DNA of 45,323 nt from a virus, in IMG/VR virus record IMGVR_UViG_3300019888_000007, positions 1 through 45,323 of that record; one strand, given 5' to 3'. The translations under genes were made by a program, and so were the position numbers. This document shows positions 1 through 45,323 of the stretch, piece by piece (within the stretch, counting starts at the first letter, position 1; each line of letters opens with the position of its first letter). The notes under the pieces are model-generated. The model saw only the letters and a list, made by a program, of their open reading frames with translations. It had not been told where the DNA came from and made no database searches.

Positions 1-92
1 TAATTTCGACAGTGCTAAGAGTTAAACTTCAATGGCAATCAACTGCTATTTGGGGTGGAACTTCGGCTTGGGTTGCTGTCGCAGTAGCATAA
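1..92 (+). CDS. 3' end of a truncated CDS, probably a fibre or tail protein
   Basis: An open frame starting at base 3 runs off the left edge and ends with TAA at 90-92, leaving about 29 residues. The visible C-terminus is small and hydrophobic (ends GGTSAWVAVAVA), as in the beta-rich tips of phage fibres. It lies just upstream of an HNH gene and another fibre-like gene on the same strand. The family cannot be assigned from so short a piece; a fibre or tail role is inferred from neighbours. Confidence 0.45.
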   Translation, partial: ISTVLRVKLQWQSTAIWGGTSAWVAVAVA

Positions 93-110
93 GTAGGATA
101 TAATGAATAT

Positions 111-602
111 ATGGCAAATAGATACATAAAAACTGAGAAAGAAATTGAATGTAGAACTTGTAAGAAATTATTTTATGTTGAACCATATTTATTGAAATCT
201 GGGAGGAAAAAGTATTGTTCAAATTTATGTCTTTACAAAGGAGATTCTTACACTAAATTATTTGAAAAAGGACATTCTCCTGTCGGTGGTGGGCATAGTA
301 TGCCGCATACAGAAGAAACTAAAAGAAAATTAAGTGGAGAAAATAGTCCCCGATGGAAAGGGGGGATAACACCTTATGGTTATACAGGTAGAAGAATCGC
401 AAGAAAAACAGTTGAGAAAATTATAAATAGAAAATTAAGAATTAAAGAGGTGGTTCATCATATTGATGAAAATACTGATAATAATCATCCATCTAATTTA
501 TTTTTATTTCGACTTGGTTCAGCACATACAAAGTGGCATCATTATTTAAAAAGAATGGGGTGGGTCGGCATATTAAAATCTAATTTATATTTATACCCGT
601 GA
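111..602 (+). CDS. HNH homing endonuclease, NUMOD3-type (free-standing)
   Basis: A protein of 163 residues. The N-terminus has a treble-clef-like CRTC...CSNLC motif (residues about 15-40). A NUMOD3-type DNA-binding motif (HTEETKRKLSGENSPRWKGG, about 66-85) follows, then an HNH_3-like core (VVHHIDENTDNNHPSNL, about 114-130). This is the usual build of phage mobile HNH nucleases that nick or cut DNA to spread their own gene. A TATAAT box at 99-104 ends 6 nt before the ATG, without a good -35 box. The gene ends in a GTGA overlap with the fibre gene. The genes on both sides look complete, so it reads as free-standing rather than intron-borne. Confidence 0.85.
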   Translation: MANRYIKTEKEIECRTCKKLFYVEPYLLKSGRKKYCSNLCLYKGDSYTKLFEKGHSPVGGGHSMPHTEETKRKLSGENSPRWKGGITPYGYTGRRIARKTVEKIINRKLRIKEVVHHIDENTDNNHPSNLFLFRLGSAHTKWHHYLKRMGWVGILKSNLYLYP

Positions 603-1645
603 GTGCGAAATTTTGGGTCGGTGGAGCTGGGACTTGGAATGCGACTAATACGCCTCATTGGTCTGCCCTTTCAGGCGGTGCGGGGGGTGCGTCCGCTCCG
701 ACTAATGCGGATGATGTGTTTTTTGATTCCGCTTCTAATGCCACGGCTTATACAGTAACTATTGCGATAGGTGCAGTTTGTCAGAGTGCAACATTTGGCA
801 ATCCAGCGTCAGGAGCTTTGACGATGGGTGGGACAGGAGTATTAAATTGCAATGGTAATTTTACTATTGCTGTCGGGGTTACACGAACGTGGACAGGCAC
901 TCTTAATTTAGGTAGTTCGCTTACGACAAAAACAATTACGTTTAATGGAACGGTAATGGCAAATAACACTACTTTTAATACTGGTGCTGTTGTTACCAAT
1001 GCGGGAACTTGGACTTTGCAAGATGATTGGAATAATGGAACAAATAGTATTCAATTCTCTCCCTCTGGGTCGAATCTTGTTACTTTGGACATAAATGGAA
1101 AAAATGTAATATGCGGAGGTTTTTCTTCTAGTGGTGCAGTCGCTCACACTCTTACATTAGGAACAGGAACTGTTACTTGTACGGCTTGGAGTTTTCCTAC
1201 GAGTGGAGCTGTTCTTAATGCAGCTTCTTCTACAATAACTACTTCGGGGAATTTTACAGGCGGAGGTAGGACGTACGGAATTGTTATTCTTTCAGGAGCT
1301 ACGCCTGTTATCGCAAACAACAATACTTTTGGGGAACTTAAAAATACAAACGCAACCGCACACACCATAGGATTTACCGCAGGCAGTACGCAAACAATCG
1401 CTAAATGGACTATATCAGGAACGGCGGGAAACTTAATTACAATAACGACCAGTGCGGCTGGCACAGCCACCCATGCTCTCATTAAGACGGGTAATGTTGT
1501 ATCGGCTGATTTTCTCGCTATCGCTCATAGCGTAGCCACGCCTCTTAACACGTGGTTCGCAGGATTAAATAGTACGAATAATCAGGCGGGAGCAACAGCA
1601 GGCAGTGGGTGGATATTCACTCCCCCTGGAAACTTTTTTATGTAA
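599..1645 (+). CDS. Tail fibre / adhesin-like beta-rich protein
   Basis: A 348-residue protein with a GTG start overlapping the HNH stop (GTGA). It begins FWVGGAGTWNATNTPHWS, a motif recalling phage appendage proteins, and is then almost entirely Thr/Ser/Asn/Gly-rich short repeats, as expected of a beta-helix or beta-prism fibre (for example NTTFNTGAVVTNAGTW). It has no signal peptide or membrane segment. It sits directly before a lysis cassette, as do the fibre genes of the minus-strand module, so receptor binding is the likely role. No enzyme domain was seen. The function is inferred from composition and position. Confidence 0.65.
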   Translation: MSAKFWVGGAGTWNATNTPHWSALSGGAGGASAPTNADDVFFDSASNATAYTVTIAIGAVCQSATFGNPASGALTMGGTGVLNCNGNFTIAVGVTRTWTGTLNLGSSLTTKTITFNGTVMANNTTFNTGAVVTNAGTWTLQDDWNNGTNSIQFSPSGSNLVTLDINGKNVICGGFSSSGAVAHTLTLGTGTVTCTAWSFPTSGAVLNAASSTITTSGNFTGGGRTYGIVILSGATPVIANNNTFGELKNTNATAHTIGFTAGSTQTIAKWTISGTAGNLITITTSAAGTATHALIKTGNVVSADFLAIAHSVATPLNTWFAGLNSTNNQAGATAGSGWIFTPPGNFFM

Positions 1646-1679
1646 TATAATGAATTATTATTAGCTTAACAAAATAATC

Positions 1680-1868
1680 ATGACAAATGTTGAAAAAGGT
1701 TTATCGTGGGTAGCTGTAATTATCATCGTAGGATTACTTGTGGCTTGGATGTGGGTTCACAATCAGAAAGTTCCCGAATCAACCGCACCTACCTATAAAA
1801 TAGGTACGCCTGAACCTGCCAAAGCATTTGACGTAAAGATTCCAAAATTTAGCGGTCTAGGAAAATAA
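1680..1868 (+). CDS. Small membrane protein, first gene of plus-strand lysis cassette
   Basis: A 62-residue protein with one transmembrane helix near residues 8-26 (LSWVAVIIIVGLLVAWMWV) and a short hydrophilic tail. It is a near-copy of the 66-residue protein at 18228-18428; 83 nt (1692-1774) are identical to the reverse complement of 18334-18416. Both copies open a lysis cassette after a fibre gene, so a lysis accessory or antiholin-like role is possible. No family was recognised. Confidence 0.7.
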   Translation: MTNVEKGLSWVAVIIIVGLLVAWMWVHNQKVPESTAPTYKIGTPEPAKAFDVKIPKFSGLGK

Positions 1869-1869
1869 T

Positions 1870-2025
1870 ATGGACGAAAAGGAAGACGATGAAAAATACA
1901 AGAACCAAGATAGGTGGGATAAACGCTACTCTCTCAAATGGGCAGAGAAAGTTTTAATCTATGTCGGTTCGGCTATCGGAGCATTGATACTAGCTAAACT
2001 TATTAGTTTGATTTTAATAAAATGA
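1870..2025 (+). CDS. Small membrane protein, possible holin partner
   Basis: A 51-residue protein with a charged N-terminus (MDEKEDDEKYKNQDRWDKR) followed by one transmembrane helix near residues 30-50 (VLIYVGSAIGALILAKLISL). Its stop overlaps the next start (ATGA at 2022). It occupies the slot that a 78-residue membrane protein fills in the minus-strand cassette (17990-18226), with no clear sequence match. A role in membrane disruption or its timing is inferred from location only. Confidence 0.6.
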   Translation: MDEKEDDEKYKNQDRWDKRYSLKWAEKVLIYVGSAIGALILAKLISLILIK

Positions 2026-2564
2026 AAGAGATATTGCAGAAACTTCACATATCAAAGAGAGCATACATAACTGGACTGATTATTTTCATCGTAGTGGGAT
2101 ACTCTTTTCTTTTCTATCTGCAACAGTTAGACGGAACTGCCATCTCCCCAGTTTATGAGTTTCCAAAAGATACTTTAATCACTGACATCCCCGATACCAC
2201 TCATACTAAAAATGTTGGTACGTATAAAGACTTAATAGGAACTTACTCTCTTAAAACGGATAAAGGGGTCTACGCCCCGGGTGAAATGATTTACGTTTAT
2301 ATGAGTTTCTGCAAGTACAGGAGTTTAGATGCGACTATCCAATGGTCTTTCATTGATGGAATGGTTATCACCTTGCCCCCTGAACCCGACCAATTCACCA
2401 CTCCTGCGTGCTATAATAATGTATTAGTACCGACAGTCAGAGTGCCGACGGAAGCAAAACTGAAATGGTCTGATGTTCACTTGCAAGGTTATGCGAAAGT
2501 TCAGGTGAATAGTTTGCGAACGATAGTAGTCGGCTATCAGACAAATATATTCTTTGTTCAATGA
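2022..2564 (+). CDS. Membrane-anchored exported protein of unknown function
   Basis: A 180-residue protein. After a short basic N-terminus comes a hydrophobic helix at about 16-33 (ITGLIIFIVVGYSFLFYL), acting as signal anchor, then about 145 residues with a beta-strand-rich look (YSLKTDKGVYAPGEMIYVYM) and two cysteines (near 97 and 129) that could form a disulphide outside the cytoplasm. It sits inside the plus-strand lysis cassette and has no counterpart in the minus-strand cassette. A spanin-like or superinfection-exclusion role would fit, but neither is shown. Confidence 0.55.
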   Translation: MKEILQKLHISKRAYITGLIIFIVVGYSFLFYLQQLDGTAISPVYEFPKDTLITDIPDTTHTKNVGTYKDLIGTYSLKTDKGVYAPGEMIYVYMSFCKYRSLDATIQWSFIDGMVITLPPEPDQFTTPACYNNVLVPTVRVPTEAKLKWSDVHLQGYAKVQVNSLRTIVVGYQTNIFFVQ

Positions 2565-2647
2565 TTGACACGATATTTTCCTTTATATTTGTAGTTATTA
2601 TGGTGGTGTTGGTTCTGGTAGTAATCACAAATAATTTAGATGATTAA
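2561..2647 (+). CDS. 28-residue single-helix membrane peptide
   Basis: ATG at 2561 overlaps the upstream stop (ATGA). The peptide is one long hydrophobic helix (FSFIFVVIMVVLVLVVI) with an acidic tail (NNLDD). Its size and position in a lysis cassette resemble small pinholin or holin-modulator peptides, but there is no family match. It has no equivalent in the minus-strand cassette. Confidence 0.45.
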   Translation: MIDTIFSFIFVVIMVVLVLVVITNNLDD

Positions 2648-2770
2648 ATGACTAGCAAGACAAAGAGAAAAGTTAAGAAGAAAATAAAGAAAGCCAATAA
2701 GGTTAAGAAGAAACCGATTTCCAACGAGGTTGAGTTGGAGAATAATTTATTAGATGAGTTTGATGATTAA
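2648..2770 (+). CDS. Small highly basic peptide
   Basis: A 40-residue ORF; its ATG begins right after the stop of the upstream membrane peptide. The first half is very lysine-rich (SKTKRKVKKKIKKANKVKKK), and the second half is acidic (ELENNLLDEFDD). It has no membrane segment. It lies between two membrane-protein genes of the lysis cassette. The function is unknown; the charge pattern suggests binding to nucleic acid or an acidic surface. It may be a chance ORF, although the spacing to its neighbours is tight. Confidence 0.4.
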   Translation: MTSKTKRKVKKKIKKANKVKKKPISNEVELENNLLDEFDD

Positions 2771-2774
2771 ATTT

Positions 2775-3014
2775 ATGGATATAACAAATTTTTTGGCAAT
2801 AAGTATTATCGGGGTTGTGTTGTCACTTGCTTTTGAGTATTTCAAAGGTGCGACAAGCAGTCCATTAAGGAGTAAGTTGTGGGCGGTCGGGTTGTCAGTG
2901 GTGGTGGGGGGTGTTTATACTATTTTTCGGGATACTGTTTTATGGACTACGATACTCGGAGTGTTAGCTTCCGCTAGTACAGTATATGCACTTTTTGTCT
3001 CACCGAACAAATGA
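2775..3014 (+). CDS. Putative holin (plus-strand cassette)
   Basis: A 79-residue protein from ATG 2775; an in-frame ATG at 2754 would overlap the upstream gene and is less likely. It has three hydrophobic stretches (FLAISIIGVVLSLAF, LWAVGLSVVVGGVYTIF, LWTTILGVLASASTVYALF) and a short polar tail, the typical shape of a class I holin that makes the hole through which endolysin acts. It is clearly homologous to the 78-residue protein at 17717-17953 (shared VLSLAFEYFK and TILGxLAxSxTxYALF). An endolysin gene follows within 150 nt, which supports the call. Confidence 0.7.
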   Translation: MDITNFLAISIIGVVLSLAFEYFKGATSSPLRSKLWAVGLSVVVGGVYTIFRDTVLWTTILGVLASASTVYALFVSPNK

Positions 3015-3166
3015 TTCCAAGAGAAAAAGGAACGGATAGCCACCAAGACAAATACAAATGTGCGATGTGTGGCAAAGTTTCCAAACAGGAAATGGAATTT
3101 GTTTTAGGAATGAACGCTTTTGCGTGTGCTGCTTGCTTTTATAGGTTACAAAATCTAAATGAATAA
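3011..3166 (+). CDS. Small zinc-ribbon protein
   Basis: A 51-residue protein; its ATG overlaps the holin stop and its stop overlaps the endolysin start. It has two CxxC pairs (CAMC and CAAC), likely one zinc site. It is homologous to the product of 17559-17720, which sits in the same place between holin and endolysin. The conserved pairing with the lysis genes suggests a role in late expression or lysis, but no function is known. Confidence 0.65.
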   Translation: MIPREKGTDSHQDKYKCAMCGKVSKQEMEFVLGMNAFACAACFYRLQNLNE

Positions 3167-4115
3167 AAAACTTTTCCAAAATGGTTTAGCCCATGATACT
3201 AGAAGTGATATGGATAAAGCTCGGGATTACAGAAAACCCGAGACTGGCTTGCCCATTACTTGGATTGAAAAACCCGAGAGTGAGTGGAAGCGGTACACTC
3301 CGAGAGAACAATCAAGTTCTCTTTCGTGTATGGCTCAAAGCGGAGCTAAAGCGATAGAAACAATTTCAGGAATAGTGGAATCCGCTCATCCACCATATCG
3401 CAGGAGAAGCAATTATCCTGAAGGCGGAATGTGGACGCAAGATTTGGGCAATTTAATCAAGAATCTAGGCACAACCACTGAACTCCTAGACATATCCCAA
3501 AATCAGAACGAAACGCTCTTAAATCGCACCGTAGACGTTCCTACACCCATAAAAATAGGAGGTTACTTCTTCGTTAATCCTAATAGCATTGATGACATTG
3601 CCTATACTATTCTAAATTACAAACATTGTATTCTAATCGTTCATGGTTGCAAAAAAGAATGGACAGCTATACCGCAAGCAGATTCTCTTGAGATTCCCGC
3701 AAACTACGACTTCGGACACGCCTGTACAGCTATTGATTACTTTTCCTATAAAGGACAAAAAGCCCTTTTAATTGAAGATTCTACGGGACATTTCAATTCA
3801 CTGGACGGAAAAGGAAGAAGGATAATTACGGAAGAGTTCTTAAAGGCTAGAATAGTGGATGCGATGTATTTTATTGTTGAAATTCCCGTTCCTCCTTTCA
3901 AGTTTACCCAGACAATGAAAATAGGAAGCAAAGGGGCACAAGTCGTGGAGCTTCAGAAGTTTCTAAATAAATTTGAGAAAAGCACTCTCATAACAGACGG
4001 CTGGTATGGCTTGAAGACCGCCACAATAGTAAAATTGTTTCAGCAACACCACGGGCTTGTGGAAGATTCCATATTCGGTCTAAAGTCCCGCACAGTTGCT
4101 AATTTAATGATATGA
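3159..4115 (+). CDS. Endolysin: papain/C39-like cysteine peptidase with peptidoglycan-binding domain
   Basis: A 318-residue protein. Residues about 45-240 look like a papain-fold (C39/transglutaminase-like) peptidase: a candidate catalytic Cys57 in SSLSCMAQSG, His187 in FGHACTAIDYF, and Asp207 in LLIEDSTG. Residues 252-318 form a PG_binding_1 domain (MKIGSKGAQVVELQKFL...DGWYGLKTATIVKLFQ). There is no signal peptide, so export through the holin is expected. The minus-strand endolysin (16726-17448) keeps the binding domain but has an M23 catalytic domain instead. The cysteine-peptidase assignment rests on motif spacing and is less certain than the binding domain. Confidence 0.75.
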   Translation: MNKKLFQNGLAHDTRSDMDKARDYRKPETGLPITWIEKPESEWKRYTPREQSSSLSCMAQSGAKAIETISGIVESAHPPYRRRSNYPEGGMWTQDLGNLIKNLGTTTELLDISQNQNETLLNRTVDVPTPIKIGGYFFVNPNSIDDIAYTILNYKHCILIVHGCKKEWTAIPQADSLEIPANYDFGHACTAIDYFSYKGQKALLIEDSTGHFNSLDGKGRRIITEEFLKARIVDAMYFIVEIPVPPFKFTQTMKIGSKGAQVVELQKFLNKFEKSTLITDGWYGLKTATIVKLFQQHHGLVEDSIFGLKSRTVANLMI

Positions 4116-4354
4116 AACACAAAAACAAGAACTACGTAGATAGTCCAAGTCAAGTAAAAATAGACAGTAAACCTCCTTTAACCGACCAAATAAAGAAAGA
4201 TGCCCTAGATGAAATCATAGAAAGAGAATCTCCAAAGTTAAAACCACTGGAAAAGAAGACCAGCCTGCTCCCGAAGGGCTGGCAGGGAAGTTTCTTTCCT
4301 TACTGCATTTTAGTTATTATTTTCGCAGTTGTTTTGTTTCTTTTACTTCGTTAA
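4112..4354 (+). CDS. Tail-anchored small membrane protein, last gene of lysis cassette
   Basis: An 80-residue protein whose ATG overlaps the endolysin stop. The N-terminal 55 residues are charged and the C-terminus is one transmembrane helix (FPYCILVIIFAVVLFLLLR). It is almost the same protein as 16521-16733, with 100 nt (4137-4236) identical to the reverse complement of 16612-16711. This copy is 10 residues longer because of a 30-nt palindrome-bearing insert near 4258-4288. The location after the endolysin suggests a lysis accessory such as a spanin component, but this is unproven. Confidence 0.65.
   Translation: MKHKNKNYVDSPSQVKIDSKPPLTDQIKKDALDEIIERESPKLKPLEKKTSLLPKGWQGSFFPYCILVIIFAVVLFLLLR
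4260..4282. repeat. Palindromic insert inside a coding frame
   Basis: The arms CCAGCC (4260-4265) and GGCTGG (4277-4282) lie inside a stretch of about 30 nt that the paralogue at 16521-16733 lacks. The insert is in frame and adds ten residues (TSLLPKGWQG) just before the membrane helix. A short, GC-rich, frame-preserving palindrome in an AT-rich gene resembles small palindromic elements known to lodge in bacterial reading frames. Confidence 0.6.
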
Positions 4355-4382
4355 AACACCCGCTTCAAAGGGAAACTTGGTT

Positions 4383-4604
4383 TTATAATAAATTTGCTAT
4401 CTCCTCCAAAATCTTAAATATTTTTCTAGCGTAGAATCTTGCAGTCTCCTTGTCCGCTTCGGGTAATTCTCTGTAAGGTCGCCATAACTTCTTCCACCTT
4501 TCTAGTCTTTCTTTGCTTACTTCATCGGATATACTTTTAGAGAAGGCGATGAATTGCTGATGTTCTAGACCTGCGAGGCGTTCCAAAATTTGTTCGTCAG
4601 TCAT
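4383..4604 (-). CDS. Small hypothetical early protein
   Basis: A 73-residue helical, charged protein. The C-terminal part (ERWKKLWRPYRELPEADKETARFYARKIF) follows a pattern seen in many small phage proteins (W...PY.eL.e..K...r..A). It is the last gene of the minus-strand early run and converges on the plus-strand lysis cassette, 28 nt away. Its start overlaps the upstream stop. The function is unknown. It is absent from the related cluster at 44.3-45.3 kb. Confidence 0.65.
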   Translation of the reverse strand: MTDEQILERLAGLEHQQFIAFSKSISDEVSKERLERWKKLWRPYRELPEADKETARFYARKIFKILEEIANLL

Positions 4605-4774
4605 ACTAAAAAACTTTTAAGAAAATCAATCAGCTTCGACCTCTTTGACTTTTCAGGAATGTATTTTGGAGTAGGTATGGGTGGAGATTTACTCCATTCC
4701 ACTAAACTTTCTAGGTTTGCTCTTTTTTGTATCTCATCTTTTATTGACCACGAATGAGGATTAAATTCTTTCAT
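4601..4774 (-). CDS. Small hypothetical protein (MKEFNP family, copy A)
   Basis: A 57-residue protein with ATGA overlaps at both ends. It is homologous to 44446-44625: both begin MKEFNP and share SW-IKDEIQKRANLE-LVEWSK-PPIPTPK. The conserved Pro-rich turn suggests a small helical binding protein. It has no recognised domain. The two copies diverge at the C-terminus. Confidence 0.6.
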   Translation of the reverse strand: MKEFNPHSWSIKDEIQKRANLESLVEWSKSPPIPTPKYIPEKSKRSKLIDFLKSFLV

Positions 4775-4974
4775 TTTATCTCTCTAAAAATTATTTCCAC
4801 TGGTAATATCTTATGGTAATTATTATCTGTTGAACCTTTCTTGTATTCTTCGGCGAATTTGCTCTCCGCCAATCTTTTACTGGTAAATATCCACGGATTT
4901 GTGGAAGGACACAAAATCCATTTTCTATATCCTGCGGGTTTTTGGAAAATCGCCCAGGCTTTTATTTTTTTCAT
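4771..4974 (-). CDS. Small hypothetical protein
   Basis: A 67-residue basic, aromatic-rich protein (MKKIKAWAIFQKPAGYRKWILC...). Its ATG overlaps the upstream stop, and its TGA overlaps the next ATG. The matching slot of the other cluster (44622-44762) carries a different short basic protein beginning MKKK, so this position is variable between the clusters. No domain was seen. Confidence 0.6.
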   Translation of the reverse strand: MKKIKAWAIFQKPAGYRKWILCPSTNPWIFTSKRLAESKFAEEYKKGSTDNNYHKILPVEIIFREIK

Positions 4975-5132
4975 TTTCTTTTATCCCACGCATTGTGAAT
5001 AATCATTGGCGATTCATACAAAATTCCACCATCTCCTGATTCTATTTTAGGCAGACATGGACAATCAATCCCTTCCTCTTTGTGAGGAAAAATATCATTT
5101 ATTGGCAAGATGTGAAGTGATTTTTCTTCCAT
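4971..5132 (-). CDS. Small conserved phage protein with CPC and HNAWD motifs
   Basis: A 53-residue protein ending in HNAWDKRK, with HILPINDIFPH near the N-terminus and a CPC motif in the middle. This layout (H-hPxND...H...C.C.P...hHNaxD.R) is a recurring pattern in small early proteins of many phages. The His and Cys residues could bind a metal. The biological role is not known. It is absent from the cluster at 44.3-45.3 kb. Confidence 0.6.
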   Translation of the reverse strand: MEEKSLHILPINDIFPHKEEGIDCPCLPKIESGDGGILYESPMIIHNAWDKRK

Positions 5133-5136
5133 ATAT

Positions 5137-5343
5137 TTATCTCTCTATGAGAGCGGGGGTAATAGGGGCAAATCCTATAATCGTATTATCAATAATTTCA
5201 CGACCTTCGGAAACTTCTTTTAAGTGAGACAACAACCATTGATAATCCGCTACATTTTCAAGAGTCATTTCAAGAATTGAAAATGCCAATTTCCTCTGTC
5301 CGTTTACATATCCTTGACTATACTTGTTTTCTTCCTCTTTCAT
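5137..5343 (-). CDS. Small hypothetical protein (MKEEENKYSQG family, copy A)
   Basis: A 68-residue, mainly helical protein. It is homologous to 44769-44987 with long shared stretches (QGYxxGQRKLAFSILE and DYQWLLSHLKEVSEGRE), diverging only in the last dozen residues. It has no recognised domain. Strong conservation between two clusters in which other genes differ suggests a selected function. Confidence 0.65.
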   Translation of the reverse strand: MKEEENKYSQGYVNGQRKLAFSILEMTLENVADYQWLLSHLKEVSEGREIIDNTIIGFAPITPALIER

Positions 5344-5349
5344 TTTCTT

Positions 5350-5442
5350 TTAATCTACGCAACTAACTAATAAATCTTGATAAAGTGCTTGTGGGGAAAG
5401 TTCGGGGAGTTTTTCGTTTCGTGCTTGATAACTACTAAACAT
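5350..5442 (-). CDS. Possible 30-residue peptide
   Basis: This ORF (MFSSYQARNEKLPELSPQAL...) fills the space between two better-supported small genes and ends 7 nt before the next start. It has no domain or clear ribosome-binding site and no homologue in the other cluster. It is kept as a weak candidate because the operon otherwise has almost no gaps. Confidence 0.25.
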   Translation of the reverse strand: MFSSYQARNEKLPELSPQALYQDLLVSCVD

Positions 5443-5511
5443 TGGATTTCAAGTATCAGCACATTCCTTGACCTACCTACCCCCATTCCCCCACAGACAC
5501 TCTATCTCTTT

Positions 5512-5679
5512 TCATTTTATTATATTTTCTAATAATTCCTTCTTCCAAATTCCACAATTAACACAAAAATCCACGGGGCGTGTTTTACTATGCTTGACAG
5601 TGGAATCTTCTTTGTCAAGCCAAGTGTCTGTTCCTATAAACTTATGTCCAAAAATTCGGCAATATAATCTTTCTTTCAT
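5512..5679 (-). CDS. Small zinc-binding protein (DUF1660-like)
   Basis: A 55-residue protein starting MKERLYCRIFGHKF and carrying a later CVNCG motif. The N-terminal CRxFGHK followed by a CxxCG is the signature of small phage DUF1660-type proteins. A single zinc site (Cys, His, Cys, Cys) is likely. The function of the family is unknown. About 70 nt on its 3' side carry only the weak 30-residue ORF. Confidence 0.55.
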   Translation of the reverse strand: MKERLYCRIFGHKFIGTDTWLDKEDSTVKHSKTRPVDFCVNCGIWKKELLENIIK

Positions 5680-5700
5680 TTCTTTATGCTCTTGATAAAT

Positions 5701-5943
5701 CTACATTGTTAATAAACACTTTGAACATTGTTTTGTCGGAGGTGGCATTGAACCTCCCCAAGCACCTGTAAAATAGTAGTCTTGCATATCGTGTGGCGGA
5801 CAAGATATTACATTCTTTACTATTTTTTCAGCTTCATATTGTTCATCAAGATAATCTAAAATTGCTTGTAACCACGAATCCTCACTGGTCATAGAGTTTT
5901 TAATCTTCTCTCGTATTTCTTGTATTCTTATACTTGGTTTCAT
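5701..5943 (-). CDS. Small hypothetical protein with C-terminal metal-binding motif
   Basis: An 80-residue protein. The first half is helical and charged. The second half has CPPHD and CSKC, spaced to hold one zinc ion, around a Gly/Pro-rich loop (GAWGGSMPPPT). It is one of several tiny Cys-rich proteins in this early cluster. No homologue is visible elsewhere in the window and no family was recognised. Confidence 0.6.
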   Translation of the reverse strand: MKPSIRIQEIREKIKNSMTSEDSWLQAILDYLDEQYEAEKIVKNVISCPPHDMQDYYFTGAWGGSMPPPTKQCSKCLLTM

Positions 5944-5950
5944 AAATCTT

Positions 5951-6112
5951 TTAATCCATAAATTCTTTTAATATATTTTCTAATTGTTTTAGGGTGATAA
6001 AATACTGTCTTGAAAATTGTTCTGTTGAAACTATTTGTGGTTTATTCTCTTTGGCAATTTTATCCGCCTTAATATATATTTCTTCTAACATAGCTTGTTG
6101 TATTGATTTCAT
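5951..6112 (-). CDS. Small helical hypothetical protein
   Basis: A 53-residue, mostly helical protein (MKSIQQAMLEEIY...), read from ATG 6112. The upstream 24 nt (TATTTTTAATAATATACACC on the plus strand, just right of the ATG) are the same as those at the matching place near 45155, where an unrelated 46-residue protein follows. The gene therefore appears to have been swapped behind a conserved leader. The function is unknown. Confidence 0.55.
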   Translation of the reverse strand: MKSIQQAMLEEIYIKADKIAKENKPQIVSTEQFSRQYFITLKQLENILKEFMD

Positions 6113-6135
6113 ATATTTTTAATAATATACACCGC

Positions 6136-6354
6136 CTATGATATTTCTATTGGTTTTTTATAATCTGCGGGCTTGCCGACTTTTACGACAACTTTCGGGG
6201 CAACTAGAGATTGGTCTTTATATATCGCCAGATACCATTGCTCGTCAAAGATTAAAGGTTCAAGATTAACTTCATAGCCGTTTTCAAGCATAAGTTTGAA
6301 ATAACCTAGTCCGTCTTTTTCCCAACTTTTTAATGCTTCGTGTGTATCTTCCAT
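6136..6354 (-). CDS. Small hypothetical protein (MEDTHEAL family), at the repeat junction
   Basis: A 72-residue protein with a beta-rich second half (NLEPLIFDEQWYLAIYKDQS). Bases 6155-6281 within it are identical to the last 127 nt of the window, where the same gene is cut off at the right edge. Only the last few residues differ between copies (KKPIEIS versus KNPRKIS). It therefore sits at the fork between the 39-kb circle and the left branch. The role is unknown. Confidence 0.65.
   Translation of the reverse strand: MEDTHEALKSWEKDGLGYFKLMLENGYEVNLEPLIFDEQWYLAIYKDQSLVAPKVVVKVGKPADYKKPIEIS
6155..6281. repeat. 127-nt exact direct repeat, left copy
   Basis: This is identical base for base to 45197-45323, the last 127 bases of the window; the bases just outside differ on the left (6154 T versus 45196 G). 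A repeat that ends exactly at the contig end and has length 127 is what a k=127 de Bruijn assembly leaves at a circular closure or a fork. Confidence 0.9.
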
Positions 6355-6355
6355 T

Positions 6356-6829
6356 TTATTCTTCCGTTAATGTTTCTAATTTATTCAAAGTTTTCGGCTC
6401 ACTATAACTTCCAGAATTCATACCTCCCCCTTGCACGATGTTTTCTGTTCCAGTAATTGCCTTTTTAATACTTGTATTTCTAAATACCATTCCTACTATT
6501 TCTTTAACCTGAATGAGTGTAGAATTTGCGTGTTCCGCCTTCATTTTTTCAATCTCATTTTTATGTTCAATATCTAAAACTGCTTGTTCTCTTTTAATAA
6601 GAGCGTTATCCCTTGCCTGCCAGTTATTTACAAGAGCATTTAATTCATTTATCTTACTATTGTTTTGATTGATTTGAGTATCTCTTGCTTTAATAATTTC
6701 TAAACGGTCAAGATTTACTTTAATCAACTCATCCGATTCGGTTTTTACTTTACGCAACTGCTCTAAAACATCAAACGACAACGACTTTTCCGCCACCAAT
6801 CCATCTAGCAATTCTTTCAACTTTTCCAT
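6356..6829 (-). CDS. Coiled-coil hypothetical protein
   Basis: A 157-residue protein. Residues about 1-115 are strongly helical with heptad-like spacing and many Glu/Lys/Asn (for example LRKVKTESDELIKVNLDRLE), predicting a long coiled coil. The C-terminus is a flexible Gly/Ser tail. It is the next gene upstream of the MEDTHEAL gene, separated by 1 nt. It could be a scaffold or inhibitor protein of the early phase. No family was recognised. Confidence 0.6.
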   Translation of the reverse strand: MEKLKELLDGLVAEKSLSFDVLEQLRKVKTESDELIKVNLDRLEIIKARDTQINQNNSKINELNALVNNWQARDNALIKREQAVLDIEHKNEIEKMKAEHANSTLIQVKEIVGMVFRNTSIKKAITGTENIVQGGGMNSGSYSEPKTLNKLETLTEE

Positions 6830-6854
6830 AAAATTCGGCTGTAAAGTAAGCCAA

Positions 6855-7004
6855 CTATTTAATAATAATATACACCGCTAACGCCCCTCCTAGCCAGCCA
6901 AAGTGCCAAGCGTAAGTGGGGAATGAATAAGAACACCCGTAAGTAAGAAAAACCAGTATGAAAGCTATGGGGATGGTTATTAAGTATTTTTCGTAAATTT
7001 TCAT
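6855..7004 (-). CDS. Small membrane protein with two hydrophobic segments
   Basis: A 49-residue protein whose ATG overlaps the stop of the NinG-like gene (ATGA). Hydrophobic stretches at about 8-21 (LITIPIAFILVFLTYG) and about 32-48 (HFGWLGGALAVYIII) suggest two membrane helices. A Cys after LTYG might be a lipobox, but the motif is weak. Early phage membrane peptides often exclude other phages or alter the envelope; which applies here is not known. Confidence 0.5.
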   Translation of the reverse strand: MKIYEKYLITIPIAFILVFLTYGCSYSFPTYAWHFGWLGGALAVYIIIK

Positions 7005-7384
7005 AATAATTTCTTGTAATGCTCAATTTTCTCTAAATATACTTCAGCGTTCCATTTTGTATAGGCGGTTTTTAGAATGTTTAGCATAATTACTTTTTCT
7101 TCGCCGAGCTTTATTCCGTAAATGTATTGGTTGCCGGAAAGATTAATGTTGCAGTTGAAACACTGGGTATGAACATTGTCTTCATCAAAGTATAAAGCAA
7201 GTCCACCGACACTTTTTGGAATGAAATGTCCGGCGTGCGCCCCGCTACCTTCACATCTTCGTGAACAAGTGAAACAAATGTTTTTATCCCTCTTCTTAAT
7301 ATAATCAGAAAATACTTTCCAAAGTTTTCTTTTGAGAACCGGAATCTTCTGCTTACTTTTCTTGCGTAACTTTGTCCGTTTCAA
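7001..7384 (-). CDS. ninG: NinG/Rap-like recombination nuclease
   Basis: A 127-residue protein. A basic N-terminus (KRTKLRKKSKQK) is followed by a zinc-binding CFTCSRRC and the NinG signature GHFIPKSVGGLALYFDEDNVHTQCFNCNINLSGN (about residues 52-86). In lambda, NinG (Rap) is a structure-specific endonuclease that acts on branched recombination intermediates. Here it sits in an early operon with annealing-type and methyltransferase genes, which suits recombination or replication. The protein is shorter than lambda NinG, keeping mainly the nuclease core. Confidence 0.8.
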   Translation of the reverse strand: MKRTKLRKKSKQKIPVLKRKLWKVFSDYIKKRDKNICFTCSRRCEGSGAHAGHFIPKSVGGLALYFDEDNVHTQCFNCNINLSGNQYIYGIKLGEEKVIMLNILKTAYTKWNAEVYLEKIEHYKKLL

Positions 7385-7517
7385 TGTAATTTTCTAGCAC
7401 ATTAACTAATAAATCCCTATCTTCTTTTTTGGTGAACTCGCAAGACAGCATAAAATTTGAATGGTTTTGGCAGTTTTTGTGGTCTAAAAATGCAGGTATT
7501 GGTTCGTATGTTTTCAT
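7353..7517 (-). CDS. Small hypothetical protein upstream of ninG
   Basis: A 54-residue protein (MKTYEPIPAFLDHKNC...) whose 3' end overlaps the NinG start by 32 nt and whose ATG overlaps the previous stop. It has two Cys and two His (HKNCQNH...SCE) that might bind metal. No family was recognised. Confidence 0.5.
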   Translation of the reverse strand: MKTYEPIPAFLDHKNCQNHSNFMLSCEFTKKEDRDLLVNVLENYIETDKVTQEK

Positions 7518-7675
7518 TTTAGTTTCAATTTTGGATAATCACCTAAGGTAATTCCCCTAAATTTTTTATTTACGGCAATTTCTAATAATTCCGCTGGAAT
7601 TTTAATATCTCTATACCCAAGCCATGCGCATATTTGTCTTGCTTCTTTATAAACTTGTAATTCTTTTTTAGTCAT
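7514..7675 (-). CDS. Small hypothetical protein
   Basis: A 53-residue basic protein (MTKKELQVYKEARQICAWLGYRDIKIP...), linked by 4-nt overlaps to both neighbours. It looks helical in the first half. No recognised domain or paralogue. The tight overlaps support a real gene. Confidence 0.5.
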   Translation of the reverse strand: MTKKELQVYKEARQICAWLGYRDIKIPAELLEIAVNKKFRGITLGDYPKLKLK

Positions 7676-8007
7676 ACATTCCGCATTTCATACTCGGCAA
7701 GTTTCATTAAGCTATTAAGAGCTGAAATCAAAACACTGATTCTTTTTACCCTTAATCGCATCCCTATTTCGTTGATACCATCTTCCGTGGCCGACCATTC
7801 ATTATCGCACGCCTTATCTGACTTATGCTTGGCTCTCATCGTAGTCCAAATTAGAGGTTTTCGTGACATTATATCTTCCAAAATTCCTATTGAGAAGCTG
7901 AACTCCCCACTTAACTTTGCTTTCTGGTCTGCCGCGCCGTGAGGGTTGGTGGTTAAACTACCCTCTTTTAGCATCGTTTCGGTTGTTTTAATGATGTCAT
8001 CAGCCAT
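7672..8007 (-). CDS. Hypothetical early protein
   Basis: A 111-residue helical protein (MADDIIKTTETMLKEGSLTTNPHG...). It has no transmembrane segment, zinc motif or known catalytic motif. Position in the recombination/modification operon suggests a DNA-metabolism accessory. No function could be assigned. Confidence 0.6.
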   Translation of the reverse strand: MADDIIKTTETMLKEGSLTTNPHGAADQKAKLSGEFSFSIGILEDIMSRKPLIWTTMRAKHKSDKACDNEWSATEDGINEIGMRLRVKRISVLISALNSLMKLAEYEMRNV

Positions 8008-8034
8008 AATGTCGTTTTTGGGCTATACTCTTGT

Positions 8035-8412
8035 CTACGCCCTCTGGCGGGCTTCACGCAAGCCCTCTAGATTCACTGTCTCCAATTGTTTTAATGCCTT
8101 AATCTTATCTAAGAAGTCATTGTGATAACTTTCTATCGCTTTTGCCAAGTTTTCAACTGTTTTACTATTCGTAACTTTATCTTTCAGACCCATTTCATAA
8201 ATATCTTCTAGCGCGTCGCTCAAAGTTCTATGAAAGCCTAGCGCTTCACCTCTTCGGAATACTCCATTCCTTCTACTTTCTGTCCGACTATCCGCTACTA
8301 TGTAATTTCTTGGATCGGCATAAATCTTGTAATGGTCAAATTTTAAGACTAATTTTTCCTTTTCCATTATCTCCTCATCTTCTTCTATTTTTGTTAGTGG
8401 TATGTTTGACAT
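8035..8412 (-). CDS. Hypothetical early protein
   Basis: A 125-residue protein. The N-terminal half contains a possible beta-sheet with YKIYADPRNYIVADSRTESRRNGVFRRG, and the C-terminal half is a long helix (about residues 75-120). An internal ATG (MEKEKLVLKF, residue 16) is a plausible alternative start. It lies between an OB-like protein gene and a helical protein gene of the same operon. No family was recognised. Confidence 0.6.
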   Translation of the reverse strand: MSNIPLTKIEEDEEIMEKEKLVLKFDHYKIYADPRNYIVADSRTESRRNGVFRRGEALGFHRTLSDALEDIYEMGLKDKVTNSKTVENLAKAIESYHNDFLDKIKALKQLETVNLEGLREARQRA

Positions 8413-8416
8413 AAAT

Positions 8417-8884
8417 TTATTTAAGAGGGTCTAAATCTTTTGGATTGACATTCCAATTATCCAGTAAGAACTTGCGCCACTTAAGAATGGAACTAGATAG
8501 TGGGGCAGGAGTATCTTTCATGTTTATATCTCCTTCTTGTTCTGCCACCGCCAATGCCACCGCCCCGCTCATCGTGGAAGCTACCATAATTGAAAACTCT
8601 TTATTATCTTGAAATTTGGAAATTGAGTTTTCTTTTCGCTCCACAATTTTTTCAATCTGCTGTGTCTTAAAGTTAGGATTGCCCTTTGCTTGTTTCTTGA
8701 TTTTCCAATATCCTTTGTCTGATTTTTCTAACTCACCTTCAAAGAATTCCCCGGAGAATTCTCCCGCCCACGCGCCGATGTTCGGGTATTCATCGCCAGT
8801 TTCTTCATCTACCAGCGTAGCTTGGATGAATTTTTTGCCGTTCCATTCTTTTTCTATTTTATTTGTGATTTGGTATTTAGCCAT
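8417..8884 (-). CDS. Putative OB-fold-like single-stranded-DNA-binding protein
   Basis: A 155-residue protein. Residues 1-75 form alternating short strands (YQITNKIEKEWNGKKFIQATLVDEETG...GYWKIKKQA), as in OB-fold domains that bind nucleic acid. The remainder is helical and ends in a tail with Asp/Pro. The neighbourhood (annealing-type protein, NinG nuclease, DUF736-like protein) makes an SSB-like role plausible, but the typical acidic SSB tip is not obvious. Treat it as a fold-level guess. Confidence 0.4.
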   Translation of the reverse strand: MAKYQITNKIEKEWNGKKFIQATLVDEETGDEYPNIGAWAGEFSGEFFEGELEKSDKGYWKIKKQAKGNPNFKTQQIEKIVERKENSISKFQDNKEFSIMVASTMSGAVALAVAEQEGDINMKDTPAPLSSSILKWRKFLLDNWNVNPKDLDPLK

Positions 8885-8946
8885 AAATTATAATTCCTAG
8901 AATTGCTAACCCTTCCGCGACTCGTTTTTCACCTTCACTTCCCTTA

Positions 8947-9828
8947 TCAAAACTTGTTTTGCTCGTTTCCATACTGGTCAAATCCATTATGCTTTTCCCT
9001 AGAAAATATATCTATTCTTTTACCAGAACAAAGTTTTTCGACCATCTTATAAAACTCTTTCGGCTTTCTTGAATGTTCTGTGCGTGGTGAACTTATAATG
9101 TCTCTTTCGTTCGTTAAATTCCAATACTTATGATAATCACCTTTGATTCCCACTAAACAAAATTCCGCTTGACAACGCAACCATATCCCCATCCCAAGTT
9201 TTTCTTTATTCCATACCATCGTTAATTTATAATCAAAACCCCAATCCTTCAATAATTGAAAACTATCATTTAGGAATTTGTGAGTAGCCCATAACCATAT
9301 TACAGAATTTTTATCAGCACTTTTTCCAAATTCAATCTTTCCCCATTCGCTTAACTCTTCAACACTCTTTTCAGGATATGGCGAAGCTACTCTACGACTT
9401 TCACTATCATATTCTGTTCCATAAGCCCAAGGAGGGTCAATTACAAAAACATTATATTTTCCCTTAATAGGTAATAGCGGTTCCTTTTTTTCTTTGGGTT
9501 CGGGTAAATAAAGTGTAATGAGTTTATTCCAAGTGATATTTTTTCCTTCAGGAATTTTGCTTAATTCAGGAAACTTGTTGTATGCTTGCCGTGCATAGTA
9601 GATAGTTCTCTCGGAAGTCGCCAAGTTGTTTGCAAGGTCTTGCAAGGAACTCTGATTGCCTTTGCTAAATTTCTTGAAGTTCTCATCAGTCTCTATCCGT
9701 TCACCTAACCGCCAATACCCCTCCACCAAAGCCCATCTAGAAGTAAAAACTGCCTCCGTGATAATCGCCTTGCATTCCTCCACAAGCGCCTCATACCATT
9801 CTTCGTTTTTTACTGGAAGTTTAGTCAT
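8947..9828 (-). CDS. MT-A70 family adenine-N6 DNA methyltransferase with DUF1016-like N-terminus
   Basis: A 293-residue protein. The C-terminal part is an MT-A70 methyltransferase: catalytic DPPW at 131-134, with the family-typical later blocks (SVIWLWATHKFL and SSPRTEHSRKPKEFYKMVEKL). It would transfer methyl from S-adenosylmethionine to adenine N6. Residues about 15-90 (TSRWALVEGYWRLGERI...SLQDLANNLATSERTIYYAR) look like a DUF1016_N or helix-turn-helix module, which would give DNA binding. Likely uses are protection from host restriction or marking of phage DNA. It lies 5 nt downstream of the DUF736-like gene. Confidence 0.85.
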   Translation of the reverse strand: MTKLPVKNEEWYEALVEECKAIITEAVFTSRWALVEGYWRLGERIETDENFKKFSKGNQSSLQDLANNLATSERTIYYARQAYNKFPELSKIPEGKNITWNKLITLYLPEPKEKKEPLLPIKGKYNVFVIDPPWAYGTEYDSESRRVASPYPEKSVEELSEWGKIEFGKSADKNSVIWLWATHKFLNDSFQLLKDWGFDYKLTMVWNKEKLGMGIWLRCQAEFCLVGIKGDYHKYWNLTNERDIISSPRTEHSRKPKEFYKMVEKLCSGKRIDIFSREKHNGFDQYGNEQNKF

Positions 9829-9833
9829 TATGC

Positions 9834-10169
9834 CTAAATTGCTTCTAAATCGCTCTCAAGTGCCTTTTTGGGCTTCTGCGTGGCTTCCGGTAGTGGTATC
9901 TCCACCCCCGCTAGAGTGGCTAATTCCTTCAAATCTTCTTCAAAGACTAAAACTATGCCTTTGCGGATTTTTGACTTGTCAGTGTGGTCTACATAAGCAT
10001 CGGCTAACTTTACTGAAAGAAACTTATCACCTTTAGGCGAAGTTTTAGTCCACGCGGCTCCCGCGTCAGCATAACTTTCTCCAACCTTAATGCTTATTCT
10101 ATGTGTTGGGGCTTTTTCGTTATCGCTTTTCTTGTTGCGGAATATGTTGAAGTTTTTAATGATTATCAT
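9834..10169 (-). CDS. DUF736-like protein
   Basis: A 111-residue protein. The central block (THRISIKVGESYADAGAAWTKTSPKGDKFLSVKLADAYVD, residues about 22-62) matches the pattern of DUF736 proteins, in which G-x-W-x-K-x-S-x-x-G-x-K-[YF]-[IL]-S-V-K-L is followed by a short acidic tail. DUF736 proteins occur on plasmids and phages and are linked to DNA metabolism; the precise function is unknown. It directly follows the Rad52/ERF-like gene, with 1 nt between. Confidence 0.55.
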   Translation of the reverse strand: MIIIKNFNIFRNKKSDNEKAPTHRISIKVGESYADAGAAWTKTSPKGDKFLSVKLADAYVDHTDKSKIRKGIVLVFEEDLKELATLAGVEIPLPEATQKPKKALESDLEAI

Positions 10170-10170
10170 T

Positions 10171-10605
10171 TTAGAATATATCTACATCACTTCCTTCTAA
10201 TGGATCAATACCTTCGTCTTGGTCTTTTTTATTCTTGGCATTGTATTCTTTACGACCTGTGGTTGTTTTTTTTATCTCATCAATGCTGGCGATACTTTCA
10301 ATAACTCCAATTCCCATAAAAGCCAAAGCCCTTCCAACTGCCGAAGTTTCGGCGTTTTCTAAAGCTGAAGTTTTGTTTATGTAGCCCTCACCCCATGTTG
10401 CCTGCGAATAGCCGGTAAAGATTTGCTTGTCATTTGGTTTTACTGTGGCTTTGACTATTACTGTGTCAGCTTCCGGCGCGCTAATCAATTCAGTCGTGAT
10501 AGAACCATCGGGATACATTTCATTGAAGAAAAGCACGCGATCGGCTACAAGAACGTAGGATTTACCTTTAAAATCTATTGCTTTGTCTTTAAGTGATTTG
10601 TCCAT
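10171..10605 (-). CDS. ERF/Rad52-type single-strand annealing protein (tentative)
   Basis: A 144-residue protein. The block KTSALENAETSAVGRALAFMGIGV (residues about 78-101) is a hallmark of phage single-strand annealing or ERF-like proteins, preceded by a beta-rich region containing VIVKATVKP and TGYSQATWGEG. The acidic C-terminus (DEGIDPLEGSDVDIF) resembles a partner-binding tail. Such proteins anneal complementary single strands during phage recombination. Its position beside OB-like, DUF736-like and NinG-like genes supports a recombination module. It is shorter than classic ERF, so the family is not certain. Confidence 0.55.
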   Translation of the reverse strand: MDKSLKDKAIDFKGKSYVLVADRVLFFNEMYPDGSITTELISAPEADTVIVKATVKPNDKQIFTGYSQATWGEGYINKTSALENAETSAVGRALAFMGIGVIESIASIDEIKKTTTGRKEYNAKNKKDQDEGIDPLEGSDVDIF

Positions 10606-10607
10606 AT

Positions 10608-10685
10608 TTAATTCATTATTAACGCTAATAAAGCTGAACCAAAGAAAGTAAACATAATAATTGTGATGAGTAAATCTCGGTTCAT
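10608..10685 (-). CDS. 25-residue single-helix membrane peptide
   Basis: ATG 10685 overlaps the upstream stop (ATGA). The peptide is nearly all hydrophobic (LLITIIMFTFFGSALLALIM). It fills the gap between two real genes. Its smallness makes it uncertain, but the translation-coupled start supports it. Confidence 0.35.
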   Translation of the reverse strand: MNRDLLITIIMFTFFGSALLALIMN

Positions 10686-10876
10686 TTCATCTCGCTCGTG
10701 CCAAGAATCGTATCGACCATTTCTTGTAATCCATCTTGGGCGGCTTTTGGAACTTGCCCATCTGTTAGAATATATCTTCTAAAAAGAGATTGCCCGCCTT
10801 TAAAGAACGTAACTCTTACTTCTATGCCTTGGTTTAACCATTCATCTTCTAATTGTGATTGATTTGAGTAGCTCAT
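10682..10876 (-). CDS. Small hypothetical protein
   Basis: A 64-residue protein from ATG 10876 (MSYSNQSQLEDEWLNQGIE...). A longer frame exists upstream but would overlap the next gene by 77 nt, so the shorter start is preferred. It has mixed strands and helices (VRVTFFKGGQSLFRRYILTDG) and no known domain. It lies in the early operon a few genes after its promoter. Confidence 0.5.
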   Translation of the reverse strand: MSYSNQSQLEDEWLNQGIEVRVTFFKGGQSLFRRYILTDGQVPKAAQDGLQEMVDTILGTSEMK

Positions 10877-10880
10877 AAAT

Positions 10881-11108
10881 TTATTCAGGCGTATAGCCCA
10901 GAGGGAAATTCTCTCCATAAGGATTGTGTAATGCTTCGTTGTCAGAAGGGAATGCACGATACAACTTTTGGTTCACGGTGCGGAACGCCTGTATAAGTCT
11001 GCTTTGTTTTTCGCACTCGTAGCAATGTTCGGTGAATGTTTGGTGGTAGCCGGCTTTATGCTCGGAATCATTGAACTCCATTTCTTTTGTTAAGTTATTT
11101 TTTTTCAT
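10881..11108 (-). CDS. Small hypothetical protein with Cys/His cluster
   Basis: A 75-residue protein. The segment HKAGYHQTFTEHCYECEK (residues about 17-34) is rich in His and Cys and could bind zinc. The rest is helical with a Gly/Pro-rich tail. Its start overlaps the regulator gene by 14 nt, so the two are translated together. Role unknown; small zinc proteins next to a repressor often tune early expression. Confidence 0.5.
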   Translation of the reverse strand: MKKNNLTKEMEFNDSEHKAGYHQTFTEHCYECEKQSRLIQAFRTVNQKLYRAFPSDNEALHNPYGENFPLGYTPE

Positions 11109-11262
11109 ATTTGCTTAATTTTGAGTTTATTAAACCTCTAATAATCTGCGCCTCGGACACTTCCCATTTTTCCGCCTCCTTTTTGAGCCACGACCTCTGC
11201 TCTTCGTGCAAGCGAATGTGAATGGTGGTTGTTAATGTTTCCCTATTCTCTATATAAGCCAT
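11095..11262 (-). CDS. Ribbon-helix-helix (CopG/Arc-type) regulator
   Basis: A 55-residue protein from ATG 11262. It has a strand RETLTTTIHIRL followed by helices (EEQRSWLKKEAEKWEVSEAQIIRGLINSKLS), the pattern of ribbon-helix-helix DNA-binding proteins, which bind inverted or direct repeats as dimers. A promoter directly upstream (11269-11297) and an ATGGG/CCCAT palindrome beside its -35 box make autoregulation of the early operon likely. A frame 30 nt longer exists but would start upstream of the promoter's -10 box, so it is rejected. Confidence 0.65.
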   Translation of the reverse strand: MAYIENRETLTTTIHIRLHEEQRSWLKKEAEKWEVSEAQIIRGLINSKLSKYEKK

Positions 11263-11268
11263 ATTGAG

Positions 11269-11297
11269 AGTATAGCACAGGTTGTAATACAATGCAA
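11269..11297 (-). promoter_or_regulatory. Strong sigma70-type promoter for the early operon
   Basis: On the minus strand, TTGCAT (11292-11297) is followed by a 17-nt spacer and TATACT (11269-11274). The -10 box ends 6 nt before the ATG at 11262, so the transcript should begin at or within the start codon, making the mRNA leaderless or nearly so. It heads the run from 11262 down to 4383. Confidence 0.75.
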
Positions 11298-11303
11298 GCT
11301 ACT

Positions 11304-11318
11304 ATGGGGATAACCCAT
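11304..11318. promoter_or_regulatory. Palindromic candidate operator upstream of the early promoter
   Basis: ATGGG (11304-11308) and CCCAT (11314-11318) form a perfect 5-bp inverted repeat with a 5-nt spacer, lying 6 nt beyond the -35 box. Ribbon-helix-helix proteins bind such sites, and the gene it would control encodes one. This is inferred from position. Confidence 0.4.
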
Positions 11319-11356
11319 TTTATCGAGAAAGAGGTCATTTCATTACTAATATCTTC

Positions 11357-11842
11357 CTAAAATAAAGTATTGCTTATGCTTTTAATTCTATCTTCGGCTA
11401 TTTTACAGTATTCAGGGGAAATTTCACAGCCGATGTAGTTTCGTTTATCTAATTTACAAGCTATTGCGGTGCTTCCACTCCCTAGAAACGGGTCAAAAAT
11501 GATTTCTCCTTCTTTAGAATAATCTCGCAAGATTTGTCGCATTAACTCTATCGGCTTTTGAGTAGGGTGATAGCGTTCTTCTTTATTCCTGCCCATTTGT
11601 TCTTGTAGCATCCCGTTCCATTTCCATTTATATTTTCTTATTGCGGTTTTGAAGGATGTCCACATAAGCTCGCAGTCAGCAAAAAAACTTTCTCCATTAT
11701 CTTTATCCCAAACCAGCCAACAAGAGGAATTACTTAAATGCTCTACAAAATAATTTCCGCCGAAGATAATTTGATTTTTGCTTACTCTCATCATTTCTTC
11801 GAATACTTCTTTACTCGGGATTCTAGTATCGTCAAACCCCAA
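11357..11842 (-). CDS. DNA methyltransferase (N6-adenine/N4-cytosine family), C-terminal part
   Basis: A 161-residue frame with TTG start at 11842. It contains the block VSKNQIIFGGNYF, CWLVWDKDNG and the SAM-binding motif FDPFLGSGSTAIACKL near the C-terminus, with NYIGCEISPEY. These are motifs X and I-III of the N6_N4 methyltransferase class with the order TRD-then-SAM motif. The frame is open upstream to the CT tract at 11911-11927, so translation of an intact enzyme would pass through there. One added AG unit would join it to the N-terminal part (11907-12164) as a protein of 233 residues from ATG 12056. Confidence 0.8.
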   Translation of the reverse strand: MGFDDTRIPSKEVFEEMMRVSKNQIIFGGNYFVEHLSNSSCWLVWDKDNGESFFADCELMWTSFKTAIRKYKWKWNGMLQEQMGRNKEERYHPTQKPIELMRQILRDYSKEGEIIFDPFLGSGSTAIACKLDKRNYIGCEISPEYCKIAEDRIKSISNTLF

Positions 11843-11906
11843 GTAACTTTTGGGGGCGATACTCCTTGTATGCCCACCTTTACCGAACGGCTTTGCCCCG
11901 CCGACT

Positions 11907-12164
11907 TCAACTCTCTCTCTCTCTCTCGATTGGCTTACCCACGTTTATTCCATACGGCGGGTCAGTTAGAACCAAATCAATACACTTATCGGGTAAAGTT
12001 TTCATAAATTCTAGGCAATCCACATTGTGTATTTTGTTTAGTTCTAATTCCTTCATTGTTTCTTTCTTCTTATAAAGTAACGTGGGCGGGAACTTTTGAA
12101 TCCAAGCGATATGCTCCACAAATAAGCACCTAGGGTCTTGGCGATCTTGAATAGTGTTTTTCAT
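11907..12164 (-). CDS. DNA methyltransferase, N-terminal part carrying DPPY (out of frame with its C-terminus)
   Basis: An 85-residue frame from ATG 12164 (ATGA overlap with upstream gene); ATG 12056 (MKELELNKIHNVDCLEFMK) is a likely alternative start. The catalytic motif DPPY is followed by GINVGKPIERERES and then a stop created where the 17-nt AG tract (11911-11927, minus-strand sense) is read. With one more AG repeat unit, or two fewer, the frame enters GGAKPFG...YLGFDDTRIPS and continues to the C-terminal part. That restored segment fits the usual layout between DPPY and the target-recognition region. Confidence 0.8.
   Translation of the reverse strand: MKNTIQDRQDPRCLFVEHIAWIQKFPPTLLYKKKETMKELELNKIHNVDCLEFMKTLPDKCIDLVLTDPPYGINVGKPIERERES
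11911..11927. repeat. Dinucleotide repeat (CT)8.5 inside the methyltransferase gene
   Basis: 17 nt of alternating C and T on the plus strand; (GA)8G in the coding sense. It lies right at the break between the two halves of the methyltransferase. Tracts of this kind in restriction-modification methyltransferase genes gain and lose units by slippage and switch the gene on and off. Confidence 0.85.
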
Positions 12165-12469
12165 TGGTATATTACTTTACCGATTTTTTCTTTTAATTTC
12201 GCATTCTTCGTTTCTCCATAAAGCCATTTTAGATACGCCAAATCTAGTAGAGCCACCTCTTGTATAGTCCTACCTTCGTACTTTCCAAAGTAAAGTGTAG
12301 GTGGAAGTCCTTGCGGCATCCATTTTACGAAATTTTTACAACAAGAAGTAATGGCTTTCAAATGAGTCGTCCCGTTCTTAAAAACTTCTTTTGTAATAAT
12401 TAAATCACTTTCATTTAGTTCGTTGCCGAAGTTTATACACTCTTCATCTTTGCAATTATATTTTTCCAT
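12161..12469 (-). CDS. Hypothetical protein with QSregVF/DUF3820-like C-terminus
   Basis: A 102-residue protein. The C-terminal half (LPPTLYFGKYEGRTIQEVALLDLAYLKWLYGE) matches the pattern of DUF3820/QSregVF-type small domains (FGKYKGxxIxEVxxxxYLxWL), often seen in phage replication regions. The N-terminus has Cys pairs (NCKDEEC and SCCKN) that could bind zinc. It sits between the primase-polymerase and the methyltransferase, overlapping each by 1-4 nt. The exact role is unknown. Confidence 0.55.
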   Translation of the reverse strand: MEKYNCKDEECINFGNELNESDLIITKEVFKNGTTHLKAITSCCKNFVKWMPQGLPPTLYFGKYEGRTIQEVALLDLAYLKWLYGETKNAKLKEKIGKVIYQ

Positions 12470-14142
12470 TAGAATTGTTTATCTAGTTCTTCTTGATAAG
12501 TTCCAAAACTTTCAGCAGTTTTTTCATAATCATTTTTGTTAGGATCAAAAGTCAGTTCTAGCGTAAATTCGCCATTAGGATTTCGGCTTTTTGGAACAGA
12601 AAGAAGTGTTTTCAAATGGTTACCTTGTTCACTCCTGTCGCGCCAGAGGTTAATCACATAGTCGGCGTTCTGTGGAATTGAGATGCTATCTTTGAAACTA
12701 TCTATCGTGGGCTTCCTGCCCTCCAACTTTTTATAATGGACAACCAGAATAATTCTTGCCCCTGTTTTATTTTGTAGAGCTTTAATTCTTCCCATTATTT
12801 TCTCAATATAATCAGCTTTGGAATGTTGTCCTTTTAAGAGGTCAAAATAATGAAGGTGGTCTATCAAAAATAACTGGAAACCCTCTTGAACTTTTTGGTC
12901 TATCTCTCGCTCTAACGTCTCAATATCCATCTGCCGAGTTATCTTGGCGTAAAATATATTCTCATTTTTCAAGTTCTCTATCGCTTGCGCTTTATATTTT
13001 GGATATTCAGGGTCTTTGATTTCATTTCGACGATAATCGTTCCACGGATAATTTTTACCCTTCAGTCTTCCAATTTCAAAATAAATAACTTTAATTCCAT
13101 AATCTCGTAGCGGCCCCTCCAATGCAAAGACACAGCATTTATTTTTCTTGCTCGCTTTTTGAATTATGTTCGCCGTAAAAGTAGATTTACCCGTTCCAGT
13201 TTCGCCTCCAAGAATAATTAACTCACCTTTGAAAATACCCGTCAACTTCTCATCAAGAAAGGAATAACCGAACGAAACAATATCTTCAGCTCTGGTATTC
13301 GTAAGTTCTACATCTCCCATTTCTAAAACTTTTGTCATTGAAACAAACTCCAGTGGTTCACTCACAATCTGTGCATCTTCTTTTTCTAAAGTATGTTCTT
13401 TTTTGCTTTCTCTTTGCGCAATAGAGTTAAAAACCAAACGTAGTTCGTAATGAGAAAGAGGAGGTATGTTCGCATCATTCCATTTCTCCAACATTTTCCA
13501 CGCAGTCTCTTTCTGCTTCCAAAACGTTCGCAATAAAGCCCCAGCTATGGCGGCGGCGGATTCATTCCTTGATCCTGTGGAAACTCCGTCAAGTGCTTCA
13601 GGGATATTCACTTTCTCCTTCTCATTAAAAAGTTCTGCCGGAAAAGGAGCCATCTTACTTTCATTCAGAACTTTATATTTGTTACCGGATGCGTGAATTG
13701 AATTCGGGGCAACTACATAACCGCCATCACTGCGAATGTCAGTCAAAGGAAAAACTCTTGCTCTATTTTTTATTGGGTAATATTCATAATACAAGTGCCG
13801 TCCACCACCGCCGGTTTCAATAGTGAGCGTCTTTGGAAAACGTGAGATATCGCCGCCTTTCTCCACATCTACCACGGTAAGGGAGGAAATTTTACCCGTT
13901 ACTATCCCAATGTTGGCCGTAGGCCATCTATTCCACCAGCTACGCACTTCTTCGGGGGTCGCAATTCTATCCTGAAATTCTTGCCATTTCAGTAATGGCC
14001 TTTTATCTCTACCCACGGGGATAATAGATTTCCCACTTGAAATATAGTGCAATGCAGTCGTTACGAGACTAGCCCCCTCCTTGGGGAGGGGGTTGGGGGT
14101 AGGGAATTCTTTATCTAAAGCCAATTTACTTGCGTTCATCAT
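12469..14142 (-). CDS. Bifunctional primase-polymerase / RecA-fold replicative helicase
   Basis: A 557-residue protein. Residues about 26-180 are a PriPol (AEP) domain with VVDVE (91-94, metal-binding acids) and GGGGRHLYY (about 111-119), which makes primers and can extend them. Residues about 285-540 are a DnaB/RecA-like ATPase: Walker A GGETGTGKST (312-321), Walker B LFLIDHLHY (D428) and a later VVHYKK sensor-type motif. Together they would prime and unwind DNA for phage replication. The N-terminus (residues 11-30) carries PTPNPLPKEGA, encoded by a GC-rich palindrome, which looks like an insertion. Confidence 0.85.
   Translation of the reverse strand: MMNASKLALDKEFPTPNPLPKEGASLVTTALHYISSGKSIIPVGRDKRPLLKWQEFQDRIATPEEVRSWWNRWPTANIGIVTGKISSLTVVDVEKGGDISRFPKTLTIETGGGGRHLYYEYYPIKNRARVFPLTDIRSDGGYVVAPNSIHASGNKYKVLNESKMAPFPAELFNEKEKVNIPEALDGVSTGSRNESAAAIAGALLRTFWKQKETAWKMLEKWNDANIPPLSHYELRLVFNSIAQRESKKEHTLEKEDAQIVSEPLEFVSMTKVLEMGDVELTNTRAEDIVSFGYSFLDEKLTGIFKGELIILGGETGTGKSTFTANIIQKASKKNKCCVFALEGPLRDYGIKVIYFEIGRLKGKNYPWNDYRRNEIKDPEYPKYKAQAIENLKNENIFYAKITRQMDIETLEREIDQKVQEGFQLFLIDHLHYFDLLKGQHSKADYIEKIMGRIKALQNKTGARIILVVHYKKLEGRKPTIDSFKDSISIPQNADYVINLWRDRSEQGNHLKTLLSVPKSRNPNGEFTLELTFDPNKNDYEKTAESFGTYQEELDKQF
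14073..14092. repeat. GC-rich palindrome in the primase-polymerase reading frame
   Basis: CCCCCTCC (14073-14080), TTGG, GGAGGGGG (14085-14092): a perfect 8-bp hairpin. The flanking sequence continues GTTGGGGGT, and the whole stretch codes for TPNPLPKEGAS, a residue pattern that recurs in bacterial proteins carrying CCTCCCC-type repeats. The composition differs sharply from the surrounding AT-rich gene. Confidence 0.6.
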
Positions 14143-14572
14143 TTGGTTTATCGTTATTTAATGCGTTAATAAAATCTTCTATACTGTATTCTTTATGTAT
14201 TCTTTCTTGTATGTGCCTACTTTTCGTCTCACCCTCGTCATTTTTCTGTTGGTAGGTATTCCAATTTACTATTGTAATTATTGTGTATTTTCGTGTTTTT
14301 GAGGTACGAATGTAGTGTCCCACCTCTAATCTCTCAATCCAGCGCCAAAAAGTAGCTTTTGAAACTCTTAATTCGGAGGTTGCTTTGAGTGAGCCAGTAA
14401 TAAATTCCCCTTTTGCAATGTAAACTATTTTGTTCCCCATTGGAAATGAACCATCTCTCCAATTAGCTTTCAATAGACACCAAAGCCAAATTCTTAAACC
14501 TAAAGTTGAGAAGAAAATCTCATTATCCATCAAATTATCCCAGATTTTAACAAATCGTTGTTTGTTTCCCAT
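14126..14572 (-). CDS. Replication initiator-like winged-helix protein
   Basis: A 148-residue protein from ATG 14572 (MGNKQRFVKIWDNLMDNEIFF...). An alternative 7-residue-longer start exists but overlaps the upstream gene more. The block LRIWLWCLLKANWRDGSFPM...GEFITGSLKATSELRVSKATFWRWIERLE (residues about 28-85) is a DnaD-type N-terminal winged helix found in phage replication initiators. It lies next to the primase-helicase, whose start it overlaps, as expected for a loader or origin-binding protein. Confidence 0.65.
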   Translation of the reverse strand: MGNKQRFVKIWDNLMDNEIFFSTLGLRIWLWCLLKANWRDGSFPMGNKIVYIAKGEFITGSLKATSELRVSKATFWRWIERLEVGHYIRTSKTRKYTIITIVNWNTYQQKNDEGETKSRHIQERIHKEYSIEDFINALNNDKPNDERK

Positions 14573-14840
14573 AGAGTTTCTCAACTGGAGCAAAAAAATC
14601 TGGTGTATAAGAAGTAAAACTATAAACGTATTCGTGTGGTTTCATTGAAGAATCTCCGCAGTCTATGCATTGCCAAAATTGTAGAGTAGGATCAGAGTAT
14701 TTGGTATTGTATTGAATCTTGGAATGAAAACAAACTACATTATCTCCCTTTGGTGAAATATACATCTCACCTCCATATTTAGCGGGGTAAGGAAGCCATT
14801 TATCTCGTTGTATCTCTTTTCTCATTTCTTCCCTTGTCAT
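14547..14840 (-). CDS. Hypothetical first gene of the replication operon
   Basis: A 97-residue protein. It has a charged helical N-terminus, then WLPYPAKYGGEMYISPKGDNVVCFHS and CIDCG, suggesting a small metal-binding domain. It has no known family. It is the first gene after the structured leader and the promoter at 15015-15043, and its 3' end overlaps the initiator-like gene by 26 nt. Confidence 0.6.
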   Translation of the reverse strand: MTREEMRKEIQRDKWLPYPAKYGGEMYISPKGDNVVCFHSKIQYNTKYSDPTLQFWQCIDCGDSSMKPHEYVYSFTSYTPDFFAPVEKLYGKQTTIC

Positions 14841-14872
14841 TGTTTTATATAGTTAATTTAGTAATTACCGAC

Positions 14873-14922
14873 CAGAGACGAAAAACCGCCACCAAGTTAA
14901 TGGTTGCGGTTCTCCGGCTCTG
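14873..14922. promoter_or_regulatory. 50-nt near-perfect hairpin in the replication-operon leader
   Basis: Inner stem ACCGCCACCA / TGGTTGCGGT (14885-14894 / 14901-14910) has one mismatch, with loop AGTTAA. An outer stem of 12 pairs (14873-14884 / 14911-14922) adds two G-U pairs and one mismatch in the minus-strand RNA. In that sense five T follow the inner stem, so the inner hairpin alone can act as a terminator while the longer stem would bury the T run. This suggests attenuation of the operon. Confidence 0.55.
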
Positions 14923-15007
14923 TGTAAAGAGACAACTACAGAATTGCACACATTTGCCAAAAAGGCAATAGAGTAAAAATCTTCAATTGTCTTTTTCTCT
15001 TTACACA
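14921..15007. repeat. Inverted repeat enclosing the 5' end of the replication-operon leader
   Basis: TGTGTAAAGAG (14921-14931) and CTCTTTACACA (14997-15007) are perfect 11-nt complements. The second arm starts at the predicted transcript 5' end (-10 box at 15015-15020), so the first bases of the RNA would pair with a segment about 75 nt downstream. A smaller TTGCC/GGCAA hairpin lies inside. It resembles a structured regulatory leader; no known riboswitch class was recognised. Confidence 0.5.
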
Positions 15008-15014
15008 TACTGAA

Positions 15015-15043
15015 ATTATAATTTAGTCAATAAAGTTTCGCAA
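15015..15043 (-). promoter_or_regulatory. Sigma70-type promoter of the replication operon
   Basis: TTGCGA (15038-15043), 17-nt spacer, perfect TATAAT (15015-15020) on the minus strand. It lies about 170 nt upstream of the first gene (14840), leaving a long structured leader. The -10 match is complete, and the -35 matches 4 of 6 bases. Confidence 0.75.
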
Positions 15044-15097
15044 GCCCTTTTTCCTCTTCCAAGTGAATTAAAAGTGGATAACTTATTACAAAGCAAA

Positions 15098-15126
15098 ACC
15101 GCCAAGCTATCAATAGTGTTGGCGGT
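15098..15126 (-). terminator. Hairpin terminator-like structure
   Basis: ACCGCCAA (15098-15105) and TTGGCGGT (15119-15126), perfect 8-bp stem with 13-nt loop, followed in the minus-strand sense by TTTTGC. It is the last of four hairpins before the replication promoter. Its stem sequence resembles the inner hairpin of the leader (ACCGCC). Confidence 0.5.
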
Positions 15127-15160
15127 CGCCTTTAAGACTTAAATTGTGGCTCACATCTAT

Positions 15161-15189
15161 ACTTTACCACATTTCTTTATTTAATGCAA
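15161..15189 (-). promoter_or_regulatory. Weak possible promoter between hairpins
   Basis: TTGCAT (15184-15189), 17-nt spacer, TAAAGT (15161-15166). The -35 box and spacing equal those of the early promoter at 11269-11297, but the -10 match is only 4 of 6. A transcript from here would end at the hairpin 15098-15126 after about 60 nt, so a small RNA is conceivable. Confidence 0.3.
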
Positions 15190-15196
15190 ACTGAAA

Positions 15197-15214
15197 CGCC
15201 CCTGTTACGGGGCG
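15197..15214 (-). terminator. Short GC-rich hairpin, possible terminator
   Basis: CGCCCC (15197-15202) and GGGGCG (15209-15214) around TGTTAC. In the minus-strand sense it is followed only by TTTCAG, so termination would be weak. It is one of four hairpins in a row between 15098 and 15345. Confidence 0.35.
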
Positions 15215-15271
15215 ATCAGCTATGAAATGTGCAGGTGCGAAAAGATTTGTAAACGCCCTGCCCCAAAAAAG

Positions 15272-15300
15272 TGTCGGGTAAAATTAACAAAGACCCGACA
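15272..15300 (-). terminator. Intrinsic terminator
   Basis: TGTCGGGT (15272-15279) and ACCCGACA (15293-15300), perfect 8-bp stem. In the minus-strand sense the stem is followed by CTTTTTTGGGG, a good U run. It would end transcripts arriving from the lysis/HNH/small-peptide genes. Confidence 0.65.
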
Positions 15301-15314
15301 GTAAAATTATATAA

Positions 15315-15345
15315 AAAGCGTGGGAAGAAGTCCAACCCACGCTTT
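15315..15345 (-). terminator. Intrinsic terminator
   Basis: AAAGCGTGGG (15315-15324) and CCCACGCTTT (15336-15345), perfect 10-bp stem with 11-nt loop. In the minus-strand sense a TT/ATA-rich U tract follows (CTTTTTATATAATTTT). It is the first of the tandem hairpins downstream of the 40-residue membrane peptide gene. Confidence 0.65.
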
Positions 15346-15389
15346 GTTTCCGACCTTTATGTCCGAGTCGGATACCTCCTTTCTTATTC

Positions 15390-15512
15390 TCAAAGCAGTA
15401 AAGCCAAGAGAAATAAAACAAAGAACAACGTGCAACCAATACCATCGATGACCCACGCCTTGATTGAACTCCGTGGTGTGAAACTAATTTCGTGGTTATT
15501 TCTTTCTTTCAT
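15390..15512 (-). CDS. 40-residue tail-anchored membrane peptide
   Basis: An ORF from ATG 15512 (MKERNNHEISFTPRSSIKAW...), which overlaps the 3' end of the zinc-ribbon gene. A C-terminal transmembrane helix (CTLFFVLFLLALLL) gives the same topology as the small membrane proteins of the lysis cassettes. It is followed by two strong terminators, consistent with being the last gene of the late operon. No homologue was seen in the window. Confidence 0.5.
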   Translation of the reverse strand: MKERNNHEISFTPRSSIKAWVIDGIGCTLFFVLFLLALLL

Positions 15513-15672
15513 TGTTGAACCTTTCTTTTTTTTCCGACCATTGTTTCAGACACTCAAAACAGCAGAGAAGCAGATTACCATTTAAGAATGAGTAAATCAT
15601 TTCTCGGCGTGGTTTGACCTTTCCGCAGTTTTGGCAGACTTTCATGGTTTCCCAGTCCGCAGTTGTTAGCAT
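15496..15672 (-). CDS. Small zinc-ribbon protein
   Basis: A 58-residue protein. A CxxC (CQNC) and a second pair (CCFEC) separated by about 25 residues form a probable zinc ribbon, followed by a basic helical tail. ATG 15672 overlaps the upstream stop (TAATG). It is similar in style to the 62-residue neighbour (15672-15860); both may be transcription or translation modulators. Function unknown. Confidence 0.55.
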   Translation of the reverse strand: MLTTADWETMKVCQNCGKVKPRREMIYSFLNGNLLLCCFECLKQWSEKKERFNNERKK

Positions 15673-15860
15673 TAGTCAGCTCCTTCCCGCCACTTGACTT
15701 CGTTCTTCTTGCGCCTAGCTAGATAGATTTGAGCGCAAGAAAATGAGCAAATAAACGTCTCTACTTGGACTAGAGGAGGTGAGAGCTGACAACCCATTTT
15801 CTTACGAGGTTTTTTTTTCTTGCAGACAACGCACTTTTTCAATCCATTTGGCATTTTCAT
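15672..15860 (-). CDS. Small zinc-ribbon-like basic protein
   Basis: A 62-residue protein with CVVCKKKKPRKKMG and a later CSFSCAQIYLARR, i.e. two CxxC-type pairs bracketing a short sheet, strongly basic. It lies between the HNH-AP2 gene and another zinc-ribbon gene. No function can be assigned; the spacing of cysteines supports a zinc site. Confidence 0.6.
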   Translation of the reverse strand: MKMPNGLKKCVVCKKKKPRKKMGCQLSPPLVQVETFICSFSCAQIYLARRKKNEVKWREGAD

Positions 15861-15906
15861 AACGAATGTTCAATTTTGAGAAACGGCTTTCCTATCAAAT
15901 TATACT

Positions 15907-16323
15907 TTATGTTGGGTAAAATTTTATGTCTCCCCAATACTTCAATTCTCCTTGTCTGCGTGCTTTCAGAGCATCTTCACGTAATTCGAAAGAGCCAAGA
16001 TGTTTTTTCCCGCCGTCTATTCCTATCTGGGCAATCCATTTTTTTCTATTTTTGCTCCATGAAATTCCCTCAACATTATTATTCCGACAATTATTTTTAT
16101 GAGTAACGAAACGTAAATTTTTCCTGCGGTTATCTAATTTATTTCTGTTTATATGGTCAGTTACTAATCCATCTTTTTTGCCCATAAGAAGATGATGAAA
16201 TTTGACATTTTTGTTATTGAATTTATGGCACGCATATCCTGTCCCACTAATATACCAACGATATTTTTTTACAATATCAAAATCCTGAACATCAAAACTT
16301 ACAAACCAAAAGAGGTCTCTCAC
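15907..16323 (-). CDS. HNH homing endonuclease with AP2 DNA-binding domain
   Basis: A 138-residue protein with GTG start at 16323. The HNH part contains VKFHHLLMGKKDGLVTDHINRNKLDNRRKNLRFVTHKNN (residues about 40-78), with the His/Asn residues of the ββα-Me core. The C-terminus (GISWSKNRKKWIAQIGIDGGKKHLGSF...DALKARRQGELKYWG) is an AP2-type domain. HNH-AP2 proteins are mobile genes of phages. It is free-standing between the lysis cassette and small zinc-protein genes. The N-terminus looks a little short for the family. Confidence 0.85.
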   Translation of the reverse strand: MRDLFWFVSFDVQDFDIVKKYRWYISGTGYACHKFNNKNVKFHHLLMGKKDGLVTDHINRNKLDNRRKNLRFVTHKNNCRNNNVEGISWSKNRKKWIAQIGIDGGKKHLGSFELREDALKARRQGELKYWGDIKFYPT

Positions 16324-16347
16324 TTTTCATGTCATTTATACCAAAAT

Positions 16348-16376
16348 TGGCGACACGCTTTGCAGGTATGTCGCCA
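16348..16376 (-). terminator. Hairpin upstream of the HNH-AP2 gene
   Basis: TGGCGACA (16348-16355) and TGTCGCCA (16369-16376), perfect 8-bp stem. Only a short T run follows in the minus-strand sense (ATTTTGG). It may be a second terminator for the lysis operon or part of the HNH leader. Confidence 0.4.
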
Positions 16377-16427
16377 GTCCTAGTTGCAAAGCTAATAATA
16401 ACTTGATTATATCATGGGCAAAAGAAA

Positions 16428-16448
16428 AAATCCCGACAAGCGAGATTT
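16428..16448 (-). terminator. Terminator of the minus-strand lysis operon
   Basis: AAATCCCG (16428-16435) and CGAGATTT (16441-16448), 8-bp stem with one mismatch. In the minus-strand sense it is followed directly by TTTTTTC. It lies 73 nt downstream of the last lysis gene (stop at 16521). Confidence 0.6.
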
Positions 16449-16520
16449 CTTCTGAGTCCTTATATTGTTTTCTCCCGAAAATCCCCAGCCGGAGCCAAAG
16501 ATCCGCTCGAAAGTGTAATT

Positions 16521-16733
16521 CTACCTAAGTAAAAGAAACAAAACAACTACGAAGATAATAACCAAAATGCAGTAGGGAAAGAAACTTATCTTCTTTTCCA
16601 GTGGTTTTAATTTTGGAGATTCTCTTTCTATGATTTCATCTAGGGCATCTTTCTTTATTTGGTCGGTTAAAGGAGGTTTACTGTCTATTTTTACTTGACT
16701 TGGACTATCTAAAAAGTTTTTGTGTTTACTCAT
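16521..16733 (-). CDS. Tail-anchored small membrane protein (lysis cassette, minus-strand copy)
   Basis: A 70-residue protein with a charged N-terminus (SPSQVKIDSKPPLTDQIKKD) and one C-terminal membrane helix (FFPYCILVIIFVVVLFLLLR). Nearly identical to the 4112-4354 product but without its 10-residue insert. It overlaps the endolysin stop by 8 nt. As the last gene of the cassette it may be a spanin-like or regulatory factor; no family identified. Confidence 0.65.
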   Translation of the reverse strand: MSKHKNFLDSPSQVKIDSKPPLTDQIKKDALDEIIERESPKLKPLEKKISFFPYCILVIIFVVVLFLLLR

Positions 16734-17448
16734 ATAAGTGCATTAGAAGATTTATTTTAGCGTTTGTTAAAGCACCGACTATGCCATCATTTTTTAAGTT
16801 TTGTCCTTTTTGGAAACTTCTGACAGCCAGTAGAGTTTTATCGCCGAAAATTCCGTCAAGAGTTAAACTGTTTCCTCCCATATTTAGAAACTTCTGTAAT
16901 TCTAAAACATCGCTATTCCACATTCCTTTTCTAAGAGTTTTGGTGAAAATATATTTTAGCGGAATCGCATAAAAATAGGGCATCGGGTCAATAGCTCCAA
17001 AGTAACCGTTGGTTTGTTCGGTGTTGTACCAAGTAAAATTAGTTTCATTTTGCGCCTGTGGTTTCAACCCGAAATGAAGATGATCGCCGGTGGACATTCC
17101 TGTATTGTCTGCGTAACCGATTAAATCGCCTGCTTTGACTTCCTGTTTTGTCTGCACCACGGCGTTGTCTTGAAGGAGATGCCAATAAATAGTCTTGAAA
17201 TATACATCCTTGCCTTCGTATTCATACGAAACTAACGTGCGAATTACCACGCCATTACCTCCACCATTGTCTACTTCAGGATAGCAAACGCCATCGTGCG
17301 AGGCATAGACTGGCTGTCCACGGTATGCTCTTAAATCTACGCCATTATGACCTTTCATACCCTGTGCGGTGTATAAGTCAGTTACACGCCCAAAAGCGTA
17401 ATTGACAAAGAAAGGATTGATTGGGTATTTTAGTGTAAGTTTAGTCAT
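16726..17448 (-). CDS. Endolysin: M23 metallopeptidase with peptidoglycan-binding domain
   Basis: A 240-residue protein. Residues 1-160 are an M23 (lysostaphin/LytM-type) zinc endopeptidase: H34 and D38 in GHNGVDL, H90 in YWHL, and H123/H125 in GDHLHFG. Residues about 173-235 are a PG_binding_1 domain (LRKGMWNSDVLELQKFL...DGIFGDKTLLAVRSFQ). It would cut peptide cross-links of the host wall at the end of infection. It has no signal peptide, so release depends on the holin upstream. The plus-strand counterpart has a different catalytic domain. Confidence 0.9.
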   Translation of the reverse strand: MTKLTLKYPINPFFVNYAFGRVTDLYTAQGMKGHNGVDLRAYRGQPVYASHDGVCYPEVDNGGGNGVVIRTLVSYEYEGKDVYFKTIYWHLLQDNAVVQTKQEVKAGDLIGYADNTGMSTGDHLHFGLKPQAQNETNFTWYNTEQTNGYFGAIDPMPYFYAIPLKYIFTKTLRKGMWNSDVLELQKFLNMGGNSLTLDGIFGDKTLLAVRSFQKGQNLKNDGIVGALTNAKINLLMHLYE

Positions 17449-17572
17449 CAGATAATTCGTCTAATATGGGTTCTTTCCCCGCTTTGTAGCAGTCCTCACA
17501 GAGAAAAACTGATGCTTTGTTGGTACATAAATCGCATGTCGGTATTTTAGTTTTTTGTTCATTCTGTGTCAT
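17441..17572 (-). CDS. 43-residue zinc-binding peptide
   Basis: ATG 17572 overlaps the upstream zinc-ribbon gene by 14 nt, and the 3' end overlaps the endolysin start by 8 nt. It contains CDLC and CEDC, a compact zinc knuckle, and an acidic tail. It lacks a counterpart in the plus-strand cassette. Function unknown. Confidence 0.5.
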   Translation of the reverse strand: MTQNEQKTKIPTCDLCTNKASVFLCEDCYKAGKEPILDELSDD

Positions 17573-17720
17573 TTTGGTTCATCAGTTTCAGAAAACAAGA
17601 CTGACACGCAAAAATATTAGCCGATAAAACAAATTCAAGCTCCTGCCTGAAAGACTTTCCGCAAAGCCCGCAGACATTCCGATTCTGGTGAGTATCTCTG
17701 CCCTTTTCTTTGAATATCAT
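17559..17720 (-). CDS. Small zinc-ribbon protein (minus-strand copy)
   Basis: A 53-residue protein with CGLC and CQSC pairs. It is homologous to 3011-3166 (shared pattern REKG-D-HQ...CGK...ELEFVL--N-FAC--CF). In both cassettes it lies between holin and endolysin genes. The ATG overlaps the holin stop. A conserved but unknown role in the late phase is inferred. Confidence 0.65.
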   Translation of the reverse strand: MIFKEKGRDTHQNRNVCGLCGKSFRQELEFVLSANIFACQSCFLKLMNQNDTE

Positions 17721-17953
17721 TTATTATTTAAGAACAGAGCGTATATCGTGCTACTAGCGGCGAGTATTCCGAGAATAGTGGAGTACCACACTGTGTCTCG
17801 AATAAGGACATACGCAATTCCCACTATCACTGAAAGCACTATCGCCCATACCTTGCTCGCTGTGCCTTTAGTGGTTTTGAAATACTCAAAAGCCAAAGAC
17901 AAAACAGCACCCACCACACCTATTCCGATAAAATTAACTAAGTCTACATCCAT
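17717..17953 (-). CDS. Putative holin (minus-strand cassette)
   Basis: A 78-residue protein with three hydrophobic segments (LVNFIGIGVVGAVLSLAF, VWAIVLSVIVGIAYVLI and TILGILAASSTIYALFL), the usual form of class I holins. It is homologous to 2775-3014. It directly precedes the zinc-ribbon and endolysin genes. It would form the membrane lesion that releases the M23 endolysin. Confidence 0.75.
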   Translation of the reverse strand: MDVDLVNFIGIGVVGAVLSLAFEYFKTTKGTASKVWAIVLSVIVGIAYVLIRDTVWYSTILGILAASSTIYALFLNNK

Positions 17954-17989
17954 AAATTTAATTCATAAGTTACTAATAAGTTACCGACC

Positions 17990-18226
17990 TTACTTGATTT
18001 TGATTTGATAATTGTTCAATGTTTGTTTGATGTTGGCAATGTCATTCTGAATAGTGGCGATGCTTACATTTATCTGATTTATCTCCGCCGTGGTTACAGT
18101 CAGATTGGCAATCGTAGTTTCCACATAGGACAAGCGGTTGGAGAAATTTGTCCATGTAATAATTATACTCCCAAAAAAAAGTATTATAAACCAGTTGTCT
18201 CTCAAAATTTTGGTAAAGTTTTCCAT
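17990..18226 (-). CDS. Small membrane protein with coiled-coil tail (XhlA-like topology)
   Basis: A 78-residue protein with one transmembrane helix at about 11-27 (WFIILFFGSIIITW) followed by a long helical segment with heptad-like spacing (VETTIANLTVTTAEINQINVSIATIQNDIANIKQTLNNY). The mix of helix anchor and coiled coil resembles hemolysin XhlA-type holin partners, though in those the order is usually coil then helix. It lies just upstream of the holin. The plus-strand cassette has a different small membrane protein here. Confidence 0.55.
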   Translation of the reverse strand: MENFTKILRDNWFIILFFGSIIITWTNFSNRLSYVETTIANLTVTTAEINQINVSIATIQNDIANIKQTLNNYQIKIK

Positions 18227-18227
18227 G

Positions 18228-18428
18228 TCATTTTCCTAAATTACTGTTAAACGTCTTTATAGTTGGGTCAAAATCTTTTAAGTCTGCGGCTGATGCCTTG
18301 TCGCCTATTTTATAAGTAGGCGGAGTTGATTCAGGAACTTTCTGATTGTGAACCCACATCCAAGCCACAAGTAATCCTACGATGATAATTACAGCTACCC
18401 ACGATAAACCTTTTTCTGTACCAGTCAT
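18228..18428 (-). CDS. Small membrane protein, first gene of minus-strand lysis cassette
   Basis: A 66-residue protein, near-copy of 1680-1868, with a single helix (LSWVAVIIIVGLLVAWMWV) and a divergent tail. The 83 nt at 18334-18416 are identical, in reverse complement, to 1692-1774. It begins the lysis cassette, 39 nt after the fibre gene. Role unknown. Confidence 0.7.
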   Translation of the reverse strand: MTGTEKGLSWVAVIIIVGLLVAWMWVHNQKVPESTPPTYKIGDKASAADLKDFDPTIKTFNSNLGK

Positions 18429-18467
18429 GTTTTTTTAATTAGTTAATAATCGAGCTAATAATATCTA

Positions 18468-19652
18468 CTATATCACTTTCTCTACAACTAACACTGCTCC
18501 AATATCAAAAGAAGTTACGGCTGTAGTCTCACTTCTAAAGCGCAGTTGTGCTGTACCAGTATTAGCCCCAGTAACTAATAATCCCCAACCAGTTACAGGA
18601 TTAGTAGTAGTGGCTGGTTGTGCCGATGAAGTTCCGAGCGAAGCATCATCAGCGTTTGAAGAACCGCCCGTCAATGTTCCCGAAACACCTGCTGCAAGTT
18701 GATGAACAAAAGTCATTTGAATACGAGTAATAGCTGAAGAAACATTTAATTGAAACCCAACACCCGTAGTAGCGGCAGTTGAAGTTATCCCTCCAATCCA
18801 TCGAAAAACATAAGTTGAATTAGCTTCATAAGTCCAAACTAAACCGGGTACGTCCACTGGAGTTACATTTGCCCCAGTAGTCGCTGCTCCTGACGAAGTA
18901 CCGACAAATATGTAACTAAAGATATTTGCCGAACCATTAAAAGAAACTCCATTGATAGTTCTGGCGTTCTGTAATGTAGTAGCTGTACCAGCGTTGCCTG
19001 ATACTGTTGTCTGGTCGCCAGTATTAGTTCCTGTGATAGAAGCCGTCCCTGCCACTGTTAAAGTGAAAGTAGAGAGAGCTAAAGTTCCTGTGCCTGCGGT
19101 AATCGCATTACCGTTGATGGAGGTCGGAGTAATAGCCCCAGCTATTATGGTAAGAGCGGGTGTTGCTCCGCCGGAAGAAGAACCTGAAAAGCCATTGGCA
19201 GTAGCAATGGATACTGCAGTAACAGTCCCGACTGGCACATCACCACTACCAAGCAGAGAAGTTCCACCGACAGTTTTGATATTAGTGCCGGAGATTAGAG
19301 TGTCTTGTTTGCTAGACGCTAACCCAGAGTATTGAGAGTTCGTTGCGTTATCTCCTGTGTTCGTTCCACTGGAAGTCCCTGAAAATGTTCCGCTTTGAGT
19401 AGCTAAAGTTCCTAATCCGAGAGTAGCACGGGCAGTAGTGGCATCAGCGTCATCAACGAGAGTGAGACCGAAAGCACTCACGGCGGTAGCGTTCAGTTTC
19501 AAATCAAGAGCGGTTTGTGTCGGCGTAGAAAGCGGCATAGTTCCCAATGTCATTCTTTTGGCAACATTGTTATCATTCACATCCAATACTGGAATAATAT
19601 CGGCTGTACTGGGTGAAGTTAAAAGGTCTAGGTCAATTATTTTTGTACTCAT
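18468..19652 (-). CDS. Tail fibre protein, distal
   Basis: A 394-residue protein, low-complexity and beta-rich with many Thr/Ser/Gly/Asn. It begins MSTKIIDLDLLTSPSTADIIPV, which resembles the attachment region of phage fibres. Residues about 95-190 contain modules (TNTGDNATNSQYSGLASSKQ, ISGTNIKTVGGTSLLGSGD, GTVTAVSIATANGFSG) also found in the larger fibre at 19778-22462. The C-terminus (about 265-394) is a different fold, probably receptor-binding. Its start overlaps the upstream 38-residue ORF. Confidence 0.75.
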   Translation of the reverse strand: MSTKIIDLDLLTSPSTADIIPVLDVNDNNVAKRMTLGTMPLSTPTQTALDLKLNATAVSAFGLTLVDDADATTARATLGLGTLATQSGTFSGTSSGTNTGDNATNSQYSGLASSKQDTLISGTNIKTVGGTSLLGSGDVPVGTVTAVSIATANGFSGSSSGGATPALTIIAGAITPTSINGNAITAGTGTLALSTFTLTVAGTASITGTNTGDQTTVSGNAGTATTLQNARTINGVSFNGSANIFSYIFVGTSSGAATTGANVTPVDVPGLVWTYEANSTYVFRWIGGITSTAATTGVGFQLNVSSAITRIQMTFVHQLAAGVSGTLTGGSSNADDASLGTSSAQPATTTNPVTGWGLLVTGANTGTAQLRFRSETTAVTSFDIGAVLVVEKVI

Positions 19653-19765
19653 AAGGTTATTTGTTGATTGTCATCTAATAATAGAAAATCATTAACTCCC
19701 AAAAGCATATATTGATTATCGGGTGGAGCTATTGTAATTTTTATTACTGTGTTAAATGGGAACAT
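19649..19765 (-). CDS. 38-residue peptide between fibre genes
   Basis: An ORF (MFPFNTVIKITIAPPDNQYM...) that fills the gap between the two fibre genes. Its stop overlaps the next start and its ATG is 13 nt from the upstream stop. No known family; it may be a small accessory or chaperone piece. Tight spacing is the only support. Confidence 0.4.
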   Translation of the reverse strand: MFPFNTVIKITIAPPDNQYMLLGVNDFLLLDDNQQITL

Positions 19766-19777
19766 AAATAATTGCTT

Positions 19778-22462
19778 TTAAGAAGCTGGTCCGACATAAT
19801 TACATTCAAAGAAAGTATATCCTGTTGCCCCATAAACCGTACAAGCTGTTACTGCGTTTCCATTGAAACCATAAATAGAAAGAGTGTCGGTGCTTCCATT
19901 CATACTAACCAAACACGAAACTGTTAAATGCAATTCTGCATTGGTGGTAGTTTCATTTTGCACCGTCCCATTTTTATAGAACGCACCATTTTTCCAAACT
20001 TCAATTCCATAGTTACTTAAAGCGACCGCAGTAGTCAAAGTAATAGCGGCAGACAATCTATAAATTCCTGCTTTTAATGGAGTATATAAATTTGTAGAAG
20101 TAGAATAATATGTTCCAATATCAAACTCTTTGGCGGCAAATGCAATTATTGTTCGTGTAGAAGTAGCAAGCGTAGTATTACCCGTAGCGTAAGCCGAAAA
20201 TGCAGGTATGTTAGCACTACCAGATGCTATGGCAGTCGCAGTACCTGTAATACTTCCAGCGATAGCATTGGTTACTTGAAGGTCGGTGAACCACCCTTTA
20301 GTCAGTCGAGCCGCAGTCGCTCCTAGAGAACCTGTCATGGTTAAATTATTCGCTCCGAGAGCTAATGTTCCAGTAGTTAGTGTCAAGACTCCCGATGTGT
20401 GCGTTAAAACAACATTGCTATTTGCATAATTTATTACCGCCCCCGAAGCCAAGAAAAGGTCTGAAAAGTTGTGCGTTGCATTTCCAAGTCCTGCGCCATC
20501 ATCCGTTCCTGGCAAAAGGGTAGTGTTGATCGCCGCCGCCGACAGATTAGAGAGAGCTGTATTCGCCACTCCTGTTACTTCACCTATACTCAATGTCCAA
20601 GTATTGGTTGCGGTTTTTATCAAGGAAGCAAAATTATATTGGGTAGTGATTGTGGAAGTTCCCGAAGAAGTTTGAATTGTTACCCCACCGGCAGGGGCAA
20701 TAACCACATCGCCTACTCCGAGTTTTCTAATCAAAATTGAAGTTCCAATAGGGAAAGCGATAGAAGCGTTCGTAGGCACGGTTAAAGTAACTGTGGACGC
20801 TTTATTCATATCTACTAAATCCGAAGCATCAGTCAAGGCAAGAGTATAGTCATTAGTCTGGGCGTTTATCGCTAAATATATTTTAGGATTTGTTAAAGAT
20901 TTATTCGTTAGAGATTGTGTCGCCGCAATTCCCGTTATTGTATCTGTCGCACTCGGAAAGGTATATGTTTGAGCCGCCGTCCCCGTGTAAGTAGAAGAAC
21001 CCGTAGTAAAAGTATTTCCATTTACTGTGGTAGGCGTGATAGCTCCTAAGGTTAAAGTAATAGCGGGGGTCGTCGTGTCAGTCGCTACCGAACCCGATAC
21101 CCCATTTGCGGTTACTACGGAGACGACTGTTACTGTTCCCGCTCCTTTTGCGTTGATTTGTGCTTGTATTGCGCTCGTAACGCCTTTTAAGTAAGTTAAT
21201 TCCGTCAAAGAAGGATAAGTAGCCACCGCTAACGATACGATATTTTTACTCCCATCAGTGCCTAATAATTGTGAAGCAGTTAGATAACTCCCTGTAATAG
21301 AAGTGGCGAAGGTCGGAGCAGTCAATGGTGCTTTAGCATTTAGTTGTGTCTGCACGCTGGAAGTAGCGTCAAGAAACGCCATAGTTGCAGATGAAACTCC
21401 ATTTGTAGAGGTAGGAGTGATTGCTCCAAGAGTCAAGGTAATAGCTGGCGTAGTTGTATCTGTCGCTACTACCCCTGAAACTCCGTTAGCAGTGGCCACA
21501 GATACAATGGTTACTGTACCAGTTCCTACTGATATATTTCCACTACCTAATAAAGAAGTCCCACCGACAGTTTTAATGTTAGTGCCTGAAATCAAAGTAT
21601 CTTGCTTGCTGGTTGCTAATCCACTGTATTGAGAATTGGCAGCATTATCGCCGGTGTTTACTCCTGAAGTATTACTAATCACAACTAACTGCGCGTCAGT
21701 AACATAATTATCATCCGCTCCAAGGGCGGGGGCTAGAGCAATATCTCCACTACCTAAAAGTGAAGCAGAGTTTATAGTTTTTATGGTAGTTCCACTTAAT
21801 AGAGTATCTTGTTTAGCGTTTAGTGCATTTTGCAAGTCTATTTGAGTAGAAAGTGTACCGGTAATAGAACCCCAAGTGCCACCTCCTCCTCCACTATTTG
21901 GTCTATTTATTAAAAATTGAGTGCGCTGATCAAGGATGCTGATAGCTCGGTTTAATCTAGTTTCATCTACCAAACTATCTAATCCAGCCACTTGTGTTCG
22001 CTCTATTTTTAGTGAATTTTTTTCGCCCCTATTTATTTCCTCTACCACCTCCAGTCTTTTTAAGACAAAAGGTTCTGCTTTAGGAATTTTAGACAAAACA
22101 TCTTCCACGATTTTAGTTTCATCCGCGTCTTTGCCGTCTTGCGGTTTCATCTTTTCCACCTCTTTCATTAAAGACTTAATCTCTTTCATTTTTGCGGAAA
22201 GTTCGGCTAGAACTTCTTTTTTTACTTGTGATGTTTCACTTGAAACGTTCCTTTCTAGTTTAGCGTTCTCATCCAATGTTTTTTGTAAGAGGGAATTGAC
22301 TACTTGCTTGGTTTCGGCAGAAAGATTTTGAAACTCATCCTTGGACTTCTTAATAGTTTCAAGCACCGTAGTTAAAAACTGTCTTACCTCGCTCGGGGTA
22401 AGGGTATCGTTTTGCAAGAGTTTTAGAAGTTCTTTTAATTTTTCTAATTTGTCTGAGGGCAT
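19778..22462 (-). CDS. Large tail fibre with repeated modules and C1q-like tip
   Basis: An 894-residue protein. Residues about 1-155 are a long coiled coil (SDKLEKLKELLKLLQNDTLT...), a trimeric stalk. Residues about 200-720 hold repeats of NAKQDTLxSGTxIKTxxxxSLLGSG, GTVTxVSVxTANGVSG and TPAITLTLGAITPTxxNG units. The C-terminal 130 residues (FSAYATGNTTLATSTRTIIAF...GIYRLSAAITL) look like a C1q/TNF-like jelly roll, common at phage fibre tips. It is likely the main host-recognition fibre. The repeats recur in the smaller fibre downstream. Confidence 0.8.
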   Translation of the reverse strand: MPSDKLEKLKELLKLLQNDTLTPSEVRQFLTTVLETIKKSKDEFQNLSAETKQVVNSLLQKTLDENAKLERNVSSETSQVKKEVLAELSAKMKEIKSLMKEVEKMKPQDGKDADETKIVEDVLSKIPKAEPFVLKRLEVVEEINRGEKNSLKIERTQVAGLDSLVDETRLNRAISILDQRTQFLINRPNSGGGGGTWGSITGTLSTQIDLQNALNAKQDTLLSGTTIKTINSASLLGSGDIALAPALGADDNYVTDAQLVVISNTSGVNTGDNAANSQYSGLATSKQDTLISGTNIKTVGGTSLLGSGNISVGTGTVTIVSVATANGVSGVVATDTTTPAITLTLGAITPTSTNGVSSATMAFLDATSSVQTQLNAKAPLTAPTFATSITGSYLTASQLLGTDGSKNIVSLAVATYPSLTELTYLKGVTSAIQAQINAKGAGTVTVVSVVTANGVSGSVATDTTTPAITLTLGAITPTTVNGNTFTTGSSTYTGTAAQTYTFPSATDTITGIAATQSLTNKSLTNPKIYLAINAQTNDYTLALTDASDLVDMNKASTVTLTVPTNASIAFPIGTSILIRKLGVGDVVIAPAGGVTIQTSSGTSTITTQYNFASLIKTATNTWTLSIGEVTGVANTALSNLSAAAINTTLLPGTDDGAGLGNATHNFSDLFLASGAVINYANSNVVLTHTSGVLTLTTGTLALGANNLTMTGSLGATAARLTKGWFTDLQVTNAIAGSITGTATAIASGSANIPAFSAYATGNTTLATSTRTIIAFAAKEFDIGTYYSTSTNLYTPLKAGIYRLSAAITLTTAVALSNYGIEVWKNGAFYKNGTVQNETTTNAELHLTVSCLVSMNGSTDTLSIYGFNGNAVTACTVYGATGYTFFECNYVGPAS

Positions 22463-22507
22463 TTCTTCATTATTAGGGCTTGACTTTATAATCGTAATAT
22501 GCTGTAC

Positions 22508-24406
22508 TTACCCTATGGAAACATTACGAGTCTTTTTACTAACTGTTTTATTCGTAGCAGTCTTTATGGTTATATCCTTGTTTTCTGGGCTTAAACGGCT
22601 TTTTAGCGGTTTGATTTGAGCTTTAATTTCAGGTGGGACGATGCCTTTTTTGAGGTCATTTTGTATCTTTAATCTTTTAGCATCTGAAAGGGTATCAAGC
22701 CATTTAGAAAGTTTTAATTTGAATGTGGGACTCTGATAAATTTTCTTAATAAGAACAGCCAATGCTCCGCCAAGAGGAGTAGTAAATCCTGAACCTGTTA
22801 AGAATGTAATAACGTCTGCCGCAGAAATGGTCGCTCTTGTCAATCCTCTAGTTGAACGAGTTTCTACTGCATCCTGAATGGAACGTGCGGTAGCAACATT
22901 ATTATTTAATTTATTTATGTCAGCTCCTGTACTTTTTTTAACTTCAGTTTCAATGAAACTTCTCAAATTAGCTCTAATATTGTCTAATCCAGCTTTAGCC
23001 ACGCTTTCCTTAACATCCCCTGTAGCTTTATATAATGAAAAGTGTTCATCTAATAATTCTTTAGCTCTTTGTACATTTTCCAAAGTTATGTTTTTCTTTT
23101 TTAGTAATGCGTCTAACTCCTGATTAGCTTTTTGTAGTCCTGGCGTGTCATTTATCTGCTTTTTTATCGCCTTTAACGCTTCTTCATAGCGTGGAACATC
23201 CTTTGCTTTATATATATTTGACACTTTCTTTATTTCTACTCGAACGGCATCATAATTTGTTCTAAAAAAATCATCTACTGCTTTGATTGTCTCTGGTAGT
23301 GTATTATGAATTAAATTATTATCAGCCATAAATTTCCCCACATCATTCCCAGTAGATAGTGAGATATTTTTTACATCTCCTTGTGTCAAGTCTAACGCTT
23401 TAGTAACTTCTGTATTTACTATTCTATCTGTAGTCGGCAATATGTCTTTCGTTATATTACCAGCGAGTTTGCTATCCGTTATACCTTTTAATCCTACTTT
23501 TAATGTGTCAGTCAATCCAGACGATAGTCCAGACAAGCCAGTTTTTATTTCTGTCGCCATCAATTTTCCATTATTCAAAACTTGCTCGGGAGTAACTTTT
23601 GTAAAATCACCGAACATACTCGTATATTTATTAGCTAGTTCCTGAAAACCATGTTCTATAAAGTTATTCGCACCATCGCTAACAACCTGTTTGGCAACAG
23701 CGGGCTGATAAATTTTAGCAGATGGGTTGCTATAAACAGCTTCAGGTTTATAGTCGCCCGATGCGATATATTTATCTTGCATTTTTACTGTATTAGCGGT
23801 CGTTCCATTTTGTTCAAAACCAGCTTCTACATCTGCAAGTTTCGCTTTATTATGAGATAATAGTTTGTTAGCAACATTCTTTGTAAGTGTAGCAACATCC
23901 GCTATTGCTTGAACATCACCAGTTAAACGAACAGAATTAGCAACTGCGTCCACAGAGTCTTTGAAATTTTGGTCAGTATCATATAGGTGCGTAACATCTT
24001 GAACAGTTTTGTTTGAACCAATAACATTACCGATTGCTTTAATTGGTGTTGATTCAGATAGCCATTTTACTCCTGCACTAAATCCTTGAACAACTTGCTT
24101 AACTCCCGGAATCTTCATAGCAGTTTGTTCTATCGCATTAGCCGCTAAACCAGCGCCTTGACCGAATGTTTGAACACCTTTTTCTACTATTGAAGAATCT
24201 GGTCTACTTAAAATACCCCCAGTTCTTTCCACTCTAGTGTTCAAGTCGTTTTTTAATCCTTCTAAAAAGGAAGGTTCTTGAACTTCTTGTTTTTGAGGCA
24301 ATACACCAGTTCTAAAATTAGTAATTGCCTGAGTTACTTCCTGTTGGGATTTTCCATTTTGTAGTCCCCATTTTATTATTTGTTGTTCTTTATCGTTGAA
24401 AGCCAT
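22508..24406 (-). CDS. Large internal/ejection-type virion protein
   Basis: A 632-residue, mostly helical protein with charged segments and several coiled-coil stretches (for example residues 390-470). A hydrophobic patch near residues 540-570 (ISAADVITFLTGSGFTTPLGGALAVLI) could insert in a membrane. It lies next to the similar 24417-26303 gene and shares the short PAVAKQ motif. Large helical proteins at this place in short-tailed phages are ejected ahead of the DNA. No family is recognised; the role is inferred from size, composition and place. Confidence 0.5.
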   Translation of the reverse strand: MAFNDKEQQIIKWGLQNGKSQQEVTQAITNFRTGVLPQKQEVQEPSFLEGLKNDLNTRVERTGGILSRPDSSIVEKGVQTFGQGAGLAANAIEQTAMKIPGVKQVVQGFSAGVKWLSESTPIKAIGNVIGSNKTVQDVTHLYDTDQNFKDSVDAVANSVRLTGDVQAIADVATLTKNVANKLLSHNKAKLADVEAGFEQNGTTANTVKMQDKYIASGDYKPEAVYSNPSAKIYQPAVAKQVVSDGANNFIEHGFQELANKYTSMFGDFTKVTPEQVLNNGKLMATEIKTGLSGLSSGLTDTLKVGLKGITDSKLAGNITKDILPTTDRIVNTEVTKALDLTQGDVKNISLSTGNDVGKFMADNNLIHNTLPETIKAVDDFFRTNYDAVRVEIKKVSNIYKAKDVPRYEEALKAIKKQINDTPGLQKANQELDALLKKKNITLENVQRAKELLDEHFSLYKATGDVKESVAKAGLDNIRANLRSFIETEVKKSTGADINKLNNNVATARSIQDAVETRSTRGLTRATISAADVITFLTGSGFTTPLGGALAVLIKKIYQSPTFKLKLSKWLDTLSDAKRLKIQNDLKKGIVPPEIKAQIKPLKSRLSPENKDITIKTATNKTVSKKTRNVSIG

Positions 24407-24416
24407 ATATTTTAAG

Positions 24417-26303
24417 TTAGTAATAGTTAGATGGGTCTATTGGCATATTATCAGGGCTAAATGTTGTATTTATTATACCTTGTTCATCTTGGGTTAAAAT
24501 TGTTCCCTGTGAAAGTAATATCGCTCTACGAGTAAGGTCTTGAATACTTTTGAGTTCAGTTTTGAAAGTTCCTTCATCTATATTCCATATTCCAGTCCCA
24601 TTTCCTTTACTGTCTTTAATTTCCCAATCATTTATTGCCGAAGCGGAATTTGCCAAGATATTCAGCTCTCCTTCGCTTAAAGCGCCGAAAGTCGCTCCCC
24701 GTGCCTTTGCAGCGATAAGTGAATCAAGTGTAAGACCTGAAACGAGTTTGTGGACACCACCTGCGAAACTTTGACCTAAACCAGAGACCATTGAATAAGC
24801 GTCAAATGGAAGTTCCAATAATCCCACACCAGTTAAAGCTTTTCCTGCAGTTCCCCAAAATCCTTTCGGAGTTCTTGAAAGAATATTAGTACCAACTCGT
24901 GAAGGAAGCCCATTGTTAGTTAATAAGGCATCTACAGCTTCAATTTTATCATTCATTATCGGAATACTAGATTTAGCATTTTGTAATGCACTTGCTGTAG
25001 CTTTTTTTTCTGCTGCAGTTGGTTCACCCATTAGAGAATTAGTTTTCTGTAAGTTAGCTAGTTGCTGATTTTTAATGGCTAAATCAAGTATCATATTTGG
25101 GTCTTTGAGTTGTGTGAGAAGTTGAGATAAATCTCTTTGATAATTCGGAGATTTGGGATTAAGTCCCATTATTTTCGCCCCTAGCGCAGATTGCCCATTT
25201 TGAAACGCTATCTTGGCATAGGATTTACCATCAGCTAACATAGCATCTCTTTCTTGTAAAGCTCTCGCTTCTTGTTTATCCAATACATCTAGTTTTCTTT
25301 TCTGGTCAGCCGTTGCAAACTCATAGACTTTAGTTCTAACTTCTCTCTTAAAATCAAATTCATTTTGCGCTTCTTCGGAATAAATCTTAAAAAGGCGGTC
25401 TAAACTATCATTAGCCATCTCTAGGTTGCCTTGTGCCGCAGAGAGTTGCGCTTGCACAGGGAGTGCTGCGATAGCAGTTTCTCGCCCTATCTCTGCCTGT
25501 TGTCCACCAATGATGGCTTCTGGTATTCCACGTCCTTGACCTGTTAAAGAAAGTTGGTTGGCTTGTCCTTTAGCCACTATTCCATTAAGTTGTCCTGTCA
25601 AGTCGCTAACTGCTTGCTGTTTTTCTTTGATGCCTAACTGTTTTTGTAGTTTTCTATCTATGTCCGAAGCTGATTCTTTTTGGTTGTAATCTTTCAATAG
25701 TTGCGAAATGTAGTCCTCTTGTGTGCCTTTCTGTTCAGCTTCTAAATCTAATCTTTGCTGTTCAATCGGAGTGGGAATGTCCATTGAATAATCTGTTACC
25801 TTTGGTTCAGGAAAAGTAAGTTTAGTATTACTCGGACTAAGATCCTGCACGCCCATGACATTAGTTGTGGGGCTGCTAGTAATACCTGAAGCAAGATTAG
25901 ACCTTTGAACAGAATTGGTTTGTGTTGAAGTTCCGCTAAGATTTTGGAATCCGCCAGTTGCTACTTGATTAGCTACTGCGGGACTTAAAAGATTTATACT
26001 TGAACCGCTAGCAATAACTTTCCCTTGGGCGTTGTATGCCTGTCCTTTATAAACTGGAGGAGGAGTACTATTAGAACGAGTGCTATAAGCGCCCGGCTGG
26101 CTTGAGGTGGTGTCGGCAAGCCCTCCGCTAGATGCTTGTTTTGCCACGGCGGGTGATAAAAGATTTGTACCAGTTTTAATAGTTCCTCCTGAAGACATAC
26201 TTGGAAGAGATAAATTAACTTTCGGGAGAGGAGCAACTTTAAGAGGGCCGATGAATCCCGGCTGTCCTGCTTTTGGAGCTGTTTTTTTTACTGTTGTTGC
26301 CAT
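24417..26303 (-). CDS. Second large internal/ejection-type virion protein
   Basis: A 628-residue protein. It has a Pro/Ser/Gly-rich disordered N-terminus (first 180 residues) with two LLSPAVAxQ repeats, then long helices (residues 180-430, for example DRKLQKQLGIKEKQQAVSDLTGQL), then a hydrophobic patch and a block GATFGALSEGELNILANSAS near 545. The last is seen in phage internal-type proteins. It sits beside another long helical protein gene and upstream of the fibre genes. A structural or ejection role is inferred. Confidence 0.5.
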   Translation of the reverse strand: MATTVKKTAPKAGQPGFIGPLKVAPLPKVNLSLPSMSSGGTIKTGTNLLSPAVAKQASSGGLADTTSSQPGAYSTRSNSTPPPVYKGQAYNAQGKVIASGSSINLLSPAVANQVATGGFQNLSGTSTQTNSVQRSNLASGITSSPTTNVMGVQDLSPSNTKLTFPEPKVTDYSMDIPTPIEQQRLDLEAEQKGTQEDYISQLLKDYNQKESASDIDRKLQKQLGIKEKQQAVSDLTGQLNGIVAKGQANQLSLTGQGRGIPEAIIGGQQAEIGRETAIAALPVQAQLSAAQGNLEMANDSLDRLFKIYSEEAQNEFDFKREVRTKVYEFATADQKRKLDVLDKQEARALQERDAMLADGKSYAKIAFQNGQSALGAKIMGLNPKSPNYQRDLSQLLTQLKDPNMILDLAIKNQQLANLQKTNSLMGEPTAAEKKATASALQNAKSSIPIMNDKIEAVDALLTNNGLPSRVGTNILSRTPKGFWGTAGKALTGVGLLELPFDAYSMVSGLGQSFAGGVHKLVSGLTLDSLIAAKARGATFGALSEGELNILANSASAINDWEIKDSKGNGTGIWNIDEGTFKTELKSIQDLTRRAILLSQGTILTQDEQGIINTTFSPDNMPIDPSNYY

Positions 26304-26312
26304 ATATATATT

Positions 26313-26555
26313 CTACACTAATGTGAATCTATTCGCTGAACTGCAAAGATATAAAACTCCACCTGACTCGATGATTTCTCCTACCTCACAAACTAATGGA
26401 GGAAAATCATAATGCGGAACTTTAAGTCTTGTATTGAAACGTGAAAATTTGTTGAAGTCTTGTGATCCTGAAAAATTATTTCTGTAAACCTCTTGAGTCA
26501 AGGAATCTAAATCATTTTTGAGGGCTTGTAATTGTTCTTGGGTATTCTTATCCAT
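26313..26555 (-). CDS. Small structural/adaptor-type protein
   Basis: An 80-residue protein from ATG 26555 (TGATG overlap with the upstream gene). Helical start (DKNTQEQLQALKNDLDSLTQEVY) and a beta-rich C-terminus (PPLVCEVGEIIESGGVLYLCS). Its location between a tail protein and internal proteins suggests a connector or chaperone. The ending is similar in style to fibre attachment domains. No family recognised. Confidence 0.5.
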   Translation of the reverse strand: MDKNTQEQLQALKNDLDSLTQEVYRNNFSGSQDFNKFSRFNTRLKVPHYDFPPLVCEVGEIIESGGVLYLCSSANRFTLV

Positions 26556-28303
26556 CAAATTGTACTCATTGGAGTGGCTAAAGTCTCCAAACTTGTTATT
26601 TCTAATCCTCCGGTGGACTCAAATCTAAATAAAAACTCTTTGCCTGATTTAAAATCTACCGCGTTAGTCTCGTCCCGTAAAAATGTTTTGGAAATTGCCT
26701 CGACTGTGTTAAAAGTGCCGATAGTGGTAAAACTTGTAGCTCCGTCTATTTTGTATTTTACTGCCAAACTTTCTCCAGTCGCTAATTTTCTGAAAGAAAC
26801 TTTTATCTTGTCCAGTCTTTTTTCAATATCCGAACTGCCGTAATTTTGTATTTGTGTTTCTAAAATAGAAGTGAAAGCATAGGTAGCCACGTCATTTGTT
26901 TTATCTATGCTTCCGTCTCCGCTATGAGCTATGAAGAAGAAATTACCCGCCGAACCAAAACCTTGTATCCCTGACGTAGTGATGTTCTCGGAAATATAAT
27001 CCAGCGAAAGGGCGTAGGGATAATTGACATTTTTTCTGCCAAAAGACCAAAGTCCTTCGTTGTATTCCGTGCCCACATCGTTGGTCATTATCTTAGCTGA
27101 AAAGAATAGACGATTGTTTTTAACAGTCTTAGATAGCGGCATTGATATACCATTTAACTTTGCAGTAAATACTTCTTTTAAGACTTGCGGAACTCCGCCT
27201 GAATATCCCTGAATTATCATCGAGCCACGCCCTGCGCCACTAGCATTGTTTAAATATCGGTCAGTAATACCTACCAACATTCCCTCCACATTGTCTAGCA
27301 CTCGCAATTCTCCCTCGCCCCAGTCAATTACTTCTTGCACATCGGGAGAGTAGAGATTCCACAAAAATACTTTAGAAGTTCCATTGTAAATGTTAATAGA
27401 CGAACAACCGATTGCCATATAGTTGCCAAAGTTGCAAACTGAAGTTATTTTTAAATTCGTCGGCAATTTGAGAGCTTGATCTTGGACTGTCCCGCTAGGG
27501 TAAATTCTTACCACTATGTTGTTGTAGAAAATATATCCATTGTCGTCTTTAGCCACTATGCCTTGAGCATTACTTGAAATTGTAACGGAAGTATTGGCGA
27601 CAGTAGTTACTCCAATAGTCGCTCCAGTGCCGGTGGCAGATGAGGTAGTAGTAGTTTTAGTGCCTGTGGAATAGTTATAGCCCGGTTCAACGATAGTTAC
27701 TGCTGTTACTACCCCTGCTGATACTGTTGTTACGATAACAGTGCCACCTGACCCTCCTCCGATGTATAGAATGTCATTTACATTGTATAAAGTGCCGCCT
27801 GCAACTACGGAAACGACTGTAATCGTGTTATAGACTGTTCCCACAGTGCCGGCGGAGTCGGTTATAGTGGGAACACCTGAAAGTAGTCCCCATTTCCATA
27901 CTTGGGTTGTGCCTTGAAATCCCCATAGATAATCTTTGTATTCCAGTAATGTACCATTCTTTGCTGCTCCGTTGCCCTCCGAAGAAGCTGGCAGAGTCCA
28001 GTTTCCTTGTGTAGCGTCTGCTTTATAGACTATTTTGGTAAGTCCTCCACTTTTTTGTCCTAGTCCGTATAATTTAGCGGATGCGGTTGCGTAGAGAAAA
28101 TCTTTGATGAAGTATTGTTTCATACCGGTTGACGAACTTCCGTCATTTGTATCAGTCTCAAAACTTCTATAAGGAGTTAGGCGATTCGGATTCGTGAAAA
28201 TATCAAAGTGTTTTGCTATTGAAAATCCACTCTGCGAAATAGCGCGAGGATCATCGCTAATCCCTGAATACCAACTGTTCTGTTGTGTTCCTTGTGGTTT
28301 CAT
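26555..28303 (-). CDS. Tail protein, beta-propeller-like
   Basis: A 582-residue protein with repeated strand-turn units (KDYLWGFQGTTQVWKWG, NGYIFYNNIVVRIY) characteristic of beta-propeller or beta-barrel tail-hub proteins. A Gly/Thr-rich insert lies at about 160-230. It overlaps the downstream gene start (TGATG) and follows a short fibre-N-terminal-like protein. By position it may be the tail hub or nozzle. No enzymatic motif was seen. The structural class is an inference. Confidence 0.55.
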   Translation of the reverse strand: MKPQGTQQNSWYSGISDDPRAISQSGFSIAKHFDIFTNPNRLTPYRSFETDTNDGSSSTGMKQYFIKDFLYATASAKLYGLGQKSGGLTKIVYKADATQGNWTLPASSEGNGAAKNGTLLEYKDYLWGFQGTTQVWKWGLLSGVPTITDSAGTVGTVYNTITVVSVVAGGTLYNVNDILYIGGGSGGTVIVTTVSAGVVTAVTIVEPGYNYSTGTKTTTTSSATGTGATIGVTTVANTSVTISSNAQGIVAKDDNGYIFYNNIVVRIYPSGTVQDQALKLPTNLKITSVCNFGNYMAIGCSSINIYNGTSKVFLWNLYSPDVQEVIDWGEGELRVLDNVEGMLVGITDRYLNNASGAGRGSMIIQGYSGGVPQVLKEVFTAKLNGISMPLSKTVKNNRLFFSAKIMTNDVGTEYNEGLWSFGRKNVNYPYALSLDYISENITTSGIQGFGSAGNFFFIAHSGDGSIDKTNDVATYAFTSILETQIQNYGSSDIEKRLDKIKVSFRKLATGESLAVKYKIDGATSFTTIGTFNTVEAISKTFLRDETNAVDFKSGKEFLFRFESTGGLEITSLETLATPMSTI

Positions 28304-28815
28304 TACAAAGCCCTTGGATTCATTAAAATAAAGTTCGTCCCATCGTGTACAACAAAGCAGAGCATACCTGCTAAAATATCATTGTTAGCGAGAACAGTAT
28401 TTACTCCTTTAACAAGAGGAAAATTACCTCCCCCGTTTGGGTTTAAAGTAGCCGCCCCAGTATTAGCTGTGTTAGCTTTAAATATAAATGAAAATCCCGC
28501 TATCATTCCCGTCACCGGAGTTGGGGATAACGAGATTACATAAGTATCGCTCGAACCACTATCTACCGCGTAATTTCGCTGACCTGACTGCCCTACAATG
28601 TTATCTGCAATAGTTAATGACGCTTTAGCATCTACGTAGGCCTTAATTGCTTTTTGAGAAGGATATTTAACATCTGAATTTGCCGCTAAAGTTGTATCAA
28701 TATCTTTATTTGATACTTCCTCTTTATCTGTATTCAAATTGCTAAAGTTTGTATTTATTACAGTACGACTATTGGTTATTAAATCACCTGAATTTATTGA
28801 AGTTATTGTACTCAT
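28303..28815 (-). CDS. Tail/fibre adaptor protein
   Basis: A 170-residue protein. The N-terminal block (ISSIN-type: TSINSGDLITNSRTVINTNFSNLN) and YPSQKAIKAYVDAK are typical of phage tail-associated or fibre-attachment proteins. The C-terminal half is a Gly/Asn-rich beta domain (TGAATLNPNGGGNFPLVKG). It follows a 43-residue peptide with a similar opening. Role in attaching fibres or capping the tail is inferred. Confidence 0.55.
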   Translation of the reverse strand: MSTITSINSGDLITNSRTVINTNFSNLNTDKEEVSNKDIDTTLAANSDVKYPSQKAIKAYVDAKASLTIADNIVGQSGQRNYAVDSGSSDTYVISLSPTPVTGMIAGFSFIFKANTANTGAATLNPNGGGNFPLVKGVNTVLANNDILAGMLCFVVHDGTNFILMNPRAL

Positions 28816-28943
28816 GTTGGTCTTATGACGTTAGTTAATAATTGACTGATAGACAACCAATCTTTTGTTTCGCTTGCCCAACTTGTTAAGATGGTTGCCC
28901 AAGTTTCACCCGAATTTGGTCTTGCTATATTTGTTATAGTCAT
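28812..28943 (-). CDS. 43-residue tail-associated peptide
   Basis: The ORF MTITNIARPNSGETWATILT... shares the RPNSGETW style of opening found in short phage tail and fibre attachment proteins. Its ATG overlaps the adaptor stop, and its TGA overlaps the next ATG. Likely a small structural peptide. Confidence 0.5.
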   Translation of the reverse strand: MTITNIARPNSGETWATILTSWASETKDWLSISQLLTNVIRPT

Positions 28944-29662
28944 CTGCTTGAACGATGTTTAACTTGTAATACATTCGGCTCATCAGTCTCCCTTGTGGCG
29001 AAATAATCTTCCAACTTCTGTTCTTCCTTTGCCAACTCAATACTCAATGGTTGTAAATTGGCTAGTCCTAGAGTTAGGGCGGCGTCATAGGCACTCGCTA
29101 CTACAAAACCCCTATGCAAATCGTCAGCCACTCCCGGCGCTTTGGTTGTGTCTGTGGCTACAAAATATGAAGGTGAGCGTTGGAAATAATACTTAAGTCC
29201 GGCAGATACAGAAGTTGCGGGTTTTGGGTACAAACGGATAATGTTGTCAGCTATTTTATCGTAATAGAGCGGTAATCCTGCTGTTTTATTCCATTCGTCT
29301 AGTGCTATCCCACCTAGTTGCGCTTGGTCTATTGGTTGAAGTTGTCTGTAAAGACCTGAAGAGTCCAAAATATCTATTCTAGTAAGATTAGTGATTCTAT
29401 TATTTTGTCCATCAGTCAAGAATGAATAATCAGACTGATTAGCTACTAGGTTTGCAGTACCGATAGGAAGATTAGTGTGATTTGTATCATCAAGTTGGAA
29501 TTTCTTATCGTTGCCTTTCCCATAAGTAAAAATCTTATTCAGCCAATCGTTGCAAGAGTTCACCACATTGAATGTTTCCCACTGCGAAGAATCAACTCTA
29601 GCCATTTTTCTAGCTCGTTGCAGGATTCCTAAATTTGTACTTGTGTCGCTAAAAGGTATCAT
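28940..29662 (-). CDS. Head-tail adaptor protein
   Basis: A 240-residue protein. It contains a helical N-terminus (LGILQRARKMARVDSSQWETFNVVNSCNDWLNKIF), an ANQSDYSF...RITNLTRIDILDSSGLYRQLQPID block and a YYDKIADNIIRLYPKPA block, the pattern of phage connector or gatekeeper proteins (T7 gp11-like or P22 gp4-like) that sit under the portal. It lies among structural genes, with a coiled-coil gene before it and tail proteins after it. The family is inferred from motifs and position. Confidence 0.65.
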   Translation of the reverse strand: MIPFSDTSTNLGILQRARKMARVDSSQWETFNVVNSCNDWLNKIFTYGKGNDKKFQLDDTNHTNLPIGTANLVANQSDYSFLTDGQNNRITNLTRIDILDSSGLYRQLQPIDQAQLGGIALDEWNKTAGLPLYYDKIADNIIRLYPKPATSVSAGLKYYFQRSPSYFVATDTTKAPGVADDLHRGFVVASAYDAALTLGLANLQPLSIELAKEEQKLEDYFATRETDEPNVLQVKHRSSR

Positions 29663-30192
29663 TGTTTTTTCTTAAAATTATTCTTAAAATCTTGAAGATG
29701 AGAGAAAATAGTTGCGACTATTTGACCATCCTCTAAAGAGAGCGAATCGTAATCGTCATACATATCCGTAAGAAATGGTTTCATTATCTCTCTGCCGAGC
29801 GGGATTATCTTATCGTTCCACTTCTGCGCTTTGAGGGCAATTTTGTTGCGCGCATTTTCCAGTTCTTCCTTCTTCTTTTTCAATGTGTCGTATTTTGTAT
29901 GCAGTTCTGCTGGAACTTGTTTTATCATTCGGTCAAAGATTTCTTTCTTAAGGACTTCCATCTCTTTAATGGCTTCGTCTACTTTCGCGCCGACTGCTTT
30001 CTGTTTCTCATTGATGTCGGAAATATCCACTTTCTTTTCTTCTTCCTGAATTTTCTTGTCAGTTTCTTCCATTTCCTTTTCTAGTTGTTCTATCTCTACT
30101 GATTTGGCTCTGCCGATTTCAACTAATTCCGCTTTTTTCTGTAAAAGAGTTTTGAGTTTATCGTTTTGTATGGTTATTGTTTTGGGGTACAT
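29659..30192 (-). CDS. Coiled-coil protein, structural region
   Basis: A 177-residue protein with a long coiled coil (residues about 10-130), rich in Lys and Glu (LVEIGRAKSVEIEQLEKEMEETDKKI). The C-terminal 40 residues are more acidic and aromatic. It overlaps the adaptor gene start (ATGA). No clear ribosome-binding site; the upstream leader is AT-only (TATAATAAATAAATAAA before ATG). Possible scaffold or assembly factor. Confidence 0.5.
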   Translation of the reverse strand: MYPKTITIQNDKLKTLLQKKAELVEIGRAKSVEIEQLEKEMEETDKKIQEEEKKVDISDINEKQKAVGAKVDEAIKEMEVLKKEIFDRMIKQVPAELHTKYDTLKKKKEELENARNKIALKAQKWNDKIIPLGREIMKPFLTDMYDDYDSLSLEDGQIVATIFSHLQDFKNNFKKKQ

Positions 30193-30193
30193 T

Positions 30194-31282
30194 TTATTTA
30201 TTTATTATAGCACTATTAAAGAGAGATTCATACGCTTCTCGCCACAAGTGAGCATTTTTTTCTATGGAATAATTGTTTTCCACGTACTCTTTTGCTTTAT
30301 GACCCATTTCTCGCCTTAATTCTTTGTTAGTTATCAACTGTTCTATCTGAAATATCCAACTAGCGGTATCAGTAGCGAGTAAAAGATGCTCTGCGTCTTT
30401 TGGATTGACCTCATAGGGAGAATCGTGAGTTGAAAAACTTTGTCCAACGGTAGGAATTTCCAACATTGAGTTTTCCAAGAATTTCAGATTAGACTTGCAC
30501 CTATTAAAATAGGAATCATATCTAGGAATAATAACCATGTCCAACTTTAAGCCATTTAGATACTCATAATACACATCACTTGCCACAAAAGAGTGCCACT
30601 CTATGTTTACTTTATTCCAAAATGCGTACTCATCCACATAAAGTTTTTTATAGATTTCATTATCGCCCTCCGGCGGCAGTGAAAGTAGAACTAGGCGAAC
30701 TCTTTTATCATGTTGGTAGTGTTCTATGATTGGCTTCAGCACTTCTACATCAGAAGTTATGCCTACGCTTCCTGTTATGCCTATTCTCACTATATCTGTT
30801 TCATTTCTTTTAGGTTCTGGGTAGTAGAAAGGATCAACACAATTCGGCAAGACTACTACGTTAGGATTTAATTCAAGATATTCCTTTTTAAGAAATTCCG
30901 TAGAGCAAGTTACGAGGTCAGCTTCTTTAACAAAGGTATCTATACTTTTATTCAGTGTGTCTAGTCCTCGCTTTATTTTCTCCTCGTTCATATACTCATT
31001 GAATTTGAATCCGCCATAATCCTTGAAAGTATCATCGTTATCCATCACGACCTTCTTGCCTGCTTTCTGTAAAGCTCGCATCATGGCTAACTGTGCTTCT
31101 TTTTCGGGTCTATGAAAGACAATTACATCAGCGTCCACCATAGCTTTAGCTTTCTGTTCGGGGGAGATTCGCTCTAGCCCCATTCTTACCCGATCACCGT
31201 CCCAGCCATTCTCTTGAAGAGGAAATAGACAGCGCACGTTGTAGCATCCATCTAATCCATTATTAGTAAAGTAAACTTTCAT
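30194..31282 (-). CDS. Glycosyltransferase, GT-B fold (GT4-like)
   Basis: A 362-residue protein. The N-terminal half has CYNVRCLFPLQENGWDGDRV and VIVFHRP; the C-terminal half has IGITGSVG (residues about 166-173) and the GT-B/GT4 pattern near FLENSMLEIPTVGQSF...LATDTASWIFQIEQL. It would transfer a sugar from an activated donor to a protein, lipid or glycan. It is placed among virion genes rather than with the glycan operon, so virion decoration (capsid or fibre) is a reasonable guess. The acceptor is unknown. Confidence 0.75.
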   Translation of the reverse strand: MKVYFTNNGLDGCYNVRCLFPLQENGWDGDRVRMGLERISPEQKAKAMVDADVIVFHRPEKEAQLAMMRALQKAGKKVVMDNDDTFKDYGGFKFNEYMNEEKIKRGLDTLNKSIDTFVKEADLVTCSTEFLKKEYLELNPNVVVLPNCVDPFYYPEPKRNETDIVRIGITGSVGITSDVEVLKPIIEHYQHDKRVRLVLLSLPPEGDNEIYKKLYVDEYAFWNKVNIEWHSFVASDVYYEYLNGLKLDMVIIPRYDSYFNRCKSNLKFLENSMLEIPTVGQSFSTHDSPYEVNPKDAEHLLLATDTASWIFQIEQLITNKELRREMGHKAKEYVENNYSIEKNAHLWREAYESLFNSAIINK

Positions 31283-31539
31283 AACATTTTATCCAATGCT
31301 TCGGATATTTTTTTAGTTATTAGTGCTTCTATTTTATCTTCAATCAACTTTTCTATTTTCTCATCAAGTTTGCCGACTTTCTGTGGAGTATTAGTGTCTA
31401 GGTTGGGTGTTACCGGTTCAATATACTCCGGTTCAACTGGCTTAATTATTTGTCTAGTCTTTGGATTGATGATATTCCCACTAGGGTCTATCCTTACACT
31501 TTCCTTTCTAATGTTCGGTGAAATTATTACGTTGCCCAT
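31279..31539 (-). CDS. Hypothetical protein downstream of the capsid gene
   Basis: An 86-residue protein. A short beta-rich N-terminus with Pro-rich centre (KPVEPEYIEPVTPNLDTNTP) is followed by a charged helix. ATG is at 31539 and the stop overlaps the glycosyltransferase start. It lies 77 nt downstream of the major capsid stop. Small proteins at this place often decorate capsids, but there is no sequence evidence for that here. Confidence 0.5.
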   Translation of the reverse strand: MGNVIISPNIRKESVRIDPSGNIINPKTRQIIKPVEPEYIEPVTPNLDTNTPQKVGKLDEKIEKLIEDKIEALITKKISEALDKML

Positions 31540-31554
31540 AAATTGTTTCCTAAT

Positions 31555-31593
31555 TTGCTGATGTTCCGCAATTAGGTGTGGACACCAGCAAAC
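31555..31593 (-). promoter_or_regulatory. Stem-loop just after the capsid gene
   Basis: TTTGCTGATGT (31555-31565) and ACACCAGCAAA (31583-31593) pair over 11 bp with one G-U pair. It lies between the capsid stop (31616) and the next ATG (31539). No T run follows in the minus-strand sense, so an RNA-stability or partial-termination element is more likely than a true terminator. Confidence 0.4.
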
Positions 31594-31615
31594 AATTTAA
31601 AATTAAATTGATAAG

Positions 31616-33278
31616 TTAGGCCGAGGTCAAAACAGAAATTCCTGCGTTATCTCTATTCTCTACTACGCCGTAGAGCAAGTCTGCGGTTGTAAGAGTAGAA
31701 AGATAATCAGGGATGTAATTGCTTTGAACACGGACTCCATAGCGCCCAGTCATTGAACTGCCTAGTGAACCGCCACTACCTAGTGGTGAGGTTGCAAAGT
31801 GCAGAGCGTCTCGGTGCGCTAGCGCGTTGTATCGTCCAGCCGTTCCTGAAACGTATTGCACGTTGTTGGAAACGTAAACCGGAATACCATACAAAGAAGC
31901 GCGAGGTGTCTTGGCTGTCGGGTCATTGACGGGTGAGTTCACTGCCAAAGAGAACTTGTCAATGTTTTGGATTTGCTTCCAAAATACTGATGGATGTAGG
32001 AAAAACCCAACATCGGTAGATGTATCAATTCCTACCGATTCAAGAGCGGAAATTGCCGCGCGAATGTCGCTATCGCCTAAAGCCGCAGTTGAAGCACCGA
32101 CTACCGTGGAGAAACCTTGAAATAAGCTCGCTAGAGCTACTTCCAGTTTCTTTGCCATCGTATAGCCGGAACTCTTAGCATATCTCTCTTGGAGATAATA
32201 AGAGTGTTTTACCTGTGCCGCCTCGCGATCTTCAATCGCAAAGCTAACTTCATACCACTGATCTACGGTTAGAGTAATTTTCGTGTCCGTAGGAGCGTTC
32301 AAAGTTCAATTTTGTTACTCCTCACTTTGAGGGGAGAAACCTCTTCGGATTTCTCTCACTGGTTTCTTTTTGTTATTGCCAGTGTTCAGACTATTACATC
32401 CCTTTCGGGTCTTTTCGTTTAGTCGTTGTAGGTGGCGTCATTTTGCCTTCCTAGGCGTTATCCTCTTCAGGAACTTCGCCGTATATTAGAAAAGATTTTC
32501 ATTAACTTTTAGATACTTAATCAGTGCTTTTAAGATTTTAGGATTTTCTTTTACTAATCCTAGAGTAGTATTACAACCTGTGCATAACCAACCTCTGAAT
32601 TTTTTTGTTGTATGGTTATGGTCGTATTGTAATCCCTTTCTTTGGCTTGAACCAAGAGTTCCACACACTTCACATTTATCGGGTTTGGGCGGAGCGAGTT
32701 TAATTAGATACCTTCGTCTTCCTCCTTTCCAATTCCAATGATTTTCTCCTCTTTGGTATAAACCTCTATCTTTTGAAGCACATTCAACTGAACAATACTT
32801 ATTTAACAGCTCGCCATGTTTTTGTCTCACACACACTTTCTTGCAAACTTCACATTCAAATTCTTGTGCTCCACCTGTCCATCTTGGGTTATTCTCTTTT
32901 CTCCAGTTCTTCGTCTTTTGAATGGAATAACATTTGTGATTACAAAACACTTTCTCGCCTTTTAGAAGACTAGGCGGTCTGTTTACTATTCGGTTGCATG
33001 TATAACATCTCATATAAAGACATCATACTTTGTTTCAGTAGGTAAGTCAATGCCGCTAACTTAACGGCTGTTGCGTTTGTTTTGGCGTTTGCGCCAAATT
33101 CCGTTAGGTTTGGAGTGTAAAGCGCAGAACCTCCACCTGCTAATTCTGAAGAGCGATCTACAAAGAAATCCGCTATCAGAAGTTTCAGCTTGAAGAATTC
33201 ATTGATTTTCTCGCCCCAAAGAAGCGGGATGGATGTGGCAAGCGTCGTGCTTGACATTGACGTGGTTGGATAAGCCAT
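31616..33278 (-). CDS. Major capsid protein, interrupted by a group I intron
   Basis: Two exons: 33278-33058 and 32306-31616 on the minus strand. Spliced length 912 nt, i.e. 303 residues. Exon 1 begins MAYPTTSMSSTTLATSIPLLWGEKINEFF and exon 2 resumes with TLNAPTDTKITLTVDQWYEVSFAIED, and together they match the usual capsid layout (...NA-AVxL-x-x-PT-T-ITLTIxQ-x). The C-terminus includes FFLHPSVFWKQIQN and YGVRVQSNYIPDYL. It follows a scaffold gene, as is typical. Without splicing, the exon 1 frame runs on for about 28 unrelated residues and exon 2 would need a TTG start, so the intron explains both odd ends. Confidence 0.85.
32307..33057 (-). other. Group I intron (751 nt) in the capsid gene
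   Basis: P1: exon 1 end UAAGUU (last base 33058) pairs with GACUUA in the intron (33048-33043), with U.G at the 5' splice site. P7: GACUA (32420-32424) with UAGUC (32389-32393). P8 is CCC-GAAA-GGG (32400-32409). P6 candidate GCCU/AGGC at 32445-32456. P9 candidate CACUGG/CCAGUG. The last intron base is G (32307), as required. The HNH gene 32486-33013 lies between P1 and the catalytic core. Boundaries are inferred from P1 and from restoring the frame. Confidence 0.8.
32486..33013 (-). CDS. Intron-encoded HNH endonuclease (endonuclease VII-like)
   Basis: A 175-residue protein. Two N-terminal zinc motifs (CYTCNRIV...CNHKC and CEVCKKVC...CSVEC) and two NUMOD-like motifs (NNPRWTGG near residue 42, NHWNWKGG near residue 92). 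The nuclease core LQYDHNHTTKKFRGWLCTGCNTTLG (about residues 127-151) is the recombination endonuclease VII type. It would cut intron-less capsid alleles and so spread the intron. It lies entirely within the predicted intron. Confidence 0.85.
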   Translation of the reverse strand: MRCYTCNRIVNRPPSLLKGEKVFCNHKCYSIQKTKNWRKENNPRWTGGAQEFECEVCKKVCVRQKHGELLNKYCSVECASKDRGLYQRGENHWNWKGGRRRYLIKLAPPKPDKCEVCGTLGSSQRKGLQYDHNHTTKKFRGWLCTGCNTTLGLVKENPKILKALIKYLKVNENLF

Positions 33279-33317
33279 AGATTTTCGACTAACACATTAT
33301 GTTTTTAATGTTAGCTA

Positions 33318-33815
33318 TTAGATACCCATAACCTTCTTAAATGCTTTTTCGTGTTCCTCGCGGGACATATCTGGCTTGATTAAGGATTCATCTTCCGATT
33401 CACCTGAACCTTTTGAAGCACCAAGTTTAGCTTTTTCCTTCTTTTCTTTTTCTTTCAGCGTCGCCTGATAAGAGAGAAATAGAGGGTCTTTGATTGCCTC
33501 TTGCAGAGTCATGTCTGCGCCTTTGGCAATAACTTTCGCCTTTTCGATTTCCTCATCTGATAGTCCACGAGCAATTAGTTTAAGTTCGTCAGAAAGTTGT
33601 GGATTGTTTGTAACAGGAGGATTAGCTTTGAGGGCTTTTAACTCCCCTTCGGCTTTTTTAGCTCTAGCAGTTAAATCAGATTTCGCTTTAAGGGCGGCAT
33701 CTAACTTTTCTTGTAAAGCCACAGTGTCTTCCTGTTCACTGGTTTCGTTGCTATTGGTAGCTTCAACAACCTCTGTGTTTGTGTCCACAGCGACATCTTG
33801 TGCTTCGTCAGCCAT
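33318..33815 (-). CDS. Scaffolding protein
   Basis: A 165-residue protein from ATG 33815 (MADEAQDVAVDTNTEVVEATN...); a 9-residue-longer frame exists. An acidic N-terminus, a coiled-coil middle (EKLDAALKAKSDLTARAKKAEGELKAL) and a helical C-terminus (KPDMSREEHEKAFKKVMGI) are typical of phage scaffolds. Position directly before the capsid gene supports this. It would guide procapsid assembly and then leave or be cut. Confidence 0.75.
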   Translation of the reverse strand: MADEAQDVAVDTNTEVVEATNSNETSEQEDTVALQEKLDAALKAKSDLTARAKKAEGELKALKANPPVTNNPQLSDELKLIARGLSDEEIEKAKVIAKGADMTLQEAIKDPLFLSYQATLKEKEKKEKAKLGASKGSGESEDESLIKPDMSREEHEKAFKKVMGI

Positions 33816-33904
33816 AGATATTTGATGGTTTGTGCCTCTCATCGGGCGATAGTCGGTTTATGCAGAGCCGATTTGCGGTTAATGGGTTTATTGACATCAT
33901 TGGT

Positions 33905-33976
33905 CTAAACTGTTCCAGTAGTTTCAGTACCTACTACCGGCTCTGGTGTTGGTTCTGTCTTTTTTTCCTCGTCCAT
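33905..33976 (-). CDS. Possible 23-residue peptide
   Basis: The ORF (MDEEKKTEPTPEPVVGTETTG...) is acidic and Pro/Thr-rich. It lies in a 175-nt gap between the scaffold gene and the next upstream gene, which otherwise holds nothing recognisable. Weak support. Confidence 0.25.
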   Translation of the reverse strand: MDEEKKTEPTPEPVVGTETTGTV

Positions 33977-33990
33977 AAAATTATTATTAC

Positions 33991-34203
33991 TTATTTATAA
34001 TCACGACCTAGTTTTGTTCTTCGTGGTTTGCCTACTCCTCTTGTCGCGTGAAATTCAGCTATACCTTTAGCGATTGATCCTACATTATAACTAAAGTTGC
34101 GAATAGAAGGTCCTTTAGTGGTAGCTGGCAATCCCGCGCTTGGCGAAGCCCAAAATTCTTTTGTGAAATTGCTTACTTTTTTTCTCATCTTATCTAGCTC
34201 CAT
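33991..34203 (-). CDS. Small basic hypothetical protein
   Basis: A 70-residue protein with an N-terminal helix (MELDKMRKKVSNFTKEFWA) and a basic C-terminus (GVGKPRRTKLGRDYK). It overlaps the upstream gene by 14 nt and lies between portal and scaffold. Role unknown. Confidence 0.55.
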   Translation of the reverse strand: MELDKMRKKVSNFTKEFWASPSAGLPATTKGPSIRNFSYNVGSIAKGIAEFHATRGVGKPRRTKLGRDYK

Positions 34204-34414
34204 TAACTTGTTCTTTCTCCTTGACCTTGGGAGAAAATAATAATTCTAAATTGTCAAACGCTTTGTCAATTACCTCTTTGGCGTCCGCAACCGCATAAGG
34301 TTCTTCTCTATCCATTAACCTTCGCACGGCCTCATCTTTTAAGTATTGTATCAGATATTCGTGGACATTATTCTTTGTATCGGTGTCTTGGTAAAATTCT
34401 TGGAGACTTTTCAT
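34190..34414 (-). CDS. Small hypothetical protein downstream of portal
   Basis: A 74-residue helical protein (MKSLQEFYQDTDTKNNVHEYL...) with a lysine-rich C-terminus. Its ATG overlaps the portal stop (ATGA). No recognised family; probably structural or a morphogenesis factor by position. Confidence 0.55.
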   Translation of the reverse strand: MKSLQEFYQDTDTKNNVHEYLIQYLKDEAVRRLMDREEPYAVADAKEVIDKAFDNLELLFSPKVKEKEQVNGAR

Positions 34415-36213
34415 TGTGGTAACGGATTGGCCTGCAAAGACATCGGACTAGGTATAGGTTTTTGCATCATTTGATTCTGTTGCATAGTTTCCGCATCCTT
34501 CTTTGCTTTCTCATTTATAGCGCCAGTAATAGATATAGGCGAAATTCCTGCCCCAGACAACTCAATAATCCTAGTTAATAGCTGTGAAGCTACTGGATCT
34601 TGCGAAAGATTAGGATTAGATGCGTAAGTTATTAAGATATTGTTTAAGGATTCGAGTGTCGCCGCCTTATTTCTCTGCTCGCCGGTGATATTTACCGTTA
34701 CTTTGGCTTTTAAGTTCTTGTAGAAATCTTTGGGGATTTTAATGAATCTTTGAGATTTGGTCTGTTTGATAAATTCATCGTAATTTTCTATCCAACCATC
34801 GTACTCTTCTTGGGTTACCATTTTACCTGATAAGATTTGTTCAATCGCACGCTGGTTAGCTTCTTTGGCAGTAAATTTGTCGTCTATTGTTTTAAGTTCT
34901 TCCGGCGAAAAATCATAAGCAAGGATATGCTCTCGGTTTAACTTTGTGGATAGATAGGGCATCACCCAATCTTCGATTATCTCGGTTATAAATATGCCAA
35001 GCTCTTGCTGTAAAGTTTTAAAGACACTGTTTGATTGCTGTAAAACAGTAGCTTGTAGTCTAAATGGCGTGCCGCTTGGTGGAGTTTCTCCTCTCTGTGC
35101 GGCATAAGCTGATGTGGTTTTTTCTAACTGATCGTACCATTGAGTGATTAAGAGTCCATATTGATTGAGTCCGCCACTAGGTAAGAGATTAAGAGCTTCT
35201 ATTGGCTTGCCCTCTTCAGTTTCTAATATCGTGCCGTCATCTGTTTCTGTTAAAAGATTTCTGCCTTTTAATTTCTTTGAAGCGGATTGTCCGATTACTT
35301 TTGTAGTGTATTCCATCGCCCTGTATTGTTTCAGCACCGCATCATTAGTCCAGACTTGGGCTTCCTCACCTTCTTCCATTACGCCTACACCAAAACTTCT
35401 CCCAGCTTTAGGTTTCCTCGCCAGATATTTATACACTCTCTCCGTATCATCTTCGCAATAAAGTTTCTCATAGGTTTCAAAGCTGTCGGTCTTACCAGAC
35501 TCTACTGGGTTACCGGCAATGTAGTAAAGTTGGTAACTGAATGTCTTTTCATCCTTTGATGTATATTTTTCACCTATCGCATCCTTGTAAGTGGCATAAC
35601 TAAACTCGCCTCGTATCTCATAGATTGGCACACGCTTGCTTGAACCGCTATTCTTTAACTTATCTATCACCTTATCCACGTTATTCCATTCGGTCATTTT
35701 AGAAAGTTCATTGGCGGTCATCCAATGAGTTTCCACTATCGCCCCTTTAATTATATCTACTTGGTCGGTTAGAGTGTTTTTCCACTCTGGCAGTTCTAAA
35801 GTAAGCTCTTTATCTTTCATTACCTTTTTTACCAATAGAGACCCATAGCGTGTGTGCATATCTCGCATATCGTTTAATGTTTTGGCGAAATTTGTTTCTT
35901 TCATCCAAACATAAATATCCTTTGAGAGAAGCCAACTCTCTAAATAGTGATTAGCGTCATCCGAAGTTATTTGGATATCTTTAGTATCAATGTCTTTAGC
36001 GGAATTTTCTACATCACAAATAGCATTTAGAATTTGGAAGAAAGGTTTTTCACGTCCTAGTTCGTCTTTCTGTCCATTTAGGTATTTTGAGTTGTTATAA
36101 AACTCTATCGTGCGGATTTGTTTCTTTTGAGAAAATTTAAGTCCATCGACTAAATCAATAGTTTTATCGTAATTACTTTTTATAATTTCTAGCTCTTGTT
36201 TGATAGATACCAT
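34411..36213 (-). CDS. Portal protein
   Basis: A 600-residue protein between terminase and scaffold genes. It is mixed alpha/beta with a Gln/Met/Pro-rich C-terminal tail (NQMMQKPIPSPMSLQANPLPQ), as in many phage portals. Blocks such as YGSLLVKKVMKDKE, PKAGRSFGVGVMEEGEEAQVW and TPFRLQATVLQQSNSVFKTLQQELGIF are compatible with portal stem and wing regions. The assignment relies mostly on gene order and length. It forms the ring through which DNA is packaged. Confidence 0.7.
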   Translation of the reverse strand: MVSIKQELEIIKSNYDKTIDLVDGLKFSQKKQIRTIEFYNNSKYLNGQKDELGREKPFFQILNAICDVENSAKDIDTKDIQITSDDANHYLESWLLSKDIYVWMKETNFAKTLNDMRDMHTRYGSLLVKKVMKDKELTLELPEWKNTLTDQVDIIKGAIVETHWMTANELSKMTEWNNVDKVIDKLKNSGSSKRVPIYEIRGEFSYATYKDAIGEKYTSKDEKTFSYQLYYIAGNPVESGKTDSFETYEKLYCEDDTERVYKYLARKPKAGRSFGVGVMEEGEEAQVWTNDAVLKQYRAMEYTTKVIGQSASKKLKGRNLLTETDDGTILETEEGKPIEALNLLPSGGLNQYGLLITQWYDQLEKTTSAYAAQRGETPPSGTPFRLQATVLQQSNSVFKTLQQELGIFITEIIEDWVMPYLSTKLNREHILAYDFSPEELKTIDDKFTAKEANQRAIEQILSGKMVTQEEYDGWIENYDEFIKQTKSQRFIKIPKDFYKNLKAKVTVNITGEQRNKAATLESLNNILITYASNPNLSQDPVASQLLTRIIELSGAGISPISITGAINEKAKKDAETMQQNQMMQKPIPSPMSLQANPLPQ

Positions 36214-36252
36214 AATAGTTTAATTATGACTTTATATAAATATAAAAGCAAG

Positions 36253-36405
36253 CTATCTGCTACTTTTATTTTGATGACGTTGCTTCGCTTCCATTCTCTC
36301 TAACCTCTCTATGGGATCTAGCTCTTCGTGTAGCGGTCTATCATCCTTAAAGTAAATGGATTTTATGATAGCAAACTCTTCGGGATCATTTAATGTTGGT
36401 CTCAT
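36253..36405 (-). CDS. Small hypothetical protein between TerL and portal
   Basis: A 50-residue charged protein (MRPTLNDPEEFAIIKSIYFKDD...) whose ATG overlaps the TerL stop. Helical C-terminus (PIERLERMEAKQRHQNKS). No family. The tight overlap supports it. Confidence 0.5.
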   Translation of the reverse strand: MRPTLNDPEEFAIIKSIYFKDDRPLHEELDPIERLERMEAKQRHQNKSSR

Positions 36406-37616
36406 CGCGTTTGTATTTGGAGATTTCTTAATCGTGATAACATTCTATCAGCTTTTTCAGCTTCCATATCTCCGGTATTGTTTTTAATAACTGAAGTCAG
36501 AGCGTAACGCAACGCATCCATTCCATGTGAAAATAAGTGGTCTGGCTCATTTAGTATTTTGCCATTTTTATCTGTTAGCCACAAATAATTTCTGTATTCC
36601 TTAATCAAGTTCACACTCCGTTTGGTCATAGATATTCTCTGCGCTTGCACTAAAGAGATGCCATACGCCACCGAGTCTTTTCCTTTTTCCGCTTTGGCAA
36701 TAGAGATTCCATAACTTCCTATTTCATCAATACTTTTAGGTTCTGCACTATCCGCTATTACTAAAGCCGTATCATGATTTTTAAATATATCCGCTATCTG
36801 CTTATTACTCAATCCTTTCTGAAAGGTTATCTCATCTATGATATATCCTCCATTGTAATAATAAATTGCTACGATTGCTGTTGGGTCATTTGTGTAGCCG
36901 AAATCTAATCCATATCTCTCCAATCTTGCTTCGTGCGGAAGCTCATCAATTATCTGCCAACCTTTATAAATTCTCCCTTCCACTTCGCCTAACTGTCCTA
37001 GTCCATAAACTTGCCACCAACCTTTTCGCTCCTTACGAGATTCTATTTCCCTAACCATTTCTACATCAAGAGCTTCGTTATCTTTATAAGTCAGAGTGAT
37101 GAAATCTATATCGTCTCTCTTGCCAAGCATAAACTCATAGAACCAAAACTCATTGGTTGGATTCCAGTCCATCCAAACTATCTTAGCCGTTCTAACAATT
37201 AAGTGATCAGCTTCCGCAAAAGGAAGATTCTGCGCCTCATTGAGAAACAATACATCTCGTCTCGGCCCGTGCGCCTTATCTGAATCAGAACTGTAAAACT
37301 CTATCTTACTTCCTCTCTCAAAAGTATAAGTATGCAAAGTTATATTCCACAACTTATCGTTCCAATATCCCCTATCCTTCATTATATTTTCAAAATCTCT
37401 GATAGCTCCAAGAAATAAATGTGGAAAGCTCTCTGACACAATACTTATGATTTCATTCTCTGTACTCTGGGCATAGTCAATACACCAAATAAGAATGGAA
37501 ATAGTTTTACTAGCAGACGTTCCGCCGGAAACAGCTCTAATCTTCTTTTTAAGACTAAAGATTTTTCGCGTCGCTGTCGTGTTCTGTATCTTGAATTTTC
37601 TTGCTTTCTCCTCCAT
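36402..37616 (-). CDS. terL: Terminase large subunit
   Basis: A 404-residue protein. ATPase domain: Walker A GGTSASKT (31-38) and Walker B DVLFLNEAQ (121-129, with catalytic Glu). C-terminal nuclease: D238 in YGLDFGYTNDPT, D289 in LVIADSAEPK and D367 in HGMDALRYAL, matching a Terminase_3/6C RNase H-like fold. It packages phage DNA into the procapsid. It overlaps the small subunit by 62 nt, with the first ATG giving the best frame. Confidence 0.9.
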   Translation of the reverse strand: MEEKARKFKIQNTTATRKIFSLKKKIRAVSGGTSASKTISILIWCIDYAQSTENEIISIVSESFPHLFLGAIRDFENIMKDRGYWNDKLWNITLHTYTFERGSKIEFYSSDSDKAHGPRRDVLFLNEAQNLPFAEADHLIVRTAKIVWMDWNPTNEFWFYEFMLGKRDDIDFITLTYKDNEALDVEMVREIESRKERKGWWQVYGLGQLGEVEGRIYKGWQIIDELPHEARLERYGLDFGYTNDPTAIVAIYYYNGGYIIDEITFQKGLSNKQIADIFKNHDTALVIADSAEPKSIDEIGSYGISIAKAEKGKDSVAYGISLVQAQRISMTKRSVNLIKEYRNYLWLTDKNGKILNEPDHLFSHGMDALRYALTSVIKNNTGDMEAEKADRMLSRLRNLQIQTR

Positions 37617-37875
37617 AAATAGGAACTGGGATAATCCTTTCTCCCATACTTGTTACATCTGTTTGCGGGTTACCTTCTGCCATCTTAAAGATTTCTATTT
37701 TAGGTATTCCTTCCAACCATTCATCCCTTTCTTCATCAGTCATTCTTGATAAGAATGTTCTTACATATTCTTTCATAGTTGAACCTTTTGGTCTGCCTTT
37801 CAAATTACCTGACTGCCCTTTTTTCCACAACCAAGGTTTCGTATTGTTATCTAACTGTTTATCAGATACTTCCAT
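37555..37875 (-). CDS. terS: Terminase small subunit
   Basis: A 106-residue protein directly upstream of TerL. The KPWLWKKGQSGNLKGRPKGST block (residues about 13-33) is the basic N-terminal region typical of small terminase or DUF5681-like proteins that bind DNA, followed by helices (MKEYVRTFLSRMTDEERDEWL). Promoter 37884-37912 lies 8 nt upstream of its ATG. It recognises the packaging start site on the genome. Confidence 0.75.
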   Translation of the reverse strand: MEVSDKQLDNNTKPWLWKKGQSGNLKGRPKGSTMKEYVRTFLSRMTDEERDEWLEGIPKIEIFKMAEGNPQTDVTSMGERIIPVPIYGGESKKIQDTEHDSDAKNL

Positions 37876-37883
37876 ATCATAAA

Positions 37884-37912
37884 ATTATAACACTTGCTTT
37901 ATTTATTGTAAA
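37884..37912 (-). promoter_or_regulatory. Strong promoter of the packaging/structural operon
   Basis: TTTACA (37907-37912; 5 of 6 bases), 17-nt spacer, TATAAT (37884-37889; 6 of 6). The -10 box ends 8 nt before the ATG at 37875, so the transcript would carry almost no leader. It separates the glycan operon from the packaging operon. Confidence 0.8.
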
Positions 37913-37913
37913 T

Positions 37914-38141
37914 CTAATTACAGCAATTCTCTGCAAGATTTTCTGCCTCCTTTGTTATACTAGCTCCCAATTCCGCAAGTTCGTGGCAACATATATTCAG
38001 TTTCATTACCCCAATATCATCATCTTTCCTATAATAAATAAATGCACCATCTACCTTTTCTTTTAAAAATAAATCCTTAATCTTCTTTTCAAAATATACA
38101 ACTTGTTTATCGGACTTATTTAAATAGGGCGAAGTTATCAT
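37914..38141 (-). CDS. Small hypothetical protein
   Basis: A 75-residue protein. Beta-rich start (QVVYFEKKIKDLF...GAFIYYRKDDD) then helical CCHELAELGASITKEAENLAENCC. Multiple cysteines (ICCHE and NCCN) might bind metal. It is the last gene of the glycan operon, immediately upstream of the packaging promoter. Function unknown. Confidence 0.55.
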   Translation of the reverse strand: MITSPYLNKSDKQVVYFEKKIKDLFLKEKVDGAFIYYRKDDDIGVMKLNICCHELAELGASITKEAENLAENCCN

Positions 38142-38731
38142 GTTAGTTTGTTACTAGCTTCTAATTCCTTCATTTGTTCGGGGCTGATCCAAACCGTACC
38201 CTTCCACTTTATCATATATTCATTTTCCAATCTCATTCTTCTCTGCCCGAATTTTTCTTCCCAAATATCGCTGTGAACTTTTAGATCTGGCTCAAACTCT
38301 GTGTATTTAAATCCATCTAACCACTTTGTTTCTAACATTATCGCTGTATTTTTATCGTGGACTCTGGGGAGATTCGGCAATTCCTTTGTTATGAATTTAC
38401 CCATATAGTGGAAGCAACCTTTGGTCAATACTACATTCCCTTCTGTGGCGAACAATTTATCAAAGAGTGAAATGTCCTTTATGAGAGTGGAATCCATTAA
38501 AAAGATAAACTCTTCGTAATTTTGTTTTCCTCTTTCTATATAGGCGATTTCCCATCCATTCCAATCATTTACAATTATATCATATTGCCGGTCAAAGTAT
38601 GCTAAGTCTGGGTGATAGTTGTCGTTGCTTACGATTAAAATATCGTAGGGTGTCTGCTTGATACTTTCAAGCATTGGGCGCAAAAATGCAGACGTAAATT
38701 TAGAAGTTCCCACGACAATCCCTTTTTTCAT
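38138..38731 (-). CDS. Glycosyltransferase-like protein (GT-A type, tentative)
   Basis: A 197-residue protein. The N-terminus (GIVVGTSKFTSAFLRPMLESIKQTPYDILIVSND) is similar to a nucleotide-sugar-binding GT-A domain, and FLMDSTLIKD may be the metal-binding D-x-D-like segment. It stands at the end of an operon of sugar genes, overlapping its neighbours by 4 nt. No firm family. Confidence 0.45.
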   Translation of the reverse strand: MKKGIVVGTSKFTSAFLRPMLESIKQTPYDILIVSNDNYHPDLAYFDRQYDIIVNDWNGWEIAYIERGKQNYEEFIFLMDSTLIKDISLFDKLFATEGNVVLTKGCFHYMGKFITKELPNLPRVHDKNTAIMLETKWLDGFKYTEFEPDLKVHSDIWEEKFGQRRMRLENEYMIKWKGTVWISPEQMKELEASNKLT

Positions 38732-39477
38732 AGTGTTTGTAAAATGTCTGGTAATCCTACCCGTTTTATAATCCTATACCCATCTTTTTCAATTACTTTC
38801 TTTAGTGCTTCGGCTATATCTTTTCTGGTGGCGAAAAATTCTCCGTGGGTAGAGTATCTTCTATCAATAAATATATCGTGAGTGTCCTTTAGAGCTTCTT
38901 TCATTATTTCCCTATCTTTATCTCCATGCCATTCACCCCTAAAGTGTTTTACTAAATTAAGATATGGCTTAAACTTTGTTAATATCTGCCCTTCCATTCC
39001 TTCTGTATCACTTTTAAGTAAGTCTATCTGCGGGAACTCATATCTGTCCATTATGTCCTTTAGAGTGGATGCCTTGACCTTTATCTCGCCTATTTTCTCT
39101 GAACCCATTGGAGAGAATAAGTCCCACCTGAAATTGCCGTCCACGTGGTGATTGCCCTGCCACTTACAGACATTAAAAGTAACTTCCTTTCGGTCATCTC
39201 CGATTATGGCTTCTTCCACATAGATTAGTTTGTTATCGGTGTTTAGCTTGGCGTACTTCATTAATTCTGGTTCGGGTTCGCAGACTAGGATCTTTGCTTC
39301 AAGGAAATACTTTTGAAATTGAACGCTGGCCGCCCCTAAATTTGCTCCTAAATCCACTATAAAAAATATTTGCTTGTCATAGTCAAAGAGTTCGGCGATA
39401 CGGTATTCATCTTCAAGAATTACCGCCTCATAGTGGGCGGTAGCACATAGCTCAAGTTCGGGGGAATGTTTAAGCAT
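38728..39477 (-). CDS. FkbM-family methyltransferase
   Basis: A 249-residue protein from ATG 39477 (MLKHSPELELCATAHYEAV...), preferred because it overlaps the upstream stop by 8 nt rather than the 107 nt of the longer frame. SAM motif FIVDLGANLGAASVQF (about 39-54), CEPEPELMKYAKLN (motif II) and the FkbM block PQIDLLKSDTEGMEGQILTKF. FkbM enzymes O-methylate sugars and related hydroxyl groups. Here it likely methylates a glycan made by the neighbouring enzymes. Confidence 0.85.
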   Translation of the reverse strand: MLKHSPELELCATAHYEAVILEDEYRIAELFDYDKQIFFIVDLGANLGAASVQFQKYFLEAKILVCEPEPELMKYAKLNTDNKLIYVEEAIIGDDRKEVTFNVCKWQGNHHVDGNFRWDLFSPMGSEKIGEIKVKASTLKDIMDRYEFPQIDLLKSDTEGMEGQILTKFKPYLNLVKHFRGEWHGDKDREIMKEALKDTHDIFIDRRYSTHGEFFATRKDIAEALKKVIEKDGYRIIKRVGLPDILQTL

Positions 39478-40339
39478 TTTCTTTTGTTGTTTTATAAAAC
39501 TGTAAATGAATATCCCCCGTAGTAGTAAGATAATTTCTTTGACTGTGGTACGAATAGTGGACGAGTAGAGCATCACCGCAAAAGAAATTGGGACGATTAA
39601 GGGCTTCAGGGATTTGATAAGCGAGCTGTGGTTCTTCTATGTAGCCGGGACGTAATTTATCTTTGCCAAACCAACATATACAACAAATAGAGAATCGTTC
39701 GTAATCAGAAAGTGTCCGGCTAGGCAAATAGTAAGCACTTAAAGTTCCTTCAAGATAATGTTTTTTGAAAGTGTTGTGGATGTGATCTGCAAATCTACCA
39801 TCAGAATAATTAAATGGGTCAAGGTAAGCGTAGTCAGGGTCTGCCTTTGTATATCGTCTCACCCTACCGGCCTCCTCGCTCAAAGCCCCATTATCCTGAT
39901 GCCACGAATTACAAATTGTGCTATTGACTATGTTCGGGTAAATCAGAAAAGCGTTAGGATTGTCTATTCGGGCTTTGCATATCTTTTCTATTGCGTCATC
40001 GGCGCACCAGATTATATCGTCATCAAACCTTATGTAAATCGTATCGTCATCGTGGGTATTCACGAAGAACTTATGAGTTTGCAAGGCGTTGTAGGTTTCC
40101 CAAGTAGGTGTAATAGGTTCGCCTAATCTATAAATCTTAACTTTCGGGTTCTCATTTGCCATACTTTCCAAGTAAGCGATGTCGTTGACATCCACAGTAT
40201 TTAACCAAAGTTGGATGTTATCTATTATCCCTTCTGCAATTTTTCTATAAAGAAACTTCTTGAATACAGAAAGATATTTCTCCCGTCCTGCGGGAATTAC
40301 CACCACCACCTTGTATTCCTGCCCAGAGTGTTTTATCAT
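39470..40339 (-). CDS. Glycosyltransferase, GT-A type with DDD motif
   Basis: A 289-residue protein. It has VVVIPAGREKYLSVFKKF at the N-terminus and YIRFDDDIIW (about residues 102-111), the DxD metal site of a GT-A sugar transferase. Overlaps both neighbours by a few bases. It would use an NDP-sugar from this operon. The acceptor is not known; surface glycan of host or virion are options. Confidence 0.75.
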   Translation of the reverse strand: MIKHSGQEYKVVVVIPAGREKYLSVFKKFLYRKIAEGIIDNIQLWLNTVDVNDIAYLESMANENPKVKIYRLGEPITPTWETYNALQTHKFFVNTHDDDTIYIRFDDDIIWCADDAIEKICKARIDNPNAFLIYPNIVNSTICNSWHQDNGALSEEAGRVRRYTKADPDYAYLDPFNYSDGRFADHIHNTFKKHYLEGTLSAYYLPSRTLSDYERFSICCICWFGKDKLRPGYIEEPQLAYQIPEALNRPNFFCGDALLVHYSYHSQRNYLTTTGDIHLQFYKTTKENA

Positions 40340-41064
40340 TTCCTTCTATAATCGAACTCACCAGTCTTAATAAATTTAGAACTTTCTATGTCTTGTGGCT
40401 TCATCCACGGCGCTGTTGCACCATATTTCAATTCTAGTGGGGTAAATTTGCGAGCTATACTCAATCCACAACGATAGGGCAAGCGCGCTCCGTGTACGTC
40501 TTTGTTTGTTCCTAAATTAAGTATATCATAGCCCATTTCCTTGAAATCATTGACTAATTGCCGTTCTGGCGGGCAAAATACCCAGCCATCTTTTACCTCA
40601 TAAGATATATTAGAATAACCTAAAGCATCCTCTGTTGGTAAAAGGTTCGTGTCGTGAAAAACAAAAATAGTCTTGTCCGTGATAATACCTGCTCGGCGAA
40701 GGTTTTGAAACGCGCAAAGTTCCGCTTCGTATGCGTGGCAGTCGAAGAATACCAAATCAACCGGCTCATTGCCTAAATCTTCAGGAGTTACATCTGCTGT
40801 GTTTTTAACAATTACAACGTGGTTGTCTCCTTGTTTTGGAGTAACACCATCAACACCCCAATCAACAGTATAGACCGTGCCATTATCTATTGCTTCACAA
40901 AAGTTTCTAGCGCTATATCCCGGTACACCACCAAACTCTAAAATTCGCCTAATGCGGGTAACTCGTATCAAAGCAAACAATAACAATGCCTCATCGTCTT
41001 GGATAGGTCCGGGGCTACTCTGCTCATCACTTTGGGTTAAGTGATTTAAGTTATAGACAACCAT
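40336..41064 (-). CDS. Class I SAM-dependent methyltransferase
   Basis: A 242-residue protein from ATG 41064 (MVVYNLNHLTQSDEQSS...), overlapping the upstream gene by 19 nt; an 11-residue-longer ATG start exists. The SAM motif is ILEFGGVPGYSARNFCEAI, with VYTVDWG and DLVFFDCHAYEAELCAFQNL. This is the Methyltransf_24 or related class. It probably modifies sugar or a small molecule in the glycan pathway. Confidence 0.75.
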   Translation of the reverse strand: MVVYNLNHLTQSDEQSSPGPIQDDEALLLFALIRVTRIRRILEFGGVPGYSARNFCEAIDNGTVYTVDWGVDGVTPKQGDNHVVIVKNTADVTPEDLGNEPVDLVFFDCHAYEAELCAFQNLRRAGIITDKTIFVFHDTNLLPTEDALGYSNISYEVKDGWVFCPPERQLVNDFKEMGYDILNLGTNKDVHGARLPYRCGLSIARKFTPLELKYGATAPWMKPQDIESSKFIKTGEFDYRRK

Positions 41065-41924
41065 TTTTTTCTTTTTTCCAAAAATTGTAAATACCAATCA
41101 TCATAAATTCCCTGCCAGTATTCTTCCAACTTTCTTATTCCAACAGCTTCTTTCTCTAAAGAAGTAAAAACATTGCTTGCTCGCAGATGATTTACTTTTG
41201 CATAACCACTAACAATTCCCCAATTTAACTTGGCAAAATCTTTTACTATCTCAAGCCCGCCAAATATGTCATCGAAGCGTTCTGCACCTTTATACTGTCC
41301 GACTGGAGCAAAATAAATGTAAGGCAATGCTTCCCGCTTAAAGCAGAGGTTCATCCCACACATCGGGAAGAAAATCCCCTTTGGTATTACACCCTTATAG
41401 TAGAAGGGTTTAAAGTCTTTTGGTGTTAAGAGTTGAGTTGGCGCATCATAGTCCGGTGTCCCCTCCCACACACCATGACTTAACATACAAGGGGCTTCTT
41501 CACGCACTTGATATGGAAATCCGCGAGTGTAGCAATCTGTTGCTGTTGAGAGCCAAGAAATTGGAACTCTCTTATTGAGTTGGTCTATGTGGTCTTGAAT
41601 CGGATCGCCGATTGGGAAACAGTCATCATCGGTAGTAAAAATATACTCTACATCAGGTAGATTTAGGGCAATATGTAAAAATCCTAATTGGCGAACTCCG
41701 GCGCATTTATTTGAAACCAACTCTGTCTCAAAAAACTTACTTTGTAAGCTTTGCTCTTTATTGATACTAAAAAAATCTATAAATGGAATATCCCCGCTAT
41801 CATTTACTAAAATAAATTCCACATTGTGTTTATTAAATACTTCCTTCCAAGAATCTAAAAATACTTGTATTGTTTCTGGGCGAATTGTGGGAACAACTAC
41901 CGCTATCGTTTTATTACCTATCAT
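41046..41924 (-). CDS. Glycosyltransferase / GT75-like (reversibly glycosylated polypeptide-like)
   Basis: A 292-residue protein from ATG 41924 (MIGNKTIAVVVPTIRPETIQ...); an upstream TTG would add three residues. A GT-A fold is shown by VVVPTIRPE and the EYIFTTDDDCFP metal motif (about residues 92-103). The pattern of DDDCFP plus FPMCGMNLCFKREALP resembles GT75-type mutases and transferases that act on UDP-arabinose or related sugars. The cupin and SDR neighbours are compatible with nucleotide-sugar chemistry. Exact donor unknown. Confidence 0.65.
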   Translation of the reverse strand: MIGNKTIAVVVPTIRPETIQVFLDSWKEVFNKHNVEFILVNDSGDIPFIDFFSINKEQSLQSKFFETELVSNKCAGVRQLGFLHIALNLPDVEYIFTTDDDCFPIGDPIQDHIDQLNKRVPISWLSTATDCYTRGFPYQVREEAPCMLSHGVWEGTPDYDAPTQLLTPKDFKPFYYKGVIPKGIFFPMCGMNLCFKREALPYIYFAPVGQYKGAERFDDIFGGLEIVKDFAKLNWGIVSGYAKVNHLRASNVFTSLEKEAVGIRKLEEYWQGIYDDWYLQFLEKRKKWLSIT

Positions 41925-42240
41925 AATTTTCAAAGATACACCAAAACTTTAAATCAGATGTTCCATCGTTATATACTTTATGAAACGAATTCCGAGGGAT
42001 TACAAACACTTGTCCCGCCTCGCACCTTTCTTTAGTGTCGCCTATTTCTATTTCACCATCTCCTGAAATAAAAATATAAACTTCGTCCGAATCGTGCGAG
42101 TGTCCTTTGGTATTATGAGTTGGATGAAGCTCGGTTAAGGAAAGAGTTAAAGCCGGTTGCTTTAAGTCATAGACATTATAAACGTCTGTTGAACGAATTA
42201 ACTTTGCTTTTGTTTTATAGGTCTCTATGTTCATAGCCAT
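41914..42240 (-). CDS. Cupin-domain sugar isomerase-like protein
   Basis: A 108-residue small cupin. Motif 1 GHSHDSDEVYIFISGDGEIEIG (about residues 46-67) and motif 2 around PRNSFHKVYN, with the metal-binding His/Glu set. Next to an NDP-sugar dehydratase, such cupins often act as sugar 3,4-ketoisomerases or epimerases, but a general cupin role cannot be excluded. It starts ATG 42240, overlapping the SDR stop by 10 nt. Confidence 0.7.
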   Translation of the reverse strand: MAMNIETYKTKAKLIRSTDVYNVYDLKQPALTLSLTELHPTHNTKGHSHDSDEVYIFISGDGEIEIGDTKERCEAGQVFVIPRNSFHKVYNDGTSDLKFWCIFENYDR

Positions 42241-43247
42241 TTTGCGTTTTCAGGTTTCAATGTCCATTCCACTGTTTTCTTTAAACTCTGCTCCAAACTA
42301 TACGGAAAAGTAAAACCCCTTGATTTCAGTTTCTCTCCCGAAAGCGAATAACGTAAATCATGGCCGGGGCGACTACTGTGAAAATTTACAAGTTCGTATT
42401 TTAATTCTTTTCCCATAATCTTTGCTATCCTCTGCGCCATTTCTAAATTATTTACCTCTTCATCAGCAATTATGTTCCAACAACCAAGAGAGGAATCTAT
42501 CTTGTCCAGTTTCTCATCTGTTTTCTCTAAAATGAAATGGAGAGCTTGGGCGATGTTTCTGGCATGAATATAAAACCTTGACCCTGCCCTTGTCTGTTCA
42601 GGATTGGAGTGTATCTTCATTGTAGTTCCATTTAAAATACTTTTAATGCAGAGAGGCACAAACTTTTCGGGATGTTGCCTTTCACCGATTACATTCGCAC
42701 TATTAGTGATATTTATAGGTATTCCGTAAGTGTTAGCATAAGCCCTGCATATAGACTCTTGGCAATCCTTACTAGCAGAGTACGGATTTGCCGCATTATG
42801 CCTATCGCCTTCCTTGTAATTCACTCCCTCTGGTGCAACCGAGAAAACCTCGTCGGTAGAAAATTGTATAAACTTCTTTAATCCCTTTAATTCTCTAGCC
42901 CATTCCAACATATTCAAAACTAATTTAACATTGTTTTCTATAAAAGGGACTGGATTGGCGATACTTCTATCTACATGGCTTTCACTGGCAAGGTTTAAGA
43001 TATAGTCCACTTCGCCGATTTCTTGCTTAACTCCATGAGAGAGAGGTTGCTGTAAATCCACCGCGAACATCTTAACTCTGTTAGCGTCAAATGCTTTGAT
43101 ATCCCGCAGTCTATCCATACCGCTTGCGGCGTAGGTCATTTTATCCAGTACGATAATCTCCCAATCCGTATTCTTCAAAAAGTGTTCCACCAAATGATGA
43201 GCAACGAAGCCACATCCGCCCGTACAGATAATCTTTGTTTTATTCAT
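42231..43247 (-). CDS. NAD-dependent sugar-nucleotide dehydratase (dTDP-glucose 4,6-dehydratase-like)
   Basis: A 338-residue extended SDR. Rossmann motif GGCGFVAHHLV (10-20), ASESHVDRSI (about 88-97), STDEV (130-134) and the catalytic YxxxK (Y156, K160; NPYSASKDCQES). This order and the T-D-E triad match RmlB-type enzymes, which convert an NDP-glucose to its 4-keto-6-deoxy form, the first step to many deoxysugars. It stands beside a cytidylyltransferase and a HAD phosphatase, so the nucleotide may be dTDP or CDP. It overlaps the HAD gene by 8 nt. Confidence 0.85.
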   Translation of the reverse strand: MNKTKIICTGGCGFVAHHLVEHFLKNTDWEIIVLDKMTYAASGMDRLRDIKAFDANRVKMFAVDLQQPLSHGVKQEIGEVDYILNLASESHVDRSIANPVPFIENNVKLVLNMLEWARELKGLKKFIQFSTDEVFSVAPEGVNYKEGDRHNAANPYSASKDCQESICRAYANTYGIPINITNSANVIGERQHPEKFVPLCIKSILNGTTMKIHSNPEQTRAGSRFYIHARNIAQALHFILEKTDEKLDKIDSSLGCWNIIADEEVNNLEMAQRIAKIMGKELKYELVNFHSSRPGHDLRYSLSGEKLKSRGFTFPYSLEQSLKKTVEWTLKPENAKWL

Positions 43248-43893
43248 ATTGTTTCAATTTTAGCATTAAATCACTAGGTTTTTCAACCTGCACAACGGGC
43301 ATAACTCCTATCACACTCTCATCATTTCCGCCTTTCATGAGTTTATCTCCGAAGTATACACAATCTTTTTTATTCCACCCCATTTGACGTATAAAGCGTT
43401 CTATGTTCTTGCCCTTCGTGCCGTCCTTTCTAGTGTAGTCTAAACAGGTCGTTCCAGCTATTCTACATTCTAACTTATTATTTAAAAATGGTTTGTCTTT
43501 CAGAATCTTCTCTCGTATCTTACTTGTGGGATCGTATGCCTTTTTCAATTCTATGGGGGCGTGATGTCCCACTAAACTCAATGCTATCAGACAACCTCTA
43601 TCATCTATCATATCTGGCTTGACTTCCACTATTTTATTTATGTGGTTTAGTATCTTTTTCTTTTCATTTTCTGTTAAAGTCTTTTTCCATAAATGGGTAT
43701 CATTGCCCGATTGTGCCATTGTGATACAATCCAAGTTCTTTAACTGATCCCTCATTCTTTCTTTCTCTGCGCCGCTTATCACTACAATATCATGAGTTCT
43801 TCCTAGATGTTGTAATACCTCTAACATTTTATCTGAAATATCCTGTCGGGATTCACAAACAGTATTGTCCATATCTAGGAAGAGGTGTTTCAC
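43240..43893 (-). CDS. HAD-superfamily phosphohydrolase / phosphomannomutase-like
   Basis: A 217-residue protein. HAD motif I DMDNT (7-11) at the N-terminus; VVISGAEKERMRDQL resembles the phosphomannomutase-type cap; DCVYFGDKLMKGGNDESVIG is the conserved motif IV (GDx...GGND). It would act on a sugar phosphate before activation to an NDP-sugar. It overlaps the cytidylyltransferase and the dehydratase genes by 4-8 nt, pointing to one pathway. Confidence 0.8.
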   Translation of the reverse strand: MKHLFLDMDNTVCESRQDISDKMLEVLQHLGRTHDIVVISGAEKERMRDQLKNLDCITMAQSGNDTHLWKKTLTENEKKKILNHINKIVEVKPDMIDDRGCLIALSLVGHHAPIELKKAYDPTSKIREKILKDKPFLNNKLECRIAGTTCLDYTRKDGTKGKNIERFIRQMGWNKKDCVYFGDKLMKGGNDESVIGVMPVVQVEKPSDLMLKLKQYE

Positions 43894-44291
43894 GACTTTT
43901 TTATACGTTCTCGTAAATTACTTGAACTAAAACTATGTTTTCTATCGTTATAAATTATTTTTAAGTCCGGCAGTTTATCACGAGAGTAATTGGGTTTGCC
44001 CTGCCAATCTTTACCCATAAATCTCACATCAGGTTTAATACTCACTAATAAATTATATAAATCCTCTTCGGTATCGTAAGGTATTATCTCGTCTATGAAT
44101 TTACACGCTCGCAGTTGCATATATCTTTCAAAGGAAGTCTGTATAGGACGGTTTTTTTCTTCTCTTTCTATATGGGGGTTTATATGAAGTCCTACAATGA
44201 GGTAGTCGCAGTCCTTTTTGCATTCTTCAAACATAATCAGATGCCCCGCGTGCATTAAGTCCATTGCCCCGGCTGTAAAACCTTTGATCAT
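43890..44291 (-). CDS. Cytidylyltransferase-like nucleotidyltransferase
   Basis: A 133-residue protein. Signature GAMDLMHAGHLIMFEECKK (8-26; HAGH at 14-17) and FSSSNLRERIKKS at the C-terminus, the two ATP/CTP-binding motifs of TagD/RfaE-type nucleotidyltransferases. It activates a sugar or polyol phosphate as a nucleotide diphosphate. First enzyme of the glycan operon in the direction of transcription. Confidence 0.85.
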   Translation of the reverse strand: MIKGFTAGAMDLMHAGHLIMFEECKKDCDYLIVGLHINPHIEREEKNRPIQTSFERYMQLRACKFIDEIIPYDTEEDLYNLLVSIKPDVRFMGKDWQGKPNYSRDKLPDLKIIYNDRKHSFSSSNLRERIKKS

Positions 44292-44443
44292 TTTCCTTCT
44301 TCCTTTTCTATCTTCGGCGGCGCTAACATCATATTTATCTTCTGCAACAATAAAGCTACTACCATAGCTTCTCCTCCCATAATTTGAGCTTTACTTATGA
44401 GCAAAGATATGTTTTTTAAATCTTCTGGGGTAAATTCTTTCAT
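44288..44443 (-). CDS. Small helical hypothetical protein
   Basis: A 51-residue protein from ATG 44443 (MKEFTPEDLKNISLLISKAQ...). A frame extending 35 residues upstream would overlap another small gene, so the shorter start is taken. It is mostly helical with Met-rich stretch (MGGEAMVV...MML). Its stop overlaps the cytidylyltransferase start. Function unknown. Confidence 0.55.
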   Translation of the reverse strand: MKEFTPEDLKNISLLISKAQIMGGEAMVVALLLQKINMMLAPPKIEKEEGK

Positions 44444-44445
44444 GT

Positions 44446-44625
44446 TTATATTATAAAACTTTTTAGTAAATTCCACAATCTCGCCGACCAAGAGATTGGT
44501 TTTGATTCTACAACTTTTGGTGTAGGTATGGGTGGAGTTTTTGACCATTCAACGAGTGCTTCAAGATTTGCTCTTTTTTGAATCTCATCTTTTATTTGCC
44601 AAGAATATGGATTAAATTCTTTCAT
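44446..44625 (-). CDS. Small hypothetical protein (MKEFNP family, copy B)
   Basis: A 59-residue protein homologous to 4601-4774 (shared MKEFNP, IKDEIQKRANLE, LVEWSK, PPIPTPK). ATG 44625 overlaps the upstream stop. C-terminus ends LLKSFII, hydrophobic, versus FLKSFLV in copy A. Function unknown. Confidence 0.6.
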   Translation of the reverse strand: MKEFNPYSWQIKDEIQKRANLEALVEWSKTPPIPTPKVVESKPISWSARLWNLLKSFII

Positions 44626-44762
44626 TTTAATAAATCTATATATGGTTTTTTAATAAGTTTGAAACCACCCTTTTTAGAACCGACCCAAATTATCTGCCTT
44701 TTACCTGTTTTTAAGTATCTTATTTTTGCTTCCTTGTAACTATCAATAAATTTCTTTTTCAT
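44622..44762 (-). CDS. Small basic hypothetical protein
   Basis: A 46-residue very basic protein (MKKKFIDSYKEAKIRYLKTG...), in the same slot as 4771-4974 but not clearly homologous. The ATGA overlap with the next gene supports translation. No family. Confidence 0.5.
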   Translation of the reverse strand: MKKKFIDSYKEAKIRYLKTGKRQIIWVGSKKGGFKLIKKPYIDLLK

Positions 44763-44768
44763 TTTAAT

Positions 44769-44987
44769 TTACTTCTTAATTGAATTTGTTTTTTTTCTAT
44801 CCAGTACAGGAACAAATCCTATAATCGTATTATCAATAATTTCACGACCTTCTGAAACTTCTTTTAAGTGAGACAACAACCATTGGTAATCTGCTAAATT
44901 TTCAAAACTCAATTCAAGAATTGAAAACGCCAATTTTCTTTGTCCGCTTATATATCCTTGACTATACTTGTTTTCTTCCTCTTTCAT
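44769..44987 (-). CDS. Small hypothetical protein (MKEEENKYSQG family, copy B)
   Basis: A 72-residue homologue of 5137-5343 with the same first about 58 residues and a different C-terminus (VPVLDRKKTNSIKK). Helical, no domain known. The start is preceded by TCTTTTAATCTACACAA-type leader shared with copy A. Confidence 0.6.
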   Translation of the reverse strand: MKEEENKYSQGYISGQRKLAFSILELSFENLADYQWLLSHLKEVSEGREIIDNTIIGFVPVLDRKKTNSIKK

Positions 44988-45013
44988 TTTCTTTTAATCT
45001 ACACAATTAACTT

Positions 45014-45154
45014 TTAATTCTTTTTCTCTTGTAACAAGTCTCTGATATCTAATAATACTTCTACAATAACTTCAACATAAGTTCGTTTGAGAAATCCCTC
45101 CGTATAATCTCCCGAAGAATCTAATTTATCTTGAATTTTTTTCCTTTCTCTCAT
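45014..45154 (-). CDS. Small helical hypothetical protein
   Basis: A 46-residue protein (MRERKKIQDKLDSSGDYTEG...), helical and charged, in the slot filled by 5951-6112 in the other cluster, with the same leader but unrelated sequence. No function. Confidence 0.5.
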   Translation of the reverse strand: MRERKKIQDKLDSSGDYTEGFLKRTYVEVIVEVLLDIRDLLQEKKN

Positions 45155-45177
45155 ATATTTTTAATAATATACACCGC

Positions 45178-45323
45178 CTATGATATTTTTCTTGGGTTTT
45201 TATAATCTGCGGGCTTGCCGACTTTTACGACAACTTTCGGGGCAACTAGAGATTGGTCTTTATATATCGCCAGATACCATTGCTCGTCAAAGATTAAAGG
45301 TTCAAGATTAACTTCATAGCCGT
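45178..45323 (-). CDS. C-terminal part of MEDTHEAL-family protein, cut at the window edge
   Basis: 48 codons remain, reading GYEVNLEPLIFDEQ... to KNPRKIS and a TAG stop. The upstream part is missing from the window end, but bases 6282-6354 supply it exactly if the 127-nt repeat is joined, giving a complete 72-residue protein. Confidence 0.7.
   Translation of the reverse strand, partial: GYEVNLEPLIFDEQWYLAIYKDQSLVAPKVVVKVGKPADYKNPRKIS
45197..45323. repeat. 127-nt exact direct repeat, right copy (contig end)
   Basis: Identical to 6155-6281, ends precisely at the last base of the window. Joining the two copies gives a 39,042-nt circle (6155-45196). The bases left of the repeat differ (45196 G versus 6154 T). 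Confidence 0.9.

What the first reader, a model, noticed from the sequence alone, without database searches (positions are those of the whole stretch)
31616..33278. Group I intron with its own HNH nuclease inside the major capsid gene
Exon 1 runs into a foreign frame and exon 2 has only a TTG start. An HNH gene sits between. P1 pairing of exon 1 (UAAGUU) with GACUUA, U.G at the splice site, P7 GACUA/UAGUC, a GAAA-capped P8 and a terminal G all fit a group I intron. Splicing restores a 303-residue capsid protein with an uninterrupted family-like junction. Phage group I introns favour conserved genes; one in the major capsid gene means virion output depends on RNA splicing.
Basis: partly seen in the sequence, partly recalled or inferred. 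Interest (0 to 1): 0.8.

Follow-up and report, generated by a model that had tools for sequence, protein, structure and literature searches.

The report
Group I intron in capsid gene
An uncultured phage's main shell-protein gene is interrupted by a self-splicing RNA insert (a group I intron) that carries its own DNA-cutting enzyme; such capsid-gene introns are already known, but this one belongs to a ribozyme family that Rfam's group I model misses and that has entered the same gene at several places in related phages.

Summary
The finding is right in substance. On the minus strand the major capsid gene is split by a 757-nt group I intron (33063-32307) that encodes an endonuclease-VII-like HNH protein. 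An allele from a related phage (L042, 96% DNA identity) lacks the insert and reads exactly across 33064|32306, and the great majority of fetched relatives are uninterrupted. Eighteen introns at four nearby sites in this gene all have exon 1 ending in U, a P1 with U.G at the splice site and a terminal G. Helices P3, P4, P6, P7 and P8 covary strongly across 11 introns. The spliced protein has 301 residues, not 303. Rfam's group I model does not detect this intron, but it does detect (69 bits) an intron at the same site with a homologous nuclease. Introns in capsid genes are known (mycobacteriophage LittleE, shown by RT-PCR; crAss-like phages), so this is a new member of a known kind. Newer side result: a model built from these introns finds 118 matches in 79 uncultured-phage loci, many in or next to major-capsid genes. 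Splicing itself is not shown here.

The parts
33064..33278 (-). exon 1 of the major capsid gene (215 nt, ends ...GCCGU)
   Evidence: aligns without gap to intron-less allele L042 up to 33064; gapless family junction
32307..33063 (-). group I intron, 757 nt
   Evidence: absent in L042 and in most relatives; core covariation
32486..33013 (-). endonuclease-VII-like (His-Me finger, HNH type) homing endonuclease ORF, 175 aa, in the P2 loop; its last codons overlap P2' and P3
   Evidence: Pfam Endonuclease_7 8e-17, PHROG endonuclease VII, nearest solved relative Hpy99I 3fc3
31616..32306 (-). exon 2 of the major capsid gene including stop codon
   Evidence: PHROG major head protein; family profile matches PDB 9jwb major capsid protein, E 1.4e-22
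33064..33068 (-). P1 5' strand, exon GCCGU; U33064.G33056 wobble at the 5' splice site
   Evidence: same geometry in 18 of 18 introns of this gene
33052..33056 (-). P1 3' strand GCGGC (internal guide sequence)
33058..33062 (-). P10 strand AAGUU, pairs with the first five bases of exon 2 (AACUU, 32306-32302)
   Evidence: direct reading of sequence
33046..33051 (-). P2 5' strand AUUGAC, pairs with 32506-32501 GUUAAU
   Evidence: direct reading; equivalent pairings with base changes in L014, L026, L038, L044, not counted formally
32489..32495 (-). P3 5' strand UCUUUUC (inside the last codons of the nuclease ORF)
   Evidence: 5 of 7 pairs change on both sides across 11 introns
32410..32416 (-). 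P3 3' strand GAAAAGA
32477..32480 (-). P4 5' strand GGCG; 3' strand CGCC at 32457-32454
32450..32453 (-). P6 5' strand UAGG; 3' strand CCUA at 32432-32429
32420..32424 (-). P7 5' strand GACUA
   Evidence: compensatory GACCA/UGGUC in L042
32389..32393 (-). P7 3' strand UAGUC (with GACUA forms the guanosine-binding helix)
32400..32409 (-). P8 CCC-GAAA-GGG
   Evidence: all 4 P8 pair columns change on both sides
32357..32384 (-). P9 hairpin CACUGG/CCAGUG
   Evidence: direct reading
32384..32497 (-). conserved ribozyme core found by model R1
   Evidence: 100.8 bits, E 1.2e-16, only strong hit in the window; this sequence is in the training set
32307..32307 (-). terminal guanosine (omega G) of the intron
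   Evidence: G in 18 of 18 introns

Best explanation
A mobile group I intron in the major capsid gene. The capsid transcript folds into a P1-P10 ribozyme; exogenous guanosine bound in P7 attacks after U33064, the freed exon attacks after G32307, and the ligated mRNA encodes an uninterrupted 301-residue capsid protein. The P2-loop ORF encodes an endonuclease-VII-like nuclease that cuts intron-less capsid alleles so that repair copies the intron in. Shown here: precise insertion, core covariation, splice-site pairings, restored frame, empty and occupied alleles. Inferred: splicing in vivo and cleavage/homing.
For: Empty allele L042, 96% DNA identity, exact boundaries. Of 80 best full-length relatives, 71 are contiguous. 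18 introns at 4 sites with exon-end U, P1 U.G and terminal G, and gapless spliced frames at sites A, B1 and B2. Core covariation in 11 capsid-gene introns and in 118 matches from pattern-found loci. Held-out capsid introns L040 (91 bits) and L041 (77 bits) found by the model. L057: same site, homologous nuclease (60% identity), Rfam group I 69 bits. Nuclease domains. ORF-less versions in L006 (208 and 252 nt) show that the RNA core exists without the nuclease ORF. Capsid identity.
Against: Rfam RF00028 gives no match for the window intron even at E 10. No transcript data. AlphaFold model of the capsid protein was poor (pLDDT 46), so the fold was not confirmed by structure. Nuclease activity and target untested.
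Confidence: 0.95

Rival explanations
1. The insert no longer splices (degenerate intron), and the capsid protein is made as two polypeptides or not at all, as reported for the nuclease insertion in Aeh1 nrdA.
For: Such a non-splicing split gene is described for Aeh1 nrdA (cited in PMC7344957). No RNA data here.
Against: Exon 2 has only a TTG start. All catalytic helices are intact and covary. Junction and frame are exact. Nuclease ORF is intact.
Confidence: 0.04
2. A free-standing HNH gene or intein-like insertion, or another intron class (group II).
For: Rfam group I model silent on this copy.
Against: The insert has a stop codon in the exon-1 frame, so it is not an intein. Group I P3-P8 topology with covariation, U.G at the splice site and terminal G. 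No group II family match in the window insert.
Confidence: 0.01
3. Assembly artefact joining unrelated sequence.
For: Single contig for the window; the identical contig L033 starts downstream of the intron.
Against: Independent contigs L014, L026 and L057 have the same insertion at the same base with homologous nuclease.
Confidence: 0.005

Closest known systems
Mycobacteriophage LittleE capsid-gene intron (PMC3706429)
   Same: About 0.8-kb likely group I intron in the major capsid gene with an intron-encoded nuclease; splicing shown by RT-PCR and N-terminal sequencing of the capsid protein.
   Different: Different phage group; nuclease is LAGLIDADG-like and antisense to the capsid gene; here it is an endonuclease-VII-like HNH protein in sense orientation.
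Introns in capsid genes of crAss-like phages (PMC7886860)
   Same: Group I introns recurrent in the capsid gene; one Zeta-group capsid gene is split into five fragments.
   Different: Different phages; there introns were recognised mainly by their nuclease domains. Here per-site splice junctions and core covariation are worked out.
T4 td intron / I-TevI
   Same: Group I intron with an ORF in a peripheral loop.
   Different: T4 td scores 40 bits with Rfam and is not hit by our model; its nuclease is GIY-YIG.
Hpy99I / T4 endonuclease VII nuclease family
   Same: Nuclease domain matches Pfam Endonuclease_7 and Hpy99I, including the DHNH and CxxC motifs.
   Different: Used here as a presumed intron-borne homing nuclease with extra N-terminal cysteine-rich modules.

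Membership tests
Group I intron | Exon 1 ends in U paired with G in P1 | tested here: met
   18 of 18 introns of this gene, P1 4-8 bp
Group I intron | Intron ends in G | tested here: met
   18 of 18
Group I intron | Conserved core P3, P4, P6, P7, P8 with the P3/P7 pseudoknot | tested here: met
   99.6% of cells paired, 15 of 24 pairs with changes on both sides, 0/500 shuffles
Group I intron | Match to Rfam RF00028 (a detection model, not strictly a defining feature) | tested here: not met
   No match in window. td is also below the model's cut-off. L057 at the same site does match
Group I intron | Self-splicing with guanosine | not testable with these tools
   needs RNA experiment
Group I intron subtype (IA2, IB ...) | Match to a subtype covariance model | not tested
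   subtype models not available here
Homing endonuclease, endonuclease VII / His-Me finger type | Nuclease domain with catalytic and zinc motifs | tested here: met
Homing endonuclease | Cleaves the intron-less allele | not testable with these tools
   occupied and empty alleles at the same base are consistent with it
Phage major capsid protein | Sequence match to major head protein families | tested here: met
   phrog_267 in 16 of 16 members; PDB 9jwb and 8e16
Phage major capsid protein (HK97 fold) | Predicted fold | tested here: inconclusive
   model confidence too low

The most novel reading that the evidence does not exclude
These introns form a ribozyme lineage missed by Rfam RF00028 that is specialised for virion structural genes: it has entered one capsid gene family at four sites, each tied to its own nuclease type and loop position, with nuclease and ribozyme core exchanged independently at one site (L057), and it has also entered other major capsid and portal genes of uncultured phages.
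Probability: 0.5. Interest if true: 0.6.

Novelty: new member of a known kind. Interest (0 to 1): 0.45.

Why it matters
The capsid protein is needed in hundreds of copies per virion, so virion output would depend on efficient splicing. The family gives natural occupied, ORF-less, degenerate and empty alleles of one gene, at sites as little as 6 nt apart, which makes intron gain, nuclease loss and site choice directly comparable. It also shows that standard gene calling truncates such capsid genes and that Rfam's group I model misses this ribozyme family.

Tried and rejected
Rfam at gathering and at E 10: no group I hit in the window. Direct hits in cultured phages: none for exon 2 of the capsid protein or for the whole intron. 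AlphaFold of the capsid protein: low confidence, not used; no fold search run. R1 on the T4 td intron: no hit. Promoter inside the intron upstream of the nuclease (TTGACT-17-TATGAT, 33050-33022): one found against 2.3 expected by chance, not claimed. L045/L050 weak R1 hits (19.5 bits) lie in a coding-looking region upstream of an uninterrupted capsid gene: judged chance.

Full report
What is there. On the minus strand, downstream of the terminase and two further head-region ORFs, a capsid gene is split. Exon 1 (33278-33064) runs into a foreign frame and stops at 32970 after 102 aa; exon 2 (32306-31616) has only a TTG start at 32302; between them lies a 175-aa ORF, 33013-32486. Exon 2 matches PHROG major head proteins starting at profile position 98, so an N-terminal part is missing from it. 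Full-length relatives match phrog_267 (16 of 16), and the family profile matches two solved phage major capsid proteins (9jwb, E 1.4e-22; 8e16).

Exact boundaries. 54 related loci were fetched from viral contigs. Most encode the capsid protein in one piece; in a second, profile-based scan 71 of 80 were contiguous (that scan favours contiguous genes). The close relative L042 is 96% identical in DNA and has no insert here: its positions 3839-3996 and 3997-4425 align to window 33221-33064 and 32306-31878 without gaps, and its sequence GCAACAGCCGTAACTTTGAACGC is exactly the window's joined exons. The intron is therefore 33063-32307, 757 nt. The spliced protein is 301 aa, with ATAVTLNAPTDTK at the junction as in dozens of relatives.

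Group I character. In 18 introns of this gene family the exon ends in U, the U pairs with G in a P1 of 4-8 bp, and the intron ends in G; joining the exons gives a gapless frame at sites A, B1 and B2, and at site C in L067, while for the other site C introns the frame was not printed by the script. For the window, P1 is GCCGU/GCGGC, P10 is AAGUU/AACUU and P2 is AUUGAC/GUUAAU. I cut out the core (P3 to P7) of 11 introns; the three site-A cores had their P6 extension removed. Alignment A1 was scored with a named structure: 99.6% of cells paired, 15 of 24 pairs changed on both sides, covariation score 0.567 against 0.163 in shuffles and at most 0.173 in slid versions. The structure was drawn from these sequences, so cells paired leans towards it, but the changes on both sides do not follow from that. 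P3 alone takes forms such as UCUUUUC/GAAAAGA, UUCUCUC/GAGAGAA, UCAAUUC/GAAUUGA and UCACUUC/GAAGUGA. A covariance model from these (R1) found two capsid introns not used in training, L040 and L041, at 91 and 77 bits, and 118 matches in 79 loci selected by a P7/P8 pattern. The pattern fixed P7 and part of P3, but P4, P6 and most of P8 were free; all four modelled helices covary in that set. That set includes three training introns (L067, L076, L104).

Rfam. RF00028 does not see the window intron, and gives 12 bits for an ORF-less relative. As a control it gives the T4 td intron 40 bits, below its own cut-off of 50. At the same insertion site, L057 carries a homologous nuclease in an intron with a different core that RF00028 scores 69 bits. 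So the site is a group I site independently of our model. Subtype-specific group I models exist (PMC11835236) and were not available here.

Nuclease. The window ORF has an endonuclease VII domain (Pfam 8e-17) nearest in the PDB to Hpy99I. Related nucleases in introns at sites B1 and B2 are 43-62% identical. L038 shares the N-terminal half (53%) but has another HNH domain at its C-terminus.

Four sites, one gene. C after codon 4 (L014, L016/L067, L040, L041, L225): NUMOD3/HNH-type ORFs near the 3' end, reduced in L067. A near codon 18 (L005, L006, L042, L214, L217, L219): LAGLIDADG ORFs in the P6 extension, truncated in L214, absent in L006; within this site L006 lies 1 nt away in frame from L042 and L005. 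B1 at codon 72 (window, L006, L014, L026, L057) and B2 two codons later (L038, L044): cysteine-rich HNH ORFs in the P2 region, absent in L006. L006 and L014 each carry two introns. Site and nuclease type go together, as expected if the nuclease chooses the site; this is inference.

Mechanism. Splicing by guanosine attack and ligation follows from group I chemistry and is inferred; homing by the nuclease is inferred from the occupied and empty alleles. Unspliced transcripts would give a 102-aa truncated product.

What is known. Capsid-gene group I introns are not new: LittleE (spliced, shown by RT-PCR and protein sequencing, PMC3706429, which also cites lactococcal phage Tuc2009) and crAss-like phages, one with its capsid gene in five pieces (PMC7886860). 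Jug phages have many group I introns with splicing seen in metatranscriptomes (PMC12363816). This is therefore a new member of a known kind.

Wider observation, only partly followed. Of 36 pattern-found introns followed by an open frame of at least 50 aa, 16 fall in clusters whose representative is a major head protein (phrog_9953, phrog_1357, phrog_283/P22 coat) or belongs to this family, and others precede portal genes. The GenBank record MW202674 has a P22-type coat gene annotated as two CDS with an R1-type intron between them (71.7 bits). The pattern was derived from capsid introns, so enrichment is suggestive only.

Noticed in passing
L006:3376-3996: One capsid gene with two ORF-less group I introns (252 and 208 nt) at sites A and B1; both matched by R1.
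   Followed up: yes
L057:2920-3478: Intron at the same site as the window's, with a homologous nuclease but a different group I core that Rfam recognises (69 bits): core and nuclease seem to have been exchanged.
   Followed up: partly
L038:3240-3887: Nuclease with the same N-terminal cysteine-rich half as the window's (53%) but a different C-terminal HNH domain: domain swap.
   Followed up: partly
L253 (MW202674.1:16569-18084): P22-type coat gene annotated as two CDS, with an R1-type intron (71.7 bits) between them in a GenBank phage record.
   Followed up: partly
L119, L121, L130, L097, L065: Several R1-type introns (3-4) close together within and around one gene region, often a phrog_1357-like capsid gene: possibly capsid genes with three or more introns.
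   Followed up: partly
window 111-602, 7001-7384, 15907-16323: Three more ORFs that by eye look like HNH/zinc-type nucleases; R1 finds no intron core next to them, so they are probably free-standing.
   Followed up: no
L083/L103/L097 and others: A frequently split protein family (about 190 aa, 'QGTGNADSMLRGSGSQW') next to R1-type introns, without a match where searched (L083 in PHROGs and Pfam, L103 in Pfam and PDB).
   Followed up: partly
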